A stretch of 64,000 bases of DNA. Origin: Sulfurimonas sp. GTDB lineage: Bacteria > Campylobacterota > Campylobacteria > Campylobacterales > Sulfurimonadaceae. Under the pieces are notes generated by a model, which made no database searches, had not been told where the DNA came from, and saw only the letters and a list, made by a program, of their open reading frames with translations. A program made the position numbers and the translations under genes. The number at the start of each line of letters is the position of its first letter. Position 1 is the stretch's first letter. The DNA lies in NCBI GenBank assembly GCA_027013295.1, contig JALUXP010000058.1:1-64000 (forward strand). The letters run 5' to 3'. Shown here piece after piece: positions 1-64,000 of this stretch.

Positions 1-1002
1 GGTCAAGATGCCGCTTATTTGGCAAAGCTATTGCTTAGTAAAAATTATAAGGTGTATGGGACATACAAAAAAGAAAACGATCTTAGCTTTTGGCGGCTCC
101 AAGAGTTAGGAGTAGAGCATCATCCCCATTTGGAATTGCTAGAGTATGATTTGCTTGATTTGGATGCTACGATGGATATGTTCAAGTCACTCAAACCTGA
201 TGAGGTATATAATTTAGCTGCACAGAGTCATGTTCCAAAATCTTTTGAGGAGCCTGTAGAGACTGTTGGTGCTACTGGTTTGGGTGTGTTGCATATACTC
301 GAAGCTATCCGGTATGTAGATACAAATATAAAACTGTTTCAAGCTTCCTCTTCTGAGATATTTGGGAAAACCCACATATATCCACAAACAGAAGAGACAA
401 AGTTTTACCCTAGAAACCCTTATGGTGTCTCAAAAGCTTTTGCACACATGATGACAATCAATTATAGAGAAACTTATGGTATCTTTGCTTGCATCGGGAT
501 CCTTTACAATCATGAATCACCACTAAGGGGTGAAGCGTTTGTAACGAGGAAGATAACGAGCAGTGTCGCTAAAATTAAACTAGGGCAATTGGATGTTTTA
601 AAACTTGGCAACTTAGATGCCAAGCGTGACTGGGGCTATGCACAGGAGTATGCTCAGGCAATGCACTTGATGATGCAAGAGGAAGTCCCCCAGACATATA
701 TCTTGGCAACAAATAGGGTGCAAACTGTAAGGGACTTTGTCATAATGGCTTTTAAGGCTGTTGATATAGAGTTGGAATTTAGTGGCAGTGGTGAGAATGA
801 GTTTGCAAGAGATGTAAAAACAGGAAAAGTGGTATTAGAAGTAAATCCTATCTTTTATAGACCTTTAGAGAAGGAACTCTTGATAGGGAATCCTAAAAAG
901 ATTCAAGAGAGATTAGGCTGGCAAGCAAAAACTTCACTGGAAGAGATATGTAAGATAATGGTCGAAGCTGATTTGAAAAGGAATGTGAAACATGAGCTGT
1001 AA
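1..1002 (+). CDS. gmd: GDP-mannose 4,6-dehydratase-like SDR (5' end truncated by window)
   Basis: Frame is open from base 1 (GQDAAYLAKLLLSKNYKVYGTYKK); NLAAQSHVPKSFEEP, SSSEIFG, YGVSKAFAH, NHESPLRGEAFVTRKI motifs typical of GMD. Confidence 0.9.
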   Translation, partial: GQDAAYLAKLLLSKNYKVYGTYKKENDLSFWRLQELGVEHHPHLELLEYDLLDLDATMDMFKSLKPDEVYNLAAQSHVPKSFEEPVETVGATGLGVLHILEAIRYVDTNIKLFQASSSEIFGKTHIYPQTEETKFYPRNPYGVSKAFAHMMTINYRETYGIFACIGILYNHESPLRGEAFVTRKITSSVAKIKLGQLDVLKLGNLDAKRDWGYAQEYAQAMHLMMQEEVPQTYILATNRVQTVRDFVIMAFKAVDIELEFSGSGENEFARDVKTGKVVLEVNPIFYRPLEKELLIGNPKKIQERLGWQAKTSLEEICKIMVEADLKRNVKHEL

Positions 1003-1843
1003 ACTTTGTTCAAGTGATAGGTTTAAATATAGAGAGGGTGAGGTTCGTGATGCAAAAGAGCTTAAAATCTTAGAGTGTGAGGAGTGCTCCCTTGTCTATC
1101 TCTCAAGTGTAGATCATATAGATGAGGAGTTTTATGAAAGCTCAAATATGCACAAAGAAGTTGACTTTCTCAAGTGGCAAAATGATACCAAAGCCGATGA
1201 TGAGAGACGCTTTGAGTTTATGGAGTCGATGATAACAAACAGGTCAGTTTTAGATTTTGGAAGTGGTAATGGTGGTTTTTTGCTTCGAGCACGAGAGGTC
1301 GCTAAAGAGGTGGTGGGTGTAGAGTTAGAAAAAGCAGTTATCCCTCACTATGAAGCCAAGGGATTAGCACTTTATGATGATTTGGAGAGTATTGATAAAA
1401 AGTTTGATTATATTACTGCTTTTCATGTGATAGAGCATCTTAAAAATCCAGAGGTCATTTTAAAAAAGATGGCTACACTTTTGAGTGATGGTGGGAAAAT
1501 TATCTTAGAAGTTCCAAACTCACAAGATGCACTCCTGAGTCTCTATGAAAACGAGGCATTTTCAAAGTTTACATACTGGAGTTGCCATCTTTATCTTTAC
1601 AATCAACATACACTTTCACTCTTAGCAAAAAAAGCATCTTTAAAGGTTGATTTTATCAAACATATCCAAAGATACCCCCTCTCAAATCATCTCTACTGGC
1701 TCTCAAAAAACAGAGCAGGTGGGCATACAAAATGGGGTAAGTTTCTTGACTCTGATGCATTAAACTCTGCATATGAGGCACAGTTAGCATCTATCGGTGC
1801 TACCGATACCATCATCGCAATGGTATCTAAGGATGCTCTATGA
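992..1843 (+). CDS. Class I SAM-dependent methyltransferase with N-terminal zinc-ribbon-like CxxC pairs
   Basis: CKLCSS...CEEC, VLDFGSGNGGFL motif I, FDYITAFHVIEHL. Confidence 0.85.
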   Translation: MSCKLCSSDRFKYREGEVRDAKELKILECEECSLVYLSSVDHIDEEFYESSNMHKEVDFLKWQNDTKADDERRFEFMESMITNRSVLDFGSGNGGFLLRAREVAKEVVGVELEKAVIPHYEAKGLALYDDLESIDKKFDYITAFHVIEHLKNPEVILKKMATLLSDGGKIILEVPNSQDALLSLYENEAFSKFTYWSCHLYLYNQHTLSLLAKKASLKVDFIKHIQRYPLSNHLYWLSKNRAGGHTKWGKFLDSDALNSAYEAQLASIGATDTIIAMVSKDAL

Positions 1844-2508
1844 ATATAGCTTTTGTCCCTGCTCGTTGTGGAAGTAAGTCTATCCGTTTTAAAAACATCA
1901 AAGAGTTTTGTTCAAAACCTTTGATCTATTGGAGTTTGTTAGCATTAGAAAAATCTCATCTTATTGATGAGGTTTATGTTGCTAGTGATTGTGATGAGAT
2001 ACTAGATACGGTAAAGGGGTTTTCTTTTAAAAAAGTGCATCTTTATAAACGCGACAAAGAAAATGCTCAAGATGAATCATCAACAGAAGATGTAATGTTA
2101 GAGTTTTTATCGAAGTACAATTTCAAAGATGAAGATAAGTTCTTGTTAGTCCAAGCTACTTCTCCAACAACAACTTTTAAAGATATTACCAAGGCTATCA
2201 TCAAACTCAAAGAGGATAAGACAGACTCTTTACTGAGTGTAGTGAGAGAGAAAAAATTCTTTTGGGGAGATGATGCTTTGCCCATCAATTATGATTTTAA
2301 GAACCGTCCCCGTCGTCAAGATTTTAATGGGGTCTTGCTTGAAAATGGTGCATTTTATATCAATAGTGTAGGGAATATTTTACGAGATAAAAATCGTCTC
2401 AGCGGTAAGATAAGTTTTTATGAGATGCAAGATTACAATAACATAGATATAGATGAAGAGATTGACTGGGCTATAGCTGAAGAGTATATGAGAGAGTATG
2501 TCCTCTAG
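1840..2508 (+). CDS. Acylneuraminate (nonulosonate) cytidylyltransferase family protein
   Basis: N-terminal IAFVPARCGSKSIRFKNIKEF motif, LLVQATSPT; overlaps upstream CDS by 4 bp. Confidence 0.88.
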   Translation: MNIAFVPARCGSKSIRFKNIKEFCSKPLIYWSLLALEKSHLIDEVYVASDCDEILDTVKGFSFKKVHLYKRDKENAQDESSTEDVMLEFLSKYNFKDEDKFLLVQATSPTTTFKDITKAIIKLKEDKTDSLLSVVREKKFFWGDDALPINYDFKNRPRRQDFNGVLLENGAFYINSVGNILRDKNRLSGKISFYEMQDYNNIDIDEEIDWAIAEEYMREYVL

Positions 2509-2519
2509 CTTAAGAACCA

Positions 2520-3926
2520 TCACTTTTTAGAATTTTGAGCATTGATGGTTGTCTGTAAAGAAGAAAATTTAGCTTTGATTTTACCAATAAGCCCATCATA
2601 AGAGGCAAACCTTTTTTTCATGATTTCATAACGGTCATCAAGTGAAGCTTGGGCTTTTGTAAGGTTAGTTTCTAAGTTTGTACCTTGCTTTTTCAAGTCT
2701 TTAGAAAAGTTACTTATTTGCTTGTTGTAACCTGTATATTGATTGAGTTTATTATCTATATTTGTAAACCAGCCTGGTACATTATTGCCATTTGCATCTA
2801 TGCTACCAGTAAAGAGAGCTTTTACAGAGTCTGGGTTAGCAGTTAACTTACTCTCAAAAGCGGACTTATCAAAACTCATTATTCCATGTCTGTCAATCTC
2901 TATACCATAGTCCACAAGAGAGTTATTGTCTTTATTGATGCTAGTGATTACACTGTTGAGGTCATTTTTGATACCTCGAACAAAACTATCTCCGTTGAAG
3001 ACACCTACTGCACCAGTTTGTTTATCTTTTCCAGTCATATCATCAAGGTTTTGTACAAGATCATTGTAACTCTTTACAAACAGATCTAACGCATCTGTTA
3101 AGCCCGTCGTATCTTGTTTGATCGTGATTTTTGAGATATCACCTTTGGCTTTTAGTGTAATGTGAACACCTAAGATAAGGTCACTTATCTCATTAGAGCT
3201 TCTCTTGACATCAATACCATTGTAAAGAAACTCTGCATCAGTAGGTGCTTGAACAACTTTGTAACCATCAAGATTGTTCGTCGCATTATAAGCATCAAAA
3301 TGTCCATCTAATGAACCAGAACCATTTGTCCCGTCATCTGTATCTCTTATAGTTATAGCTTGGCTGGCTCCTGTTTTGACTGAGGAGAGTATAAGTGAGT
3401 ATTTCCCAGCACTTTTTTCTAAGATAGAAGCAGATATTGTGCTGTTTGCATCATCTGTGATAGATTGTGCAAGTGCCGTAAGCGTAGTGGTGTCATCATA
3501 TTTGATCTTGTGTGTGACCCCATCGATGCTTAGATTGAGAACACCACTTTGCCCACTGGCTGCTAGGGGGCTAGTTTTGCCACTAAATTCACCAAAACTT
3601 GTAATATCTTTTTTTGCTAAAGTTTTTGTCTCAATTGTAAATGATTTTACATTTGCTCCAGTGTCAACTTTTACATTAGCCTGACCGCTAGAGTTTACCG
3701 TAACCTTGTCGAAGATGGTATCATAGCTCAGTGCCGATGCACTTGCTTTGAAGCTTTTCATGAGAGATGCTAAAAGTTTTTCTGCCTTTTGAGCTTGTTC
3801 ATTTGTTTTTATTTTTGTTTTTATCGGCTTTATGATCCTGTCGGTATCTGCTTTTTTAAGTTTATCGATCACATCAGAGTTTAACATTCCAGAGCCTAGA
3901 CCGAGTGAGCTTATACTTCCACCCAT
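2520..3926 (-). CDS. fliD: Flagellar hook-associated protein 2 / filament cap
   Basis: SSLGLGSGMLNSDVIDKLKKAD N-terminus, FliD C-terminal domain, adjacent to fliS. Confidence 0.92.
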   Translation of the reverse strand: MGGSISSLGLGSGMLNSDVIDKLKKADTDRIIKPIKTKIKTNEQAQKAEKLLASLMKSFKASASALSYDTIFDKVTVNSSGQANVKVDTGANVKSFTIETKTLAKKDITSFGEFSGKTSPLAASGQSGVLNLSIDGVTHKIKYDDTTTLTALAQSITDDANSTISASILEKSAGKYSLILSSVKTGASQAITIRDTDDGTNGSGSLDGHFDAYNATNNLDGYKVVQAPTDAEFLYNGIDVKRSSNEISDLILGVHITLKAKGDISKITIKQDTTGLTDALDLFVKSYNDLVQNLDDMTGKDKQTGAVGVFNGDSFVRGIKNDLNSVITSINKDNNSLVDYGIEIDRHGIMSFDKSAFESKLTANPDSVKALFTGSIDANGNNVPGWFTNIDNKLNQYTGYNKQISNFSKDLKKQGTNLETNLTKAQASLDDRYEIMKKRFASYDGLIGKIKAKFSSLQTTINAQNSKK

Positions 3927-3983
3927 AAAAAATCCTTTCTTACTATATTATCTTATTATATCGGTAATTTGTTGATAAACTTT

Positions 3984-4001
3984 AAACAACTTTTGTTCCA
4001 T
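3984..4001 (-). promoter_or_regulatory. Putative sigma-54-like promoter upstream of fliD
   Basis: Minus strand reads TGGAACAAAAGTTGTTT: GG-N10-GT, close to the GG-N10-GC of sigma-54 promoters, 60-75 bp upstream of the fliD start. Confidence 0.35.
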
Positions 4002-4092
4002 AAATTTTTTATTGCAATATGCTAAAGAAAATAATATGCATGCCGATATACACCCAATGAAAGAATCAAACAGTGATATAAAAGGATCTAAA

Positions 4093-4464
4093 ATGTATGG
4101 CAACTTAGCACATGATACTTACGCTCAAAACAATATAGGTATTGAGTCACCAACTAAACTTATTGAGATGCTGTATGAAGGGGTTCTTCGTTTTAATGCA
4201 CAAGCAAAAAAATCGATAAAAGATTCAAATATTGAAAAAAAAGTTTACTGGATAAATCGTTCTATTGCTATCGTTACCGAATTGTTGTCAATATTAGATA
4301 TAAGACAAGGAGAGGTCGCTGAGTATTTAGATGGTCTTTACCAATACGAGATTAAACTTCTTACAGAAGCTATAGTAGATGAAGATATCGCAAAACTTGA
4401 TGAAGTAAGTGGTGTCTTTAAAGGACTCCTAGAAGCATGGAGAGAAACAACAAATGTGGCTTAA
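4093..4464 (+). CDS. fliS: Flagellar export chaperone FliS
   Basis: MYGNLAHDTYAQNNIGIESPTKLIEMLYEGVLRFNAQAK; start chosen at internal Met with AAAGGA upstream (ORF open from 4012). Confidence 0.9.
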   Translation: MYGNLAHDTYAQNNIGIESPTKLIEMLYEGVLRFNAQAKKSIKDSNIEKKVYWINRSIAIVTELLSILDIRQGEVAEYLDGLYQYEIKLLTEAIVDEDIAKLDEVSGVFKGLLEAWRETTNVA

Positions 4465-4708
4465 AGAATTACAAATTGCAATCATTGAAAAAAACACTAA
4501 TGAGATAGATAGATTGGTTGAGTGTATGCCGATGTACGAGAAGATGGAAGATATGCAATCAGCGGCATCTTTGTTAAAAGAAGCTAACAAGTTAATGATG
4601 ACACTCAAAGAAGAAACAGCTGAATCTATGAGTAAAATTAAAAAAACAAAAGATTTTTTAGACGCTACGCATTCAAAAAATTCATCCCTTTTTGATTCCA
4701 AAATTTAA
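4454..4708 (+). CDS. Small helical protein downstream of fliS (possible FliT-like)
   Basis: 84 aa predicted helical ORF overlapping fliS by 11 bp; position matches fliT in fliDST operons. Confidence 0.6.
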   Translation: MWLKELQIAIIEKNTNEIDRLVECMPMYEKMEDMQSAASLLKEANKLMMTLKEETAESMSKIKKTKDFLDATHSKNSSLFDSKI

Positions 4709-5371
4709 AGAGCGGATTGTATATTCACTTACAACTGCACCTTTTCTCATACTGAGTATGTGCTCAAGAGCATCTGCTATGTCAGATGCAAGTAGTTTTT
4801 CATTTTCCTTTTCACTCACATCAAATCTTAGTGCATCATAAAAATTAGTCTGTGTCATGTCTGGATTGATATTTGTAACACTAAGATTGGTTTTACGCGT
4901 CTCTTCAAAAAGTGAATCCCCAAAGGCTTTAAGACCTGATTTTGTTGCACTGTAGACCCCTGCAAACTTTGATGCTCTAAGTGCCTCGATGGAGTTGATG
5001 TTGATGAGATAACCATCATTTTTTTTGAGTGAACGAAGTAGGGCATTGGCAAGGAGTAGGGGGGTAGTGAGGTTTAAAAAAATCATCTGAGTGATAGTTG
5101 ATGCCTTAAGCTCTTCATGGGGTTCAAAGACACCAAAACCTGCACAGTTTACCAAAAGCTTAATCTCTTCACCTCTGAGTTTTTCTATGGCTTGAAATGT
5201 GCCTTTTTCTTGAGAAAGATCTGCTTGGATCGCAGTGAAGTTTTTTACGGATAGCTCTTTTATGCTTACCATTCTACTTATGCCAATTACTTCCCACCCT
5301 AGGTTCAAAAGCCTCTGAGTGATTGCTTTTCCTATGCCACTACTTGAGCCAGTTACTACCGCTTTATCCAT
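4682..5371 (-). CDS. SDR family NAD(P)-dependent oxidoreductase
   Basis: TGSSSGIGKAI, NCAGFG, NSIEALRASKFAGVYSATKSGLK (YxxxK). Confidence 0.9.
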   Translation of the reverse strand: MDKAVVTGSSSGIGKAITQRLLNLGWEVIGISRMVSIKELSVKNFTAIQADLSQEKGTFQAIEKLRGEEIKLLVNCAGFGVFEPHEELKASTITQMIFLNLTTPLLLANALLRSLKKNDGYLININSIEALRASKFAGVYSATKSGLKAFGDSLFEETRKTNLSVTNINPDMTQTNFYDALRFDVSEKENEKLLASDIADALEHILSMRKGAVVSEYTIRSLNFGIKKG

Positions 5372-5855
5372 TGAGAATCTCCATTATTGTATCTATCTGA
5401 GAGTAGATAAGTTTTTTTGTTTTGTCTTTTGTCACTTTTGAGGGTTCAAAGTGATCGCTTACAACTTTAAAAATATAACTATTTTTAAACCCTTGACTTG
5501 CTTGGCTAAAACCATATGATTCCATATCTACAGCATCATAAAGGTTTGTATGTTCAAGAGCTTCATCTACACAAGTGAGAATTTTTTGAGTTCCATTGAT
5601 GCACTGTGTAGCAGTATCTACCTGCAATAACTCACCAATATCAAAAGCATCTGATGCCCCGCAGATTCCTACATTAACAAGGGTATCGTTTTCTTTGAGT
5701 TGTGCGGATAAAATCTTCATCGTATTGTACATATTTTTAGTACCAATACCACTTATAATTACAGAATATAAAGTATTGGACTTTGAGGCATCTAGTTTAT
5801 ACTTTTCTATAAATGCTTGTGCTTCTGATTTTGTTGCAGTTATGATATATGTCAT
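5364..5855 (-). CDS. Nucleosidase / purine phosphorylase-like protein (short)
   Basis: GIGTKNMYNTMKIL, LVNVGICGASDAFDIGELLQVD, AVDMESYGFSQA typical of the PNP/MTAN fold. Confidence 0.7.
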   Translation of the reverse strand: MTYIITATKSEAQAFIEKYKLDASKSNTLYSVIISGIGTKNMYNTMKILSAQLKENDTLVNVGICGASDAFDIGELLQVDTATQCINGTQKILTCVDEALEHTNLYDAVDMESYGFSQASQGFKNSYIFKVVSDHFEPSKVTKDKTKKLIYSQIDTIMEILNG

Positions 5856-5911
5856 TTTTTTTCTTTTAAATTTATGATAGAATTATGACATAATAATAGG
5901 AGCAATACCAT

Positions 5912-6250
5912 ATGCCAATTTTAAAAGCAGATTATTCTAGTATAAGTCATGAAGAGATGGCAGCTAGTATAGGGCTAAGCATAAAACATATCCCAATACT
6001 TATAGAAAGTTTTCTCCAAGAGAGTCAACCTGCAATACTAAGTCTTAAAGAGGCTATCGAAGTCAACGATTTTGACTCTATCCATCGCTATGCACACTTT
6101 ATCAAAGGGAGTGCAGGAAATCTAAAGTTCAACGAAGTCTATGAGATGTCAAAAGAGATGGAATTTGCTGCTACAGATAAAAAAACAAATTTTGATTATC
6201 TTGCTTATTTTGATGCCATAGAAACAGCAATCTCTACTCTAAAATCTTAG
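5912..6250 (+). CDS. Hpt (histidine phosphotransfer) domain protein
   Basis: IHRYAHFIKGSAGNLKFNEVYEMSKEMEFAA: Hpt motif HxxKGSAxxL. Confidence 0.85.
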   Translation: MPILKADYSSISHEEMAASIGLSIKHIPILIESFLQESQPAILSLKEAIEVNDFDSIHRYAHFIKGSAGNLKFNEVYEMSKEMEFAATDKKTNFDYLAYFDAIETAISTLKS

Positions 6251-6289
6251 TAAAACAATAATTAAGTTTTATTTGCTATAATTTCATCG

Positions 6290-6404
6290 CTTCTCTTTAG
6301 ACCTGTGCAATGGTTACTTAAGACAATGTGTCAGGGTAGGAATACAGCAGCACACCTTATTTAGTTATGTGCCGCAGGTATCTGGAGGGGAGTCTTCCTT
6401 TTTT
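6290..6404 (+). ncRNA. ffs: Small bacterial signal recognition particle RNA (4.5S-like)
   Basis: Domain IV signature GTGTCAGGGTAGGAATACAGCAGCAC; complementary ends; extended -10 TGCTATAAT at 6275-6282; T-run at about 6399-6404. Confidence 0.88.
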
Positions 6405-6472
6405 CAATCTCATATCTAAAATTTAATCTTTTTCCACTATAATAATAAAATATAAATTAAAAGGTGTTTTTC

Positions 6473-6907
6473 ATGCAAAATAAAAGAAACAAGTCAGGTT
6501 TTTCTCTCATCGAGTTAATGATAGTTATTGTCATTTTAGGGCTTTTAGCAGCGATGGTTATGCCAGCTTTAACGGGAAAAGGTGAAGAAGCAAAAAGGGA
6601 TCTGGTCTGTGTGCAGATGAAATCACTCTACAATGGTGCACTTGATATGTTTAAACTCAACAACTCATTGTACCCATCTACGGAAGAGGGTTTAGCCGCT
6701 CTTGTAAAAAATCCTGATGAGGAGAAATACCCAAACTACTCTTCAAATGGTTATCTTAAAGACAATAAAATGCCAAAAGATTCATGGGGTGATGAGTTTA
6801 TCTATATCAATGATGAAGGTACTATTGAGATCATCTCTCTTGGTGCTGATAGAAAAGAGGGTGGCACTAAAGAGTCTAAAGATATCAAGATGAGTGAGTG
6901 TAAATAG
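6473..6907 (+). CDS. gspG: Type II secretion major pseudopilin GspG
   Basis: KSGFSLIELMIVIVILGLLAAMV prepilin motif; YPSTEEGLAALV, WGDEFIYI. Confidence 0.92.
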   Translation: MQNKRNKSGFSLIELMIVIVILGLLAAMVMPALTGKGEEAKRDLVCVQMKSLYNGALDMFKLNNSLYPSTEEGLAALVKNPDEEKYPNYSSNGYLKDNKMPKDSWGDEFIYINDEGTIEIISLGADRKEGGTKESKDIKMSECK

Positions 6908-6912
6908 CGGAG

Positions 6913-7461
6913 ATGTCTTCTTTTCAGGGCAAAAATAAACATGCCTTTTCTTTGATGGAACTTCTCATTGTAGTGCTTATCGTTGGTGTTGTTTATACTT
7001 TAGCTGTGAGTAATTTTCAAAATATAAAAGAGGGCAAAATAAAACCAACGCTTTTAACTTTGGAGCGTAACCTTGGAGATATCAAGCATGACAAAGAGGT
7101 AAAGCTCATCTGTTTAGATAATTGCGATAGTTGTTTTGTGCAGGTGGATGGCGTCTTGGATACAAATGCTAGTAAGTTGTTTGAAGAGTTTATTGACCCT
7201 AGTGTTAAGGTGTATCATTTTAATCCCAATACTGGGTTTAATGAGATTCAACAAGCAGTTTATTTTAACAAAGAAAATGTATCGCAAGATATTTGCTTCT
7301 CCTTAGCTGTCGATAAACAAGGGGTAAGTGATCAAGTGGTTGTGGAGTATAAGGATAAAGTGTATGACTTTACAACCTATTTTGAACCTACAAAAGTCTA
7401 TGCATCTACCTCTGAGATGATGGATGCAAAACAAAAACTCATCAATGAGGTCATACAGTGA
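6913..7461 (+). CDS. Type II secretion minor pseudopilin (GspH-like position)
   Basis: KHAFSLMELLIVVLIVGVVYTLAV prepilin signal. Confidence 0.8.
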   Translation: MSSFQGKNKHAFSLMELLIVVLIVGVVYTLAVSNFQNIKEGKIKPTLLTLERNLGDIKHDKEVKLICLDNCDSCFVQVDGVLDTNASKLFEEFIDPSVKVYHFNPNTGFNEIQQAVYFNKENVSQDICFSLAVDKQGVSDQVVVEYKDKVYDFTTYFEPTKVYASTSEMMDAKQKLINEVIQ

Positions 7462-8672
7462 TATTTAAGTACAAGGGGATCAATGAGTTTGGTAAAAATG
7501 TTCGCGATAAGATAGAAGCGACAAATCTCAGTGAAGCCAAATCAAAACTCAAAGCAAACTCTATCATCATCCAAAGTATAGAAGAGGAAAAACCCTCACT
7601 CTTTGCAAATATTAATTTTTCGAGAAAATATAAAATCCCACCAAAAGAGTTAGCATCGCTCTCTCGTGAACTCTCTATGTATATTCGTTCAGGTATCACC
7701 ATAGTCTCAGCTATAAAGATAGTTCAAACACATTATGAATCCAACAAAAAGATGAAACTTTTTCTCACAACTGTGAGTACCCACCTTGATGAAGGGAAAA
7801 ACTTTTTTACAGCCTTAGAGTCTCAAGAGATTGTAGAACTTCCACCTTTTTTTATACAGAGCATCAAAGTAAGTGAAAATGGTGGCATCTTAGATGAAGT
7901 TCTTTTAGAGTTGTCTCGCTTCTTAAAAGAGCAAGAAGATATCAATAAAGAGATAAAAGGTGCTTTTGCATACCCATCTTTTATGATCGTAATATCTTTA
8001 CTTATGATAGCATTTATGCTTACTTTTGTAGTCCCTCAGATCACAGGTATCTTTGAATCTATGGATCAAAAACTACCTGCCCCTACCATCTTTGTCATAG
8101 CGTTGGGGGATTTCTTTAGTGAGTATTTTACAACTATATTATTTTTTTTAGTTGTTATCGTATCTTTGTTTGTGTTTATGATGAAAAACAGTCATATTTT
8201 TGCGTATGGGGTGCATAAGTTTCTTCTGAAATTACCACTTTTTGGAGAGATTATCCAAAAGAGTGAGTTAGCGCGTTTTGCTTACATCGCTTCTTTACTT
8301 GTTCGCTCGGGTGTCCCTTTTGTCCAGACTATCAACCTTAGTGCAAACATTTTAAACAACCTCGTTCTTAAAGAGCTTTTTGTTGGTGCATCAAAAAGAG
8401 TCGTTGAGGGAAAACTTCTTTCTGCCGCACTCAATGCCTCTCCAATCAAAATTGACAATGCTTTCATCCAGTCAATCGCACTCGGAGAAGAGACCTCTCA
8501 GCTTCAAAATGTACTTACAAACACAAGTGAACTCTATTTTGAAGAAAATCGAGACAAGATAGCTACGCTCCTTACCTTACTTGAACCCTCTTTGATGCTC
8601 TTTGTTGGGGGAAGCATAGGTTTCATTGTAGCAGCTATGCTTCTTCCTATCTTCTCTATGAGTATCAGCTAA
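7458..8672 (+). CDS. gspF: Type II secretion inner-membrane platform protein GspF
   Basis: Two repeated GspF domains, FTFVVPQITGIF-like segment, C-terminal LLEPSLMLFVGGSIGFIVAAMLLPIF. Confidence 0.93.
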   Translation: MIFKYKGINEFGKNVRDKIEATNLSEAKSKLKANSIIIQSIEEEKPSLFANINFSRKYKIPPKELASLSRELSMYIRSGITIVSAIKIVQTHYESNKKMKLFLTTVSTHLDEGKNFFTALESQEIVELPPFFIQSIKVSENGGILDEVLLELSRFLKEQEDINKEIKGAFAYPSFMIVISLLMIAFMLTFVVPQITGIFESMDQKLPAPTIFVIALGDFFSEYFTTILFFLVVIVSLFVFMMKNSHIFAYGVHKFLLKLPLFGEIIQKSELARFAYIASLLVRSGVPFVQTINLSANILNNLVLKELFVGASKRVVEGKLLSAALNASPIKIDNAFIQSIALGEETSQLQNVLTNTSELYFEENRDKIATLLTLLEPSLMLFVGGSIGFIVAAMLLPIFSMSIS

Positions 8673-8681
8673 GTAAAAAGG

Positions 8682-9602
8682 ATGAAAAAAGGGATAGCAC
8701 TGCTTATAACACTGATGTTTATCATGGCGATAACCCTTAGCATTGGGGTAGGTTTAAGCTACACAAAACGAGCTCAAAAGAGTTTGTCTGATGAAAACTT
8801 TTTATTCCAAAGTGATATTATTTTGCATGATGTTTTAAGCCTACTTAAAAAGTCAAAAGATTTACAATTTGTAGCCAAAGATAAAAGTGGAAAAGCTTTT
8901 AATGTCTTTTTGGCACAAAGCTCATTTATCCCTTTTGAGTCCTCTGGAATCACAGTAACCATAGAGATAAAAAGTGCAAGATCCAAGTTCAATCCCGTTA
9001 CACTTATGAAAGCAAATTCAAAAAAGATTGATTTGCCAAGAGTAAATCTCTTGCGAGAATATTTTGCAAGAAAACAACTCAATAACACCTATGTTGACAT
9101 CCTTTTAGATGGCTTAGGTGGAGTCAAAGCAGATTTATCGTATAATAGCAATATATTTAATACAAAAAAGATGCTCTTTCGAGATTATATTGTGAGTAAA
9201 AAACATCTTGATGAGTTCAATGAGTTTTATAAAAATAGTTTTTATGATAATGCAATTTCACGGATAAATTTTGAGAACTTATTTTATTATGCTAAAGATA
9301 CAAAAGGTAAGTATCTTATAGACTTAAATCATGCAACACAGGATGTCTGGGAGTTGATGCTTAATGTTAATGCGTTGAGAGCTAAAGAGTTAGTGCTGGG
9401 CGAAGGATCTTACTCTATAAGCAATAAAGTACCTCTAAATAAGGATGAGTTGAGTATGCTTTCAAACTTCCAAACAAGTTATGAACCACAGATGTTTTTA
9501 GATGTGCAAGTGGAGATAACGCAGAACAAATCAAGTGCTAAGATAGCATTTGAATACGACATAAAAAATACAATAGGGTATAATTTTTCTTATGAGATTT
9601 AA
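8682..9602 (+). CDS. Type II secretion GspK-like minor pseudopilin
   Basis: MKKGIALLITLMFIMAITLSIGVGLSY N-terminus and operon position. Confidence 0.7.
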   Translation: MKKGIALLITLMFIMAITLSIGVGLSYTKRAQKSLSDENFLFQSDIILHDVLSLLKKSKDLQFVAKDKSGKAFNVFLAQSSFIPFESSGITVTIEIKSARSKFNPVTLMKANSKKIDLPRVNLLREYFARKQLNNTYVDILLDGLGGVKADLSYNSNIFNTKKMLFRDYIVSKKHLDEFNEFYKNSFYDNAISRINFENLFYYAKDTKGKYLIDLNHATQDVWELMLNVNALRAKELVLGEGSYSISNKVPLNKDELSMLSNFQTSYEPQMFLDVQVEITQNKSSAKIAFEYDIKNTIGYNFSYEI

Positions 9603-10395
9603 TCAAGATAAAAAAACTGTTTTTTTAGACCCTCATACAGAGTTGGTGGTGAGTGATGAAAAGTTAAATATTATCCTCTCTCCATCTCTGTATTGGGTAA
9701 AAAAAGTAATTTTACCGCTCAAGTATGCAAGGGAGGCAAAAAAACTTTTAGAGTCTCTGTTTGAAGATGTTCTACCTGAGGGAAACTACAATTATAGTGT
9801 CTATAAAGCATCAGAGGAGGGGGAGTTTTTTATCTTTGCCTATGAGGACAAGAGCATCTTGGAGCTTCTCACGAAGCAGGGCATACCCTCATCAAATATT
9901 GGTTCTGTCCATTTTGCACAGAGTGAACTCCATAACTTACAGGGTGCTACGAAGATAAATGAGATGCAGAGCATCTATGTCAAAGATGGGATTGTTACTC
10001 TTGTACCATGTTGTTGGATAGAGGAGAGCGGAGCGTTAAACCTTGAGGATATTAAGCTCTCAAAACATAAAATTATCCTTGCCCAGTTTGGGCATATTGT
10101 AGATAGTTCTAGTCTGATCAAGATTAGTGTGATTTTAGGTTTGTTTATCTTACTCACTTGGGTGGAGTTGTTCATCCTCAAGCAAGATATACAAAAGATG
10201 CAGTTACAGAGTTCTGAACTCTTTAGAAAGTATAAGTTAAAGCCAACCATATTTCAAAACAAAGCACTTTTGAAAAAATATACGAAGATTCATACAAACC
10301 AAACAAAGCTAAGAATGAATTTCTCAAAAGAGTTGCAAAAGAAAAATATCCAAAAGATAAGTTATAAGAACAAGATATTGAAGGTAATCCTATGA
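9592..10395 (+). CDS. GspL/PilN-like inner-membrane assembly protein
   Basis: Single C-terminal-half TM segment then coiled region; operon position before a GspM-like protein. Confidence 0.5.
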   Translation: MRFNQDKKTVFLDPHTELVVSDEKLNIILSPSLYWVKKVILPLKYAREAKKLLESLFEDVLPEGNYNYSVYKASEEGEFFIFAYEDKSILELLTKQGIPSSNIGSVHFAQSELHNLQGATKINEMQSIYVKDGIVTLVPCCWIEESGALNLEDIKLSKHKIILAQFGHIVDSSSLIKISVILGLFILLTWVELFILKQDIQKMQLQSSELFRKYKLKPTIFQNKALLKKYTKIHTNQTKLRMNFSKELQKKNIQKISYKNKILKVIL

Positions 10396-10799
10396 ACCGT
10401 ATCAATCCCTTATATGTAGGTTTACTTTTGTTGGTTGTTCTTGCTTTATCTGTGTTTGAGTTAAACTCTTCTAAGAGTGAGTTGTATGAGGCAGAAGCAT
10501 CTTATGATAAAACAGCAAAACTAGCAGTAGAGTTGAGTGAGCTGAAAAAACTCTATGCAAGTCAAAAAAATATGCAGATGAAACTCAAGCGTATCCTTGC
10601 CCAAAATGTGCTTAGAAATGCTGGAATTGTCGCTTCCTACAAAAAGAGTAGGGCAAAAATTAGTGCAGAGACACTTGACAAAACAACACTTGATTTTTTG
10701 ATGGCGAAGATACTTAACTCACCGTTTAATATTGACTCTTTTGAGATTAGAAAACTAAGTGAAAATAAAGCAAGTTTTAAAATGGAGATAAAATGGTAA
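10392..10799 (+). CDS. GspM-like small bitopic protein
   Basis: N-terminal TM plus coiled coil, operon position; ATGA overlap with the previous gene. Confidence 0.5.
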   Translation: MNRINPLYVGLLLLVVLALSVFELNSSKSELYEAEASYDKTAKLAVELSELKKLYASQKNMQMKLKRILAQNVLRNAGIVASYKKSRAKISAETLDKTTLDFLMAKILNSPFNIDSFEIRKLSENKASFKMEIKW

Positions 10800-11332
10800 G
10801 AAAGATGCTCAAATTTTTTGCTTATACGCTCTTCTTTTTCACTGTTTTGATCTACTTTACACCAAAGGTAAATCTCTACTATCTTTTAGAAAGTAAACTC
10901 AAAGAACAAGGTGTGGTCATCAATGATGAAGTGCTGAGTGATAATGGTTTGAGTTTAAGCATAAATGATGCAAGTGTCAATCTGAAATCTATACAGAGTG
11001 CTAAGATAAAAGAGATCGATGTAAAAGTTTTTGGAGTATATAATAGTGTAATTTTAACAGGTGTTAGTTTAGCAAGTGTTGCTGCTACAATGGTTCCTAC
11101 AGAGATACAAAGCATCTCCCTTACATATAGTGTTTTTGACCCACTGCATCTAGTGGCTACTGCAATAGGTGAGTTTGGCGATGCAGGTTTGAGTTTTGGG
11201 CTGCTAGATGGGGTCTTGCATGTAGAATTACACCCTTCTAAAAAGATGCTTGCATCGTATGGACAGACTTTAAAAAATCTCAAAAAATCTAAAGAGGGGG
11301 CTTACACTTATGATAAAACTTTCAAATTCTAA
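10793..11332 (+). CDS. GspN-like protein
   Basis: N-terminal TM and AsmA/GspN-like beta-rich body; T2SS operon position. Confidence 0.5.
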   Translation: MVRKMLKFFAYTLFFFTVLIYFTPKVNLYYLLESKLKEQGVVINDEVLSDNGLSLSINDASVNLKSIQSAKIKEIDVKVFGVYNSVILTGVSLASVAATMVPTEIQSISLTYSVFDPLHLVATAIGEFGDAGLSFGLLDGVLHVELHPSKKMLASYGQTLKNLKKSKEGAYTYDKTFKF

Positions 11333-12134
11333 GCTTCTTAGTATCGCTAGTTTGCTATTAATCTTGGTGTTGATAGCCAAGACTTTCTCTTTGGTTCTGA
11401 TGTGGTTTTTACCAAGCGAGGGGGTAAGTTTGCATATTAAACCAAATTTTCAACCAAAATATCAACGAGTTGATTTTAAAAATATGTTAACCTCTCAAGT
11501 AAAAAAAGCCCAAGTGAAGCAAGTTAGCACTTTAGATGGTGGCATATCTATCACAAATATGGTACTTAAAGGGCTTTATGGAACTAGGACTAGTGGTTTT
11601 ATCATAGTTGCACTCAAGGCTACACCGAAAAAGACAACTATACTGAGTGTTGGTGAGGTTTTTTCTGGCTACAAACTTAAAGAGATACAAAATAATAGTG
11701 CTATATTTACAAAAGATGGTACTCGCTTTACTTTAATGCTAGAGGATATAAAAAAAATGGCTTCTACGGTGCAACAAAGTAAACAAAAACGGAGCGTGAG
11801 TGATGATGAACCTATAAGCCAAAAAGTTGTGACAAGAGGTGATATCGCTTACTATGCAAAGCATCCAAAACAGATTTGGAAAGAGATATCTATCCGTGAG
11901 GTTAAAGATGGTAATAAGATAAAAGGTTTTAAAGTCACAAGAATAGCACCCAATTCAAAGTTCGCAACGATGGGACTCAAAAGAGGAGACCTTATAGTTA
12001 AGGCTAACAATGTAGAATTGAAGTCTTATAGAGATGCACTCAATATCTACACAAAGATAGACAAGCTAGATGTGGTACAAATTGTAATTATCCGTAATGG
12101 AGTTGAGAAGGAGATAGTATATGAGATTAATTAA
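11310..12134 (+). CDS. gspC: Type II secretion GspC-like protein with C-terminal PDZ
   Basis: N-terminal TM, HR-like domain, PDZ segment FKVTRIAPNSKFATMGLKRGDLIVKANNVEL. Confidence 0.8.
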   Translation: MIKLSNSKLLSIASLLLILVLIAKTFSLVLMWFLPSEGVSLHIKPNFQPKYQRVDFKNMLTSQVKKAQVKQVSTLDGGISITNMVLKGLYGTRTSGFIIVALKATPKKTTILSVGEVFSGYKLKEIQNNSAIFTKDGTRFTLMLEDIKKMASTVQQSKQKRSVSDDEPISQKVVTRGDIAYYAKHPKQIWKEISIREVKDGNKIKGFKVTRIAPNSKFATMGLKRGDLIVKANNVELKSYRDALNIYTKIDKLDVVQIVIIRNGVEKEIVYEIN

Positions 12135-14016
12135 ACTACTGATTATAGCTTTGCTTTTAATGGCAAATCTTGAAGCGAAACAAAAGGTGAATGTAAAATT
12201 TTCAAATTTACAGATAAATGATTTTATCAAACTAATATCTAAAATCACCAATAAAAATATACTGATAACGCATAAGATAAATGGAACAGTTGACCTCGTG
12301 AGTACAGCACCTATCTATGATACAGAGGTGCTCGGTATCCTTGTCTCTGTATTGGAGTCTAAAGGTTATACCCTCATACAAAAAGGTTCTATCTTAGAAG
12401 TAGTTCGTTCTGTAGATGCTTCAAAGTATAATGCAAAAGTCCTCACTCGTGGTAAACGAGCTAGAGGTACTCTTATGGTCACTCAAATCATTAAAGTAAA
12501 GGGTGAAAATGTAGATATAGTCGCTGCAAAGATTCGTTATCTCATCTCAAAAACAGCCAAACTTATGACGATGAAAGAGTCAAATCTTATGATTGTTACA
12601 GATTATCCAGCAAATATTGAGACGATCAAAAGAGTGATCAAAGATATAGATACAAATAACAAAGCTATTGTGGAAACTATCCATATCTCAAATGCAGAAG
12701 TAAAAAAAATCCAACTTAAACTTCAGGCTATCTCAAAAACACTTTTCAATGAAAAAGTAGCTGGACAAAAGGTCAATATTGTCCTTGATGAAAATACAAA
12801 CTCAGTCGTTCTTGTAGGGGTTCAAGAGAATGTAGATAAATTAAAACTTCTTATCAAAACTTTAGATGTAGAATCAGCTGCAAGTAATGGGATAAAAATC
12901 TATTCATTAAAAAATTCTGATGCTAAATCTGTCTTAGCTTCACTCAATGATATTATCTCCAAACAAACCTTTGCAGATCCAAGCATGAAGCCAAATGTTA
13001 GTGCATCTGAGGAGATAAATGCCATCATTGCCATAGGCGTGCCACAAGTTCTCAAAGGGGTAAAGATGGTTATAGATGAGCTTGATAAAGAGAAATATCA
13101 AGTCTATGTCCAAGCACGCATTATAGAGATAAATAAAAAGAATTCTAAAGCGATTGGTGTGAAGTATGGTTTCGATGGTGGAGGCCTTTCAAATGGTGGT
13201 CTTTATACCCTAGCAGGAAGTTTTGGAGGAACTCTTCCCTCTTCCGCTCTTTTTAAGGCGAGTGGTGCTAATTTTGCTTTAGGTGCTGCCTTAGAGTTTT
13301 TGGAACAAAAAGGTGCTAGCAAATCTATCTCAAATCCATCTATCCTTTGTGTGAACAATAAAGAATCTTCTATCTATGTAGGTAAAACTATATCTATCTC
13401 AACAGGAAGTGTGACCTCTTCAACCAGTTCGATACCAGGTGTAACAAAATCTTACAAAAGAAAAGATGTTGGGCTTACTTTAAGTATCAAACCTCGTGTA
13501 TCATCGAATGATAAGGTAACTCTTGATATCGAAACTACTTTAGAAAATTTGCTTGATGATGGAAGCAACAATATTTCAGGACAACCAGTGACTTCAAAGC
13601 AAAAGGTAAAAACACAGGCTATCCTTCGCCATGCTGAGAGCATCATCATTGGTGGTCTTGTAAAAACCTATGATTTGGAGTCAGTTACTAAAGTGCCTTT
13701 TCTTGGAGATATCTGGTGGATAGGTGATTGGCTTTTTTCATCGAAATCAGTGTCTGCAGAAGAGGATAGCTTAGTCGTTATTTTGACACCTTATGTTATA
13801 GAAAAAAGTGAAAAACTCTCAAAGCTACAACAAGATTTAGGGAAGCTTTCTCGTTTACAACAGCAGTATAATAAAGAAGTATTTAAAAGAATTGAAACAA
13901 ATGGTCAGGTAAATACATTATTCAAAAAAGAAGATGAGAAACTCAATAATATGGGCATAGAAAGACAAGATACGCAACAAGATGGATTTTTAGATGAAGA
14001 GAGTGAAGAAGAATAA
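12121..14016 (+). CDS. gspD: Type II secretion secretin GspD
   Basis: Signal peptide, N-domains, secretin C-terminus (SNPSILCVNNKESSIYVGKTI..., RKDVGLTLSIKPRV, IIGGLVKT). Confidence 0.94.
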   Translation: MRLIKLLIIALLLMANLEAKQKVNVKFSNLQINDFIKLISKITNKNILITHKINGTVDLVSTAPIYDTEVLGILVSVLESKGYTLIQKGSILEVVRSVDASKYNAKVLTRGKRARGTLMVTQIIKVKGENVDIVAAKIRYLISKTAKLMTMKESNLMIVTDYPANIETIKRVIKDIDTNNKAIVETIHISNAEVKKIQLKLQAISKTLFNEKVAGQKVNIVLDENTNSVVLVGVQENVDKLKLLIKTLDVESAASNGIKIYSLKNSDAKSVLASLNDIISKQTFADPSMKPNVSASEEINAIIAIGVPQVLKGVKMVIDELDKEKYQVYVQARIIEINKKNSKAIGVKYGFDGGGLSNGGLYTLAGSFGGTLPSSALFKASGANFALGAALEFLEQKGASKSISNPSILCVNNKESSIYVGKTISISTGSVTSSTSSIPGVTKSYKRKDVGLTLSIKPRVSSNDKVTLDIETTLENLLDDGSNNISGQPVTSKQKVKTQAILRHAESIIIGGLVKTYDLESVTKVPFLGDIWWIGDWLFSSKSVSAEEDSLVVILTPYVIEKSEKLSKLQQDLGKLSRLQQQYNKEVFKRIETNGQVNTLFKKEDEKLNNMGIERQDTQQDGFLDEESEEE

Positions 14017-15521
14017 TGCTAAAGTTAGAACAACTTCACAATCCACATCTTGAACCAAGTGAGATAGAAGATTTTAGTAATGAACTGCTAAGTAAAAACT
14101 ACTTACTATTTGCGGAGATAGAGGGTGAGACTACAGCACTTCTATGTGAGAGGTACTTAGTAGAAGCGAGTAATTTTTACACAAAACTTAAAACCCAGTA
14201 TCCACTGAAGATGCTTGATGAAGACTCTTATGAGAGACTTTACAACCGTTACTTAGAACTCAAAACAGATAAAGCTATAGAGACAATGCAAGAGGACTCG
14301 AACAAAGAAGATGACGAAGATCTCTCTTTGACAGACTTTTTACGGGTCAGCTCAGACATCCTCACAAGTGAAGAGTCTGCACCTATCATCAAGTTTGTCA
14401 ATGCCTTGTTTTATCAAGCCATCAAAAAAAGAGCATCAGATATTCACATAGAGGTGGGAGAGAAAAAAGGTGAGGTACGGTTTCGCATAGATGGTATGCT
14501 CACTAAAAATGCTGACCTAGAGAAAAAAGTAGTAAATCTCATCATCTCCCGTATCAAAGTTATCTCAAATCTTGACATCTCAGAAAAACGGATCCCTCAA
14601 GATGGACGAACGCAGATAAAAATCTCTGGACAAACACTCGATATCCGTGTTTCAGTCTTGCCAACTTTTTATGGAGAGCGTATTGTTATGAGGCTTCTCA
14701 TGCAAAGTTCACAAATCCCTCAGATAAATGAGCTTGGTTTTGATGAACTCCTCATAGGTGATGTCAAAAAATTACTTCGTGCATCGCACGGTATCATCTT
14801 AGTGACTGGACCGACAGGGAGTGGTAAGACAACCTCTTTGCACTCATTTTTACGCGAAGTAGAAAGTCCAGAGAAAAATCTCATCACTGTTGAAGATCCT
14901 GTTGAGTACAAATCAGACAATATTTCCCAAATCCAAGTCAACGAAAAAGTAGGGCTTACCTTTGCATCTGCACTCCGCTCCATTCTCCGTCAAGATCCAG
15001 ATGTGATCATGATAGGGGAGATTCGTGATGAAGAGACAGCGGGTATCGCAGTGCGAGCTGCACTGACTGGTCACTTGGTTTTTTCAACACTGCATACCAA
15101 CTCCGCATCTGCTACTATCTCAAGATTGGCAGATATGGGGATAGAACCTTTTCTCATCTCCTCTTCATTACTAGGGATTTTAGCTCAAAGACTTGTGCGT
15201 GTTATCTGTCAAGAGTGCAAAGAGGAGGATATTTTGGCTGAGGAGTTTGCAATGGATTATAACCTACCCCCTGATGCACTTATCTACAAAGCTAAGGGGT
15301 GTAAAGTTTGTAACTACTCAGGGTACTCAGGACGACGCTCAATAGGGGAACTTTTGGTGATGAATGATGTGGTTAAAGAGTTGCTCAAAGATACAACAGA
15401 TGAGCATACTATCAAGGTGGCTTTAGAAGCTAAAGGTCTCAAGACTATCTCCGTGCAACTTACAAAGATGTTGCTTGATGGTGAGACCTCACTTGATGAA
15501 GCGATAAGGATAGGGCTTTAG
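14016..15521 (+). CDS. gspE: Type II secretion ATPase GspE
   Basis: VTGPTGSGKTTSLHSFLRE, QILRQDPDVIMIGEIRDEETA-type motifs, tetracysteine CQEC...CKVC. Confidence 0.95.
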   Translation: MLKLEQLHNPHLEPSEIEDFSNELLSKNYLLFAEIEGETTALLCERYLVEASNFYTKLKTQYPLKMLDEDSYERLYNRYLELKTDKAIETMQEDSNKEDDEDLSLTDFLRVSSDILTSEESAPIIKFVNALFYQAIKKRASDIHIEVGEKKGEVRFRIDGMLTKNADLEKKVVNLIISRIKVISNLDISEKRIPQDGRTQIKISGQTLDIRVSVLPTFYGERIVMRLLMQSSQIPQINELGFDELLIGDVKKLLRASHGIILVTGPTGSGKTTSLHSFLREVESPEKNLITVEDPVEYKSDNISQIQVNEKVGLTFASALRSILRQDPDVIMIGEIRDEETAGIAVRAALTGHLVFSTLHTNSASATISRLADMGIEPFLISSSLLGILAQRLVRVICQECKEEDILAEEFAMDYNLPPDALIYKAKGCKVCNYSGYSGRRSIGELLVMNDVVKELLKDTTDEHTIKVALEAKGLKTISVQLTKMLLDGETSLDEAIRIGL

Positions 15522-15523
15522 AG

Positions 15524-15970
15524 ATGCGAAGAGCCTTTACTTTGATAGAAGTGATGGTTGCTGTGATGATTATCAGTGTAGTGATTGCTGCACTGATCCA
15601 GATGAGTGGAAACTCTTCATACACTTTTTCAAAAATCAAAATCGACTCTAAAATAGGGCAATATGCCTCCTTTCTTATCAACTCGAAAAATTATGGTTTT
15701 AAAAATAATACTATTAGCTTTGATAAGCTCACAAATGGGTTTCAAATAGATTTTCAGCTCAGAAAAAGGCTCGAAGGTCAAAAGGTAAAGATCATCTATA
15801 CAAAACTAGATAGTATAGATATGAGTAAGCTTGATACAAAGGCATCCAAACTAGATGATGCAGGAGATGCTAAAAAACAAGTTAATGCTAATATGATCTT
15901 TTTGATAGGTAAAACTACATTAAAAATGAACGATACCTCTACATCGCTCTTAAGGTTACGCTTGCAATGA
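15524..15970 (+). CDS. Type II secretion minor pseudopilin (GspI-like)
   Basis: MRRAFTLIEVMVAVMIISVVIAAL prepilin signal. Confidence 0.75.
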   Translation: MRRAFTLIEVMVAVMIISVVIAALIQMSGNSSYTFSKIKIDSKIGQYASFLINSKNYGFKNNTISFDKLTNGFQIDFQLRKRLEGQKVKIIYTKLDSIDMSKLDTKASKLDDAGDAKKQVNANMIFLIGKTTLKMNDTSTSLLRLRLQ

Positions 15971-16488
15971 GTAATAAAACTAGTTCGCATAAAGCATTTA
16001 CTCTCATAGAGCTTCTCATATCTATCTCCATCCTCTCCATCATGATGGTTTTTTTGTATAAAAGTTATGCTACGCTGAATAGATCAAATCTTATTTATAA
16101 AAAAGAGGTTCAAAAGCTTGAGAAGCTAAAGCTAAAGAAGAAAACACTCTTTTTAGATTTTAGTGTAGCTAAGTTTCAGAGTGTAAAAATTCAACATCAA
16201 GAGAAGCAAATAGATATTGTTTTTATGCAAACTTCAAACTCTGTGCATCGAAAATATAACCCTTATGTTACATATATCATCAAAAATTCAAAGTTATATA
16301 GACTAGAATCTCTCAAAGAATTGAGCTATCCTCTGGATGTTTCTAGTAAATTTAGTGTAGATAAATTTGGCGAAGTGACTCGTTTTCGAGTGTTTGGATC
16401 AAAAGATAAAGCTAGCTATATAATAGATATTCTTTTTAAAAACAAAGAAAAGATTTTACTCAAAGTAAGGGTGCTTAATGAGAAGTGA
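15967..16488 (+). CDS. Type II secretion minor pseudopilin (GspJ-like)
   Basis: HKAFTLIELLISISILSIMMVFLYKSY prepilin signal. Confidence 0.75.
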   Translation: MSNKTSSHKAFTLIELLISISILSIMMVFLYKSYATLNRSNLIYKKEVQKLEKLKLKKKTLFLDFSVAKFQSVKIQHQEKQIDIVFMQTSNSVHRKYNPYVTYIIKNSKLYRLESLKELSYPLDVSSKFSVDKFGEVTRFRVFGSKDKASYIIDILFKNKEKILLKVRVLNEK

Positions 16489-16490
16489 TT

Positions 16491-16718
16491 TTAATCTTCT
16501 CTATACTTTGAGATGCCACATGCTTGGTTAGGTGTGGGTGGGTTCTCTTTGAGGTAGGTTAAATCTTCTAAAGTTTGGTCAAGCACTTTTTTTTGTTGAA
16601 GTATTGGAAGCATAAGATTATCTTTTTCATTGAGGGGGATATCCCAGTTTAAAAGTATCTTTTGTACTTCATCATCGAGTTCTTGAAGTGCATTTTCTAT
16701 GTGTGTTATTGAGTTCAT
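16491..16718 (-). CDS. Hypothetical protein
   Basis: ORF open to 16763; internal Met start (MNSITHIENALQELDDEV) preferred. Confidence 0.55.
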   Translation of the reverse strand: MNSITHIENALQELDDEVQKILLNWDIPLNEKDNLMLPILQQKKVLDQTLEDLTYLKENPPTPNQACGISKYRED

Positions 16719-16844
16719 GGTAATTCTTTTCGTATCTCCGTTAATGAAGGCGTATTCTAACATAAATATGATACAATTTTTCCATAAAGTATAATAGATG
16801 CTTGTTGTCTAATCCAAGGAAATACCATCAAAAAATCACTTTTT

Positions 16845-17372
16845 ATGCTACTTTTTTTAAAATCTTTCCTTTTTGCTGGTTCACAACAAGACACAATAGA
16901 AAAAATAGGCACCTATATTCAAATACTCATACCGCTGAGTGCATGGTCAACTACGCTTATCACAGATGACACTGAAGGTCAGATAGAGTTCTATAAATCT
17001 TTTGGTGCTACATTTGCAACAACTCAGATCCTTAAACACACTGTAGATCGTACACGCCCTGATGGTTCTAATACTCAGTCTTTTCCCTCAGGACATACAT
17101 CGGCATCATTTCAAGGGGCATCGTTTATCCACTTCAGATATGGGTTCAAATATGCTATCGTACCTTATCTTGGAGCTATTTTCGTAGGTTACAGTCGTGT
17201 CCAAGCCGACAAGCACTATGTGAGTGATGTAGTTGCTGGAGCAGTCATTGGGGCTGGATTTGCATGGCTCTTTACAAAACCTTATAAAATTAAAGATGTT
17301 CTTGTTAAACCTGTAGTTTTCAAATCCAAAAATAATAGGTATAATCTTTATGGGCTTCAAATAACTTTTTGA
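16845..17372 (+). CDS. PAP2 family phosphatase
   Basis: KHTVDRTRPDGS, SFPSGHTSASF, HYVSDVVAGAVIG motifs. Confidence 0.9.
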   Translation: MLLFLKSFLFAGSQQDTIEKIGTYIQILIPLSAWSTTLITDDTEGQIEFYKSFGATFATTQILKHTVDRTRPDGSNTQSFPSGHTSASFQGASFIHFRYGFKYAIVPYLGAIFVGYSRVQADKHYVSDVVAGAVIGAGFAWLFTKPYKIKDVLVKPVVFKSKNNRYNLYGLQITF

Positions 17373-17432
17373 TTTAACTACCTTTAACTATCTATTGGTT
17401 AAAATTCCATTATTAAAACAAAAGGCTCTCTC

Positions 17433-18839
17433 ATGGTTGTTACCCGTTTCGCTCCAAGTCCTACAGGATATCTTCACATCGGTGGTTTACGAACTGCACT
17501 ATTTTCTTATCTTTGGGCGAAAAAAAATGGAGGGAAGTTTGTGCTTCGCATCGAAGATACTGACAAGGCTAGAAATTCCGAGGAAGCGACACAGGCTATT
17601 TTAAAAGCATTTGAATGGCTAGGCTTAGAGCACGATGGAGAGATCACCTACCAATCACAAAGAGATGCAATCTACACGAAGTATATCCAACAACTTTTAG
17701 ATGAGGGCAAAGCCTACAAATGCTACATGTCAAAAGAGGAGCTTACTGAGCTTCGTGAGATGCAGATGGCAAATAAAGAGCGAACAAAATACAATGGTAA
17801 ATACCGTGACTTTGATGGTAATCCTCCAGAGGGCATAGAGCCTGTTATCCGTATCAAAGCACCTTTAACTGGTGAGATAGTTGTTAGAGATGGTGTCAAA
17901 GGTAATGTAAGCTTTCAAGCTCAAGATATCTTAGATGATTTTGTGATTGCTCGGGCTGATGGTGCACCTACTTACAACTTCGTAGTTGCTATTGATGATC
18001 ATCTTATGGGCATTAACGAAGTTATCCGTGGAGATGACCACCTCTCAAATACACCAAAACAGATAGTTGTTTACGATGCCCTTGGCTGGGACTTACCAAA
18101 ATTTTATCATGTACCTATGATACATAACTCAAATGGTAAAAAACTTTCAAAACGCGATGGGGCAACTGATGTTATGGCATACAAAGAGATGGGTTATACA
18201 CCAGAAGCACTCTTGAACTTTCTTGTGCGTCTTGGCTGGAGTCATGGAGATCAAGAGATATTTTCTATGGAGGAGATGCAAGAACTTTTCAACCCTAAAG
18301 ATATCAACAAGTCTGCATCTATCTACAACACAGAAAAACTTGACTGGCTTAATGCTCACTACATAAAAAGTACACCAAACGATATACTTGCAGAACTTTT
18401 AGTAGAATATGGTTTAACCCTCACATCACACGATAAAAAAGAGGTACTCCTTGATGCACTCAAAGAGCGAGCAAAAACTCTCAAAGAGATGGCAGAGTTA
18501 GTCAAAGAGATCCTTGTCACTCCTGAATCTTATGATGAAAAAGCAGTCAAAAAAGCCTTCAAGGGTGATGCTATCTCCATTTTAAATGCTTTTGGAGCAA
18601 AACTTACAGCAGGTAAATCTCATCTACCAAGTGACTACCATGCACTGATGGAAGAGGTGGTTACAGAGATGGAGATAGGATTTGGCAAAATCGGAATGCC
18701 CCTACGCGTGGCACTTCTTGGAAAGATGGGTGGTCCAAACATAGATGTTGTTATGGCAGTTATAGGCAAAGAGGAGACTATGCTGAGAATTGCTAAAGTA
18801 ATAGCGACTCAAGAGAGTCAAGAAACTGCCACTAGGTAA
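17433..18839 (+). CDS. gltX: Glutamyl-tRNA synthetase
   Basis: RFAPSPTGYLHIGGLRTALF, KKLSKRDGA. Confidence 0.96.
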   Translation: MVVTRFAPSPTGYLHIGGLRTALFSYLWAKKNGGKFVLRIEDTDKARNSEEATQAILKAFEWLGLEHDGEITYQSQRDAIYTKYIQQLLDEGKAYKCYMSKEELTELREMQMANKERTKYNGKYRDFDGNPPEGIEPVIRIKAPLTGEIVVRDGVKGNVSFQAQDILDDFVIARADGAPTYNFVVAIDDHLMGINEVIRGDDHLSNTPKQIVVYDALGWDLPKFYHVPMIHNSNGKKLSKRDGATDVMAYKEMGYTPEALLNFLVRLGWSHGDQEIFSMEEMQELFNPKDINKSASIYNTEKLDWLNAHYIKSTPNDILAELLVEYGLTLTSHDKKEVLLDALKERAKTLKEMAELVKEILVTPESYDEKAVKKAFKGDAISILNAFGAKLTAGKSHLPSDYHALMEEVVTEMEIGFGKIGMPLRVALLGKMGGPNIDVVMAVIGKEETMLRIAKVIATQESQETATR

Positions 18840-18884
18840 AAAGTTCAATGTGTTTGTAATTTAAAAGTGGATTGGTGTAAATAT

Positions 18885-18906
18885 ATTCCCATCGGATGAT
18901 GGGAAT
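18885..18906. terminator. Hairpin between convergent gltX and infA
   Basis: Perfect 9-bp stem ATTCCCATC-GGAT-GATGGGAAT; no strong T-run on either side. Confidence 0.5.
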
Positions 18907-18914
18907 GAAGAGGT

Positions 18915-19133
18915 CTACTTGTATCTATAGGTGATACGACCTTTATCAAGTGAATAAGGTGTTAACTCTAACTTTACCTTATCCCCTGGAAGTATTTTGA
19001 TGTAGTGCATACGCATCTTTCCAGCGATGTGACATAAAATCACATGACCATTTTCTAGCTCAACACGAAATGTTGCATTTGGTAGAGCTTCAACAATCTT
19101 GCCATCAACTTCTATAACATCAGCTTTAGCCAT
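18915..19133 (-). CDS. infA: Translation initiation factor IF-1
   Basis: [53 protein letters not shown]. Confidence 0.96.
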
Positions 19134-19227
19134 CTATTAATCCTTTTATAGTGTAAAATTCTTTGAAGAGCAAACATTCATCTGAATGTTAGCCATAAAA
19201 GAAAAGAATTTACTCTGTTGGTTTCTC

Positions 19228-19986
19228 TTACGCAAGAGATAGTATCTCAGCTTTACCGTTAATAATTGCAACAGTATGCTCGTAGTGTGAACCGCGTAAT
19301 CCATCGGCACTAACAACATCCCATTCATTTTCCAAGATAACTTTATCGCTATCTTTTTGACAAATCATAGGTTCAAGACAAAAAACCATTCCATTTTTTA
19401 TCTTTGGTCCTTGTTTAGGATTTTTTCCTTCGAGATAGTTTGGAATCTCTGGTTCTTCATGTGGTTTTTTTCCTATACCATGACCGCAAAAGTCATAGAG
19501 AGGGACAAATCCTCGTGAACGAATAGCATTTTCCAACACTAAAGATAACTCTTTAAATCTCATACCAACTTTAATACTATCAATAGCCTCATACAAACTT
19601 TCCTTTGCACATGCTATAAGTTTTTCATCTTCTTTAGAGACAGCCCCAACACTAACAGTAACGGCAGCATCACCAAACCAACCATCAAGTTCAGTACCAA
19701 TATCGTAACCTATAACATCACCCTCTTTGAGCTTATAATCAGTTGGGATACCGTGAATAATAGTTTCATTGAGTGAACAACATACCGCACTTGGAAAGCC
19801 ATAAAGACCTTTGAAAGAGGGTTTAGCACCCTGTGAGAGTATGTATTCCTCTGCTAGAGCATCTAACTCTTTAAGCGAGATGCCAGGTTTCGTATGTTCT
19901 TGAAGTAGGAGAAGTGCACCACCAACAATCTTGTTAGCGGCACGAAGTTTTTCTATCTCTAAAGGTTTTCTAAGCGCGATAGACAT
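19228..19986 (-). CDS. map: Type I methionine aminopeptidase
   Basis: HGIPTDYKLKEGDVIGYDIG, CGHGIGKKPHEEPEIPN. Confidence 0.95.
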   Translation of the reverse strand: MSIALRKPLEIEKLRAANKIVGGALLLLQEHTKPGISLKELDALAEEYILSQGAKPSFKGLYGFPSAVCCSLNETIIHGIPTDYKLKEGDVIGYDIGTELDGWFGDAAVTVSVGAVSKEDEKLIACAKESLYEAIDSIKVGMRFKELSLVLENAIRSRGFVPLYDFCGHGIGKKPHEEPEIPNYLEGKNPKQGPKIKNGMVFCLEPMICQKDSDKVILENEWDVVSADGLRGSHYEHTVAIINGKAEILSLA

Positions 19987-19988
19987 AG

Positions 19989-21251
19989 TTAAAGACCAAC
20001 AGCACTAAGGGTTTCATATTTACTCATATAAACTTGAGCTTCAATTTTTCGCATAGTATCAAGAGCTACTTGAACAACAATAAGAACTGCAGTTCCACCA
20101 AAGAAGAAAGGTACACCCATCCCTTTGATAATCATAAATGGCAAAGTAGCAATCAAGCCAAGATAAAAAGCACCAGTTACTGTTAAGTCACCAGCAGTTT
20201 TGTTTAAAAAATCTTTAGTAGCAACACCTGTACGAATACCAGGAATAAAACCACCTTGTCTTTTTAGATTGTCTGAAATATCTTTTGCGTTAAATGTAAT
20301 CGAAGCATAGAAAAATGCGAAGAATATTACAAACACAAAAGTTAAAAAGTTAAAAAAGTATGAGTTTGGGCTCATAAAATCAGCAATCGCTTGAACCGTA
20401 GGATTTGTACTTGACGAAAGTACAGTCATCGGAAACATCAATATAGCAGAAGCAAAGATAACTGGAATAACACCAGCAAGATTTACTTTGATAGGGATGT
20501 AGTTCATAACTCTTTTGTTTTTGTTTTGCATCATAGTCTTTTTAGCATAAGTGATCGGCACACGGCGTTCACCAAGCTCAACATAGATGATAACCCCAAC
20601 AGTACCTAAGATTAAAGCTAAAATCACTAAGATAGTTAAAAAGCTCATAGCTCCAGTATTTACCATTGTGATGCTTTGACCAATAGCATTAGGAATTGCA
20701 GAAACAATTCCAGCAAAGATGATTAGAGATATACCATTTCCAATACCACTTTGAGTTATTTGCTCACCAATCCACATGAGAAGCATAGTCCCTGCAAGCA
20801 TAGATACTGCAGCGAGCAAGATAAATGTATTTTGATCAGCTAAAATAGCACTATTGCCAGTAGGTCCAGTTAAGCTTTGAAGCCCAACACTTACACCAAC
20901 TGCTTGAATAAGGGTAATCACAATAGTAGCATAACGAATTATTTGCATATATTTTGTCATACCATCACGCTCTTTTTTCATCTGACCTAGTGGTGCAAAA
21001 GTTGCAGCAAGAAGTTCCATGATGATTGAAGCGGTGATGTAAGGCATGATACCAAGAGATATGATAGAAAATCGCTGAACAGCTTTTCCACTAAACATAT
21101 TAAATAATCCGAGTGAGTCTGATTGGTGAGAATCAAAGAATGATGCAATAACTGCTGTGTCAACACCAGGTACTGGCACATAAGCCAGTAAGCGGTAGAG
21201 AAATAAAAACCCGACTGTAATAAGTATCTTATTTACAAGAGATTTATTCAC
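19989..21251 (-). CDS. secY: Preprotein translocase subunit SecY
   Basis: Multi-TM; LGIMPYITASIIMELL, ERRVPITYAKK. Confidence 0.96.
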   Translation of the reverse strand: MNKSLVNKILITVGFLFLYRLLAYVPVPGVDTAVIASFFDSHQSDSLGLFNMFSGKAVQRFSIISLGIMPYITASIIMELLAATFAPLGQMKKERDGMTKYMQIIRYATIVITLIQAVGVSVGLQSLTGPTGNSAILADQNTFILLAAVSMLAGTMLLMWIGEQITQSGIGNGISLIIFAGIVSAIPNAIGQSITMVNTGAMSFLTILVILALILGTVGVIIYVELGERRVPITYAKKTMMQNKNKRVMNYIPIKVNLAGVIPVIFASAILMFPMTVLSSSTNPTVQAIADFMSPNSYFFNFLTFVFVIFFAFFYASITFNAKDISDNLKRQGGFIPGIRTGVATKDFLNKTAGDLTVTGAFYLGLIATLPFMIIKGMGVPFFFGGTAVLIVVQVALDTMRKIEAQVYMSKYETLSAVGL

Positions 21252-21253
21252 AA

Positions 21254-21655
21254 CTATTTACCTGTAGTTGTAACGCTGTCGTCTTTAATTTTAGAAGCTA
21301 AATCTTTCGCGTGAGCTCCAACTAATTTAACTTTTGAAACTGAGTTAGCTATCTTATGAACGCTACGGAGAGACTCCATAGTGATCTCTTCAAGCTCTGC
21401 AACTGCAGTAATTTTTTCAACATTAATCACATAAGGTTTAATATTGTTAGAATAGAAACCGATTTTTGGCATAATCTTCGCTAATGGAAGCTGACCGCCA
21501 ATAAAGTTTCTCTTTCTTTTATAACCTGAACGAGATTTCTGACCTTTTTGACCACGAGCTGCAGTCTTACCAGTACCAGAACCTTGTCCACGACCAACTC
21601 TTTTTCGGTTGCTTGTTGAACCTTTGGCTGGTGATAAATTTTCTATTGCCATCAT
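21254..21655 (-). CDS. rplO: 50S ribosomal protein L15
   Basis: RKRVGRGQGSGTGKTAARGQKGQKSRSG. Confidence 0.95.
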   Translation of the reverse strand: MMAIENLSPAKGSTSNRKRVGRGQGSGTGKTAARGQKGQKSRSGYKRKRNFIGGQLPLAKIMPKIGFYSNNIKPYVINVEKITAVAELEEITMESLRSVHKIANSVSKVKLVGAHAKDLASKIKDDSVTTTGK

Positions 21656-21656
21656 A

Positions 21657-22100
21657 TTATCCTTTTAAACGACCTAGTGCTTCAACAGTTGCGCGCACTA
21701 GTGTATTTGGATTGTTTGAGCCAATTGATTTTGTAAGTATATCTTGAAAACCTGCAAGTTCAAGAACAGGACGAGCTGCTCCACCTGCAATAACACCTGT
21801 ACCTTCAGATGCTGGTTTTAAAAGGATAGTGCTTGCATTAAATTTATGCTCAATATCGTGTGCAATAGTTGTACCTTTAATACTTACTGTTGTAAGATTT
21901 TTAAACGCTTCATCTACTGCTTTTTTAATAGCATCAGGAACTTCTTTCGCTTTTCCTGTACCATAACCAATCGTACCTTTTCTATCGCCAACTACTACAA
22001 GAGCAGTAAAACGAAATCTACGACCACCTTTAACAACTTTTGTTACACGACCAATATTTACAATCGCTTCTTCAAAATCATCTCTATTAATTTCCATCAT
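21657..22100 (-). CDS. rpsE: 30S ribosomal protein S5
   Basis: [37 protein letters not shown]. Confidence 0.96.
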
Positions 22101-22106
22101 GCTCTC

Positions 22107-22463
22107 CTAGAACTTAATTTCGTTCGCACGAAGTGCGTCACCGAATGAAGCTACAACACCGTGGTATTGGTAACCATTACGATCAAAAACAATCTCAGAA
22201 ATTTTAGCCTCTTTTAGTTTAGCAGCAAATGCCTCACCTAGTGCAGCTGCACCCTCTTTGTTTGCTTTGTGTCCTGTCACTTTAGAGTGAAGAGAAACTA
22301 GCGTTGTCGCAGTCACATCATCAATAGCTTGTACACTTAAATAACGGTTTGAACGAAAAACAGATACTCGTGGAAGTGTAGCACACCCGCTGATTTTCGC
22401 ACGGATACGACGCTTACGCTTTAGGCGAGTAGCAACTTTATTTTTTAATACTTTTGCATTCAT
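22107..22463 (-). CDS. rplR: 50S ribosomal protein L18
   Basis: RRIRAKISG...[30 protein letters not shown]. Confidence 0.95.
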
Positions 22464-22472
22464 CTTTTATCC

Positions 22473-23009
22473 TTACTTACTAGCAGTTTTACCGGCTTTA
22501 CGCACGATATGCTCTTCCATATACTTAACACCTTTACCTTTGTAAGGCTCTGGTGGACGGAAACTTCTTACTTCAGCAGCGACTTGACCGATAAGTTGTT
22601 TATCGTGGCTTTTAAAAGTAATAACATTTTTTACAACTTCAGCGGTGACACCTTCTGGTAATTCATAGTTAATGTCATGAGAAAATCCAAGTTGTAAGTT
22701 TAAAACTTTACCTTGAACTGCAGCTCTATACCCAACACCATTAATCTCTAACTGCTTTGAATAACCTTGAGTTAAACCAGTTACGATATTTTGTGCTAAG
22801 GCTCTATATGTTCCCCAAAATGCTCTGTGCTCTTTAGCTTCACTTTTAACAGCGAAAGTTAAAACAGTACCATCTATAGAAAAATCAACATTACCTTTAG
22901 TGTCTAAATCAACTGAATTTTTTCCAGCAACAAAAGTGATTATATCTCCATTTGTGCTAACTTTGACATTAGCTCCGCAATCTACGGGTTTTTTACCAAT
23001 TCTTGACAT
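22473..23009 (-). CDS. rplF: 50S ribosomal protein L6
   Basis: MSRIGKKPV start; RPPEPYKGKGVKY. Confidence 0.96.
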   Translation of the reverse strand: MSRIGKKPVDCGANVKVSTNGDIITFVAGKNSVDLDTKGNVDFSIDGTVLTFAVKSEAKEHRAFWGTYRALAQNIVTGLTQGYSKQLEINGVGYRAAVQGKVLNLQLGFSHDINYELPEGVTAEVVKNVITFKSHDKQLIGQVAAEVRSFRPPEPYKGKGVKYMEEHIVRKAGKTASK

Positions 23010-23018
23010 AATTCACCC

Positions 23019-23414
23019 CTACCAAATCGTACACATAACTTCGCCACCAATACCAAGCTCATAAGCTTTGTCATTTGGTAGTACGCCATGTGAAGTAGAA
23101 ACAATAATAGTTCCATAACCATTTTTGAAACGCTTGATATCTTCTTTACCTTTGTAAACGCGTCTTCCAGGTTTAGAAACTCTTTTCATCTCATTGATTA
23201 CAACTGAACCGTTATCATCATATTTTAATACAACTTTGATAGTCTTCTTAATGCCATCTTCAATAACATTAGCACTTTCTAAGTAAGCTTTATCAACTAA
23301 GATATTTACCATTGCTTCAACACTCTTAGAATGAACAAGTGTAGTAGTACTTAGTTTTCTCATACCAGCATTACGGATTCTCGTTAAAGAATCTGATACT
23401 AAATCATTTATCAT
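23019..23414 (-). CDS. rpsH: 30S ribosomal protein S8
   Basis: [27 protein letters not shown]. Confidence 0.96.
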
Positions 23415-23490
23415 TTAAATTCCTTGTTTTGCAAGTTTAACCTAAGTTAAACTGCTAATTGTTAGGAGTTTCTAAATGGAAGGCAATTGC

Positions 23491-23676
23491 CTACCAGCTA
23501 GACTTTCTAACACCTGGGATTAATCCCTCATTTGCCATTTTTCTAAAACATATACGACAGATTCCAAAGTCACGAAGAACAGAGTGCGGACGACCACAAA
23601 TCTGACATCTTGTATAACCACGAACTTTGAACTTTGGAGTTCTTGCCGCTTTAGCGATCATTGATTTCTTAGCCAT
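23491..23676 (-). CDS. rpsN: 30S ribosomal protein S14 type Z (zinc form)
   Basis: 61 aa with [21 protein letters not shown]. Confidence 0.95.
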
Positions 23677-24221
23677 TAGTTACTCCCTTTTGTAAAAGGC
23701 ATACCCAATTTCTCTAAAAGAGCAAATCCTGCCTTATCTGTACCAGCTGATGTTACAACAGTGATGTTCATACCATGAATTTGCATGATTGAGTCATAAG
23801 TGATCTCCGGAAAGATCAATTGCTCTTGCAAACCAAAGTTGAAATTACCACGACCATCAAAACCATTTCTAGCAACTCCACGGAAATCTTTTACACGAGG
23901 AAGTGCAATAGATACGAGACGGTCAAAGAAATTGTACATATTTTCACCACGAAGCGTTACTCGGATACCAACTGGCATACCCTCACGAACTTTAAAACCT
24001 GCAACAGATTTTTTCGCAATTACTGTAGTCGCTTTTTGACCAGCAATAGTAGTAATAGTATCTTCAATATTTTTGATAAGCTTGTTATCTTTCATAGCAA
24101 ACCCAGCACCCACAGAGATGATAACTTTTTCAAGTTTTGGTGTCTCCATAGGATTTTTGATATCTAAATCTTTTTGTAACTCAGCTTTTAAACCTAAGTA
24201 TTTATCTTTTAAGCGTGCCAT
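23676..24221 (-). CDS. rplE: 50S ribosomal protein L5
   Basis: [52 protein letters not shown]. Confidence 0.96.
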
Positions 24222-24223
24222 TA

Positions 24224-24454
24224 TTATGCCTCCACTTTACGAACATTTGAAGCGTCTATCGGCATCTCTTTATTGACATGCCCGCCTTTTGTATTCTCTT
24301 CAGTTGGTTTGATAGCTTTTTTAGCAACCTTACAACCCTCAACGATAACTTTGTTTCGCTTAGGCATAACTGCTAAAACAGTAGCCTTAGTCCCACGGTC
24401 ATCTCCAGCGATAATTTCTACAGTATCGCCTTTTTTGAAATTAAACTTTGCCAT
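24224..24454 (-). CDS. rplX: 50S ribosomal protein L24
   Basis: [34 protein letters not shown]. Confidence 0.95.
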
Positions 24455-24822
24455 TAAACAACCTCCGGTGCAAGAGAAACAATCTTCATGAAACCAGCAT
24501 AACGAACTTCACGACCAACAGGTCCGAAGATACGAGTACCGATTGGTTCTCTCTTATCATCAAGGATTACAGCTGCATTGTCATCAAAACGAATAAGAGA
24601 ACCGTTTTCACGCTGAATCTCTTTGTGTGTTCTTACTACAACAGCTTTAACCACTTTACCTTTTTTGACTTTAGCAGTTGGAGTCGCTTTTTTCACAGAA
24701 GCAACGATAACGTCACCTACTGATGCATAACGACGCTTAGAACCACCAAGCACTTTAATACACATAATCTCTTTAGCACCTGTATTATCAGCTACATTTA
24801 AACGAGTGAAACCTTGTATCAT
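24454..24822 (-). CDS. rplN: 50S ribosomal protein L14
   Basis: [27 protein letters not shown]. Confidence 0.96.
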
Positions 24823-25067
24823 TACGCGGCTCCTACTACTGATTTAAGTCTAAAAGATTTAGTCTTAGAAAGTGGACGACATTCTCTTGCGATAATTTCG
24901 TCTCCAACTTTAAGTTCATTTCTCTCATCGTGAACAAGATATTTTTTGAACTTTTTTACAACTTTGTGGTAACGAGGATGCATTACACGGCGTTCTACAA
25001 CCATAGAGATTGTTTTATCGCCTGAAATTTTTACAACTTTACCTTGAATTTCTCGTTTGTGTGTCAT
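24822..25067 (-). CDS. rpsQ: 30S ribosomal protein S17
   Basis: [31 protein letters not shown]. Confidence 0.95.
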
Positions 25068-25078
25068 TATCTCACCCC

Positions 25079-25279
25079 TTACTTCACAACAGCTGTATTG
25101 GCTACAGTTATCGCAGTATTAATGCGTGCAATATCTTTTTTAGCAACACTTAGTTCACTAGTGTTTTGAAGTTGCATCATCTGTTTTTTAATCTTAAGAG
25201 TAAAAAGCTCAGTTTTTTTCTCTTTAAGCATAGCATTTAATTCAGCTACAGTCTTACCTGATAAATCAGAATAATTCAT
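25079..25279 (-). CDS. rpmC: 50S ribosomal protein L29
   Basis: Small helical L29; [25 protein letters not shown]; operon position. Confidence 0.93.
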
Positions 25280-25685
25280 TGTTCATCTCCGTAGTGATTA
25301 TTTTTGTTTTGAACGGTAACTTGTGAATAGCCAGAGTTAATGCTTTACGCGCTAAATCTTCGTTTACACCAGCCATTTCAAAAATGATACGACCAGGCTT
25401 GATGTTCATAACATACTGATCGATTGGACCCTTACCTTTACCCATACGCACTTCAAGAGGGCGTTTAGTGATAGGCTTAGCAGGAAATACTCTAATCCAG
25501 ATCTTACCAGTACGATTAATAGCACGAGTAGCTGAAATACGAGCAGCCTCAATTTGACGAGAGTTGATACGACCTGCTTCAACAGCTTTAATAGCTATGT
25601 CACCAAATGCTAATGAATATCCACTACGAGCATAACCACGGTTACGCCCTTTCATCATTTTACGGTATTTTGTTCTTTTTGGCAT
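25266..25685 (-). CDS. rplP: 50S ribosomal protein L16
   Basis: [41 protein letters not shown]; internal Met start preferred over 25691. Confidence 0.95.
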
Positions 25686-25694
25686 CAACATAAT

Positions 25695-26402
25695 CTATTC
25701 CGCCTTTTCTTTTCTTGGAGCTCTCTTGCGAGGACGCTCTTTTTTCTCATCGTTCACTTCTACAGGTACACCTTTCGTAAGCACTTCACCTTTGAAGATC
25801 CATACTTTGATACCGATGATTCCATATTGAGTATGTGCTTCAGCGAAACCATAATCAATTTTAGCACGAAGTGTATGAAGAGGGACACGACCTTCTAAAT
25901 ACCATTCAGTACGAGCCATTTCAGCTCCACCAAGACGACCAGCAACTGCTACCTTGATACCTTTAGCACCACTTCTTTGTGCATTTTGCATAACTTTTTT
26001 CATAGCGCGTCTAAAAGCGATACGACGCTCTAGTTGTGTTGCTACATTTTCAGCTACGAGCTGTGCAGAGGTATTTGCTTTTTTCTCTTCTTTTATATTG
26101 ACAGATATATTTTTACCTATAAGTTTTTGAAGATTTGTTTTAAGCTTTTCAATATCTGCACCTTTTTTCCCAATGATAATACCAGGACGAGCTGCAACGA
26201 TAGTTACACGAAGACGCTTTACAGTTCTTTCAATGATGATGTTTGCAACACCAGCATAGTAAAGTTCTTTTTTCAAATAAGTTCTAATCTTGTAATCTTC
26301 ACCTAAAGACGCTGCTGCAGTCTTAAAGTCAGGGAACCAACGAGATTCCCAGTTACGATTGATACCAAGACGCAAACCAATAGGATTAATTTTATGACCC
26401 AT
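25695..26402 (-). CDS. rpsC: 30S ribosomal protein S3
   Basis: [25 protein letters not shown] domain GIIIGKKG. Confidence 0.96.
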
Positions 26403-26404
26403 AA

Positions 26405-26722
26405 TTATTTACCCTCTACTTCTACTAAGATATGTGCTGTTGGCTTACGGATTCCCGATGCCATACCACGAGCTCTTGGGCGAAAACGCTTAAGAACTGG
26501 ACCATTATCAACACGACAAGATGTTACGACACAGTCACTAGCTTCATTACCACTATTTGCCACTGCAGATGCAAGTACCTTATAGATGATTTTAGCTGCT
26601 TTGTTTGGTGTAAATTCTAAAGCTGCAAGAGCCTCCTCAGCATTCATACCTTGAATCTCTCTTGCGATAAGACGAGATTTGATTGGCGATACACGGATAA
26701 ACTTTAATAATGCTTTAGCCAT
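26405..26722 (-). CDS. rplV: 50S ribosomal protein L22
   Basis: [37 protein letters not shown]. Confidence 0.95.
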
Positions 26723-26724
26723 GA

Positions 26725-27000
26725 TTATACCTTCTTCTGAACAGAGCCCTTGTGGCCCTTAAATGTACGAGTTGGTGCAAATTCACCAAGTTTATATCCA
26801 ATATGATTTTCTGTAACATATACAGGAACAAATTGTCGTCCGTTGTGAACATTAAATGTCAACCCAACCATATCAGGAATAACCATAGATCTTCTTGACC
26901 AAGTTTTTATAGGTTTTTTGTTATTTTCAGCTTTAGCTGCAACAACTTTTTTCATTAAATGGTCATCAATGAATGGACCTTTTTTTATTGAACGAGCCAT
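26725..27000 (-). CDS. rpsS: 30S ribosomal protein S19
   Basis: [40 protein letters not shown]. Confidence 0.96.
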
Positions 27001-27001
27001 C

Positions 27002-27847
27002 TTATCCTACCCTTTTTGCATTTGGTTTACGGCGAGTGATTATGAGTTTATCACTAGCTTTCTTACGACGAGTTTTAGCACCCTTCGTTGGTTTACCCCA
27101 AGGAGTAACTGGGTGACGACCTGAATTCGTTTTACCTTCACCACCACCATGTGGGTGATCAATAGGGTTCATAGCAGAACCACGAGTTTGAGGACGAATA
27201 CCTAAGTGTCGCTGACGACCAGCTTTTGCGATAACAATATTGCCATACTCTTCATTACCAACTGAACCAACAGTTGCTAAACACTCACCCAATACTAAAC
27301 GCATTTCAGATGAAGGCATACGAAGTGAAACATACTTACCATCACGACCCATAATTTGAGCACTTGTTCCAGCTGAACGACACATCTGTCCGCCCTTACC
27401 AGTCTTAAGCTCAATATTGTGAATCAATGTACCAATCGGTATGTTTTTTAACTTCATTGTATTACCAGGTTTAACATCTAAACCAGATTCAGAAGAATTG
27501 ACTACCGCACCAACTTCAAGATCTTTAGGTTGAAGAATATATCTTTTTTCTCCATCAGCATATGCGATGAGTGCAATACGACAATTACGGTATGGATCAT
27601 ACTCGATAGCGCTTACTGTACCAGGAATATCAAATTTATTTCTTTTGAAATCAATGATACGGTATAGTTTTTTAGCTCCACCCTCTCTATGACGAGAAGT
27701 GATACGACCATTTGAATTACGACCAGCATGTACAGGAAGCTTTTTAAGAAGACTTCTTACGCTCGCTTTTGCTGTAATATCAGAAGAATCAACATTTGTA
27801 AAAAAACGACGAGACGGAGTTATCGGTCTATAAGTTTTAATTGCCAT
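27002..27847 (-). CDS. rplB: 50S ribosomal protein L2
   Basis: [47 protein letters not shown]. Confidence 0.97.
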
Positions 27848-27848
27848 G

Positions 27849-28130
27849 TTATACCGCCAAACTTTCTATTTGTGCACCTTCAGGTAAAGTTACATAAAAC
27901 TTTTTAAAGTCATTTTGTTTACCTTTTACACCACGGAACATTTTAACTTTTCCGCTTTGATTTAATGAGTTTACATTTTTTGGAACGATTCCAAAGTACT
28001 CACGAAAAACCTCTTTAAGACCTGTTTTAGTCATACGCGGAGAAGTTGTAACAACGATTACATTTCTCTCTTGCATCTCTAAAGTCTTCTCTGTATATAA
28101 AATAGATTTAATATCTGTAATATCAGCCAT
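27849..28130 (-). CDS. rplW: 50S ribosomal protein L23
   Basis: Operon position; [18 protein letters not shown]. Confidence 0.93.
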
Positions 28131-28744
28131 TATTTAGCCTCACTTGTTAATTGTTCCCATACTGCTTTTTCTATCACTAACGAACGATAGTTTGCAGCTA
28201 AGTATGCGTTTAACTCATTAGATTCGATTACATAAGTTTGAGACAGATTCTCAAAAGCTAAATATGTAGGCTCATCTAATAAAGATTTTACAAAAAGAGT
28301 ATCTCTTTGGTTAAGTAGTTTAAACAAAGTCGCAGCATCTTTAGTTTTACCAGAAGCTACCTCAATGTTATCAACGATAAACAAAGTTCCATTTTGTGCA
28401 TGCTCATTTAAAGCAAAGTTTAAAGCAAGTTTTTTTTGCTTTTTATTTACTTTTAAATTATAGTTACGGTTGTTGTGCGGACCAAAAGCCTTACCCCCAC
28501 CTACGAAGATAGGAGAACGACGAGAACCAGCACGAGCACGCCCGCCACCTTTTTGAGCCCATGGTTTTTTACCACCACCGCGAACTTCACTTCTACCTTT
28601 AGCAGTTGCTGTATTTGCACGCTGTGCAGCTTGAGCAGACTTTACATAAAGGTAAAGGTTATGAGGGTTAATACCTGAGAAAGACTCAGGTAATGCTAAC
28701 TCAGATGCTTTTTCCATTTTTTCATTTAAAACGATTGCGCTCAT
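28130..28744 (-). CDS. rplD: 50S ribosomal protein L4
   Basis: [35 protein letters not shown]. Confidence 0.95.
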
Positions 28745-29334
28745 TATTTAGCTACCTTTACACGACCCAATGCACCGTTTGCTCCAGATACTGAACCTAA
28801 AACAGCGATTACACCATTTTCAGCATCGTAAGAAACGATCTCATTTTTCACACTATTTTGTGTGTTTCCATAATGACCTGGCATTTTCTTACCCTTCATT
28901 ACACGACCTGGCCATTCTGCATTACCGATAGAACCTGTTCTACGACCCATTCTATGACCGTGAGATGCAGGACCACCACCAAAATTCCAACGCTTCATTG
29001 CTCCAGAAAAACCGCGACCTTTAGTGTTGAAAGTAGATTTCAAGACTTTAGCTTCTGCTAAAGGTGTTAAATCTAAATCTCCAGCTTCAGTGTTTGCTAC
29101 TTCAAGAGTAACAAAACGGTTAAACTCAGATGAAAGGCTATATTTCTTTTGCTGACCTTCTATTGTTTTATTCATTTTTTTACCGCTGTTGTAAGCTACA
29201 ATTGCAGTTGTTGCTTTACCTTCTAGCGCATTAACTTCACATACTTTTTGCTCTAAAACTCTCAAAAGAGTAACAGGCTTACTTGGCACTGCGATAGTAC
29301 GGCTCATACCGATTTTTTCAACTATATATTCCAC
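28744..29334 (-). CDS. rplC: 50S ribosomal protein L3
   Basis: [33 protein letters not shown]. Confidence 0.96.
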
Positions 29335-29342
29335 GATGACTC

Positions 29343-29654
29343 CTATTTGTCCATAGAGCGAACTTCAACGTCCACTTCTGGTGCAAGATCAAGCTTCATT
29401 AATGAATCTACAGTCTCAGGTGTAGCTGAAACAATATCAATCATTCTTGCGTGCATACGAATCTCAAATTGCTCACGAGCTTTTTTATTGACATGAACTG
29501 ACTTAAGAACTGTATATTTACGAATCTTAGTTGGTAAAGGTATTGGACCACGAATTTGTGCACCTGTACGTTTTACAGCCTCTACGATTGATGCTACAGA
29601 TCTATCAAGTACACGATGATCATAAGCTTTCAATTTTAAACGAATCTTTTCCAT
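29343..29654 (-). CDS. rpsJ: 30S ribosomal protein S10
   Basis: [37 protein letters not shown]. Confidence 0.96.
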
Positions 29655-29850
29655 TTTTTTCCTTCTAAAGAACTCGTTAGGTCAAGCCTAACTATATTTA
29701 GTGAACGCGAATTGTACCCAAAAAAACTTGGATTATCAAGGATATAGGGGCTAAAAAGTAAAATACTTTTAGTTTTACTTCCTTATATAAAGGAATATAT
29801 TATTCTTTAAATATGCTATAATACAATTAAAATATAGTTTATGGACCTCA

Positions 29851-30240
29851 ATGAAATTTGATATACAACAAATTAAAAAATTTATTATTGGTGGAGGAAG
29901 TGCTACACTCCTACACTACTCAACCATGGCTCTTTTGATTTTTATTGGTATAAAACCACTTTATGCTACAACGATTGGGGCTTTTTTTGGTGCTGTGCTT
30001 AATTATATTTTACAGTACCACTACACTTTTGAATCAGATAAGTCCCATCTGCATGCGATAATTAGCTATAGTATAAGTGTAAGTTTTGGTTTTTTTGCAA
30101 ATAGTCTCTTGTTTGCCCTTCTTTATGATAAGATTCAAATCAACCTTATTGTTTCACAGTTAATTACTACTGCTATAATTACGATATTCAATTACATCAT
30201 ATATAAACACATTGTTTTTAAACCAAAGGAATCACATTGA
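29851..30240 (+). CDS. GtrA family membrane protein
   Basis: Four-TM GtrA pattern: FIIGGGSATLLHYSTMALLIF, FGAVLNYILQYHYTF. Confidence 0.85.
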   Translation: MKFDIQQIKKFIIGGGSATLLHYSTMALLIFIGIKPLYATTIGAFFGAVLNYILQYHYTFESDKSHLHAIISYSISVSFGFFANSLLFALLYDKIQINLIVSQLITTAIITIFNYIIYKHIVFKPKESH

Positions 30241-31187
30241 CACCTGAACTCTCCATTATCATACCGCTATACAATGAGATAGAAGTTATAGAGATTTGCC
30301 ACCAAAGAGTAAGTGATGTTTTAAATAAACTCGACTTAGAATATGAAATCATCTATATTGATGATGGAAGTCAAGATAAAAGTGCAGAGTATATTTCTAA
30401 TTTAGCTCGCAATGATGCAAGAGTGAAGGCTATACTCCTTAGTAGAAACTTTGGAAAAGAAGCTGCCCTGAGTGCTGGTTTTGATTATGTGCAAGGGGAG
30501 CTTACTATCATCTTAGATGCAGACTTGCAAGACCCACCAGAACTCATACCAGAGATGCTTAAGACCTATGAAGAAAAAGATGTCGATACTATCCTTATGA
30601 AGCGTACACAAAGAGATGGTGAAAGTGCCGCAAAAAAACAAAGTGCCTATTGGTTTTACCGCATACTGAACAAACTCAGTGATTTTCATATCCCAGAAGA
30701 TGTTGGTGACTTTCGACTGATGAATAGAAAATCCCTAGATGCACTTAAAAAACTCCCAGAACGCAATCGTTACACAAAAGGACTTTTTGCTTGGATAGGG
30801 ATGGATACCTATGTGATGCACTATCAAAGAGACCCAAGAGTTGCAGGTGTAGCAAAACAAAACTATACATCACTCTTTAAACTTGCTTTTGAGGGCATCT
30901 CCTCCTTTTCCATCCATCCATTGAGAATATCTACTATATTGGGCATCGTATCAGCTCTTTTTGGATTTGTCTTTGGCATATATATTGCTTTAAAATCTTT
31001 AATTCTTGGAGATCCAGTGAGTGGGTATCCATCAACTATGGCTATCATTACATTCCTCGGTGGGGCACAACTTCTTGGGATTGGAATCGTTGGTGAGTAT
31101 ATAGGAAAAACATATATAGAGTCAAAACAAAGACCTATTTACCTTATCAAAAAGCTAGTTTCAAAGAAAGAGATGAATGAAAAATAA
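30237..31187 (+). CDS. Family 2 glycosyltransferase, GtrB/DPM1-like with C-terminal TMs
   Basis: LSIIIPLYNE, IDDGSQDKS, DADLQDPPELIPEM; two C-terminal TM helices. Confidence 0.92.
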   Translation: MTPELSIIIPLYNEIEVIEICHQRVSDVLNKLDLEYEIIYIDDGSQDKSAEYISNLARNDARVKAILLSRNFGKEAALSAGFDYVQGELTIILDADLQDPPELIPEMLKTYEEKDVDTILMKRTQRDGESAAKKQSAYWFYRILNKLSDFHIPEDVGDFRLMNRKSLDALKKLPERNRYTKGLFAWIGMDTYVMHYQRDPRVAGVAKQNYTSLFKLAFEGISSFSIHPLRISTILGIVSALFGFVFGIYIALKSLILGDPVSGYPSTMAIITFLGGAQLLGIGIVGEYIGKTYIESKQRPIYLIKKLVSKKEMNEK

Positions 31188-32658
31188 ATTCATTATACTC
31201 TACTCTATTTTTGGTTTTATGATAGTGGCTAGAATCTTTGGAATGCTAACTATCCCACTTACAGATACTACAGAAGCTCGTTATGCCCACACAGCTCTTT
31301 TGATGGCGGTGAGTGGTGATTGGATCACTCCTTATTATGATCTCGGTATTGCATTTTGGGGTAAGCCACCATTTTCATTTTGGATGGAAGCGTTATCCAT
31401 AAAAGTGTTTGGGATTAATGATTTTTCGGCAAGATTTCCAGCGTTGATTTTTACGCTCATGAGTATGGGTTTAATCTATACCTATCTCAAAAGATTTCAC
31501 TCAAAAGAGACTGCTCTTTGGGGCATACTTATCTACTTTAGTTTCTTGCTAACTTATGCACTCTCAGGGGCTATTTTAACCGATCCATATCTTGCTTTTG
31601 CTACTACCTTGTCTATGATAGCCTTTGTTATGCTCCTTAAAAATCAAGAAAAGTACTGGGGTTACCTCTTTTTTCTCGGTCTTGGTATAGGGATGCTTGC
31701 TAAAGGTCCACTCGCTATTGTCATCGTCGGTGGGGGGATGTTTTTTTGGATGCTTTTTGATTTTAAAACACGCTTTATGAGTCTAGGAAAACTTCCTTGG
31801 TTGCGTGGTATCCTCCTCATGCTCATCATCTCGCTTCCTTGGTATATCATGGCGGAGTTGAAAACGCCAGGTTTTTTAGACTACTTCATCATCGGCGAAC
31901 ACTTCAAACGATTTGTCGATTCAGGCTGGAGTGGTGACCTCTATGGTGTTGCACATAAAAAATTTCATGGTATGATTTGGCTCATGTGGATACTCTCAAG
32001 TTTCCCTTGGGTTTTTCTTGTATTTTCTGCACTTTTAAAACAAATACGCCAAAAAGAAAATCTCTTTAAAAATCTCAAATCTGATTCTACCAAAAGCTAC
32101 TTTATTATGTGGTCTCTTTTTACGATGACTTTTTTTACACTCTCTGGAAATGTTCTTTGGACTTATATCCTTCCTGCTCTCCCATCTTTGGCTATTCTTT
32201 TAGCCTTGCATCTGGAAAAATCATCTTTTGAGATTAAAGTGTTTTCAAAGCATATTCAGTATGGGATGCTCTTGTTTGTACCTATCATTCTACTCGTAGC
32301 AAATCTTTACATCATAAAAAATCCAGACTCCATTAACACAGAAAAAGCTCTTATTGGGTACTATAATAGTATTAAAAAAGAGGGTGAAAAGATATATTAT
32401 CTTTATGAACGACCATTTTCTGCACAATACTACAGTAATGACAAAGCTATCTTCGTTCATAACAAAGACAGGATAAAAAACAGGTCAACAAGTATGGGAT
32501 ATAAAGAATTTTTAGATCAACTCCCAGCATCGCATTCTCATGCTTTTTTAGTCATTCAAAATAACCAGACAAAACCTTTTAGTAAACTCTTTGGCAACAA
32601 AATAGTACAAAGATATAAAAATAGAAGTAAAACAATGTTTGAGTATACTCCAAACTAA
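31177..32658 (+). CDS. ArnT/PMT-like family 39 glycosyltransferase
   Basis: TDTTEARYAHTALLM, FWGKPPFSFWMEALS, multi-TM. Confidence 0.85.
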   Translation: MKNKFIILYSIFGFMIVARIFGMLTIPLTDTTEARYAHTALLMAVSGDWITPYYDLGIAFWGKPPFSFWMEALSIKVFGINDFSARFPALIFTLMSMGLIYTYLKRFHSKETALWGILIYFSFLLTYALSGAILTDPYLAFATTLSMIAFVMLLKNQEKYWGYLFFLGLGIGMLAKGPLAIVIVGGGMFFWMLFDFKTRFMSLGKLPWLRGILLMLIISLPWYIMAELKTPGFLDYFIIGEHFKRFVDSGWSGDLYGVAHKKFHGMIWLMWILSSFPWVFLVFSALLKQIRQKENLFKNLKSDSTKSYFIMWSLFTMTFFTLSGNVLWTYILPALPSLAILLALHLEKSSFEIKVFSKHIQYGMLLFVPIILLVANLYIIKNPDSINTEKALIGYYNSIKKEGEKIYYLYERPFSAQYYSNDKAIFVHNKDRIKNRSTSMGYKEFLDQLPASHSHAFLVIQNNQTKPFSKLFGNKIVQRYKNRSKTMFEYTPN

Positions 32659-32669
32659 ATCGTACAAAC

Positions 32670-33734
32670 ATGCAGACTTTATTGGAAGAGTTTTATAAAA
32701 CTGACTTGGTAATAGAAAAGTTTCATTACAGAAAACTTTATATAGATGAAAAAAGTTACCAACTTAGTGGCATCACCCAAAGTGGTAAAACAAAACTTGT
32801 AAAAAACTATTTACTCTCTCTTAAAAAAAGTTCCTATCTCTATATAAACTGTGCAGATGTCCGAATAGAGCTAGATGCCTTTAATGATGCACTCCCTGAG
32901 TATTGCTTAGAAAATAAGATAGAAACTCTTGTCCTTGATAATTTTGACCCAAGATTTAAGTTTGTAAATGTCTCTCAACTTATCCTCATCTCACAGAGAC
33001 AATATCATTATGATTTTTTACAAACCATCAAACTTTATCCTCTTGACTATGAGGAGTTTTTAGCATTTGAACATAAATATGACTCAACTGCACTAAATAA
33101 CTTCTTTCAGCTTGGTGGTTTTGCTCACATGAATAGGGTTACCCCAGATGAGAGATACAACTACATCCAAAAAAGTTTACACTTAGCTCTTGAACCTCAG
33201 GAGTTTGAGATTTTAAAGTACGCTGCTAAGGTTATAGCACAAAAGGTTTCCCCTTTTTCTATCTATGAGAGACTTAAACTTAACATAAAAGTATCAAAAG
33301 ACAAACTTTACAAAAGCTACGATGCCCTTGTAGAAAAAGGCTATCTCCATGAACTCGCAAAACTAGAGCATCCAAAAGCTACGAAGAAACTTTACCTTTG
33401 TGATATCTCTCTCAAATCTGCACTGAGTATTGCTAAACATTTTGGGCGACTCTTTGAAAATATGATTTTTTTAGAGCTTCTCAAAAATGGTATAGTATGT
33501 TTTTATGATGAAGCTATAGAATTTTACATCCCAACAAATGATGAGATTATACTCACGATACCTTTTGCACAAGAGAGAGCCCTTTTTAAAAAGATAGAGT
33601 CCATAGAGGCATTTTTATTTACATATCAGATAAAAAAAGTTACAGTCGTTACGATGAGCAAAGAGGGTAGTATCAACCACCCCCTTTCTGAGATTGTTAT
33701 GATACCCTTTGATATCTGGGCATTAGGAGATTAA
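32670..33734 (+). CDS. P-loop ATPase (AAA_14 / DUF4143-like)
   Basis: Walker A GITQSGKT, TLVLDNFDP Walker B-like, winged-helix-like C-terminal half. Confidence 0.65.
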   Translation: MQTLLEEFYKTDLVIEKFHYRKLYIDEKSYQLSGITQSGKTKLVKNYLLSLKKSSYLYINCADVRIELDAFNDALPEYCLENKIETLVLDNFDPRFKFVNVSQLILISQRQYHYDFLQTIKLYPLDYEEFLAFEHKYDSTALNNFFQLGGFAHMNRVTPDERYNYIQKSLHLALEPQEFEILKYAAKVIAQKVSPFSIYERLKLNIKVSKDKLYKSYDALVEKGYLHELAKLEHPKATKKLYLCDISLKSALSIAKHFGRLFENMIFLELLKNGIVCFYDEAIEFYIPTNDEIILTIPFAQERALFKKIESIEAFLFTYQIKKVTVVTMSKEGSINHPLSEIVMIPFDIWALGD

Positions 33735-33740
33735 GGACTT

Positions 33741-34301
33741 ATGAAAAGATTATGTGGCATAGATGAAGCAGGTCGTGGACCTATAGCAGGAGATCTTGTT
33801 GTGGCTGGGTGTATCTTCTATGAGCATACTAAGATAAATGGTTTAAATGACTCCAAAAAGATAAGTGAAAAAAGACGCTCAGAGCTTTTTGATGAGATAG
33901 AACCAAATACACAAAACCATATTGTCGTTATCTCCCCAGCCGAGCTAGATGCTAAGGGCATCTCAAAGTGTATGTATGATGCACTTCTTGAGATTAAGTC
34001 AAGACTCTCTGCCCAAGAGTATCTCTTTGATGGCAATACTACTTTTGGGGTGGAGGGATTGGAGACTATGGTAAAAGCTGATGGTAAAATTGCCGAGGTG
34101 AGTGCTGCATCTATCCTTGCCAAAGTCACTCATGACTCTAACATCATCAAAGATGCAAAGCTCTATCCTGAGTATGGTTTTGAAAAACACAAAGGATATG
34201 GGACTGCTCACCATATAGAGATGATAAAAAAATATGGTTACTGCCCTATCCATAGAAGAAGTTTCAAGGTTAAAGCCTTAGAATCTTCATTTGGAGTGTA
34301 A
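33741..34301 (+). CDS. rnhB: Ribonuclease HII
   Basis: CGIDEAGRGPIAGDLVVAGC, NDSKKISEKRR, KVTHDSNI. Confidence 0.96.
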   Translation: MKRLCGIDEAGRGPIAGDLVVAGCIFYEHTKINGLNDSKKISEKRRSELFDEIEPNTQNHIVVISPAELDAKGISKCMYDALLEIKSRLSAQEYLFDGNTTFGVEGLETMVKADGKIAEVSAASILAKVTHDSNIIKDAKLYPEYGFEKHKGYGTAHHIEMIKKYGYCPIHRRSFKVKALESSFGV

Positions 34302-34313
34302 AATCTGCAATTT

Positions 34314-34682
34314 TTATTGCATTCCGCTTCCACATTTTCCAGTGCCACACTTCATCGCTGGTTGGGTTTTTCCACATTTACCATCCCCACATTTTATCGT
34401 GAGTTTATTTCCGTTTGGCTCGCGTACACAGTCGTAAGCCTCTTTGGTTGTTTTTGCATTTTTCACACACTCTTGTCTTGAGTCTTTCTCACGCATTTGA
34501 GAGAGCATATTATTTTTCTTTTTTGCTAAAGCCGTATTGCCATCGAACATGTTCGCGCCACATTTACCAGCCCCACATTTCATGCCATCGCCTAAAACAT
34601 CTCCACCTTTATCCACTTTACGAAAGTCACACCCACCTAAAAAGATGAGTGCTACTAAACTAAGCCATACTAATTGTTTCAT
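34314..34682 (-). CDS. Putative lipoprotein with three KCGxGKCG motifs (metal-binding candidate)
   Basis: Lipobox LIFLGGC; MKCGAGKCG, IKCGDGKCG, MKCGTGKCG; overlaps CusA-like CDS by 23 bp. Confidence 0.75.
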   Translation of the reverse strand: MKQLVWLSLVALIFLGGCDFRKVDKGGDVLGDGMKCGAGKCGANMFDGNTALAKKKNNMLSQMREKDSRQECVKNAKTTKEAYDCVREPNGNKLTIKCGDGKCGKTQPAMKCGTGKCGSGMQ

Positions 34683-37600
34683 TTGTTTTTTCCTCTAGTT
34701 TTTGTTCTAATTGTCTTTTTGCATATATCTCAAAGAGTATTGGAATTATAACAAGACTAAGGATAGCGGAGCTTATTATCCCTCCTAATACAGGGGCTGC
34801 GATGCGTTGCATCACTTCACTTCCTACTCCATGCGTGTACATGATAGGTGCTAGACCTGCAAGGATGGCAAAGACAGTCATTAGTTTTGGACGAACTCTC
34901 TGAACTGCACCCTCATAGATAGCAGCATTGAGATCTTGTTCATTAAAAGCATCACCATTTTTCTCGTATGACTCATCAACAGATTCTTGAAGATATACTA
35001 TCATCACTATGGCTGTCTCTGCTGCAACTCCAAGGAGTGCCAAGAAACCTACAATGACAGCAATACTCATAGAAAAGTTAAGTATATCTACATAGATAAG
35101 ACCACCCAAGAGTGCAAACGGCAGTGTAAAAAATACTATGAGTGTTGGTGCCATCTTTCCTAGTGCAAAATAGATAAGCACCAAGATACTTAAAATAACT
35201 GCAGGGATAATCCAAATGATTTTTTTCATTGCTGATGCTAAGTATTCTGATTGCCCAGCCCACTCCACATAGTATCCAGTATCAAAATCTATCTCATCTA
35301 TGAGTTTTTTGCCTTCTTCTTTGTATGAAGTCGCACTCACACCCTCTTTTGGTGTGATATAGACAAAAGTTACAGGGGTAGCCATCTCAGACTTGATAAC
35401 TGATGCACTCTGTCTGTATTTTACTTCAGCAAATGTAGAGAGAGGTACGAAACCAAGCGATGTTTTAATCTGTATATCTTTTATAGACTCGATGCTTCTT
35501 CTTTCCTTCTCGTCCAAACGCAGGGCAATAGGATAACGCTCCAAACCTTTGTACATAGTTGAGACTCGCATCCCACCGATGGCAAGTGCTGTGTATTGGA
35601 GCAACACATCCTTAGACAAACCATAGCGTTGGAGTTTCTTTTCATCTATGTCAATATCAAGATAATACCCAGCACTCGCTTGGTCAGCAAAGACCGATAA
35701 GGTCTTGTCAAATCCTCTGAGTTTTTCCTCTATGAGCTTCCCAAATTTTTGAAGCCCCTCTGGAGTTTGTCCATAAAGTTTGATACCAAGTGGTGTCCTT
35801 ATCCCTGAAAGAAGCATATCAATACGCCCACGGATAGGGTATGTCCATGAGTTTGTAAGCCCCGGAACTTGAAGGGCATCTTCCATCTCTTGACGAAGTT
35901 TTGAGTAGGTCATCCCCTTTCTCCACTCACTCTTTGGCTTAAGCGTAATGATGGTCTCAAGCATACTAAGTGGTGCAGGATCTGTCGCAGTAGATGCTCT
36001 ACCAGCCTTACCAAATACAGACTCAACCTCTGGAAAACTCTTGATGATTTTATCTGTTTTTTGCGTGAGTTCTTTAGCTTGATCTATACTGATCCCATAA
36101 GGTGTTACAGGCATATACATAAAGCTCTGCTCGTTGATCATAGGCATAAACTCCCATTTAAGACTTTTATAAAGGGGATACATATACCCAAGAGATGCTA
36201 CAACAAGGACAATTACTAAGTATTTGAGTTTAAGTCCATAGACAATAACAGGATGATACACCCAGATAAAAAATCTATTGAGAGGATTTTTAGCCTCTGG
36301 TAAAATTCTTCCCTTTACGAAAAAGACCATTAAAACAGGCACTAAAGTGATGGAGAGCATAGCTCCAGCTGCCATAGCAAATGTTTTCGTAAAAGCGAGT
36401 GGTGTAAAGAGTAAGCCCTCTTGCCCAGACAATGCAAAGATAGGCAAAAATGAAACAACGATAAGTGCAAGGGCAAAAAATATCGGACGACCAACAAGTT
36501 GAGAAGACTTCATTATAATATCTATACGCTCTTCATTTGTCGGGATTCTACCCTCTCTATGCTCAAACTTGTGTAGCATTTTATGGGCATTTTCTATCAT
36601 AACGATGGAGGCATCTACCATCGCACCAATGGCGATAGCAATCCCCCCTAAACTCATAATATTTGAACCAATGCCAAAGAGAAACATAAGTAAGAAAGTG
36701 CTTCCAATAGTAAGTGGAAGCACGATAAGTACGATAAGTGATGAACGAAAGTGCATCAAGAAAAGTCCGATGATGATAATAACGATAATACTCTCCTCTA
36801 TGAGCGTACCTTTGAGTGTATCAACCGCTTTTTCTATGAGTGATGAACGATCGTAAACTGTAGTTACATCGACACCATCTACTTTAAGCTCTTTCATCTT
36901 TTTCTTTACACGCTGAAGTGCACTGTAGACATCCTCGCCATAGCGAATTAAGACGATTCCCCCTACGACTTCACCATCGCCATTGAGGTCGGCAACCCCT
37001 CGACGCGCTGCAGGAGTGAGTTCTACGCGACCAATATCACCAAGTGTGATTTGCACCCCACCTTTTTCAGTTACGACAAGTTTACGGATATCATCTAAAT
37101 CTTTCACATAACCTTTCGCTTGTACCATCCACTCAAAACCATTTTCTATCACTATACGACCACCGGTATCGTTGTTGTTAGACTTAAGCACTTTTGCAAC
37201 ATCGTTGATGCTAAGGTTGTAGCGGATGAGATTATCATTATTGACAGTTACTTGGTAAGTTGGGATAAATCCACCAATAGAAGCAACTTCACTTACACCG
37301 TCTACACCCATTAAAGCGTATTTATAATAATAATCTTGTAGTGTACGCAACTGTGCTAGATTTTTTGTCTTGGAACTTAGTGCATACTCGTATGCCCAAC
37401 CAACACCCGAAGCATCTGGCCCAAGTGAAACCTCCATAGAATCAGGAAGCTGTGACTGTACAGAAGCGAGTTGTTCAAGTACACGGCTTCTAGCCCAGTA
37501 GAGGTCAGTTCCCTCTTTAAAGATGATGTAGACAAGCCCATTTTCATAAGTAGAATACCCACGAACAGTCTCTATATCAGCAATAGCTAAAAACTGAGCC

Positions 37601-37809
37601 ACAAGGATGTAAGTTCCCTGTTCTTCAACAATCTCAGGAGATTGTCCTGCCCAATTAATCTGCACTATCACCTGAGGAGGGGAAAGATCTGGCAGAGCAT
37701 CTAGTGGAGTGTTCTTCATAGCATAGTATGAACCCATAGAGATAAAAAGTGTCATCATCAGTATTAAAAACTTGTTCTTAATACTGAATTCTATTAGTTT
37801 TTCAATCAT
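34660..37809 (-). CDS. cusA: Heavy-metal efflux RND permease, CusA/CzcA family
   Basis: 1049 aa, ENAHKMLHKFEHR, GPDASGVGWAYEYAL, AGQSPEIVEEQGTYI. Confidence 0.9.
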   Translation of the reverse strand: MIEKLIEFSIKNKFLILMMTLFISMGSYYAMKNTPLDALPDLSPPQVIVQINWAGQSPEIVEEQGTYILVAQFLAIADIETVRGYSTYENGLVYIIFKEGTDLYWARSRVLEQLASVQSQLPDSMEVSLGPDASGVGWAYEYALSSKTKNLAQLRTLQDYYYKYALMGVDGVSEVASIGGFIPTYQVTVNNDNLIRYNLSINDVAKVLKSNNNDTGGRIVIENGFEWMVQAKGYVKDLDDIRKLVVTEKGGVQITLGDIGRVELTPAARRGVADLNGDGEVVGGIVLIRYGEDVYSALQRVKKKMKELKVDGVDVTTVYDRSSLIEKAVDTLKGTLIEESIIVIIIIGLFLMHFRSSLIVLIVLPLTIGSTFLLMFLFGIGSNIMSLGGIAIAIGAMVDASIVMIENAHKMLHKFEHREGRIPTNEERIDIIMKSSQLVGRPIFFALALIVVSFLPIFALSGQEGLLFTPLAFTKTFAMAAGAMLSITLVPVLMVFFVKGRILPEAKNPLNRFFIWVYHPVIVYGLKLKYLVIVLVVASLGYMYPLYKSLKWEFMPMINEQSFMYMPVTPYGISIDQAKELTQKTDKIIKSFPEVESVFGKAGRASTATDPAPLSMLETIITLKPKSEWRKGMTYSKLRQEMEDALQVPGLTNSWTYPIRGRIDMLLSGIRTPLGIKLYGQTPEGLQKFGKLIEEKLRGFDKTLSVFADQASAGYYLDIDIDEKKLQRYGLSKDVLLQYTALAIGGMRVSTMYKGLERYPIALRLDEKERRSIESIKDIQIKTSLGFVPLSTFAEVKYRQSASVIKSEMATPVTFVYITPKEGVSATSYKEEGKKLIDEIDFDTGYYVEWAGQSEYLASAMKKIIWIIPAVILSILVLIYFALGKMAPTLIVFFTLPFALLGGLIYVDILNFSMSIAVIVGFLALLGVAAETAIVMIVYLQESVDESYEKNGDAFNEQDLNAAIYEGAVQRVRPKLMTVFAILAGLAPIMYTHGVGSEVMQRIAAPVLGGIISSAILSLVIIPILFEIYAKRQLEQKLEEKTNETISMA

Positions 37810-37811
37810 GA

Positions 37812-38813
37812 TTAGTAAAGCCCGTTAATTTGTGCATCTGAATCCATCATAAACAAGGCATTGTTTACAACCTCTTCACCTTCACTTAGCCCATCTGTTA
37901 TCGCATAGGTATTAGCATTGATCACTTTGACCTGTACCTCTAAAGGCTCATACTCACCTTCGTACTCTCCAACCATAAACACATAATGTTTTCCATTTTT
38001 AAGAATCACCGCAGTTGATGGGAGGGTAAGCTGTGTGAGTGAATTTTCGAGTGAAATCACTGTAGCATACATCCCAGGGAAAAGTTGATTTGCACTATTT
38101 TTAACACGCAAACGAAGCGTAAGCGTTGCTACTTTTGGATCGAGTTCTGGATAGAGTAGTTTATTTGTAGTTTTATACACAGTATCTAAACCTTTAAACC
38201 TTAGCTCATACTTTGGTGTAATTGAGAGTTGTGCGCGTTCCTCCTCAAAGAGCTTTGCCTCTACCCAAACTTCATCAAGATTGACGATTTGAAAGATCCT
38301 TTGTTTTGCTTTAAAAGCACTACCGTTGTCAATACTTTTTTCAAATATATAACCACTCTGTGGTGCATAAATTTTCGTATTTGGCATCGCTTTATCTTGT
38401 TTTATAATCTCTACTATCTCTTTTTGACTCACGCCTAAAAGTTCTAACTTGAGTTTTGCACTCTCAAGCATCCCTTTATTTTGTCTTTCCTGTGTGTATT
38501 TGTAAGTATTGAGGTACTCATCTTTTGCTTTAAAAACTTCTGGTGAATAGACCTCGGCCAAAAGTTGACCTTTTTTCACTTTCATGTAAATTTTATCTGC
38601 ATAAAGTTTGACTACATACCCACCAAACCTTGGTGACATATCATATATTCTTGCTTCATCAGCTTTGACAAACCCATAGTTTTTGACCCTTTGCGAGAGT
38701 GTTTGTTTTTTTACTTTAACAGTTTGCACAGAAAAAAGCTGCTCCACCGTTGCCTCTTTTGCACTCAAAACCATTGACACAGCAAGTGCCAATAAAATAG
38801 TTATTTTTTTCAT
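37812..38813 (-). CDS. Efflux RND periplasmic adaptor (CusB-like)
   Basis: Signal peptide, barrel-sandwich fold (KVKKGQLLAEVYSPEV), TKIYAPQSGYI. Confidence 0.88.
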   Translation of the reverse strand: MKKITILLALAVSMVLSAKEATVEQLFSVQTVKVKKQTLSQRVKNYGFVKADEARIYDMSPRFGGYVVKLYADKIYMKVKKGQLLAEVYSPEVFKAKDEYLNTYKYTQERQNKGMLESAKLKLELLGVSQKEIVEIIKQDKAMPNTKIYAPQSGYIFEKSIDNGSAFKAKQRIFQIVNLDEVWVEAKLFEEERAQLSITPKYELRFKGLDTVYKTTNKLLYPELDPKVATLTLRLRVKNSANQLFPGMYATVISLENSLTQLTLPSTAVILKNGKHYVFMVGEYEGEYEPLEVQVKVINANTYAITDGLSEGEEVVNNALFMMDSDAQINGLY

Positions 38814-39991
38814 TGTAATTCTCCCCTTAAGGCTGAAATTTTTGCATTTTCTCGATTGTAATTTGCTATCGCACTGATGCTCTTTTGTTCTAACTTTAAT
38901 TTTTGTTCTAACAAGTATATATATTTAAAAAGATCCCCACCTGTAGAGATACTTGAACTTGTAAGTTTAAACATGTGTGCAACTTGAGGTAAGGCAGCAT
39001 CATGGATGAGATGGTATATCTCATATTCTGATTCCATCTGTCTGTAGATACTCATGAAATCTGCATCGATTTTTAAACTTATGTCATTTTTAAGGCTTTT
39101 TGTTGCAAGGATGAGTGTTCTTTGCTCCTCCTCTTTCATATCTTCAGTACCATACATTGGCAAAGAAAGTCCAAAACCCAAGGTAAAATAGTCATTGTAG
39201 TTCGGTCTTCGTGAATAAGCACCTATCACATTCAAATCTGGGTAGTTATTGATCTCGGCATTTTTAATCATCGCTTTATTTTTAAGAATCTCTTTTTCTT
39301 TTAAAAGTAATTCTGGGTTTTTACTTAGAGCAGATTTCAGGCTCTCTATACTTGGCATCTTCTCTTGCATAGACAGGCTTAGTGTGATTTTGTTAACTTC
39401 TATGGCAGTAAGATACGAGAGTCTTTGGTATGCAGTAAAAATTTTTGATTTGAGGACACTCTTTTGAATTTTAAATTCAGTTAAAGAGAGCTCAGCTGAC
39501 ATGATACCCATGTGTTGATTTTTACCTGTGGATGTGTAAGACTCTGAGAGTTCTATATTTTGTCTTGTGATGTTTTCATATTCTTGAATAATTTTTAAAA
39601 GCTCTTGGAGTTCCCAAATATTATACGCTTGATTCTTAATCTCATTAACAAGTTTTACTTGTGCATCAAAGAGTGTAGAATCTAAAATGCCTTCATCTGC
39701 TTTACTGATCTCAAGTAAAGTATCTCTCTTTCCATAGTATGGAAGTTTTTGTTGCAAAGTAAGTGTTTGCTTATGCATCTTTTGTGTTTTGTCAAGATTA
39801 TCTGCTGAAAATGACAAAACAGGGTTAGCAAATTGTTTAGAGATATCTTGTGCTGATTGGTTTGCTGTAATCCTATGTTCAATCGATGCTAAGCTTGGAT
39901 TTTTTTCTAAAGCTTGTGTGATGAGCTCATCAAGGCTTAGAGCAAAAAGCTCTAAACTCAAAAACGATAGGAGTAATAATACTTTTTTCAT
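38810..39991 (-). CDS. TolC-family outer membrane efflux protein
   Basis: Signal peptide, OEP repeats (NPSLASIEHRITA, NPELLLKEKEIL), operon position. Confidence 0.88.
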   Translation of the reverse strand: MKKVLLLLSFLSLELFALSLDELITQALEKNPSLASIEHRITANQSAQDISKQFANPVLSFSADNLDKTQKMHKQTLTLQQKLPYYGKRDTLLEISKADEGILDSTLFDAQVKLVNEIKNQAYNIWELQELLKIIQEYENITRQNIELSESYTSTGKNQHMGIMSAELSLTEFKIQKSVLKSKIFTAYQRLSYLTAIEVNKITLSLSMQEKMPSIESLKSALSKNPELLLKEKEILKNKAMIKNAEINNYPDLNVIGAYSRRPNYNDYFTLGFGLSLPMYGTEDMKEEEQRTLILATKSLKNDISLKIDADFMSIYRQMESEYEIYHLIHDAALPQVAHMFKLTSSSISTGGDLFKYIYLLEQKLKLEQKSISAIANYNRENAKISALRGELQ

Positions 39992-40001
39992 AAAATTTTT
40001 C

Positions 40002-40385
40002 CTATATGTTTATAGAAGTTTTAACTCTTGATTTTTTACCTGTTTTAGGAGTGATGAAGATAAAAAGTTGCCAAGTTCCACCCATTGCTAGGTTAACAGT
40101 TACTTGGTATTTTCCATTGCCTAAGTCTTTTGCATCTGTTTTAGACTCCATCGCTGGCATACCTGGCATCGCTGGCATAAATGCTTTTACTTTTACTTTT
40201 GCCCCTGCTGGGATTTGACCTTTTTGTTTGATATCAAGGATAAAAGTATTGGAACCTACTCCAAGTGGTTTCTCGGATGAGATGTGGATTGTAGTCGCTC
40301 GAGATTTTGCATCTTTGTCGAATGCCGCTGCGTGTAATGATGTTAGTAGTAACATCGCTGAAAATATGATAGATAAAGTTTTCAT
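40002..40385 (-). CDS. YtkA/FixH-like secreted protein with MPAMPGMPAM motif
   Basis: Signal peptide; KVKAFMPAMPGMPAMESKTDAKDLGNGKYQVTVNLAMGGTWQLFI. Confidence 0.75.
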   Translation of the reverse strand: MKTLSIIFSAMLLLTSLHAAAFDKDAKSRATTIHISSEKPLGVGSNTFILDIKQKGQIPAGAKVKVKAFMPAMPGMPAMESKTDAKDLGNGKYQVTVNLAMGGTWQLFIFITPKTGKKSRVKTSINI

Positions 40386-40470
40386 ATTTGAGTTCCTTTA
40401 TTTTTTAGATTGAGTAATTATACAATCTTTCTGTGCAGTGAGTGTGAATGTTTTTAGGGAAGATGGAAGA

Positions 40471-43056
40471 CTACCCTAAATATTCAATAAAGGCTGGTTT
40501 TGAAAAATTTGGAACATCATCATAGGAAAAAACTGCATAATATTTTTTTGTGTTTTTATCACCAAAATTATCGTAAGTGTAAGTATCTGTTCCACCATAT
40601 AATTTTTGTCCATCATAAGGTGAACAAGGAATTTTAAAAGGGTTTTTTACAACTATGGCACCTTTATATCCATCATCATCTGGAGTATCCCATTCTAGTT
40701 TAACTATACCATTTTCATTACTATACCTTAGATTATTCACTTTATCTGGAGCTATGCGTCTTTTTTTAATATAGTTAATAACTAATGATGGCCGTTTAAC
40801 TCTTTTAGAATCACACCAACTGACAGTTTGAGACTTTGTCATTGATTTTTGAGAGGAGGAGGAGATTATAAAAACAACTTTTGAATTTTTTTCTGCATTT
40901 AGAAGCATCTCTTCTATCGCATGTTTATCAAAAACGAATCGTTGTTTTGCTCGATTTTTAATATCCTCAACGCTTACATCATAGCCGATACGCTCTATAA
41001 TATTGCGGGACTCTATTTTTTCATAAGTTCTTTCACCTTCAAATGGGAGAATCATCTCTATGTGAAAACGAAGTGAATTTTGAGAATTTATATTACTTGC
41101 CTCTATATCTATATAGGCATCTGAAATAACTGTATTTTCTATATCTGGTAAATTAGATAAATCAAATTCTATATAACCATACTCTTCTTTAGCATTTTTA
41201 TCATAGCCAACTCTTAAAGTTGCCTCTTTGATGCTCTCTTTAGACACGGTATATTCTAGGGATGATTGTAGATCAATTTTTGCTTCATTGATGGTATAAG
41301 ATATGTCGAATTTTGGTCTATAAGTAAGCCCTCCACTAAACTTACCATAACCTATATCCCACTGCATCATTTGAGATGCTCTACTTAAAGGTAAATAAGA
41401 TGGTCCTTGCATTCTAAACACAGCTTCTCTTCGCTTGAGCGACTTTTGTAATACTTCTATCTCTTGCGATGCAAATTTGTATCTTCTCCAAATTCCCTGA
41501 GAAAGTTGTGCAGAACCTGTTGGCCTGTCTATATAACTCAAGACTTTAGCACTTTTAATATCGTCAAAACTACTCATACTCTCAACAGTACGCTCATCTA
41601 TCTGTCCAACTCTCCATTCACCGAAACTTTCCACCTGAACAGAGACTCTATTCATAGGATAAAAAGAGATTGATGCACTTGTAATAATTGCATTTTCAGG
41701 AATCGTACTCAGTGAAAATCCACAAACACCGTAACATTCACCTTTACTTTCTGAGATACCTACAAAAAGAGAGTTGTTCCCAAAATGTTCATTGTTGTTT
41801 TTTGTTTTTTCACCAACATACCCAATACTATCGGCAGACGGATATAAAATCTTAGAAAACATATTGTCAGCTGGATGTGTTCTTACACCACACATTTGAG
41901 CGAATGGTGATTTTATATACCTGCTTTTGCACACTGCTCTAAGATAATAGTAATAGTTTTTAGAGGGTGTAAGATTTTTATCTATAAAGGTCTTTAACTT
42001 TGTCATCCCTATTCTATTTGAAATTTGAGCACAACCTTTTTTCTTATAAGAGCGATATATTTCAAAGTATAAACTATCATCTTCTATATAATCCCAAGAA
42101 AGTTCTACCTCTCTTGAAGAGAGTTCAGATGCAACAAAATTTTTAATCCTAGGGAGGGTGTCTTCTTTTGCATAATTTTTCACTTCCGATAGTGCATAGA
42201 TAAGGGCTGGAATATTTTCATCAATATTTTCACTCATCTGTTCTTGGTAGTCACTAATATTTCTTGTTCCTACCTCAGCAACCAAAGCTAATGCACCTTG
42301 AGCATAATAAAATTCTCGACCACTCCCTGAGATAAGATGCACAGGTGGTTTACCCATATGCACACCATACTCTCGCCCCGATTCTTTTTTTATCTCCTCT
42401 GCCATATTTCCTGCTAGAAGATTCAAATCAATGGCATCCTCAGCATCTTCATGGATAAAATTATGTGCAGGAAAAAAAACATTGCCTTGTGAGTGATAAT
42501 CAAGAGCGATAGTGATATTTTTATGCTCTAAGACAAAATCCCTTAACGCAGCTGTCTCTGGCTCACTAAAAGCAGATGGTCCTGAATATACATTTGATGT
42601 TGTATCTTTATTTGGAGTAAAGCCAACCTCAAAGTTTCTATTGAGGTCAACACCAAAACTACCATCAGCATTTTTCCTTCTATTTTTTCTCCAAAAAGAA
42701 AAGTGATTTCTGGAGTACTCAAACCCATCAGGGTTTGCACATGGGACCATATAGAGTGTAGTCCTATCAAAAACTGCATTAAGCTGTGGGTCGTAGTCAA
42801 TATGTTCTAAAATATACTTTGCAAAACTTAGAGAGAGTTCTATCCCTATCCACTCTCTTGCATGGATAGTACCAGTATAAAAAAGAGCAGGTTTTTCTTT
42901 GTTATTGTCTACATCTTTGGTGATGCTTACAACGATAATATCTCTGTTTTCCCAAGTCTTACCAATAGACTCAACTCTCACTAATTTTGGTTTATTTTTT
43001 TGTGCCTCTTTGAAAAATGCTACACACTCATCATAGGAGCTATATTGTTCTCTCAA
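40471..43056 (-). CDS. M14 zinc carboxypeptidase with FN3-like and DNRLRE-like C-terminal domains
   Basis: Zinc site HAREWIGIE, ANPDGFEYSR, DLNRNFEVG, DYHSQGN, catalytic VAEVGTRN; FN3-like LPRIKNFVASELSSREVELSWDY...; two beta-rich DNRLRE-like segments. Confidence 0.85.
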   Translation of the reverse strand: MREQYSSYDECVAFFKEAQKNKPKLVRVESIGKTWENRDIIVVSITKDVDNNKEKPALFYTGTIHAREWIGIELSLSFAKYILEHIDYDPQLNAVFDRTTLYMVPCANPDGFEYSRNHFSFWRKNRRKNADGSFGVDLNRNFEVGFTPNKDTTSNVYSGPSAFSEPETAALRDFVLEHKNITIALDYHSQGNVFFPAHNFIHEDAEDAIDLNLLAGNMAEEIKKESGREYGVHMGKPPVHLISGSGREFYYAQGALALVAEVGTRNISDYQEQMSENIDENIPALIYALSEVKNYAKEDTLPRIKNFVASELSSREVELSWDYIEDDSLYFEIYRSYKKKGCAQISNRIGMTKLKTFIDKNLTPSKNYYYYLRAVCKSRYIKSPFAQMCGVRTHPADNMFSKILYPSADSIGYVGEKTKNNNEHFGNNSLFVGISESKGECYGVCGFSLSTIPENAIITSASISFYPMNRVSVQVESFGEWRVGQIDERTVESMSSFDDIKSAKVLSYIDRPTGSAQLSQGIWRRYKFASQEIEVLQKSLKRREAVFRMQGPSYLPLSRASQMMQWDIGYGKFSGGLTYRPKFDISYTINEAKIDLQSSLEYTVSKESIKEATLRVGYDKNAKEEYGYIEFDLSNLPDIENTVISDAYIDIEASNINSQNSLRFHIEMILPFEGERTYEKIESRNIIERIGYDVSVEDIKNRAKQRFVFDKHAIEEMLLNAEKNSKVVFIISSSSQKSMTKSQTVSWCDSKRVKRPSLVINYIKKRRIAPDKVNNLRYSNENGIVKLEWDTPDDDGYKGAIVVKNPFKIPCSPYDGQKLYGGTDTYTYDNFGDKNTKKYYAVFSYDDVPNFSKPAFIEYLG

Positions 43057-43075
43057 TCTAATGCCTTAAAGTTAT

Positions 43076-44404
43076 TTATTTTTTAAATGATTTTGCCCAT
43101 AGTTCAACTTGTTCCACAGACAAACTAATAAACTCTTTGAGTTTCTCAAAAGTAGTAATCTCTTTTGCTTCTATAGTCTCTTTTATATCAACCGCAACTT
43201 CTTCTTCCATACCTTGGAGTGTCATTAACTCTGTCAAAGAAATTTTATCTACTTCAAACAGTTTTTCATCTGAAATTTTAGAAGAGATGGAAGATGTAGC
43301 ATCACCTTTTACCTCTTGTGGTAAATCTTCCTCTTTAAGAGGTGGCTCTATCTTATTTGGCAAGGCATCTATATCTCCATCTTCAGTGATTTGCATGTCA
43401 AAGTTTCCCTTATCTGCCAGCCAATACGCACCATCTGCAGATGGTTCATACTTTGCAAAATAAAGATGCCTTAATGTTCTTAAGACTGATGGGTCCATTT
43501 TGCCAAGCTCTTCCCATGAATATAATGGAACATGTGGAAGTCTAAACTTTCCACCGCTAAGATCCCACATAATATACTGACCAATCCAATCTCTCACATA
43601 AGGAAATGCGGCAAAAGCTGTCGCACACTCTATGATGTAAGCTTTGTCAGTATTTTCATCTATACCAATATCACAAGCCCAATACTCAGCCTTAGCAGCC
43701 TTACTTGCCTGCACAGCTAATTCCAGTGCCGCCATAGGGACATTATCGTAAGACATATCACCACCTTGAGAGGTGTTGGTGATCCATTCTCCTGCACCTG
43801 AGTATCTCCAAAAAGCACAGATAGGTTTATGCCCTATTAACATTACACGAATGTCTCCGCTAAATTTTAAAGGGATAGCATCTTGGGTATAGACTGGTTT
43901 GTATTTTTTTTGTGCAAAGAGTTCAGTAGCTTCTTGATAGTTATCAACCTTATGAACAAAGTATCCACCATAGTTAGATGCACCATAACTTCGCTTGACT
44001 ATCTGTGGATAGTGGCAGTTTTTAAAATGCTCATCTGCAACTTTATCATCATAAGTAATAAGAGTTTTTGGAGCTGCTATATTGTACTTCTGACAAAAAA
44101 GAGTTACATTTTCTTTGGACTTATTTGAAAACTGTGTTTCTATAGAAGGGATAAATCGCACCTCTGGAAGTGCAAGTGCTATCTCTTTAAATGTTTCATA
44201 AGCAGTAGCAGGGATGTTTCCAACTAAAACCTCAATCTTCTTTTTCTTTACCTCAGCAATAAATCTCTCTTTGTCATTTTTCCAATGGTATGTCACCATC
44301 TCTATCTTATCTGGCCATCCTTTGAAATTACTCTTATCAAAGAATCTCAATACATAATCTAAATATAATAATCCTATTTTAGGAAGTTTCTCTCTTTTTG
44401 ACAT
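43076..44404 (-). CDS. ATP-grasp domain ligase with C-terminal helical (HhH-like) extension
   Basis: KRSYGASNYGGYFVHKVDN, RVMLIGHKPICAFWRYS, WACDIGIDENTDKAYIIECATAF. Confidence 0.75.
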   Translation of the reverse strand: MSKREKLPKIGLLYLDYVLRFFDKSNFKGWPDKIEMVTYHWKNDKERFIAEVKKKKIEVLVGNIPATAYETFKEIALALPEVRFIPSIETQFSNKSKENVTLFCQKYNIAAPKTLITYDDKVADEHFKNCHYPQIVKRSYGASNYGGYFVHKVDNYQEATELFAQKKYKPVYTQDAIPLKFSGDIRVMLIGHKPICAFWRYSGAGEWITNTSQGGDMSYDNVPMAALELAVQASKAAKAEYWACDIGIDENTDKAYIIECATAFAAFPYVRDWIGQYIMWDLSGGKFRLPHVPLYSWEELGKMDPSVLRTLRHLYFAKYEPSADGAYWLADKGNFDMQITEDGDIDALPNKIEPPLKEEDLPQEVKGDATSSISSKISDEKLFEVDKISLTELMTLQGMEEEVAVDIKETIEAKEITTFEKLKEFISLSVEQVELWAKSFKK

Positions 44405-44405
44405 T

Positions 44406-45323
44406 TTATTTTCCTTTTTTCTTTTTTGTTTTTCTATCTATCATATCTACTATAAGTTCAATTTTTTTATTGTTAAAATTCAAACCCATCTTCTCCTGCT
44501 CAGGAGTGGCGAACGCGGGAATACCATTGACCTCTAAGACAACATACTCCTCTTTTTTTCTATCGTAGATAATATCTACACCCCCTATGTCAACATCAGT
44601 AGCCTTACAAGCTTTTTTTGCAATTGACACTATCTCTTCATTGGCTTCTCGCATGAAAACGCTACCACCAGATGTTACATTTGTTCTCCAGTCTGTCCCA
44701 CTTGCTTTACGCCCATAACAACTTACAAATTTACCATCTACAATATCGACTCTAAAATCAGTATTGTCATAATCTATAAACTTTTCAACATAAAAATATC
44801 GTAAATCCATTTGATTTAGAAAAGGCATAAGCATATCTAGGTTCGCTTCATTTTCTATCTTAGTAAGACCTACTCCACCCCAACCATCAGTTGGTTTATA
44901 AACCATTTTATCCCATTTTTTGATGATTTTTTTGAGTTCATGTCCATCATCTCGATGGCATAGATTGTAATCTGCCGTTTGCACTCCATGATTTCTTAAA
45001 ACAAATGATGTATGAAATTTATCTTCCGTTAAGGCAAAAGAATCATAAGAGTTAATCATAGGTATAGCACGATTAAGTGCTTGATAAAGATACATTTGGT
45101 ACTGTGTTTGTTCACCAGCATTATAGGAGAAAAACAGATCTAATTCCTTGTTAAGCTTTACTCCATCAAAAATAATATTTCCATTTTTTGCTATAGCATG
45201 TCGCAGATTGATATCATCTAAAGTGTCAATATCTCTCTCTTTCAATTTTTTTACGATTTTTTTTGCAATCTTATCACCACCACCATTACTGTAGAGCCAC
45301 ATTCCTATTTTTCTATTTCCCAT
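44406..45323 (-). CDS. RimK-like ATP-grasp ligase
   Basis: MVYKPTDGWGGVGLTKIEN, DFRVDIVDGKFVSCYGRKASGTDWRTNVTSGGSV, VVLEVNGIPAF. Confidence 0.85.
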   Translation of the reverse strand: MGNRKIGMWLYSNGGGDKIAKKIVKKLKERDIDTLDDINLRHAIAKNGNIIFDGVKLNKELDLFFSYNAGEQTQYQMYLYQALNRAIPMINSYDSFALTEDKFHTSFVLRNHGVQTADYNLCHRDDGHELKKIIKKWDKMVYKPTDGWGGVGLTKIENEANLDMLMPFLNQMDLRYFYVEKFIDYDNTDFRVDIVDGKFVSCYGRKASGTDWRTNVTSGGSVFMREANEEIVSIAKKACKATDVDIGGVDIIYDRKKEEYVVLEVNGIPAFATPEQEKMGLNFNNKKIELIVDMIDRKTKKKKGK

Positions 45324-46440
45324 CTATTTCCCTTAAATTAAAATCACCATTTTCTATAAAATAGCTAAAAAGTTTTTCACTCATCTCAACTCTATTTTGA
45401 AAACTTTTCTTAGATGCTCTTTCGTAAATGGTATGATCACCATCTCCAAAAGGTCCAAATCCATCCAAAGTTACTACACCAGATGCACTCACAATATTCG
45501 CATCACTTACGCCACCTCTTTTTTCATGATTCAGTGAGTTGTTAGTGATGTGTTCTATATTTTGAATGAGGTCTAAAGATTTTTGAGTTACTTCCATTAC
45601 ATCACGCTGAATCCCACCGCTAAGAGTAGATACACAACCATTAACATAGGAGGTCTTAACTATCTTGTCAATCGCCAAAAGGAGTCTATCTCGTTCCTCT
45701 TTTTTTTCATAACGCATCTCAAAAGTTAGTTTTGCTTGAGGGCTAATGGTGTTGGCACCAATCCCCCCTTCAATCTTACCAACATTAACTGTTGTCCCTT
45801 TTTCTAAGTTTGTAAGTTTAACTAAGTTTTGAAGTTTGTAAGAGGCCTCAAGGTTGGCATCGTTGCCCTGAGCATAATAATTTCCTGCATGAGATGCTTT
45901 ACCTTTTATATCTATAAAAAAAGTACCTACACCTTTTCGAGCAGTGACAACTTCCATGTTTTTCCCTGCTGCTTCATACACAAAACAATAATCATACTCT
46001 TTGGCTAACTCTGCAGTTAAGAATTTAGAATCGTCGCTCCCTGTTTCTTCATCACTCACAAGTAAAATATCAATATTTTCAATCTCTATCTTTTTTACTT
46101 GTAGTCTCCGTAAAGCTTGCAAGACAACAAGGTTGCCACCTTTCATATCGCACACACCGGGTCCATATACCCAGTCCACATCCTCACTATATTTCTCAAA
46201 TGTATCAGGGGGGAAAACAGTATCAAAGTGACCTAAAAGTAGTAGCCTTTTATTTTTAACTATATGTCTGGACTTATAGTATTTATGATCTCCAATAAGT
46301 TCTCGATGATATGTCTGTACTTCAAGACCAAGTTCACCAAACCAAAGATCAAATCTATGGGCAACTTTATCTACACCAGCCTTATTTTGGGTATAGGAGT
46401 TTATATTGATTATAGTTTCTAAATCTTTAAAAAAGTTCAT
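45313..46440 (-). CDS. M20 family metallopeptidase (carboxypeptidase G2-like)
   Basis: LLLGHFDTVFP, YGPGVCDMKGGN, VSDEETGSDDS, GKASHAGN, FGDGDHTIYE. Confidence 0.9.
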   Translation of the reverse strand: MNFFKDLETIININSYTQNKAGVDKVAHRFDLWFGELGLEVQTYHRELIGDHKYYKSRHIVKNKRLLLLGHFDTVFPPDTFEKYSEDVDWVYGPGVCDMKGGNLVVLQALRRLQVKKIEIENIDILLVSDEETGSDDSKFLTAELAKEYDYCFVYEAAGKNMEVVTARKGVGTFFIDIKGKASHAGNYYAQGNDANLEASYKLQNLVKLTNLEKGTTVNVGKIEGGIGANTISPQAKLTFEMRYEKKEERDRLLLAIDKIVKTSYVNGCVSTLSGGIQRDVMEVTQKSLDLIQNIEHITNNSLNHEKRGGVSDANIVSASGVVTLDGFGPFGDGDHTIYERASKKSFQNRVEMSEKLFSYFIENGDFNLREIDGK

Positions 46441-46525
46441 AGAAATTCCAGATATTTAATATTTTAAAATTATACTATGTCTATGATTAAATTAAATCGA
46501 GATGAAAGGAAAGGGGAAAGAAAAT

Positions 46526-46550
46526 CTTAGAAGAATTACTTTCTTCTAAG
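46526..46550 (-). terminator. Intrinsic terminator of the rplS operon, overlapping the rplS 3' end
   Basis: Perfect 10-bp stem CTTAGAAGAA/TTCTTCTAAG with 5-nt loop; minus strand continues ATTTTCTTTCCCC. Confidence 0.7.
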
Positions 46551-46895
46551 TTCTTTAATACGAGCAGCTTTACCAGCAAGATCACGAAGGTAAAATAGTT
46601 TAGCACGACGAACACGACCGCGACGAATAACTTTTATCTCAGTTAATGAATCTGAAAAGATTGGAAAAATTCTTTCGATTCCAACGCCATTTGCACCAAT
46701 TTTACGAACTGTAATAGTTTTACCAGTACCTTGACCACGCTTAGCAATACATATACCTTCGTATGCTTGTGTACGAGACTTGTCACCCTCTTTAATAGTT
46801 ACAGATAAGCGAACAGTATCACCTGCACGAAAATCTGGGATATTTTTCTCAGAAGTTTGTGCTTTTTCAAAATTTTCTATGTATTTATTTCTCAT
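46536..46895 (-). CDS. rplS: 50S ribosomal protein L19
   Basis: [57 protein letters not shown]. Confidence 0.96.
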
Positions 46896-47589
46896 AGGAT
46901 TTCCTTATTTTATGCTTTTTAAGCTGCTCTGGTCTGAAAAACTTAGTCTTACATTCAGAGAGAGCGATTTTTAGTGTGCGAATTTTACTATGATTTCCCT
47001 TTATATATTCTTTAGGAACTTCAATTTCTTTATAATTTGTTGGTTTAGAGAAAGATGGTGCTTCTAAAAGGGGCGTTTCAAAACTTTCTATCTCTAAAGA
47101 TGCTGCATTACCAAGTACGCCTTCGATATTTCGTGCAATAGCATCACATAAAACCATCGATGGAAGTTCTCCACCTGTGAGTATATAATCCCCTATAGAA
47201 TAAACTTCATCTGCATACTTTTCAATAACTCTCTCATCTATACCTTCATAACGACCACTTACAAAAGCTATATGGGATTTTTTAGCTAATCGTTTTGCAT
47301 CGTTTTGTTTAAACTGTTTTGCAACTGGAGTTAAAAAAACAATATGGAGATCTGGGTCTTGTGCCATCAAGCTATCTAGTGCATCAAAAAGAGGCTGAGG
47401 GTTCATCACCATACCAGCACCACCGCCTACAGCTGTATCATCAACTTTAAGATGTTTGCTGAGAGAAAATTCTCTAGGATCTAAATAATCAATACTAAAT
47501 AACTCTTTTTCAATGGCTCTTTTTAAAATAGAGTCATTAAAATATCCCTCAACTATATTTGCAAATAAAGTAACAAAGGTAAACTTCAT
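46885..47589 (-). CDS. trmD: tRNA (guanine-N1)-methyltransferase
   Basis: [49 protein letters not shown]. Confidence 0.95.
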
Positions 47590-47591
47590 TA

Positions 47592-48125
47592 TCAGGATGC
47601 TTCTAAGATATCTTTGGCACCTTGAGTGGTGATGATTTTATTTTGAATGTCTGTTTGGATAACAAAAGGTGGATTATGTGGTAAAAGAAAAGTTTTTGCA
47701 AACCCTTCTTTGATGAGTAGTGCATCTGTTTGAATCTTTAAATAGTTCGCTGCGTTGATGCGGTCTATCTCAACAACTTTTCCTAGTGTTACATCAGCTT
47801 CAACAACGCTACACCCCTCTATGTCAAACCAAAAGTATTCACCCTCTTTTAACTTACAATTTTGTCGTGTTTCTTCTAGGGTTGCATATAGTTTTGTGTT
47901 GGTGTATTTTTTCGCATCTTCGGGAGTGAAGATTTTATCTATTTTGATAAGTCCTCTATCGAGATTTACCTCTCTTAGAGTTAATCTATCTTGAGTATTT
48001 ATAAAAAAAGATCTATTGCTTTTAAACTGCTCTGGGAAGTCAGTATTTAAGTGGAGTTTCATATCGCCTTTTATACCAACAGTTTTGCCGATAGTAGCGA
48101 TATGAAGAAGGTCTTGCATTTTCAT
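47592..48125 (-). CDS. rimM: Ribosome maturation factor RimM
   Basis: IGKTVGIKGDMKLHLNTDFP, GEYFWFDIEGC. Confidence 0.93.
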   Translation of the reverse strand: MKMQDLLHIATIGKTVGIKGDMKLHLNTDFPEQFKSNRSFFINTQDRLTLREVNLDRGLIKIDKIFTPEDAKKYTNTKLYATLEETRQNCKLKEGEYFWFDIEGCSVVEADVTLGKVVEIDRINAANYLKIQTDALLIKEGFAKTFLLPHNPPFVIQTDIQNKIITTQGAKDILEAS

Positions 48126-48199
48126 AGAGACTGCTTCCGAGTAAACTCTAATCTATTCCGGCTAAATTTTACTTTGTAAAATTTGCTCGTCATAGGAGT

Positions 48200-48436
48200 T
48201 TACACGGCTTCAACATTAATTCTATAGCTCATGCCATCTTTTGCTTTACAGCCAGAGATGACAGTTTTTATAGCACCAATCATTTTACCCTCTTTACCTA
48301 TAAGCTTACCAATGTCAGCTTGATTAGCAAAAAGTATGATCTCGGTAACTTCGTCACCTTTAGTTACATTAACTCTAATATCATTGGGAAATGATGCTAT
48401 AAGTTTTGCAAATTGTGCGACAAATTCACTGATCAT
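48200..48436 (-). CDS. khpA: KH-domain RNA-binding protein (KhpA-like)
   Basis: DIGKLIGKEGKMIGAIKTVI KH motif; operon position. Confidence 0.9.
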   Translation of the reverse strand: MISEFVAQFAKLIASFPNDIRVNVTKGDEVTEIILFANQADIGKLIGKEGKMIGAIKTVISGCKAKDGMSYRINVEAV

Positions 48437-48438
48437 GA

Positions 48439-48660
48439 TTAACGATTAGTGATTTTTTTAACACGATCACTCAATTGAGCACCTACACTTACCCAGTAGT
48501 CGATTCTTTCGTTATCTACTTTAAGCTCTTTTGTCATTGGGTTATAATGTCCAATAAGCTCTATCCAACCACCATCTCGACGCTTACGGCTATCTGTTAC
48601 CGCGATACGATAAAATGGTTGTTTTTTTCTTCCCATACGAGTAAGTCTAATTACTGTCAT
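48439..48660 (-). CDS. rpsP: 30S ribosomal protein S16
   Basis: [39 protein letters not shown]. Confidence 0.96.
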
Positions 48661-49110
48661 TTTTTTCCTAGTCTATCTTTTAACGATATCTGAGCAAAGC
48701 CCAGATATCTATGCTAGCCACCTAAGGCACTAAAATATCTCTTTTGAAATATTAATAAATTTTCGGGGTATTTTTTGCAAAATAAAATATAAATATTTAA
48801 TTGTGCCTCTTACCGCCTTTAAGTCATGAATATGAAAAATCATGCTCAATATGCGTAGTATATTTTGCATTTGCAAAATACCTTCTAATCACAGAGGGAT
48901 TATTTCAGAAGTTATTACGATGGTGGAATTATATCTAAATATTATTTAAATGTAAAGAATAAATTTTCAAGTTTCATCCTGATTACAACAAAAACAATCG
49001 CTCTTAATAAAATTTTTACATTCATTTGGATACAATACGCGTTCGCTTTACTGTTTTAACTAAAAATATGAGTATTTCTACCTATATAACTATGTATAGA
49101 TAAAAGTATT

Positions 49111-49228
49111 GGTGAGAAACTATAAATTCTCGCCTAAAAGCAATAGAGAAATTGACCTTAGTATAAGTTTCGTGTTCTTGCACGCAGCTTTAGTGAGATG
49201 AATTAGGTAAGGGCTTGTTCTTGCCTAA
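49111..49228 (+). promoter_or_regulatory. Structured leader upstream of rpmJ: three successive hairpins
   Basis: GGTGAGAA/TTCTCGCC (49111-49134), CGTG/CACG (49171-49184), TTAGGTAAG/CTTGCCTAA (49203-49228); GGATACAAT -10-like element at about 49030-49040. Confidence 0.4.
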
Positions 49229-49253
49229 GAAGAAAATGATAAAAAGGCTTTCC

Positions 49254-49367
49254 ATGAAAGTAAGAGCTTCAGTAAAGAAGATGTGTGACGACTGCATAGT
49301 CGTTAAGAGAAAAGGCATTGTAAGAGTAATCTGCAAAGTTAAAAAACATAAACAGAGACAAGGATAA
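49254..49367 (+). CDS. rpmJ: 50S ribosomal protein L36 (absent from the supplied ORF track)
   Basis: Hand translation [37 protein letters not shown]; 37 aa, CxxC...C...H zinc pattern. Confidence 0.96.
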
Positions 49368-49369
49368 CC

Positions 49370-49732
49370 ATGGCTCGTATTTCTGGTGTAGATTTACCTA
49401 AGAAAAAACGCGTAGAGTATGGATTGACATATATCTATGGAGTTGGTTTACATGCGTCTCGTCTAATCTTAGACGCGACAGGCATAGACTATAATAAGAG
49501 AGTTTTTGAACTTTCTCAAGAAGAAGTAGCAGCTATCACTGCGGAGATCCGTACTAACCATATGGTTGAAGGTGATTTGCGTAAAAAAGTAGCTATGGAC
49601 ATTAAAGCACTTATGGACATTGGTTCATATCGTGGTCTTCGTCACCGTCGTGGTCTTCCATGTCGTGGTCAAAAAACTAAGACAAATGCGCGTACTCGTA
49701 AGGGTAAACGCAAAACTGTCGGCGCAGCGTAA
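49370..49732 (+). CDS. rpsM: 30S ribosomal protein S13
   Basis: [51 protein letters not shown]. Confidence 0.97.
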
Positions 49733-49743
49733 GGGAATAGATT

Positions 49744-50136
49744 ATGGCAAAAAGAAAAGCTGTTAGAAAAAAAGTTGTAAAGAAAAATATTGCTCGTGGT
49801 ATCTGCCACATTGCTGCATCATTTAACAATACACTTGTAACAATTACAGATGAAATGGGTAACATGATTGCTTGGAGTTCTGCTGGTTCTTTAGGATTTA
49901 AAGGTTCTAAAAAATCAACTCCGTTTGCTGCACAAGCTGCAACCGAAGATGCAATTGCGAAAGCACAAGTACATGGTATAAAAGAACTTGGTATTAAAGT
50001 TCAAGGTCCTGGTTCAGGTCGTGAAACTGCAGTGAAGGCTGTTGGTGCTATTGAGGGGATCCGTGTTACATTCATGAAAGATGTTACACCTTTACCACAC
50101 AATGGTTGTCGTGCGCCTAAGCGCCGTAGAGTTTAA
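49744..50136 (+). CDS. rpsK: 30S ribosomal protein S11
   Basis: [37 protein letters not shown]. Confidence 0.97.
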
Positions 50137-50147
50137 GGAGATTACTG

Positions 50148-50774
50148 ATGGCAAGATATAGAGGTCCAGTAGAGAAAATCGAAAGAAGATTCGGTGTAAG
50201 TCTTAACCTTAAAGGTGAGCGTCGTTTAGCAGGAAAATCTGCATTAGAAAAAAGACCTTATGGTCCTGGTCAACATGGTCAGCGTCGTAAGAAAGTTTCT
50301 GAGTATGGTTTGCAACTTAACGAAAAACAAAAAGCAAAATTTATGTATGGTGTTTCTGAAAAACAATTCCGTGCACTGTTTGTTGAAGCAAAGCGTAGAG
50401 AAGGAAATACAGGTACAAACCTTATTACACTTATTGAGCAAAGACTTGACAATGTAGTTTACAGAATGGGATTTGCATCTACTCGTAGATTTGCTCGTCA
50501 ACTTGTAACTCATGGTCATTTTTTAGTAGATGGTAAAAAACTAGATATCCCTTCTTACCGTGTTAAACCCGGTCAAAAAGTGGAAGTAAAAGAAAAATCA
50601 AAAACTAATGCGCAGATCGTTCGTGCTATGGAGTTAACAGCACAAACTGGTTTATCTCCATGGGTAGACATCGATGCAGAGAAAGTTTACGGTATCTTTA
50701 CTCGTTTACCAGAGCGTGAAGAGATTGTTATACCTGTTGAAGAGCGTTTAATCGTTGAACTTTACTCGAAATAA
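50148..50774 (+). CDS. rpsD: 30S ribosomal protein S4
   Basis: [44 protein letters not shown]. Confidence 0.97.
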
Positions 50775-50793
50775 AAAATAAAAAGGCGTATGT

Positions 50794-51786
50794 ATGAAAA
50801 AAATTAAAACTACTCCACTTGCTCCACAACAGTTTGAGGTAGAGCAGATTAGTGAGAATGAAGCTAATATAATGGCATATCCATTTGAAACTGGATATGC
50901 GATATCTTTAGCACATCCTCTTCGCCGTTTTTTATTAAGTTCTTCTGTAGGGTACGCTCCAATCGCAATCAAAATCGAGGGTGCTAAACACGAGTTCGAC
51001 TCTGTGCGTGGTATGCTTGAAGATATTTCAGACTTTATCCTCAATCTTAAAGAGATCCGATTTAAGTTAAATGGTGAAGCTCAAGAGGCACAGATCAATT
51101 ATAGCTTTGCAGGTCCTTGTGAAGTGAAAGGGTCTGATTTGACAAATGATGAAGTTGAAGTTGTAACTCCTGAAGCTGTTCTTGCAACACTTAACGAAGA
51201 CTCAACTCTTAACTTCACTATCAAGATAGCTCAAGGGATAGGGTATGTTCCTAGTGAAGATACTCATGATGAGTTAGAAGATGGTTATATCGCTTTAGAT
51301 GCATTCTTTACTCCTGTTCGTAGTGCTACTTACAAGATAGAAAATGTACTCGTTGAAGACAACCCCAATTTTGAGAGAGTTGTGTTAAATATTAAAACTG
51401 ATGGTCAGATTTCACCAGTCGATGCATTTAGAAACTCTTTAGAAGTTATGTATGCACAACTTGCTGTATTTAACTCTGAGATAAGTGTAAAAGCTCCAAC
51501 TACGATAGAAAGAGTTGAAGAATCTCCAGACTTGAAAAAACTTATAACAAATATTGATTCTTTAGGACTCAGTGCTAGAAGTTTCAACTGTCTTGATCGT
51601 TCAGCTATCACTCTTATTGGTGAAATCGTACTGATGAGTGTTAATGATCTTAAAAATGTTAAAAACCTTGGCAAAAAATCTTATGATGAGATTGTTGAGA
51701 AGGTTCAAGAGTTTGGTTACGAAGTTGGTGCTGACTTAGCAGATGATGTAGTAAACGCTCTAAAAAAACAAATAGAAGCTAAATAA
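50794..51786 (+). CDS. rpoA: RNA polymerase alpha subunit
   Basis: [39 protein letters not shown]; alpha-[15 protein letters not shown]. Confidence 0.96.
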
Positions 51787-51795
51787 GGAATAAAC

Positions 51796-52146
51796 ATGAG
51801 ACATCGTCATGGATACCGAAAACTAGGTCGTACAAGCTCACACCGTGCTGCTTTACTTAAAAACCTTAGTATTTCGTTAATAGAACATGGTAAAATAGAA
51901 ACTACTGCTATTAAAGCTAAAGAGTTGCGTTCATATATTGAAAAACTTATCACGATCGCTGGTAAGAATGACTCTAACGCTCACAAATCAGTATTTGCGG
52001 CGCTTCAAAGTAAAGAAGCTACAAAAAATTTAGTAAATGATATCGCTCCTAAGTATGTTGATCGTGCAGGTGGATATACTAGAATTACTAGAACAAGAAT
52101 CCGTCGTGGTGATGCTACGACTATGGCATTTATTGAGCTAGTATAG
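51796..52146 (+). CDS. rplQ: 50S ribosomal protein L17
   Basis: [39 protein letters not shown]. Confidence 0.97.
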
Positions 52147-52165
52147 TTCACAGTCATTCTCTCTA

Positions 52166-52225
52166 GTTCCCAAGTTTTACTTGGTAACTCATACTTATAT
52201 GCATTCCCAAGTAAAACTTGGGAAC
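52166..52225. repeat. Nested palindromic element after rplQ (REP/MITE-like or terminator)
   Basis: Perfect 19-bp inverted repeat GTTCCCAAGTTTTACTTGG (52166-52184) / CCAAGTAAAACTTGGGAAC (52207-52225); the right arm is itself a hairpin TTCCCAAG-TAAAA-CTTGGGAA (52204-52224). Confidence 0.8.
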
Positions 52226-52311
52226 GAGAGTGATCTCACACGCAGAGACTACACTCAATAATCTACAATCAATAAAATCAATTTTTAATTTTTAATAAGG
52301 TGAGACGCATT

Positions 52312-53439
52312 ATGGCTAAAATCGCATTTGGTACACAAAGAATCTCTGTACATAATCCACAACACATTCAAGCTTTAAAAGAGGCTATTGGCTCTGGTAT
52401 AGATATGATTGACACATCATGCACATACCTTAATGGTGATGCACATCGTGCAATTGCATTAGCTTTTAGAGAGTTTGATGAAGATGTTTGTAATGAAATA
52501 GAGATAGTGAGTAAATTTGATATTGTAAATTCCAATGCTTTAGAGAGTGTGGAGCAGGCTTTAAAAGATCTAGAACTTAAGAAAATTGACTGTTTTATGA
52601 TAGAAAATTTAGAAATGCTTATATTAAAACTTATAAAAGATGAGGTAGAGCAAGATGAAAAGCTAGATGAGATCAATCGTGTTATCTATGATGCCTTTTT
52701 AGATTTAGAAAACTTAGTCTATAGCGGAAAAATACTCTCTTATGGGATATCTGCTGAGAACTTTTCACAACCACACAACTCAGAACAATTCATCCCTTAT
52801 GAAGATTTAATCACCTTAGCTCAAAGTGCTGCACAAGAACTTAAAAATGACAATCACTCATTGACCACTATAGAACTTCCCATCAATATACTAGAAGTTG
52901 AGGGACTTAAATGTGCAGCATGGGCAAAGAAAAATGCCTTGAGAGTAATCTCCAATAGACCCTTGAATGCACTCTATAATAATCAAATGTATAGATTGGC
53001 AGAGTATAGTGAGTCTCATCAATATTATCATCATCTTAATGAGATGTTAGAACTCACTGACAATGATGCACTTCGAGGTCTATACAATCTATTTGAAGAG
53101 TTAGATGATGTAAAACATAAATTTGGTTGGATTGGCGATTGGGAGAACTTCCTATATACTCAAGCTTTGCCACATATGAAAAAATCATTGGAAGTTGTGG
53201 ATGAGAATAATCGTGAGACTATGTTAAATTTTATAGAACTTTTTTTAGCAGAGTATCAACAGATGGTGAAATATGAATGTTGCCTAAAAACAAAAGAAAC
53301 ACTCAAAGAGTTTTTGAGTATTTGTCATGAAGCAATAGAAGTTTGTGCCATAGGCTTTTTACATGAGTGTCAAGATATAGATTATATTGCTGTTGGTATG
53401 AGAAAATCAATTTATGTTCATGAGATAATGGGAATATGA
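52312..53439 (+). CDS. Aldo/keto reductase family protein
   Basis: ALKEAIGSGIDMIDTSCTY, ALKDLELKKIDCFMIEN, GKILSYGISAENF; start at ATG preceded by AAGGTGAG. Confidence 0.78.
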   Translation: MAKIAFGTQRISVHNPQHIQALKEAIGSGIDMIDTSCTYLNGDAHRAIALAFREFDEDVCNEIEIVSKFDIVNSNALESVEQALKDLELKKIDCFMIENLEMLILKLIKDEVEQDEKLDEINRVIYDAFLDLENLVYSGKILSYGISAENFSQPHNSEQFIPYEDLITLAQSAAQELKNDNHSLTTIELPINILEVEGLKCAAWAKKNALRVISNRPLNALYNNQMYRLAEYSESHQYYHHLNEMLELTDNDALRGLYNLFEELDDVKHKFGWIGDWENFLYTQALPHMKKSLEVVDENNRETMLNFIELFLAEYQQMVKYECCLKTKETLKEFLSICHEAIEVCAIGFLHECQDIDYIAVGMRKSIYVHEIMGI

Positions 53440-53471
53440 TATAATACTTTTATCTTAATAAAGGTTTAGGA

Positions 53472-54605
53472 ATGAATTCATTATTTTTGCGTATGCGACT
53501 CGTTCATTGGATAGGGATAGTTTTACTTGTATTAAATGCTTTAGTCTTAACTGAGAATCTACTTTCTATAGTTGTTCAACTTGTTATAGCAGTGGTTATT
53601 ATTGTACATGATATAGATGAAAAGGTAAACGGGGTAGATGCTGCTAAAAATATTATCGCATCTCTAACTAACTTTCATTCTGGTAATAAAATAGATATGA
53701 ACTTGAGGTTTTCAAGTGAATATAAACAGATGATAGAGCTCATCAATAACTTTACAGACAAGATTAGCGAAGCTACAGAGCTTTCATCTTCTACAGATAA
53801 GATAAACAGCAGTATGCGTTTACTAGATGAATCAATGGCTACATTAGAAAATAATTATGAATCTACTAGCAACTTAAGCGATCATCTCTCCGATAAGCTG
53901 AGTGTTATTGCCCATGAATCAGATGCCAATTTAGAATTTTCAGCTATAGTATTGGACTCTTTGGACAATGCAATAAAAAAGATTAATGAATCTGTTGAGA
54001 AGATGGGTACGCTTGAGATGCGTATTGTTGAGACCAACGAAGCAGAAATCCTTTTAAGTGAAAACCTTAAAGCATTAACAGTGAATGCTGAAGATATAAA
54101 AAACATCCTTACAATCATTTCAGATATATCAGATAAGACAAATTTACTTGCACTCAATGCCGCCATAGAAGCTGCTCGTGCAGGTGAACATGGAAGAGGT
54201 TTTGCTGTAGTTGCTGATGAGGTGAGAAAACTTGCGGAAAATACGCAACATTCGCTCTCAGAGATCAATGCAAGTGTCAATGTTATAGTACAAAGCATCT
54301 CTGAAGCGAGTGAGAGTGTAGATAAAAATACACAAACCTCTCATGACTTGGTAAGTATCTCTGAAATATTGCAAGATAGTCTTAAAGATGCAAATACTTT
54401 ACTTTCTGATACTTATGAGCAAAGCGTAGCAGATACGGAAAACTCCCAACTTATCAAAGATGAAGCCCATGCATCTAAAGAGTTAACAGTAGAACAAATT
54501 TCAAAAATGAAAACTACAGGTGCATCAGTAGAAAATATCAAAGAAAACATAGTCTTGATAAATAATACAACAAATGAATTAGTGCAACGCATATCTCAAC
54601 TCTAG
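53472..54605 (+). CDS. Methyl-accepting chemotaxis-like protein without a periplasmic sensor domain
   Basis: Signalling hairpin [40 protein letters not shown]-terminal TM hairpin only. Confidence 0.92.
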
Positions 54606-54613
54606 GATAGTTT

Positions 54614-55816
54614 ATGTCAAATGCTCGTAAAAGTATTATCGTTATCGGTGGGGGATATGCTGGTCTTCAGGCTATTGAAGAGTTAGCAAAAAATTCTACG
54701 CATCAGATAAAACTTTTCGATAAAAATCCTTATCATTATATGCAAACAGATGTTTATGATCTCATTGCCAATGAGGGTGATTTCGCTGATGTGACTGTGG
54801 ACTTATGTACATATTGCACAGGGTATAATGAAAATGTTAGCTTCGTAAAAGAGGAAGTTACAAAGATTGACTTTATCCGTAAAGAAGTTATCACTGATGC
54901 ACAACGATATAGCTATGATTACATCATTGTCGGGGTAGGTGCAAGAACAAAATTTTATTCTAATGTAAAAGGACTCAAAGAGTACGGTTACGGTATCAAG
55001 GCACTCCATCGTGCAATGTACTTTAAGCAAAAATTTGAGATGAGTTTGTTTAAAAAGCTAGATGAGGGCGGACGATATTGTTATCCTTTGACTATTGTTG
55101 TAGCTGGTGGAGGTCTTAGTGGTGTTGAGATTGCAGCTCAGATGGCATCTTTTGCAAAAGCTTTTTATGAAGACAATCATTTTATCTGTAGAAAACTCAA
55201 TATTGTGTTAGTAAATTCTGGAGATGAAATACTTAAAGGCGTTGACCCTAAGCTTGTCCGCCAATCTCAAAAGCGTCTCGATGCTCTTGGAGTCATTACA
55301 AAAACAAATCAAAAAGTTGTTGAGTTAAGTGAGCAAAGAGTTGTTCTTAGTAGTGGTGAAGTGATAGAGATGGATTATATGATATTTGCAGGTGGAGTTG
55401 AGCCAAATGGGCTTATCTTTGATCTTGATATAAAGAAAACAAAATATGGCTATATTGAGGTAGATGAATATTTGAGATCTACTGAGTTTGAAGATGTTTT
55501 TGCCATAGGTGACTGTGCTACAATATACCATGAAGGAAAGGCAATTGCCCCAACAGCAGATGTAGCTGAACAGATGGGGATACTCGCTGCTAAAAATATC
55601 AATGCACTTTGTATCCAAAAAAAGATGAAAAAACATGAGATAAAATCTCGGGGAATACTTATTGCACTTGGTAGAGGATATGCAGTGGCAAAGTTATTTG
55701 GTATAAATATTAAAGGCTATAGTGCATATCTATTGAAGAAATTAGTTGAAAAAGTTTATGCTTATAAACTTGAGAAGCGTTCAAAAGTAGGATGTCAAAA
55801 GATTTTTAATGACTAA
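54614..55816 (+). CDS. NAD(P)/FAD-dependent oxidoreductase (NDH-2-like)
   Basis: IIVIGGGYAGLQAIEEL, VVAGGGLSGVEIAAQM, DVFAIGDCA. Confidence 0.9.
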   Translation: MSNARKSIIVIGGGYAGLQAIEELAKNSTHQIKLFDKNPYHYMQTDVYDLIANEGDFADVTVDLCTYCTGYNENVSFVKEEVTKIDFIRKEVITDAQRYSYDYIIVGVGARTKFYSNVKGLKEYGYGIKALHRAMYFKQKFEMSLFKKLDEGGRYCYPLTIVVAGGGLSGVEIAAQMASFAKAFYEDNHFICRKLNIVLVNSGDEILKGVDPKLVRQSQKRLDALGVITKTNQKVVELSEQRVVLSSGEVIEMDYMIFAGGVEPNGLIFDLDIKKTKYGYIEVDEYLRSTEFEDVFAIGDCATIYHEGKAIAPTADVAEQMGILAAKNINALCIQKKMKKHEIKSRGILIALGRGYAVAKLFGINIKGYSAYLLKKLVEKVYAYKLEKRSKVGCQKIFND

Positions 55817-55832
55817 TAGGTTATAATCTTTT

Positions 55833-56477
55833 ATGAATTTATTACAAGCAACAAACATATCTCACAAATTTGATTATGAACTGTTTCATGATATATCTTT
55901 AGAGTTAAACGAGGGTGAATCTATAGCGATAATTGGACTGAGTGGTAGTGGTAAATCAACTCTTCTTCATATTCTTTCAAGTTTATTAAAACCAGATGAT
56001 GGTAAAGTTTCTCTTTTTGGTGAGGATATAGCTTCTATGAGTTCCAAACGCTTAGCATCCATCAAAAGAGATGAATTGGGTCTTGTTTTTCAACAGCATT
56101 ATCTGTTTCGTGGTTTTACAGCTAAAGAAAACCTAGAAGTCTCGGCGATGCTTGCAAAAGAGAGCATAGATGATGATTTACTGCATCGTTTAAACATCTA
56201 CGAAACAAAAGAGCAAAAAGTAACAGAACTCTCAGGTGGGCAACAACAGCGTGTTTCTATTGCAAGGGTTTTAACAAAAAAACCTCGCATACTTTTTGTT
56301 GATGAGCCCACAGGAAATTTAGATAATATCACATCAAATGAGGTTAAGAAAATATTTTTTCAGTATATCAGCAAGCATAATGCAGGTATGATTTTAGTTA
56401 CACATAATGAAGAATTTGCAATGGATTGTGACAAGGTGTATAGACTAGAAGATAAAGAACTTAAAAAAATAAAATAA
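55833..56477 (+). CDS. ABC transporter ATP-binding protein (LolD-like)
   Basis: IGLSGSGKSTLLHILSSL, LSGGQQQRVSIARVL, ILFVDEPTGNLD. Confidence 0.92.
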   Translation: MNLLQATNISHKFDYELFHDISLELNEGESIAIIGLSGSGKSTLLHILSSLLKPDDGKVSLFGEDIASMSSKRLASIKRDELGLVFQQHYLFRGFTAKENLEVSAMLAKESIDDDLLHRLNIYETKEQKVTELSGGQQQRVSIARVLTKKPRILFVDEPTGNLDNITSNEVKKIFFQYISKHNAGMILVTHNEEFAMDCDKVYRLEDKELKKIK

Positions 56478-56490
56478 TGGAAAAAGAGCA

Positions 56491-57255
56491 ATGAGCTGGG
56501 CTTCATTATTTACAGAATCCCATGTGGTGGGTTTTATCCTCCTTTTTTCTCGTTTTGGGGCACTTTTTATGGCTACCCCTATATTTTCACATAAGGCTAT
56601 TCCTCATAGTGTTAAAGCAGCAATGGCATTTTTCTTTACCATAGTGTTTTATTCCTCTATGCCCCCCTTACAAATAGAGATAACCATCCCCAGCATCATT
56701 TTGGCTATACTGAGTGAACTCTTTTTTGGTTTGGCAATAGGAGTAGTTTTGCTCGTCTCTTTCAATGTGATCACCTTTGCAGGGGGACTTATCTCTTTTA
56801 TGATGGGTTTTTCTATGGCAAGTGCTATCGACCCTCAATCTGGCGTGAGTATGCCTATTATCTCACAATTCCTATCTTTAATGGCTCTGATGATTTTGTT
56901 CTCTATAGATATGCATCATTGGATTTTACTGTATATCAATGATTCTTTAGCTTCCATACCTTTAGGTGGATTTTTAATGAAACCAAAACTTTTTGACTAT
57001 ATTGTCTATGCTAGTTCAAAGATGTTTGTCGTTGGTTTCATGATAGCTTTCCCTATCATAGCACTCACTTGGCTCTCAGATGTAATCTTTGGGATGCTTA
57101 TGAAAACAATGCCACAATTTAATCTCCTTGTTATTGGGTTTCCTATTAAAATAATGGTAGGTTTTGTTGTCCTTATAGCAACCTTTAGTGCAAGTATGCT
57201 TATCTTAAAAGATGAGATGTTAGAAGCTTTTAATTATTTAGAGATGTTATTTTAA
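56491..57255 (+). CDS. fliR: Flagellar export apparatus protein FliR
   Basis: FSRFGALFMATPIFSHKAIPHSVKAAMAF; FMMGFSMASAIDPQSGVSMPIISQF. Confidence 0.93.
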   Translation: MSWASLFTESHVVGFILLFSRFGALFMATPIFSHKAIPHSVKAAMAFFFTIVFYSSMPPLQIEITIPSIILAILSELFFGLAIGVVLLVSFNVITFAGGLISFMMGFSMASAIDPQSGVSMPIISQFLSLMALMILFSIDMHHWILLYINDSLASIPLGGFLMKPKLFDYIVYASSKMFVVGFMIAFPIIALTWLSDVIFGMLMKTMPQFNLLVIGFPIKIMVGFVVLIATFSASMLILKDEMLEAFNYLEMLF

Positions 57256-57301
57256 TTTTTTTTTTGATTTTTTTTGATACAATATAGTAAAGGATAAATA
57301 A

Positions 57302-58978
57302 GTGAAAATTCTTCTCATAAATGATAACCCAGTTGTAAACAAGTTGGTAACACTCAGTGCTCAAAAAACATCAGATGAACTTGATACTGTTGAAACGATA
57401 GAAGATATAAGTCAGAACAGCTATGACCTAGTTGTAGTTGATGATACTTTATACAGTGAAGCATTGATGCATGAACTTAAGGAAAAGATTAAATATAAAA
57501 AATCTTTATTTATTTGTTCTAAAGATGCACCGATGGTAGAAGAGTTTACACAAATACTTAAGAAACCTTTTCTGCCAACAGATCTAGTTGAGATGTTTTC
57601 TACTTTAGGTACACAAGAAGTTCAAGAGATGCAAGAGATGAATGTATCAGTTCCTGCAGAAGAATTATCAAGTGAGTCTACTGATGATATAGACTTAGAT
57701 GATAATTTTGATGAGTTAGATAGCTTAGAACCTGAAGATGATGCACAAGAGTTGAATATAGATTTAGATTTGGGTGAATTAGATGAACTTGAAGATGATG
57801 ATGTAGAAAATTTTTCATTAGAAGAGAGTGAAGATGACGAAACACTCCACGAAGTCGATACCCAATTACTTGATGACATGCTAGATGATGTAGTTGATGA
57901 AGAGACAATAGATGCTCATGAGGATCTATCTGATGTAGATGAATTAGATGATGCATTGGATGATAGTCTTGATGACTTAGATGATGACCTTGACTCAAGT
58001 TTGGCTGATTTAGATTTTGATGATGAAGAGGTTGAATCTTCTTTGGGTGAATTGGATCTTGATGACCTTGAGATGGATGAAGAGTTAGGCTCTGTTCTTG
58101 ATGAGGATGATCTCAATGAAGTAAATGAGATTATGGATGACATCAATGAAGTAAATGAAACAAGCGATGACATACTCGATGATAGTGCTGAGGTAGATGG
58201 ACTCGAAGAGTCCAAGCAATCGACAGACTCAAGTTCAGACGAACAAAAAGAAGAGATTAATCTAGATGAGTTAGTCAATGATTTGGACATAGGGGACGAA
58301 GAAGAGTTAAGTCCAGATGAGCAGATCCAAGAACTAGAATTAGAACCAGAGGAGATAAAGTCAACAAGTGACGATGAGCTTGATCTGGACGAAGCAAATG
58401 AAGTGAATGAAACAAATGCGGACATACTTGATGACAGTACTGAAGAGTCTAACCCATCGACAATTTCAGATCTTGATGCCCTAGATGACTTAGACTCAAC
58501 CTCTGCTGATGACCTTGAATTAGAACCTGATTTAGATCTTGATGATCTTGATGATCTTGAGTCAGACTCAACCCCTGATACAATGGAAAATATTGAAGAA
58601 CTTATTGAGTCTGCTGAGGAAGAACTTACCCAAGAAGACTTAGATACGGAAGTTGACCTAGATGAATACGCCGATTTAACAAGTAATGAGATCAAGTTAG
58701 CTCTCGGCGAGGAAGTAAATGAAGTAAACGCTGATATACTTGATGATAGTACTAAGGATAATGGACTCGAAGAGTCCAATCAATCAGACCTTGACGACCT
58801 TGAAGCCCTAGACATAGACTCAGACCAAAGCAACCTTCCAAAAGACACCCAGATAACCCCAGCTCATGATGGTATTCAAGCTCTGAAAAAGTTACTTATT
58901 GCTCTTGAAAATGAAGATGTTGCTGCATCTATGCAAGGTATGAAAATAAATATTAATTTTGAATTAGGAGATAAATAG
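57302..58978 (+). CDS. Receiver-like N-terminus plus very acidic repeat protein
   Basis: N-terminal MKILLINDNPVVNKLVTLSAQ...YDLVVVDDTLY...LKKPFLPTDLVEMF (CheY-like); then about 400 residues rich in D/E/L/S with NEVNE(T)..DILDDS repeats; C-terminal IQALKKLLIALENEDVAASMQGMKININFELG. Confidence 0.75.
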   Translation: MKILLINDNPVVNKLVTLSAQKTSDELDTVETIEDISQNSYDLVVVDDTLYSEALMHELKEKIKYKKSLFICSKDAPMVEEFTQILKKPFLPTDLVEMFSTLGTQEVQEMQEMNVSVPAEELSSESTDDIDLDDNFDELDSLEPEDDAQELNIDLDLGELDELEDDDVENFSLEESEDDETLHEVDTQLLDDMLDDVVDEETIDAHEDLSDVDELDDALDDSLDDLDDDLDSSLADLDFDDEEVESSLGELDLDDLEMDEELGSVLDEDDLNEVNEIMDDINEVNETSDDILDDSAEVDGLEESKQSTDSSSDEQKEEINLDELVNDLDIGDEEELSPDEQIQELELEPEEIKSTSDDELDLDEANEVNETNADILDDSTEESNPSTISDLDALDDLDSTSADDLELEPDLDLDDLDDLESDSTPDTMENIEELIESAEEELTQEDLDTEVDLDEYADLTSNEIKLALGEEVNEVNADILDDSTKDNGLEESNQSDLDDLEALDIDSDQSNLPKDTQITPAHDGIQALKKLLIALENEDVAASMQGMKININFELGDK

Positions 58979-59601
58979 TGAACTGTGATTCTGGAGCTAT
59001 TCTTGTTCTCTCTGGTCCAAGTGGAGCAGGAAAAAGTACACTTCTCAATGAAGTAATTTACGATATTGGAGAGTGTTATTTCTCCATCTCTACAACAACA
59101 AGAAAGATTCGTGAGGGTGAAACACATGGGATTCATTATCACTTTGTGAGTGAAGAGGAATTTAAGCAGGACATAGAAGATGAGATGTTTTTAGAATATG
59201 CCTATGTGCATGGAAACTATTATGGAACTTCTATCCGACCTGTAAAACGCGCTCTTAAAGCTGGTAAACTTGTTATTTTTGATATAGATGTGCAGGGGAA
59301 TGCTGTTGTGACAAATAGGCTCGGAGATATAGCTACCTCCGTATTTGTATCTCCTCCTCAGTTATCTGAGTTAAAGCACAGACTAGAAGCTAGAGGTACA
59401 GATACTCAGGATGTTATTGATAAGAGAATTGATATGGCAAAAAGAGAGATCCAAAGGATAACAGAGTATGATTATTTGATCATAAACGATAAGCTAGAAG
59501 ATGCAGCAGATGTTTTAAGAACGATTGCAGTAGCAGCTAGACTTAAAATTCCTAGAAGTGATATCAATGATTTTACTCAAAATTGGGAAGATATAGAGTA
59601 A
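58978..59601 (+). CDS. gmk: Guanylate kinase
   Basis: VLSGPSGAGKSTLLNEV, STTTRKIREGETHGIHYHFVSEEEF. Confidence 0.95.
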   Translation: MNCDSGAILVLSGPSGAGKSTLLNEVIYDIGECYFSISTTTRKIREGETHGIHYHFVSEEEFKQDIEDEMFLEYAYVHGNYYGTSIRPVKRALKAGKLVIFDIDVQGNAVVTNRLGDIATSVFVSPPQLSELKHRLEARGTDTQDVIDKRIDMAKREIQRITEYDYLIINDKLEDAADVLRTIAVAARLKIPRSDINDFTQNWEDIE

Positions 59602-59689
59602 AGTTTCTTCTTTTTGTATTGATAAGTGAATTTACAGCAAAAAAAAGCTATACTCACAAAATTTTAATTTATAAATAAGGAAATATACT

Positions 59690-59929
59690 ATGGGAATGCC
59701 TAGTGGAACAGAACTACTGATAATTTTTGGAATTATCGTATTGTTATTTGGTGCAAAGAAAATACCTGATTTGGCTAAAGGTCTTGGTAAAGGTATCAAA
59801 AACTTTAAAGCAGAGATGAAAGAAACAGATATAGATGCAGATGAGATTGTAACCCAAGCACCAAAAAAGGTTGAATCTACTGAAGAGGTAGCAGCAACTC
59901 AAACACCTAAAACTACTACACAAGCGTAG
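59690..59929 (+). CDS. tatA: Sec-independent translocase TatA/E
   Basis: [40 protein letters not shown]. Confidence 0.93.
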
Positions 59930-59932
59930 GTT

Positions 59933-61549
59933 TTGAAACAAAGAATATCAACACTTCTTCAGGACATTCTTGGTCGTGAAGTTGTTTTAGAAAAGCCTCG
60001 TGAGCGTTCTTTGGGTCATTTTGCCACCCCTATCGCTTTTTCACTTGCAAAAGAACTTCGGAAATCGCCTATGATTATAGCTGATGAACTTGCTGCATCT
60101 TTTAGTGATAGTGAAGAGTTTTCCTCTGTTACGGCTGTAAAAGGTTACTTGAACTTTAAACTAAGTGAAGATTTTTTAAGTGAGTATGGAACATGGGCAC
60201 TTGATAATCCAACTAGCTTTGCGCGACAAGAAAATAAACAAAAAATACTTTTAGAATATGTAAGTGCAAATCCAACTGGGCCTCTTCATATCGGTCACTC
60301 TCGTGGTGCTGTTTATGGAAATACACTGTATCGTTTAGCTAAACATCTTGGGTATGATATTACTGCCGAATACTATGTTAATGATGCTGGAAATCAGATA
60401 GACCTTTTAGGTCTTTCTATCCAACTCTATGCGAGAGAAAATATTTTAGGTGAAGATGTTGAGTATCCAGAATCCTATTACCGAGGAGAATATCTTGAAG
60501 ATTTAGCACAAGGTGCAATAGTTAAATTTGGTAAAGAGATACTCAGTGATACCTCCCGACAAAAAGAGCTTGCACTCTGGGCAAAAGATGGTGTAATGAA
60601 CCTTATCGTTAAAGATTTATCTGATGCAAATATTGTTTTTGATGCTTTTGTGAATGAATCAGCTTTATACAGTGATTGGGATAGAGTGATGGAAAAGATG
60701 GCTTTAAATGATAAAAATGCCATCTATGAAAAAGAGGGTAAACTTTGGATAGCATCTCAAGCCAAGGGTGATGATAATGATAGAGTTGTCGTACGCGAGG
60801 ATGGTCGCCCTACTTATCTTGCAGGGGATATAGTCTATCACAATCAAAAGTTTGAACGAGGGTATGATCACTATATCAATATCTGGGGTGCTGACCATCA
60901 TGGGTATATCCCTCGTGTCAATGCCGCAGTTGAGTATCTGGGATATGATTCAAATAAGCTTGAAGTGCTTTTAGCACAGATGGTAAGCTTACTCAAAGAT
61001 GGTGAGCCATATAAGATGAGTAAGCGTGCTGGCAATGTTATCCTCATGAGTGATATAGTTGAGGAGATAGGCTCTGATGCCCTTAGGTTTATCTTCGCTT
61101 CAAAGAAAAGTGATACTCCTTTGGAATTTGATATAGAGCAGTTGAAAAAGCAAGATAGCTCAAATCCTATCTTTTATATTCAGTATGCTCACGCACGCAT
61201 AAAAACTATCATCTCTAAAAGTTCATTAAATTCCAACGAAATCAACTCTGCATCCCTCAAAGGTTTCGATGGAAATGCAGATATTTTGTTGTTTGATGCA
61301 TTGCTTTTACCTGAAGTAGTCGAAGATGCCTTTAACTCTCGTCAAGTGCAAAAATTGCCAGATTATCTTCAAGCATTGGCAGCATCTTTACATAAGTTTT
61401 ATTATGATGTTCGTATCATTGGGCGTGAGGATGAAGCAAAACTTCTTAAGCTTCTTATGGTTGTTGCCTTATCGCTTAAAACAGGTCTTGGACTTTTAGG
61501 TATAGAAGCGAAAGATTTTATGAGTAGAGAAACAGATGAAACTGACTAG
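59933..61549 (+). CDS. argS: Arginyl-tRNA synthetase (TTG start)
   Basis: SANPTGPLHIGHSRGAVYGNTLYRL, KMSKRAGN. Confidence 0.95.
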   Translation: MKQRISTLLQDILGREVVLEKPRERSLGHFATPIAFSLAKELRKSPMIIADELAASFSDSEEFSSVTAVKGYLNFKLSEDFLSEYGTWALDNPTSFARQENKQKILLEYVSANPTGPLHIGHSRGAVYGNTLYRLAKHLGYDITAEYYVNDAGNQIDLLGLSIQLYARENILGEDVEYPESYYRGEYLEDLAQGAIVKFGKEILSDTSRQKELALWAKDGVMNLIVKDLSDANIVFDAFVNESALYSDWDRVMEKMALNDKNAIYEKEGKLWIASQAKGDDNDRVVVREDGRPTYLAGDIVYHNQKFERGYDHYINIWGADHHGYIPRVNAAVEYLGYDSNKLEVLLAQMVSLLKDGEPYKMSKRAGNVILMSDIVEEIGSDALRFIFASKKSDTPLEFDIEQLKKQDSSNPIFYIQYAHARIKTIISKSSLNSNEINSASLKGFDGNADILLFDALLLPEVVEDAFNSRQVQKLPDYLQALAASLHKFYYDVRIIGREDEAKLLKLLMVVALSLKTGLGLLGIEAKDFMSRETDETD

Positions 61550-61886
61550 CTCCATAGCTAGTTAAGTGACAAGGTGCTTATCTCAGAATAAGATCAATCC
61601 AAAAGCAACTCAGGATATAGTTTTTCCCTCATTTACCTCATCCCCACTGACACCCAAATCCACTTTGAAATAAACACTAACAAAAGCTGAGATATGCATT
61701 CCAAAGCTGAAGCCTATATAAACAAATGAGATTTTTCACCCTTTCACTTAAGTATCATTATGACTGTTATGTAAGTTTTTAGACAATTAACAATCATTTG
61801 AGTCGTTATCTTTCCACTCACACCACACAGCCTTGAAAAATAAAATATAATTTAAGTATAGTTTTTATATCAAAAAGAGGTTTTCT

Positions 61887-62012
61887 GTGAAATTTGGATA
61901 TGATGACAATAAAAGTAAAATTAACAAAGAAAAGCATGGCATTTATTTTAATTCTAATACCTGTCTAATTGTACTCATGTGTATCTTCCTCATTTTCACA
62001 CCTATATATTGA
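61887..62012 (+). pseudogene. Probable remnant of a BrnT-family toxin gene
   Basis: Hand translation V/MKFGYDDNKSKINKEKHGIYFNSNTCLIVLMCIFLIFTPIY*; N-terminus matches the BrnT signature F-x-[WY]-D-x-x-K-x-x-x-N-x-x-K-H-G-I-x-F, then ends after 41 codons. Confidence 0.55.
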
Positions 62013-62109
62013 AAGAATACTTTTTAATTTAACTTAAACTTATACGCGTATAAAAACAGAAATTTGCCCAAGTAATGATGCGTGTCCACAATACCGTATC
62101 ATCAGTTAA

Positions 62110-62355
62110 TTACTGAGGAGCATCTGCAAATAAAAAGATGATAAAGTTAATGAGTATGATGAAAATTGGTGCTAGTAGAACTATACCGCTTAGTTTATTG
62201 CCAGGTTTAGATCGCTTGAAGTCAATTTCGTACATGATGATGCCTAAAACTCCTAACCCCATAAATATAATACTAGCATAGTAAACTCCATGCTCAAAAT
62301 AAAAAGGGGCAATGACACTTCCTAGCATAAGACTCAGGATTAAAATTTCTAGCAT
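62110..62355 (-). CDS. Small multi-TM hypothetical membrane protein
   Basis: 81 aa, three hydrophobic stretches. Confidence 0.6.
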   Translation of the reverse strand: MLEILILSLMLGSVIAPFYFEHGVYYASIIFMGLGVLGIIMYEIDFKRSKPGNKLSGIVLLAPIFIILINFIIFLFADAPQ

Positions 62356-62432
62356 ATGATTTTCCTATTTTTTATTAAGAATTATAACTTATAAAATGCT
62401 TATTAAGATAAAATTACAGGAAAGGTTGATAA

Positions 62433-62888
62433 ATGTTTAAAATATTTGTAGATGGTGATGCCTTTCCAAATGCTCTCAAGCCAATACTTATAAAACAGAT
62501 AGAGCGTTTGAACATCAAAACAATAGTTGTGGCAAATAAAAAGATAAACATAGGCAAGTCAAAGTTCGTTGAGTACATCCTAGTGGATCAAGGTGCAGAT
62601 GTTGCAGATGCGAAGATAGTGGAGTTGTGCGAGGAGGGTGACTTAGTCATCACGGCAGATATACCACTTGCTGATTTTATCATCTCTAAAGATGCTCATG
62701 CTATAGACCATAGGGGTGAACTTTACAGTGTAGATAATATCAAACAATACCTTGCTATGCGAAATCTTATGGAGAGCATCAGAGAAAGTGGAGAGATGAC
62801 AAAAGGTCCAAAACCATTTTCAACAAAAGATGCAGAGCTTTTTGCAAACCAACTCAATGCTTTTTTATCTAAGCATTATAAAGTTTAA
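62433..62888 (+). CDS. YaiI/YqxD family (DUF188) protein
   Basis: FVDGDAFPNALKPILIKQIER; DLVITADIPLADFIISKDAHAIDHRGELY. Confidence 0.93.
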   Translation: MFKIFVDGDAFPNALKPILIKQIERLNIKTIVVANKKINIGKSKFVEYILVDQGADVADAKIVELCEEGDLVITADIPLADFIISKDAHAIDHRGELYSVDNIKQYLAMRNLMESIRESGEMTKGPKPFSTKDAELFANQLNAFLSKHYKV

Positions 62889-62928
62889 GCTATAATCCTA
62901 AAAATTATAACCATATATAAGGTAGACA

Positions 62929-64000
62929 ATGTTTGATTCACTCACCTCTTCATTTACAGCAGCTATTAAAAAGATTCGTACTTTTGATGATGAAAAATCA
63001 CTGACAAAAGCACTGAATGAGCTTAAGAAGTCACTCTTAAAAGCAGATGTAAACCATAAGGTAGTCAAAGAACTCATAGCAAGTGTAAGTGAGAAAACAA
63101 AAGCAAAGGGTATTGGAAAAGATCAGTTTTTAGAAGCACTTCGTGATACTTTGTATGAGCTTTTAGAAGTTGGTGGGAACAAAGGTTTTACTTTTGCATC
63201 AAATCCTCCTACAGTTATCCTCATGACAGGACTTCAAGGTTCGGGTAAAACAACGACGACAGGTAAACTCGCAACCTACTTGAAAAATAAACAAAAAAAA
63301 GTAATGATTGTCGCAGCTGACCTGCAGCGTTTAGCAGCCGTAGAACAACTTCGCCAAATTACTGCAGAGATAGAGGTAGAACTTTACGAAGATGAAGCTA
63401 CAAAAAGCCCTGTGGATGTGGTAAAAGGGGCACTCAAAAAAGCAAATGATGGCATCTATGATGTTGTACTCATAGATACAGCTGGTCGTTTAGCGATAGA
63501 TGATGAGCTTATGGATGAGTTGAGTGCTGTGAAAAAAGTGGCAAATCCACATGAAATATTTTATGTAGCGGATGCTATGACTGGTCAAGATGCAGTACGA
63601 ACAGCGACAACATTTAAAGAAAAGATTGGTATAGATGGTGTACTTCTTTCAAAATACGATGGTGATGCTAAGGGTGGGGTAGCTCTTGGTTTATCTTCTC
63701 AGGTGCAAGTGCCTCTTCGTTTCATCGGTAATGGTGAGAAGATGCAAGATTTAGAAGTATTTATGCCTGAGCGTATAGTTAACCGCCTTATGGGCTTTGG
63801 AGATGCTGAAGGGTTAGCTGAAAAAACTGCAGATATCATCGATGAAAAACAAGCAAAAAAACTCGCCAAAAAGATAAAAAAAGGGAAGTTTAACTTCAAT
63901 GACTTTTTGGAGCAGATGGAGTCTATGTCTAAGATGGGTAGCATGAAATCTATCATAGGCATGATGCCTGGAATGGGCAATATGAGCAAAGCGATAAAAA
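62929..64000 (+). CDS. ffh: Signal recognition particle protein Ffh (3' truncated by window end)
   Basis: MFDSLTSSFTAAIKKIR; MTGLQGSGKTTTTGKLA; DTAGRLAID; absent from ORF track because there is no stop in the window. Confidence 0.95.
   Translation, partial: MFDSLTSSFTAAIKKIRTFDDEKSLTKALNELKKSLLKADVNHKVVKELIASVSEKTKAKGIGKDQFLEALRDTLYELLEVGGNKGFTFASNPPTVILMTGLQGSGKTTTTGKLATYLKNKQKKVMIVAADLQRLAAVEQLRQITAEIEVELYEDEATKSPVDVVKGALKKANDGIYDVVLIDTAGRLAIDDELMDELSAVKKVANPHEIFYVADAMTGQDAVRTATTFKEKIGIDGVLLSKYDGDAKGGVALGLSSQVQVPLRFIGNGEKMQDLEVFMPERIVNRLMGFGDAEGLAEKTADIIDEKQAKKLAKKIKKGKFNFNDFLEQMESMSKMGSMKSIIGMMPGMGNMSKAIK

Follow-up and report, generated by a model that had tools for sequence, protein, structure and literature searches.

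Four adjacent minus-strand genes in the window (the whole stretch of 64,000 nucleotides analyzed here) are a real module, a near-indivisible unit, and on balance we narrowly favor its being a cytosolic write-and-trim cassette that handles acidic amino acids, with L-glutamate the most probable one. The host, in the Campylobacterota, is Sulfurimonas-like, and the nearest named locus belongs to a MAG labeled Helicobacteraceae, with the first ATP-grasp 96% identical. The gene order is that of an M20 metallopeptidase (45313..46440; 375 aa; Pfam M20 and M20_dimer), a RimK-like ATP-grasp designated GR1 (44406..45323; 305 aa; Pfam RimK) that overlaps the M20 gene by 11 bp, a second ATP-grasp with a C-terminal extension designated GR2 (43076..44404; 442 aa; Pfam RimK) after a 1-bp gap, and an M14 zinc carboxypeptidase (40471..43056; 861 aa; TTG start; Pfam M14) after a gap of 19 bp. 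All four open reading frames are intact, with the coordinates, overlaps, and gaps described by a first-pass annotation of this DNA, whose family assignments agree with Pfam. The same annotation held that an rplS terminator isolates the cluster from the rplS operon. A terminator-like minus-strand hairpin of 10 pairs does lie at 46526..46550, overlapping the rplS stop codon, but it is weak, with only 3 G-C pairs, and the hairpin count does not exceed chance (2 sites versus 2.3 expected in shuffles); because of this, isolation from rplS is plausible and no more. A promoter scan returned sites no more numerous than in shuffles, and no RNA families were found at positions 39000 to 50000.

Co-occurrence of the four families was examined across 298 good-quality Campylobacterota genomes. 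GR1 is encoded in 31 genomes from eight families, GR2 at full length in 31 (and once as a fragment), and the M14 and M20 families in 32 each; all four occur together in 30 of the 298, from seven families. Pairwise hypergeometric p values among GR1, GR2, and M14 were about 1e-37 or less, with shared ancestry not factored in. The M20 matches (E ≤1e-178) stand far from the next paralog (1e-62), which identifies the M20 protein of the module as a specific clade. Many unrelated loci preserve the order M20-GR1-GR2-M14, M20 is often flipped within otherwise ordered clusters, and the flanking genes vary by family; among neighbors of at least 70 aa, we detected neither a fifth common gene nor an encoded substrate. 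The neighborhood is conserved beyond close relatives, in eight Campylobacterota families and in Photobacterium. Several Sulfurimonas genomes carry GR2 outside the cluster, directly downstream of efp, with M20-GR1-M14 in the same genome. Partial sets also occur: one genome (G283) has M14 only, between argG and a carbonic-anhydrase-like gene, at the site where relatives carry the whole module; another (G247) has GR2 and M14; a third (G093) has M20 only; and GR2 was detected without GR1 or M20 in Sulfurimonas genomes G013 and G018, the former being 88% complete. G283, G247, and G093 look like cases of partial loss or incomplete assembly. Mirror-tree distances of the module proteins correlate (r from 0.40 to 0.81, with GR1 at the low end), but were computed without species-tree control and add little. 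In a dN/dS comparison of the window with one other genome (G005), synonymous sites were saturated, and the single value obtained, 0.05 for M14 at a dS of 3.3, is unreliable.

The M14 carboxypeptidase is the strongest clue to the chemistry of the cassette. A catalytic domain of ~290 aa (Pfam M14, E 3.3e-59) is followed by ~570 aa containing regions that resemble fn3 and DNRLRE, a DNRLRE match being found in the same protein, and the TTG start is backed by an AAGG-like ribosome site and by orthologs that start at the same residue. The zinc and catalytic residues H65, E68, H188, and E261 and the carboxylate-binding R140 are invariant in all 90 sequences aligned. At the specificity position, equivalent to 255 of bovine carboxypeptidase A, 89 of the 90 have Arg and one has Lys; in the window this residue is R247 (codon at 42316..42318, minus strand, translation checked), placed by an alignment in which it falls gaplessly on the specificity Asp of CPB2. 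Four outgroup M14 enzymes carry T, I, D, and G there, letters that are approximate, the loop alignment being gapped, and the rest of the aligned loop diverges between the module enzyme and the M14 enzymes already known. In carboxypeptidase O it is Arg255 that confers specificity for acidic C-terminal residues, and a frog paralog with Arg255 cuts a Glu-Glu substrate but not Phe-Ala or Phe-Phe (PMC9925722). From this one pocket residue, the module M14 is predicted to be acid-specific. Carboxypeptidase O is likewise an M14 enzyme with Arg255 (PMC9925722), but it is a vertebrate surface enzyme, whereas the module M14 is bacterial, has the long additional C-terminal region, and is without a signal peptide. 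None was evident in sequences examined by eye, and the enzyme should therefore act in the cytosol.

The M20 peptidase points in the same direction. Its nearest solved relative is the glutamate-releasing carboxypeptidase G2 (CPG2, 1cg2; E 6.7e-40), to which it is ~23% alike at the profile level and whose catalytic residues it keeps. The zinc ligands and catalytic Glu are invariant in 100 of 100 sequences, and the equivalents of CPG2 R324 and N275, in a CPG2 numbering counted from the alignment, are also kept. Among the 25 NCBIfam matches listed, the protein reached no model's cut-off.

GR1 has the sequence of a canonical amide ligase of the RimK-like kind and lies outside every named equivalog. 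It matches Pfam RimK with 66.0 bits (gathering score 21), the Lys, Glu, Asp, Glu, and Asn of its nucleotide and Mg site are invariant in 110 of 110 sequences, and its predicted model (pLDDT 88) is nearest in structure to RimK and ArgX. Among named models, MptN scores highest for GR1, at 137.5 bits against a cut-off of 350, and scores fell below threshold also for the RimK equivalog PRK10446 (46.4 bits, cut-off 331; GR2 unmatched), for CofF (55.9 bits, cut-off 300), and for LysX TIGR02144 (99.5 bits for GR1 and 62.8 for GR2, cut-off 275.6). Neither ligase reaches the equivalog cut-off of RimK, LysX, MptN, CofF, or glutathione synthase, and clear orthology to one of these pathways was not seen. 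In RimK, R189 and N262 touch the terminal glutamate (PMC10092738); these residues align with R191 and N266 of GR1, which are invariant in 110 of 110 sequences. The remainder of the chain is held in RimK by R64 and S68, whose aligned counterparts in GR1 are Y67 and E71, and because of these replacements GR1 perhaps does not lengthen polyglutamate. We infer that the donor used by GR1 would resemble that of RimK and that its acceptor would be different.

GR2 is an altered ATP-grasp. It matches Pfam RimK with 44.7 bits (gathering score 21), and its predicted model, of moderate confidence (pLDDT 72), is nearest to ArgX and LysX. The Glu-x-Asn Mg motif is replaced by E259-C-A261, with Ala in 89 of 89 sequences at the canonical place of the Asn that serves as third Mg ligand (codon at 43622..43624, minus strand; profile alignment with GR1, translation checked), and Gln stands in place of the adenine-side Glu of GR1. 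The active sites are intact in GR1, M20, and M14, whereas the Asn that should bind Mg is absent from all copies of GR2; and of the two ligases described in the first-pass annotation, GR1 is canonical and GR2 is altered, such that the set may comprise one ligase and a modified partner. K97, K137, R186, R200, N210, D245, and E259 are invariant in 89 of 89 GR2 sequences, and this strong conservation of the rest of the site speaks against simple decay. Helix-hairpin-helix families were detected in most of 27 GR2 relatives (HHH_3 in 12, best E 2.7e-27); most orthologs end in such domains, and the protein in the window is a short form.

It is possible, though somewhat unlikely, that GR2 is an inactive or regulatory scaffold bringing GR1, as the sole ligase, to the acceptor, an arrangement that would fit either a protein or a small-molecule acceptor. 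The replacements of the Mg-site Asn and the adenine-side Glu are consistent with such a role, as are the helix-hairpin-helix tail of most orthologs and the finding that RimK N262 also contacts glutamate (PMC10092738). The invariance of the other active-site residues argues instead for continued use of ATP.

In the write-and-trim mechanism that we propose, GR1 would spend ATP on activating the terminal carboxylate of the acceptor and would couple the amino group of an acidic amino acid to it, in the manner of RimK and MptN. GR2 would recognize the acceptor and either make the first bond or present the acceptor to GR1. M14 would strip acidic residues off the C-terminal end of the chain, and M20 would take the last residue off the acceptor or clear free glutamyl conjugates. 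Glutamate as the donor, this division of labor, and reversibility are what we infer from the four proteins together. The acidic-residue reading is supported by the co-occurrence of the genes, their kept order, and the presence of GR2 elsewhere in the genome when the cluster is without it; by the canonical RimK-type sequence of GR1 and the match of its R191 and N266 to the terminal-glutamate contacts of RimK; and by the basic residue at M14 position 255 in 90 of 90 sequences and the lack of a signal peptide on M14, together with the proximity of M20 to CPG2. It is weakened by the absence of the Mg-ligand Asn from GR2, by the replaced chain-holding residues of GR1, by the divergence of the M14 loop around the single pocket residue, and by the genomes with partial sets. 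The make-and-trim scheme put forward in the first-pass annotation survives, with the active sites of GR1, M20, and M14 intact and the module conserved, and so does its guess of a glutamate-like residue.

The main rival keeps the same glutamate chemistry and differs in the acceptor. Here the product would be a small molecule bearing glutamyl or aspartyl residues, for example the side chain of a cofactor or a peptide serving as compatible solute, that GR2 starts, GR1 extends, and M14 and M20 degrade, and we consider it rather unlikely. MptN, the top named model for GR1 even though its cut-off is not reached, is a coenzyme glutamate ligase; CPG2, which M20 resembles, is active on folate-type conjugates; and the named carriers of the module are largely marine or vent organisms, judging habitat from names and general knowledge. 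There is also a precedent in MyfA-MyfB, two ATP-grasps, one of them an MptN relative, that make the polyglutamate side chain of the coenzyme methylofuran (PMC8141765); in the portion of that paper used here they are described without carboxypeptidases, and GR1 misses the MptN cut-off by a wide margin. Against a metabolite, no cofactor-pathway gene is common to the neighbors, and neither the helix-hairpin-helix tail of GR2 nor the extra domains of an 861-aa M14 would be expected of enzymes acting on a small molecule.

If the acceptor is instead a protein, the module would, in a reading that we regard as unlikely, be a protein-glutamylation system in which GR2 starts or directs modification, GR1 adds acidic residues, and M14 and M20 erase them. 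The helix-hairpin-helix tail of GR2 would then find a nucleic-acid-associated or translation-linked protein. Ribosomal S6 seems disfavored as that acceptor, since its tail does not vary with the presence of the module: tails from 12 module-positive and 14 module-negative genomes showed no separation, and some positive genomes have no acidic tail.

The pairing of an ATP-grasp writer with a glutamate-removing peptidase is itself already known, from RimK-RimB and from tubulin. In tubulin glutamylation, ATP-grasp TTLL enzymes are the writers and M14 cytosolic carboxypeptidases are the erasers of acidic residues. Cytosolic acid-specific carboxypeptidases act on tubulin (PMC6214572), but the tubulin system is eukaryotic and the module M14 is an A/B-type carboxypeptidase whose residue 255 is Arg, the likeness being one of logic and not of descent. 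RimK-RimB of Pseudomonas polyglutamylates S6 and removes the modification, with ligase and peptidase in one operon (PMC12239564). It shares with the module an ATP-grasp glutamate ligase, the fold nearest to that of GR1, and a glutamate-removing peptidase; RimB, however, is an aspartic, retropepsin-like protein, whereas the module has two zinc peptidases and a second, altered ATP-grasp. The same logic has been suggested for RloC-RloA of the RloA-RloB-RloC system of Pseudomonas osmotic stress, in which a cytosolic ATP-grasp and a peptidase cutting glutamate-rich sequences are encoded in one operon (PMC12239564). RloA differs in being secreted and aspartic, and RloB is a membrane protein without a counterpart in the module. 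The first-pass annotation could name no characterized system with this exact gene set, and we found no description of one in the literature searched, although an earlier mention in the amidoligase survey that Iyer et al. published in 2009 is possible. The apparently new elements are the gene set, the acid-pocket M14 beside ligases, and the altered, helix-hairpin-helix-tailed ATP-grasp, none of which was described in the papers found.

The M14 tree departs from the organismal families: one member of the window's genus (G321) is apart from other Sulfurimonas, and members of one family (f6) are scattered over several places. A complete module, with a divergent M20, is also present in the gammaproteobacterium Photobacterium sp. 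DA100. Because the M14 tree and the families disagree, and because of the Photobacterium copy, horizontal transfer of the module is likely, and it has apparently crossed between phyla. The contig scan covered the best 80 loci, and outside the Campylobacterota, spread was sampled through plasmid records only. Phage or viral carriage was rejected, as no GR2 relative was detected in phage records or viral contigs, and an anti-phage defense system was rejected, as none of the four proteins matches PADLOC models.

Three further explanations have little probability. Maturation of a ribosomally made peptide, with the ATP-grasps modifying a precursor and the peptidases trimming it, is suggested by the structure comparison of GR1, whose weaker matches include graspetide ligases (PsnB, for example); we consider it very unlikely, as gaps in the window are at most 19 bp, no small gene is common to the loci among neighbors of at least 70 aa, and both kinds of peptidase work from the ends of chains. 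A loose peptide-scavenging neighborhood with no common pathway, for which the few genomes with M14 alone, M20 alone, or GR2 plus M14 could be cited, is highly improbable, being largely refuted by co-inheritance of the four genes, by an order that persists at unrelated loci, and by genomes with split clusters that still hold the full set. A LysW-type amino-group-carrier pathway, with GR1 as LysX/ArgX and M20 as LysK, is the least probable of all: despite the LysX score of GR1, the presence of ArgX and LysX among the nearest structures of both ligases, and an argG gene adjoining the module in Arcobacteraceae, GR1 is well short of the LysX cut-off, the argG link is confined to that one family, and no LysW carrier was detected in the window's genome by a search that was positive in four control genomes of the right kind.

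Bacterial systems known both to attach and to remove glutamate are still few, and the Arg at the M14 specificity position makes this ligase cluster concretely and cheaply testable. Should the acceptor be a protein, the module would constitute an independent glutamylation code, the bacterial equivalent of the one on tubulin and mobile between phyla.

The DNRLRE-like and fn3-like regions of the zinc carboxypeptidase M14, of a kind usual in surface proteins, occupy the C-terminal two thirds of the protein (window positions 40471-42150), and despite them M14 has no evident signal peptide. The operon downstream of the module (34660-40385), which encodes an RND pump, outer-membrane and membrane-fusion proteins and a YtkA-like protein, looks like a metal-efflux set and is probably unrelated to the module.

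Outside the window, the module of Photobacterium sp. DA100, on a 2.1-Mb replicon, is complete with a divergent M20 peptidase (locus L214:10718-17098) and carries no annotation in the collection. The canonical RimK-like ligase GR1 is duplicated in tandem inside the cluster at L093, L099, L102 and L109, with a second copy 57-60% identical, giving up to three ATP-grasp genes per cluster. Remnant modules consist of GR2, the divergent ATP-grasp protein, with M14 (L245:5355-9421), M20 alone (L247:6169-7266), or M14 alone, flanked by argG on one side and a carbonic-anhydrase-like gene on the other (L246:6079-8676); in one remnant case both ligases are gone and the eraser is retained.

In Sulfurimonas genomes with a GR2-less cluster, efp, the gene for elongation factor P, is followed after about 30-50 bp by GR2 in its long form, and the two probably form one operon (L021, L022, L023, L024, L025, L028, L178 and L181). 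This adjacency may hint at a translation-linked acceptor or may simply reflect a lineage-specific position.
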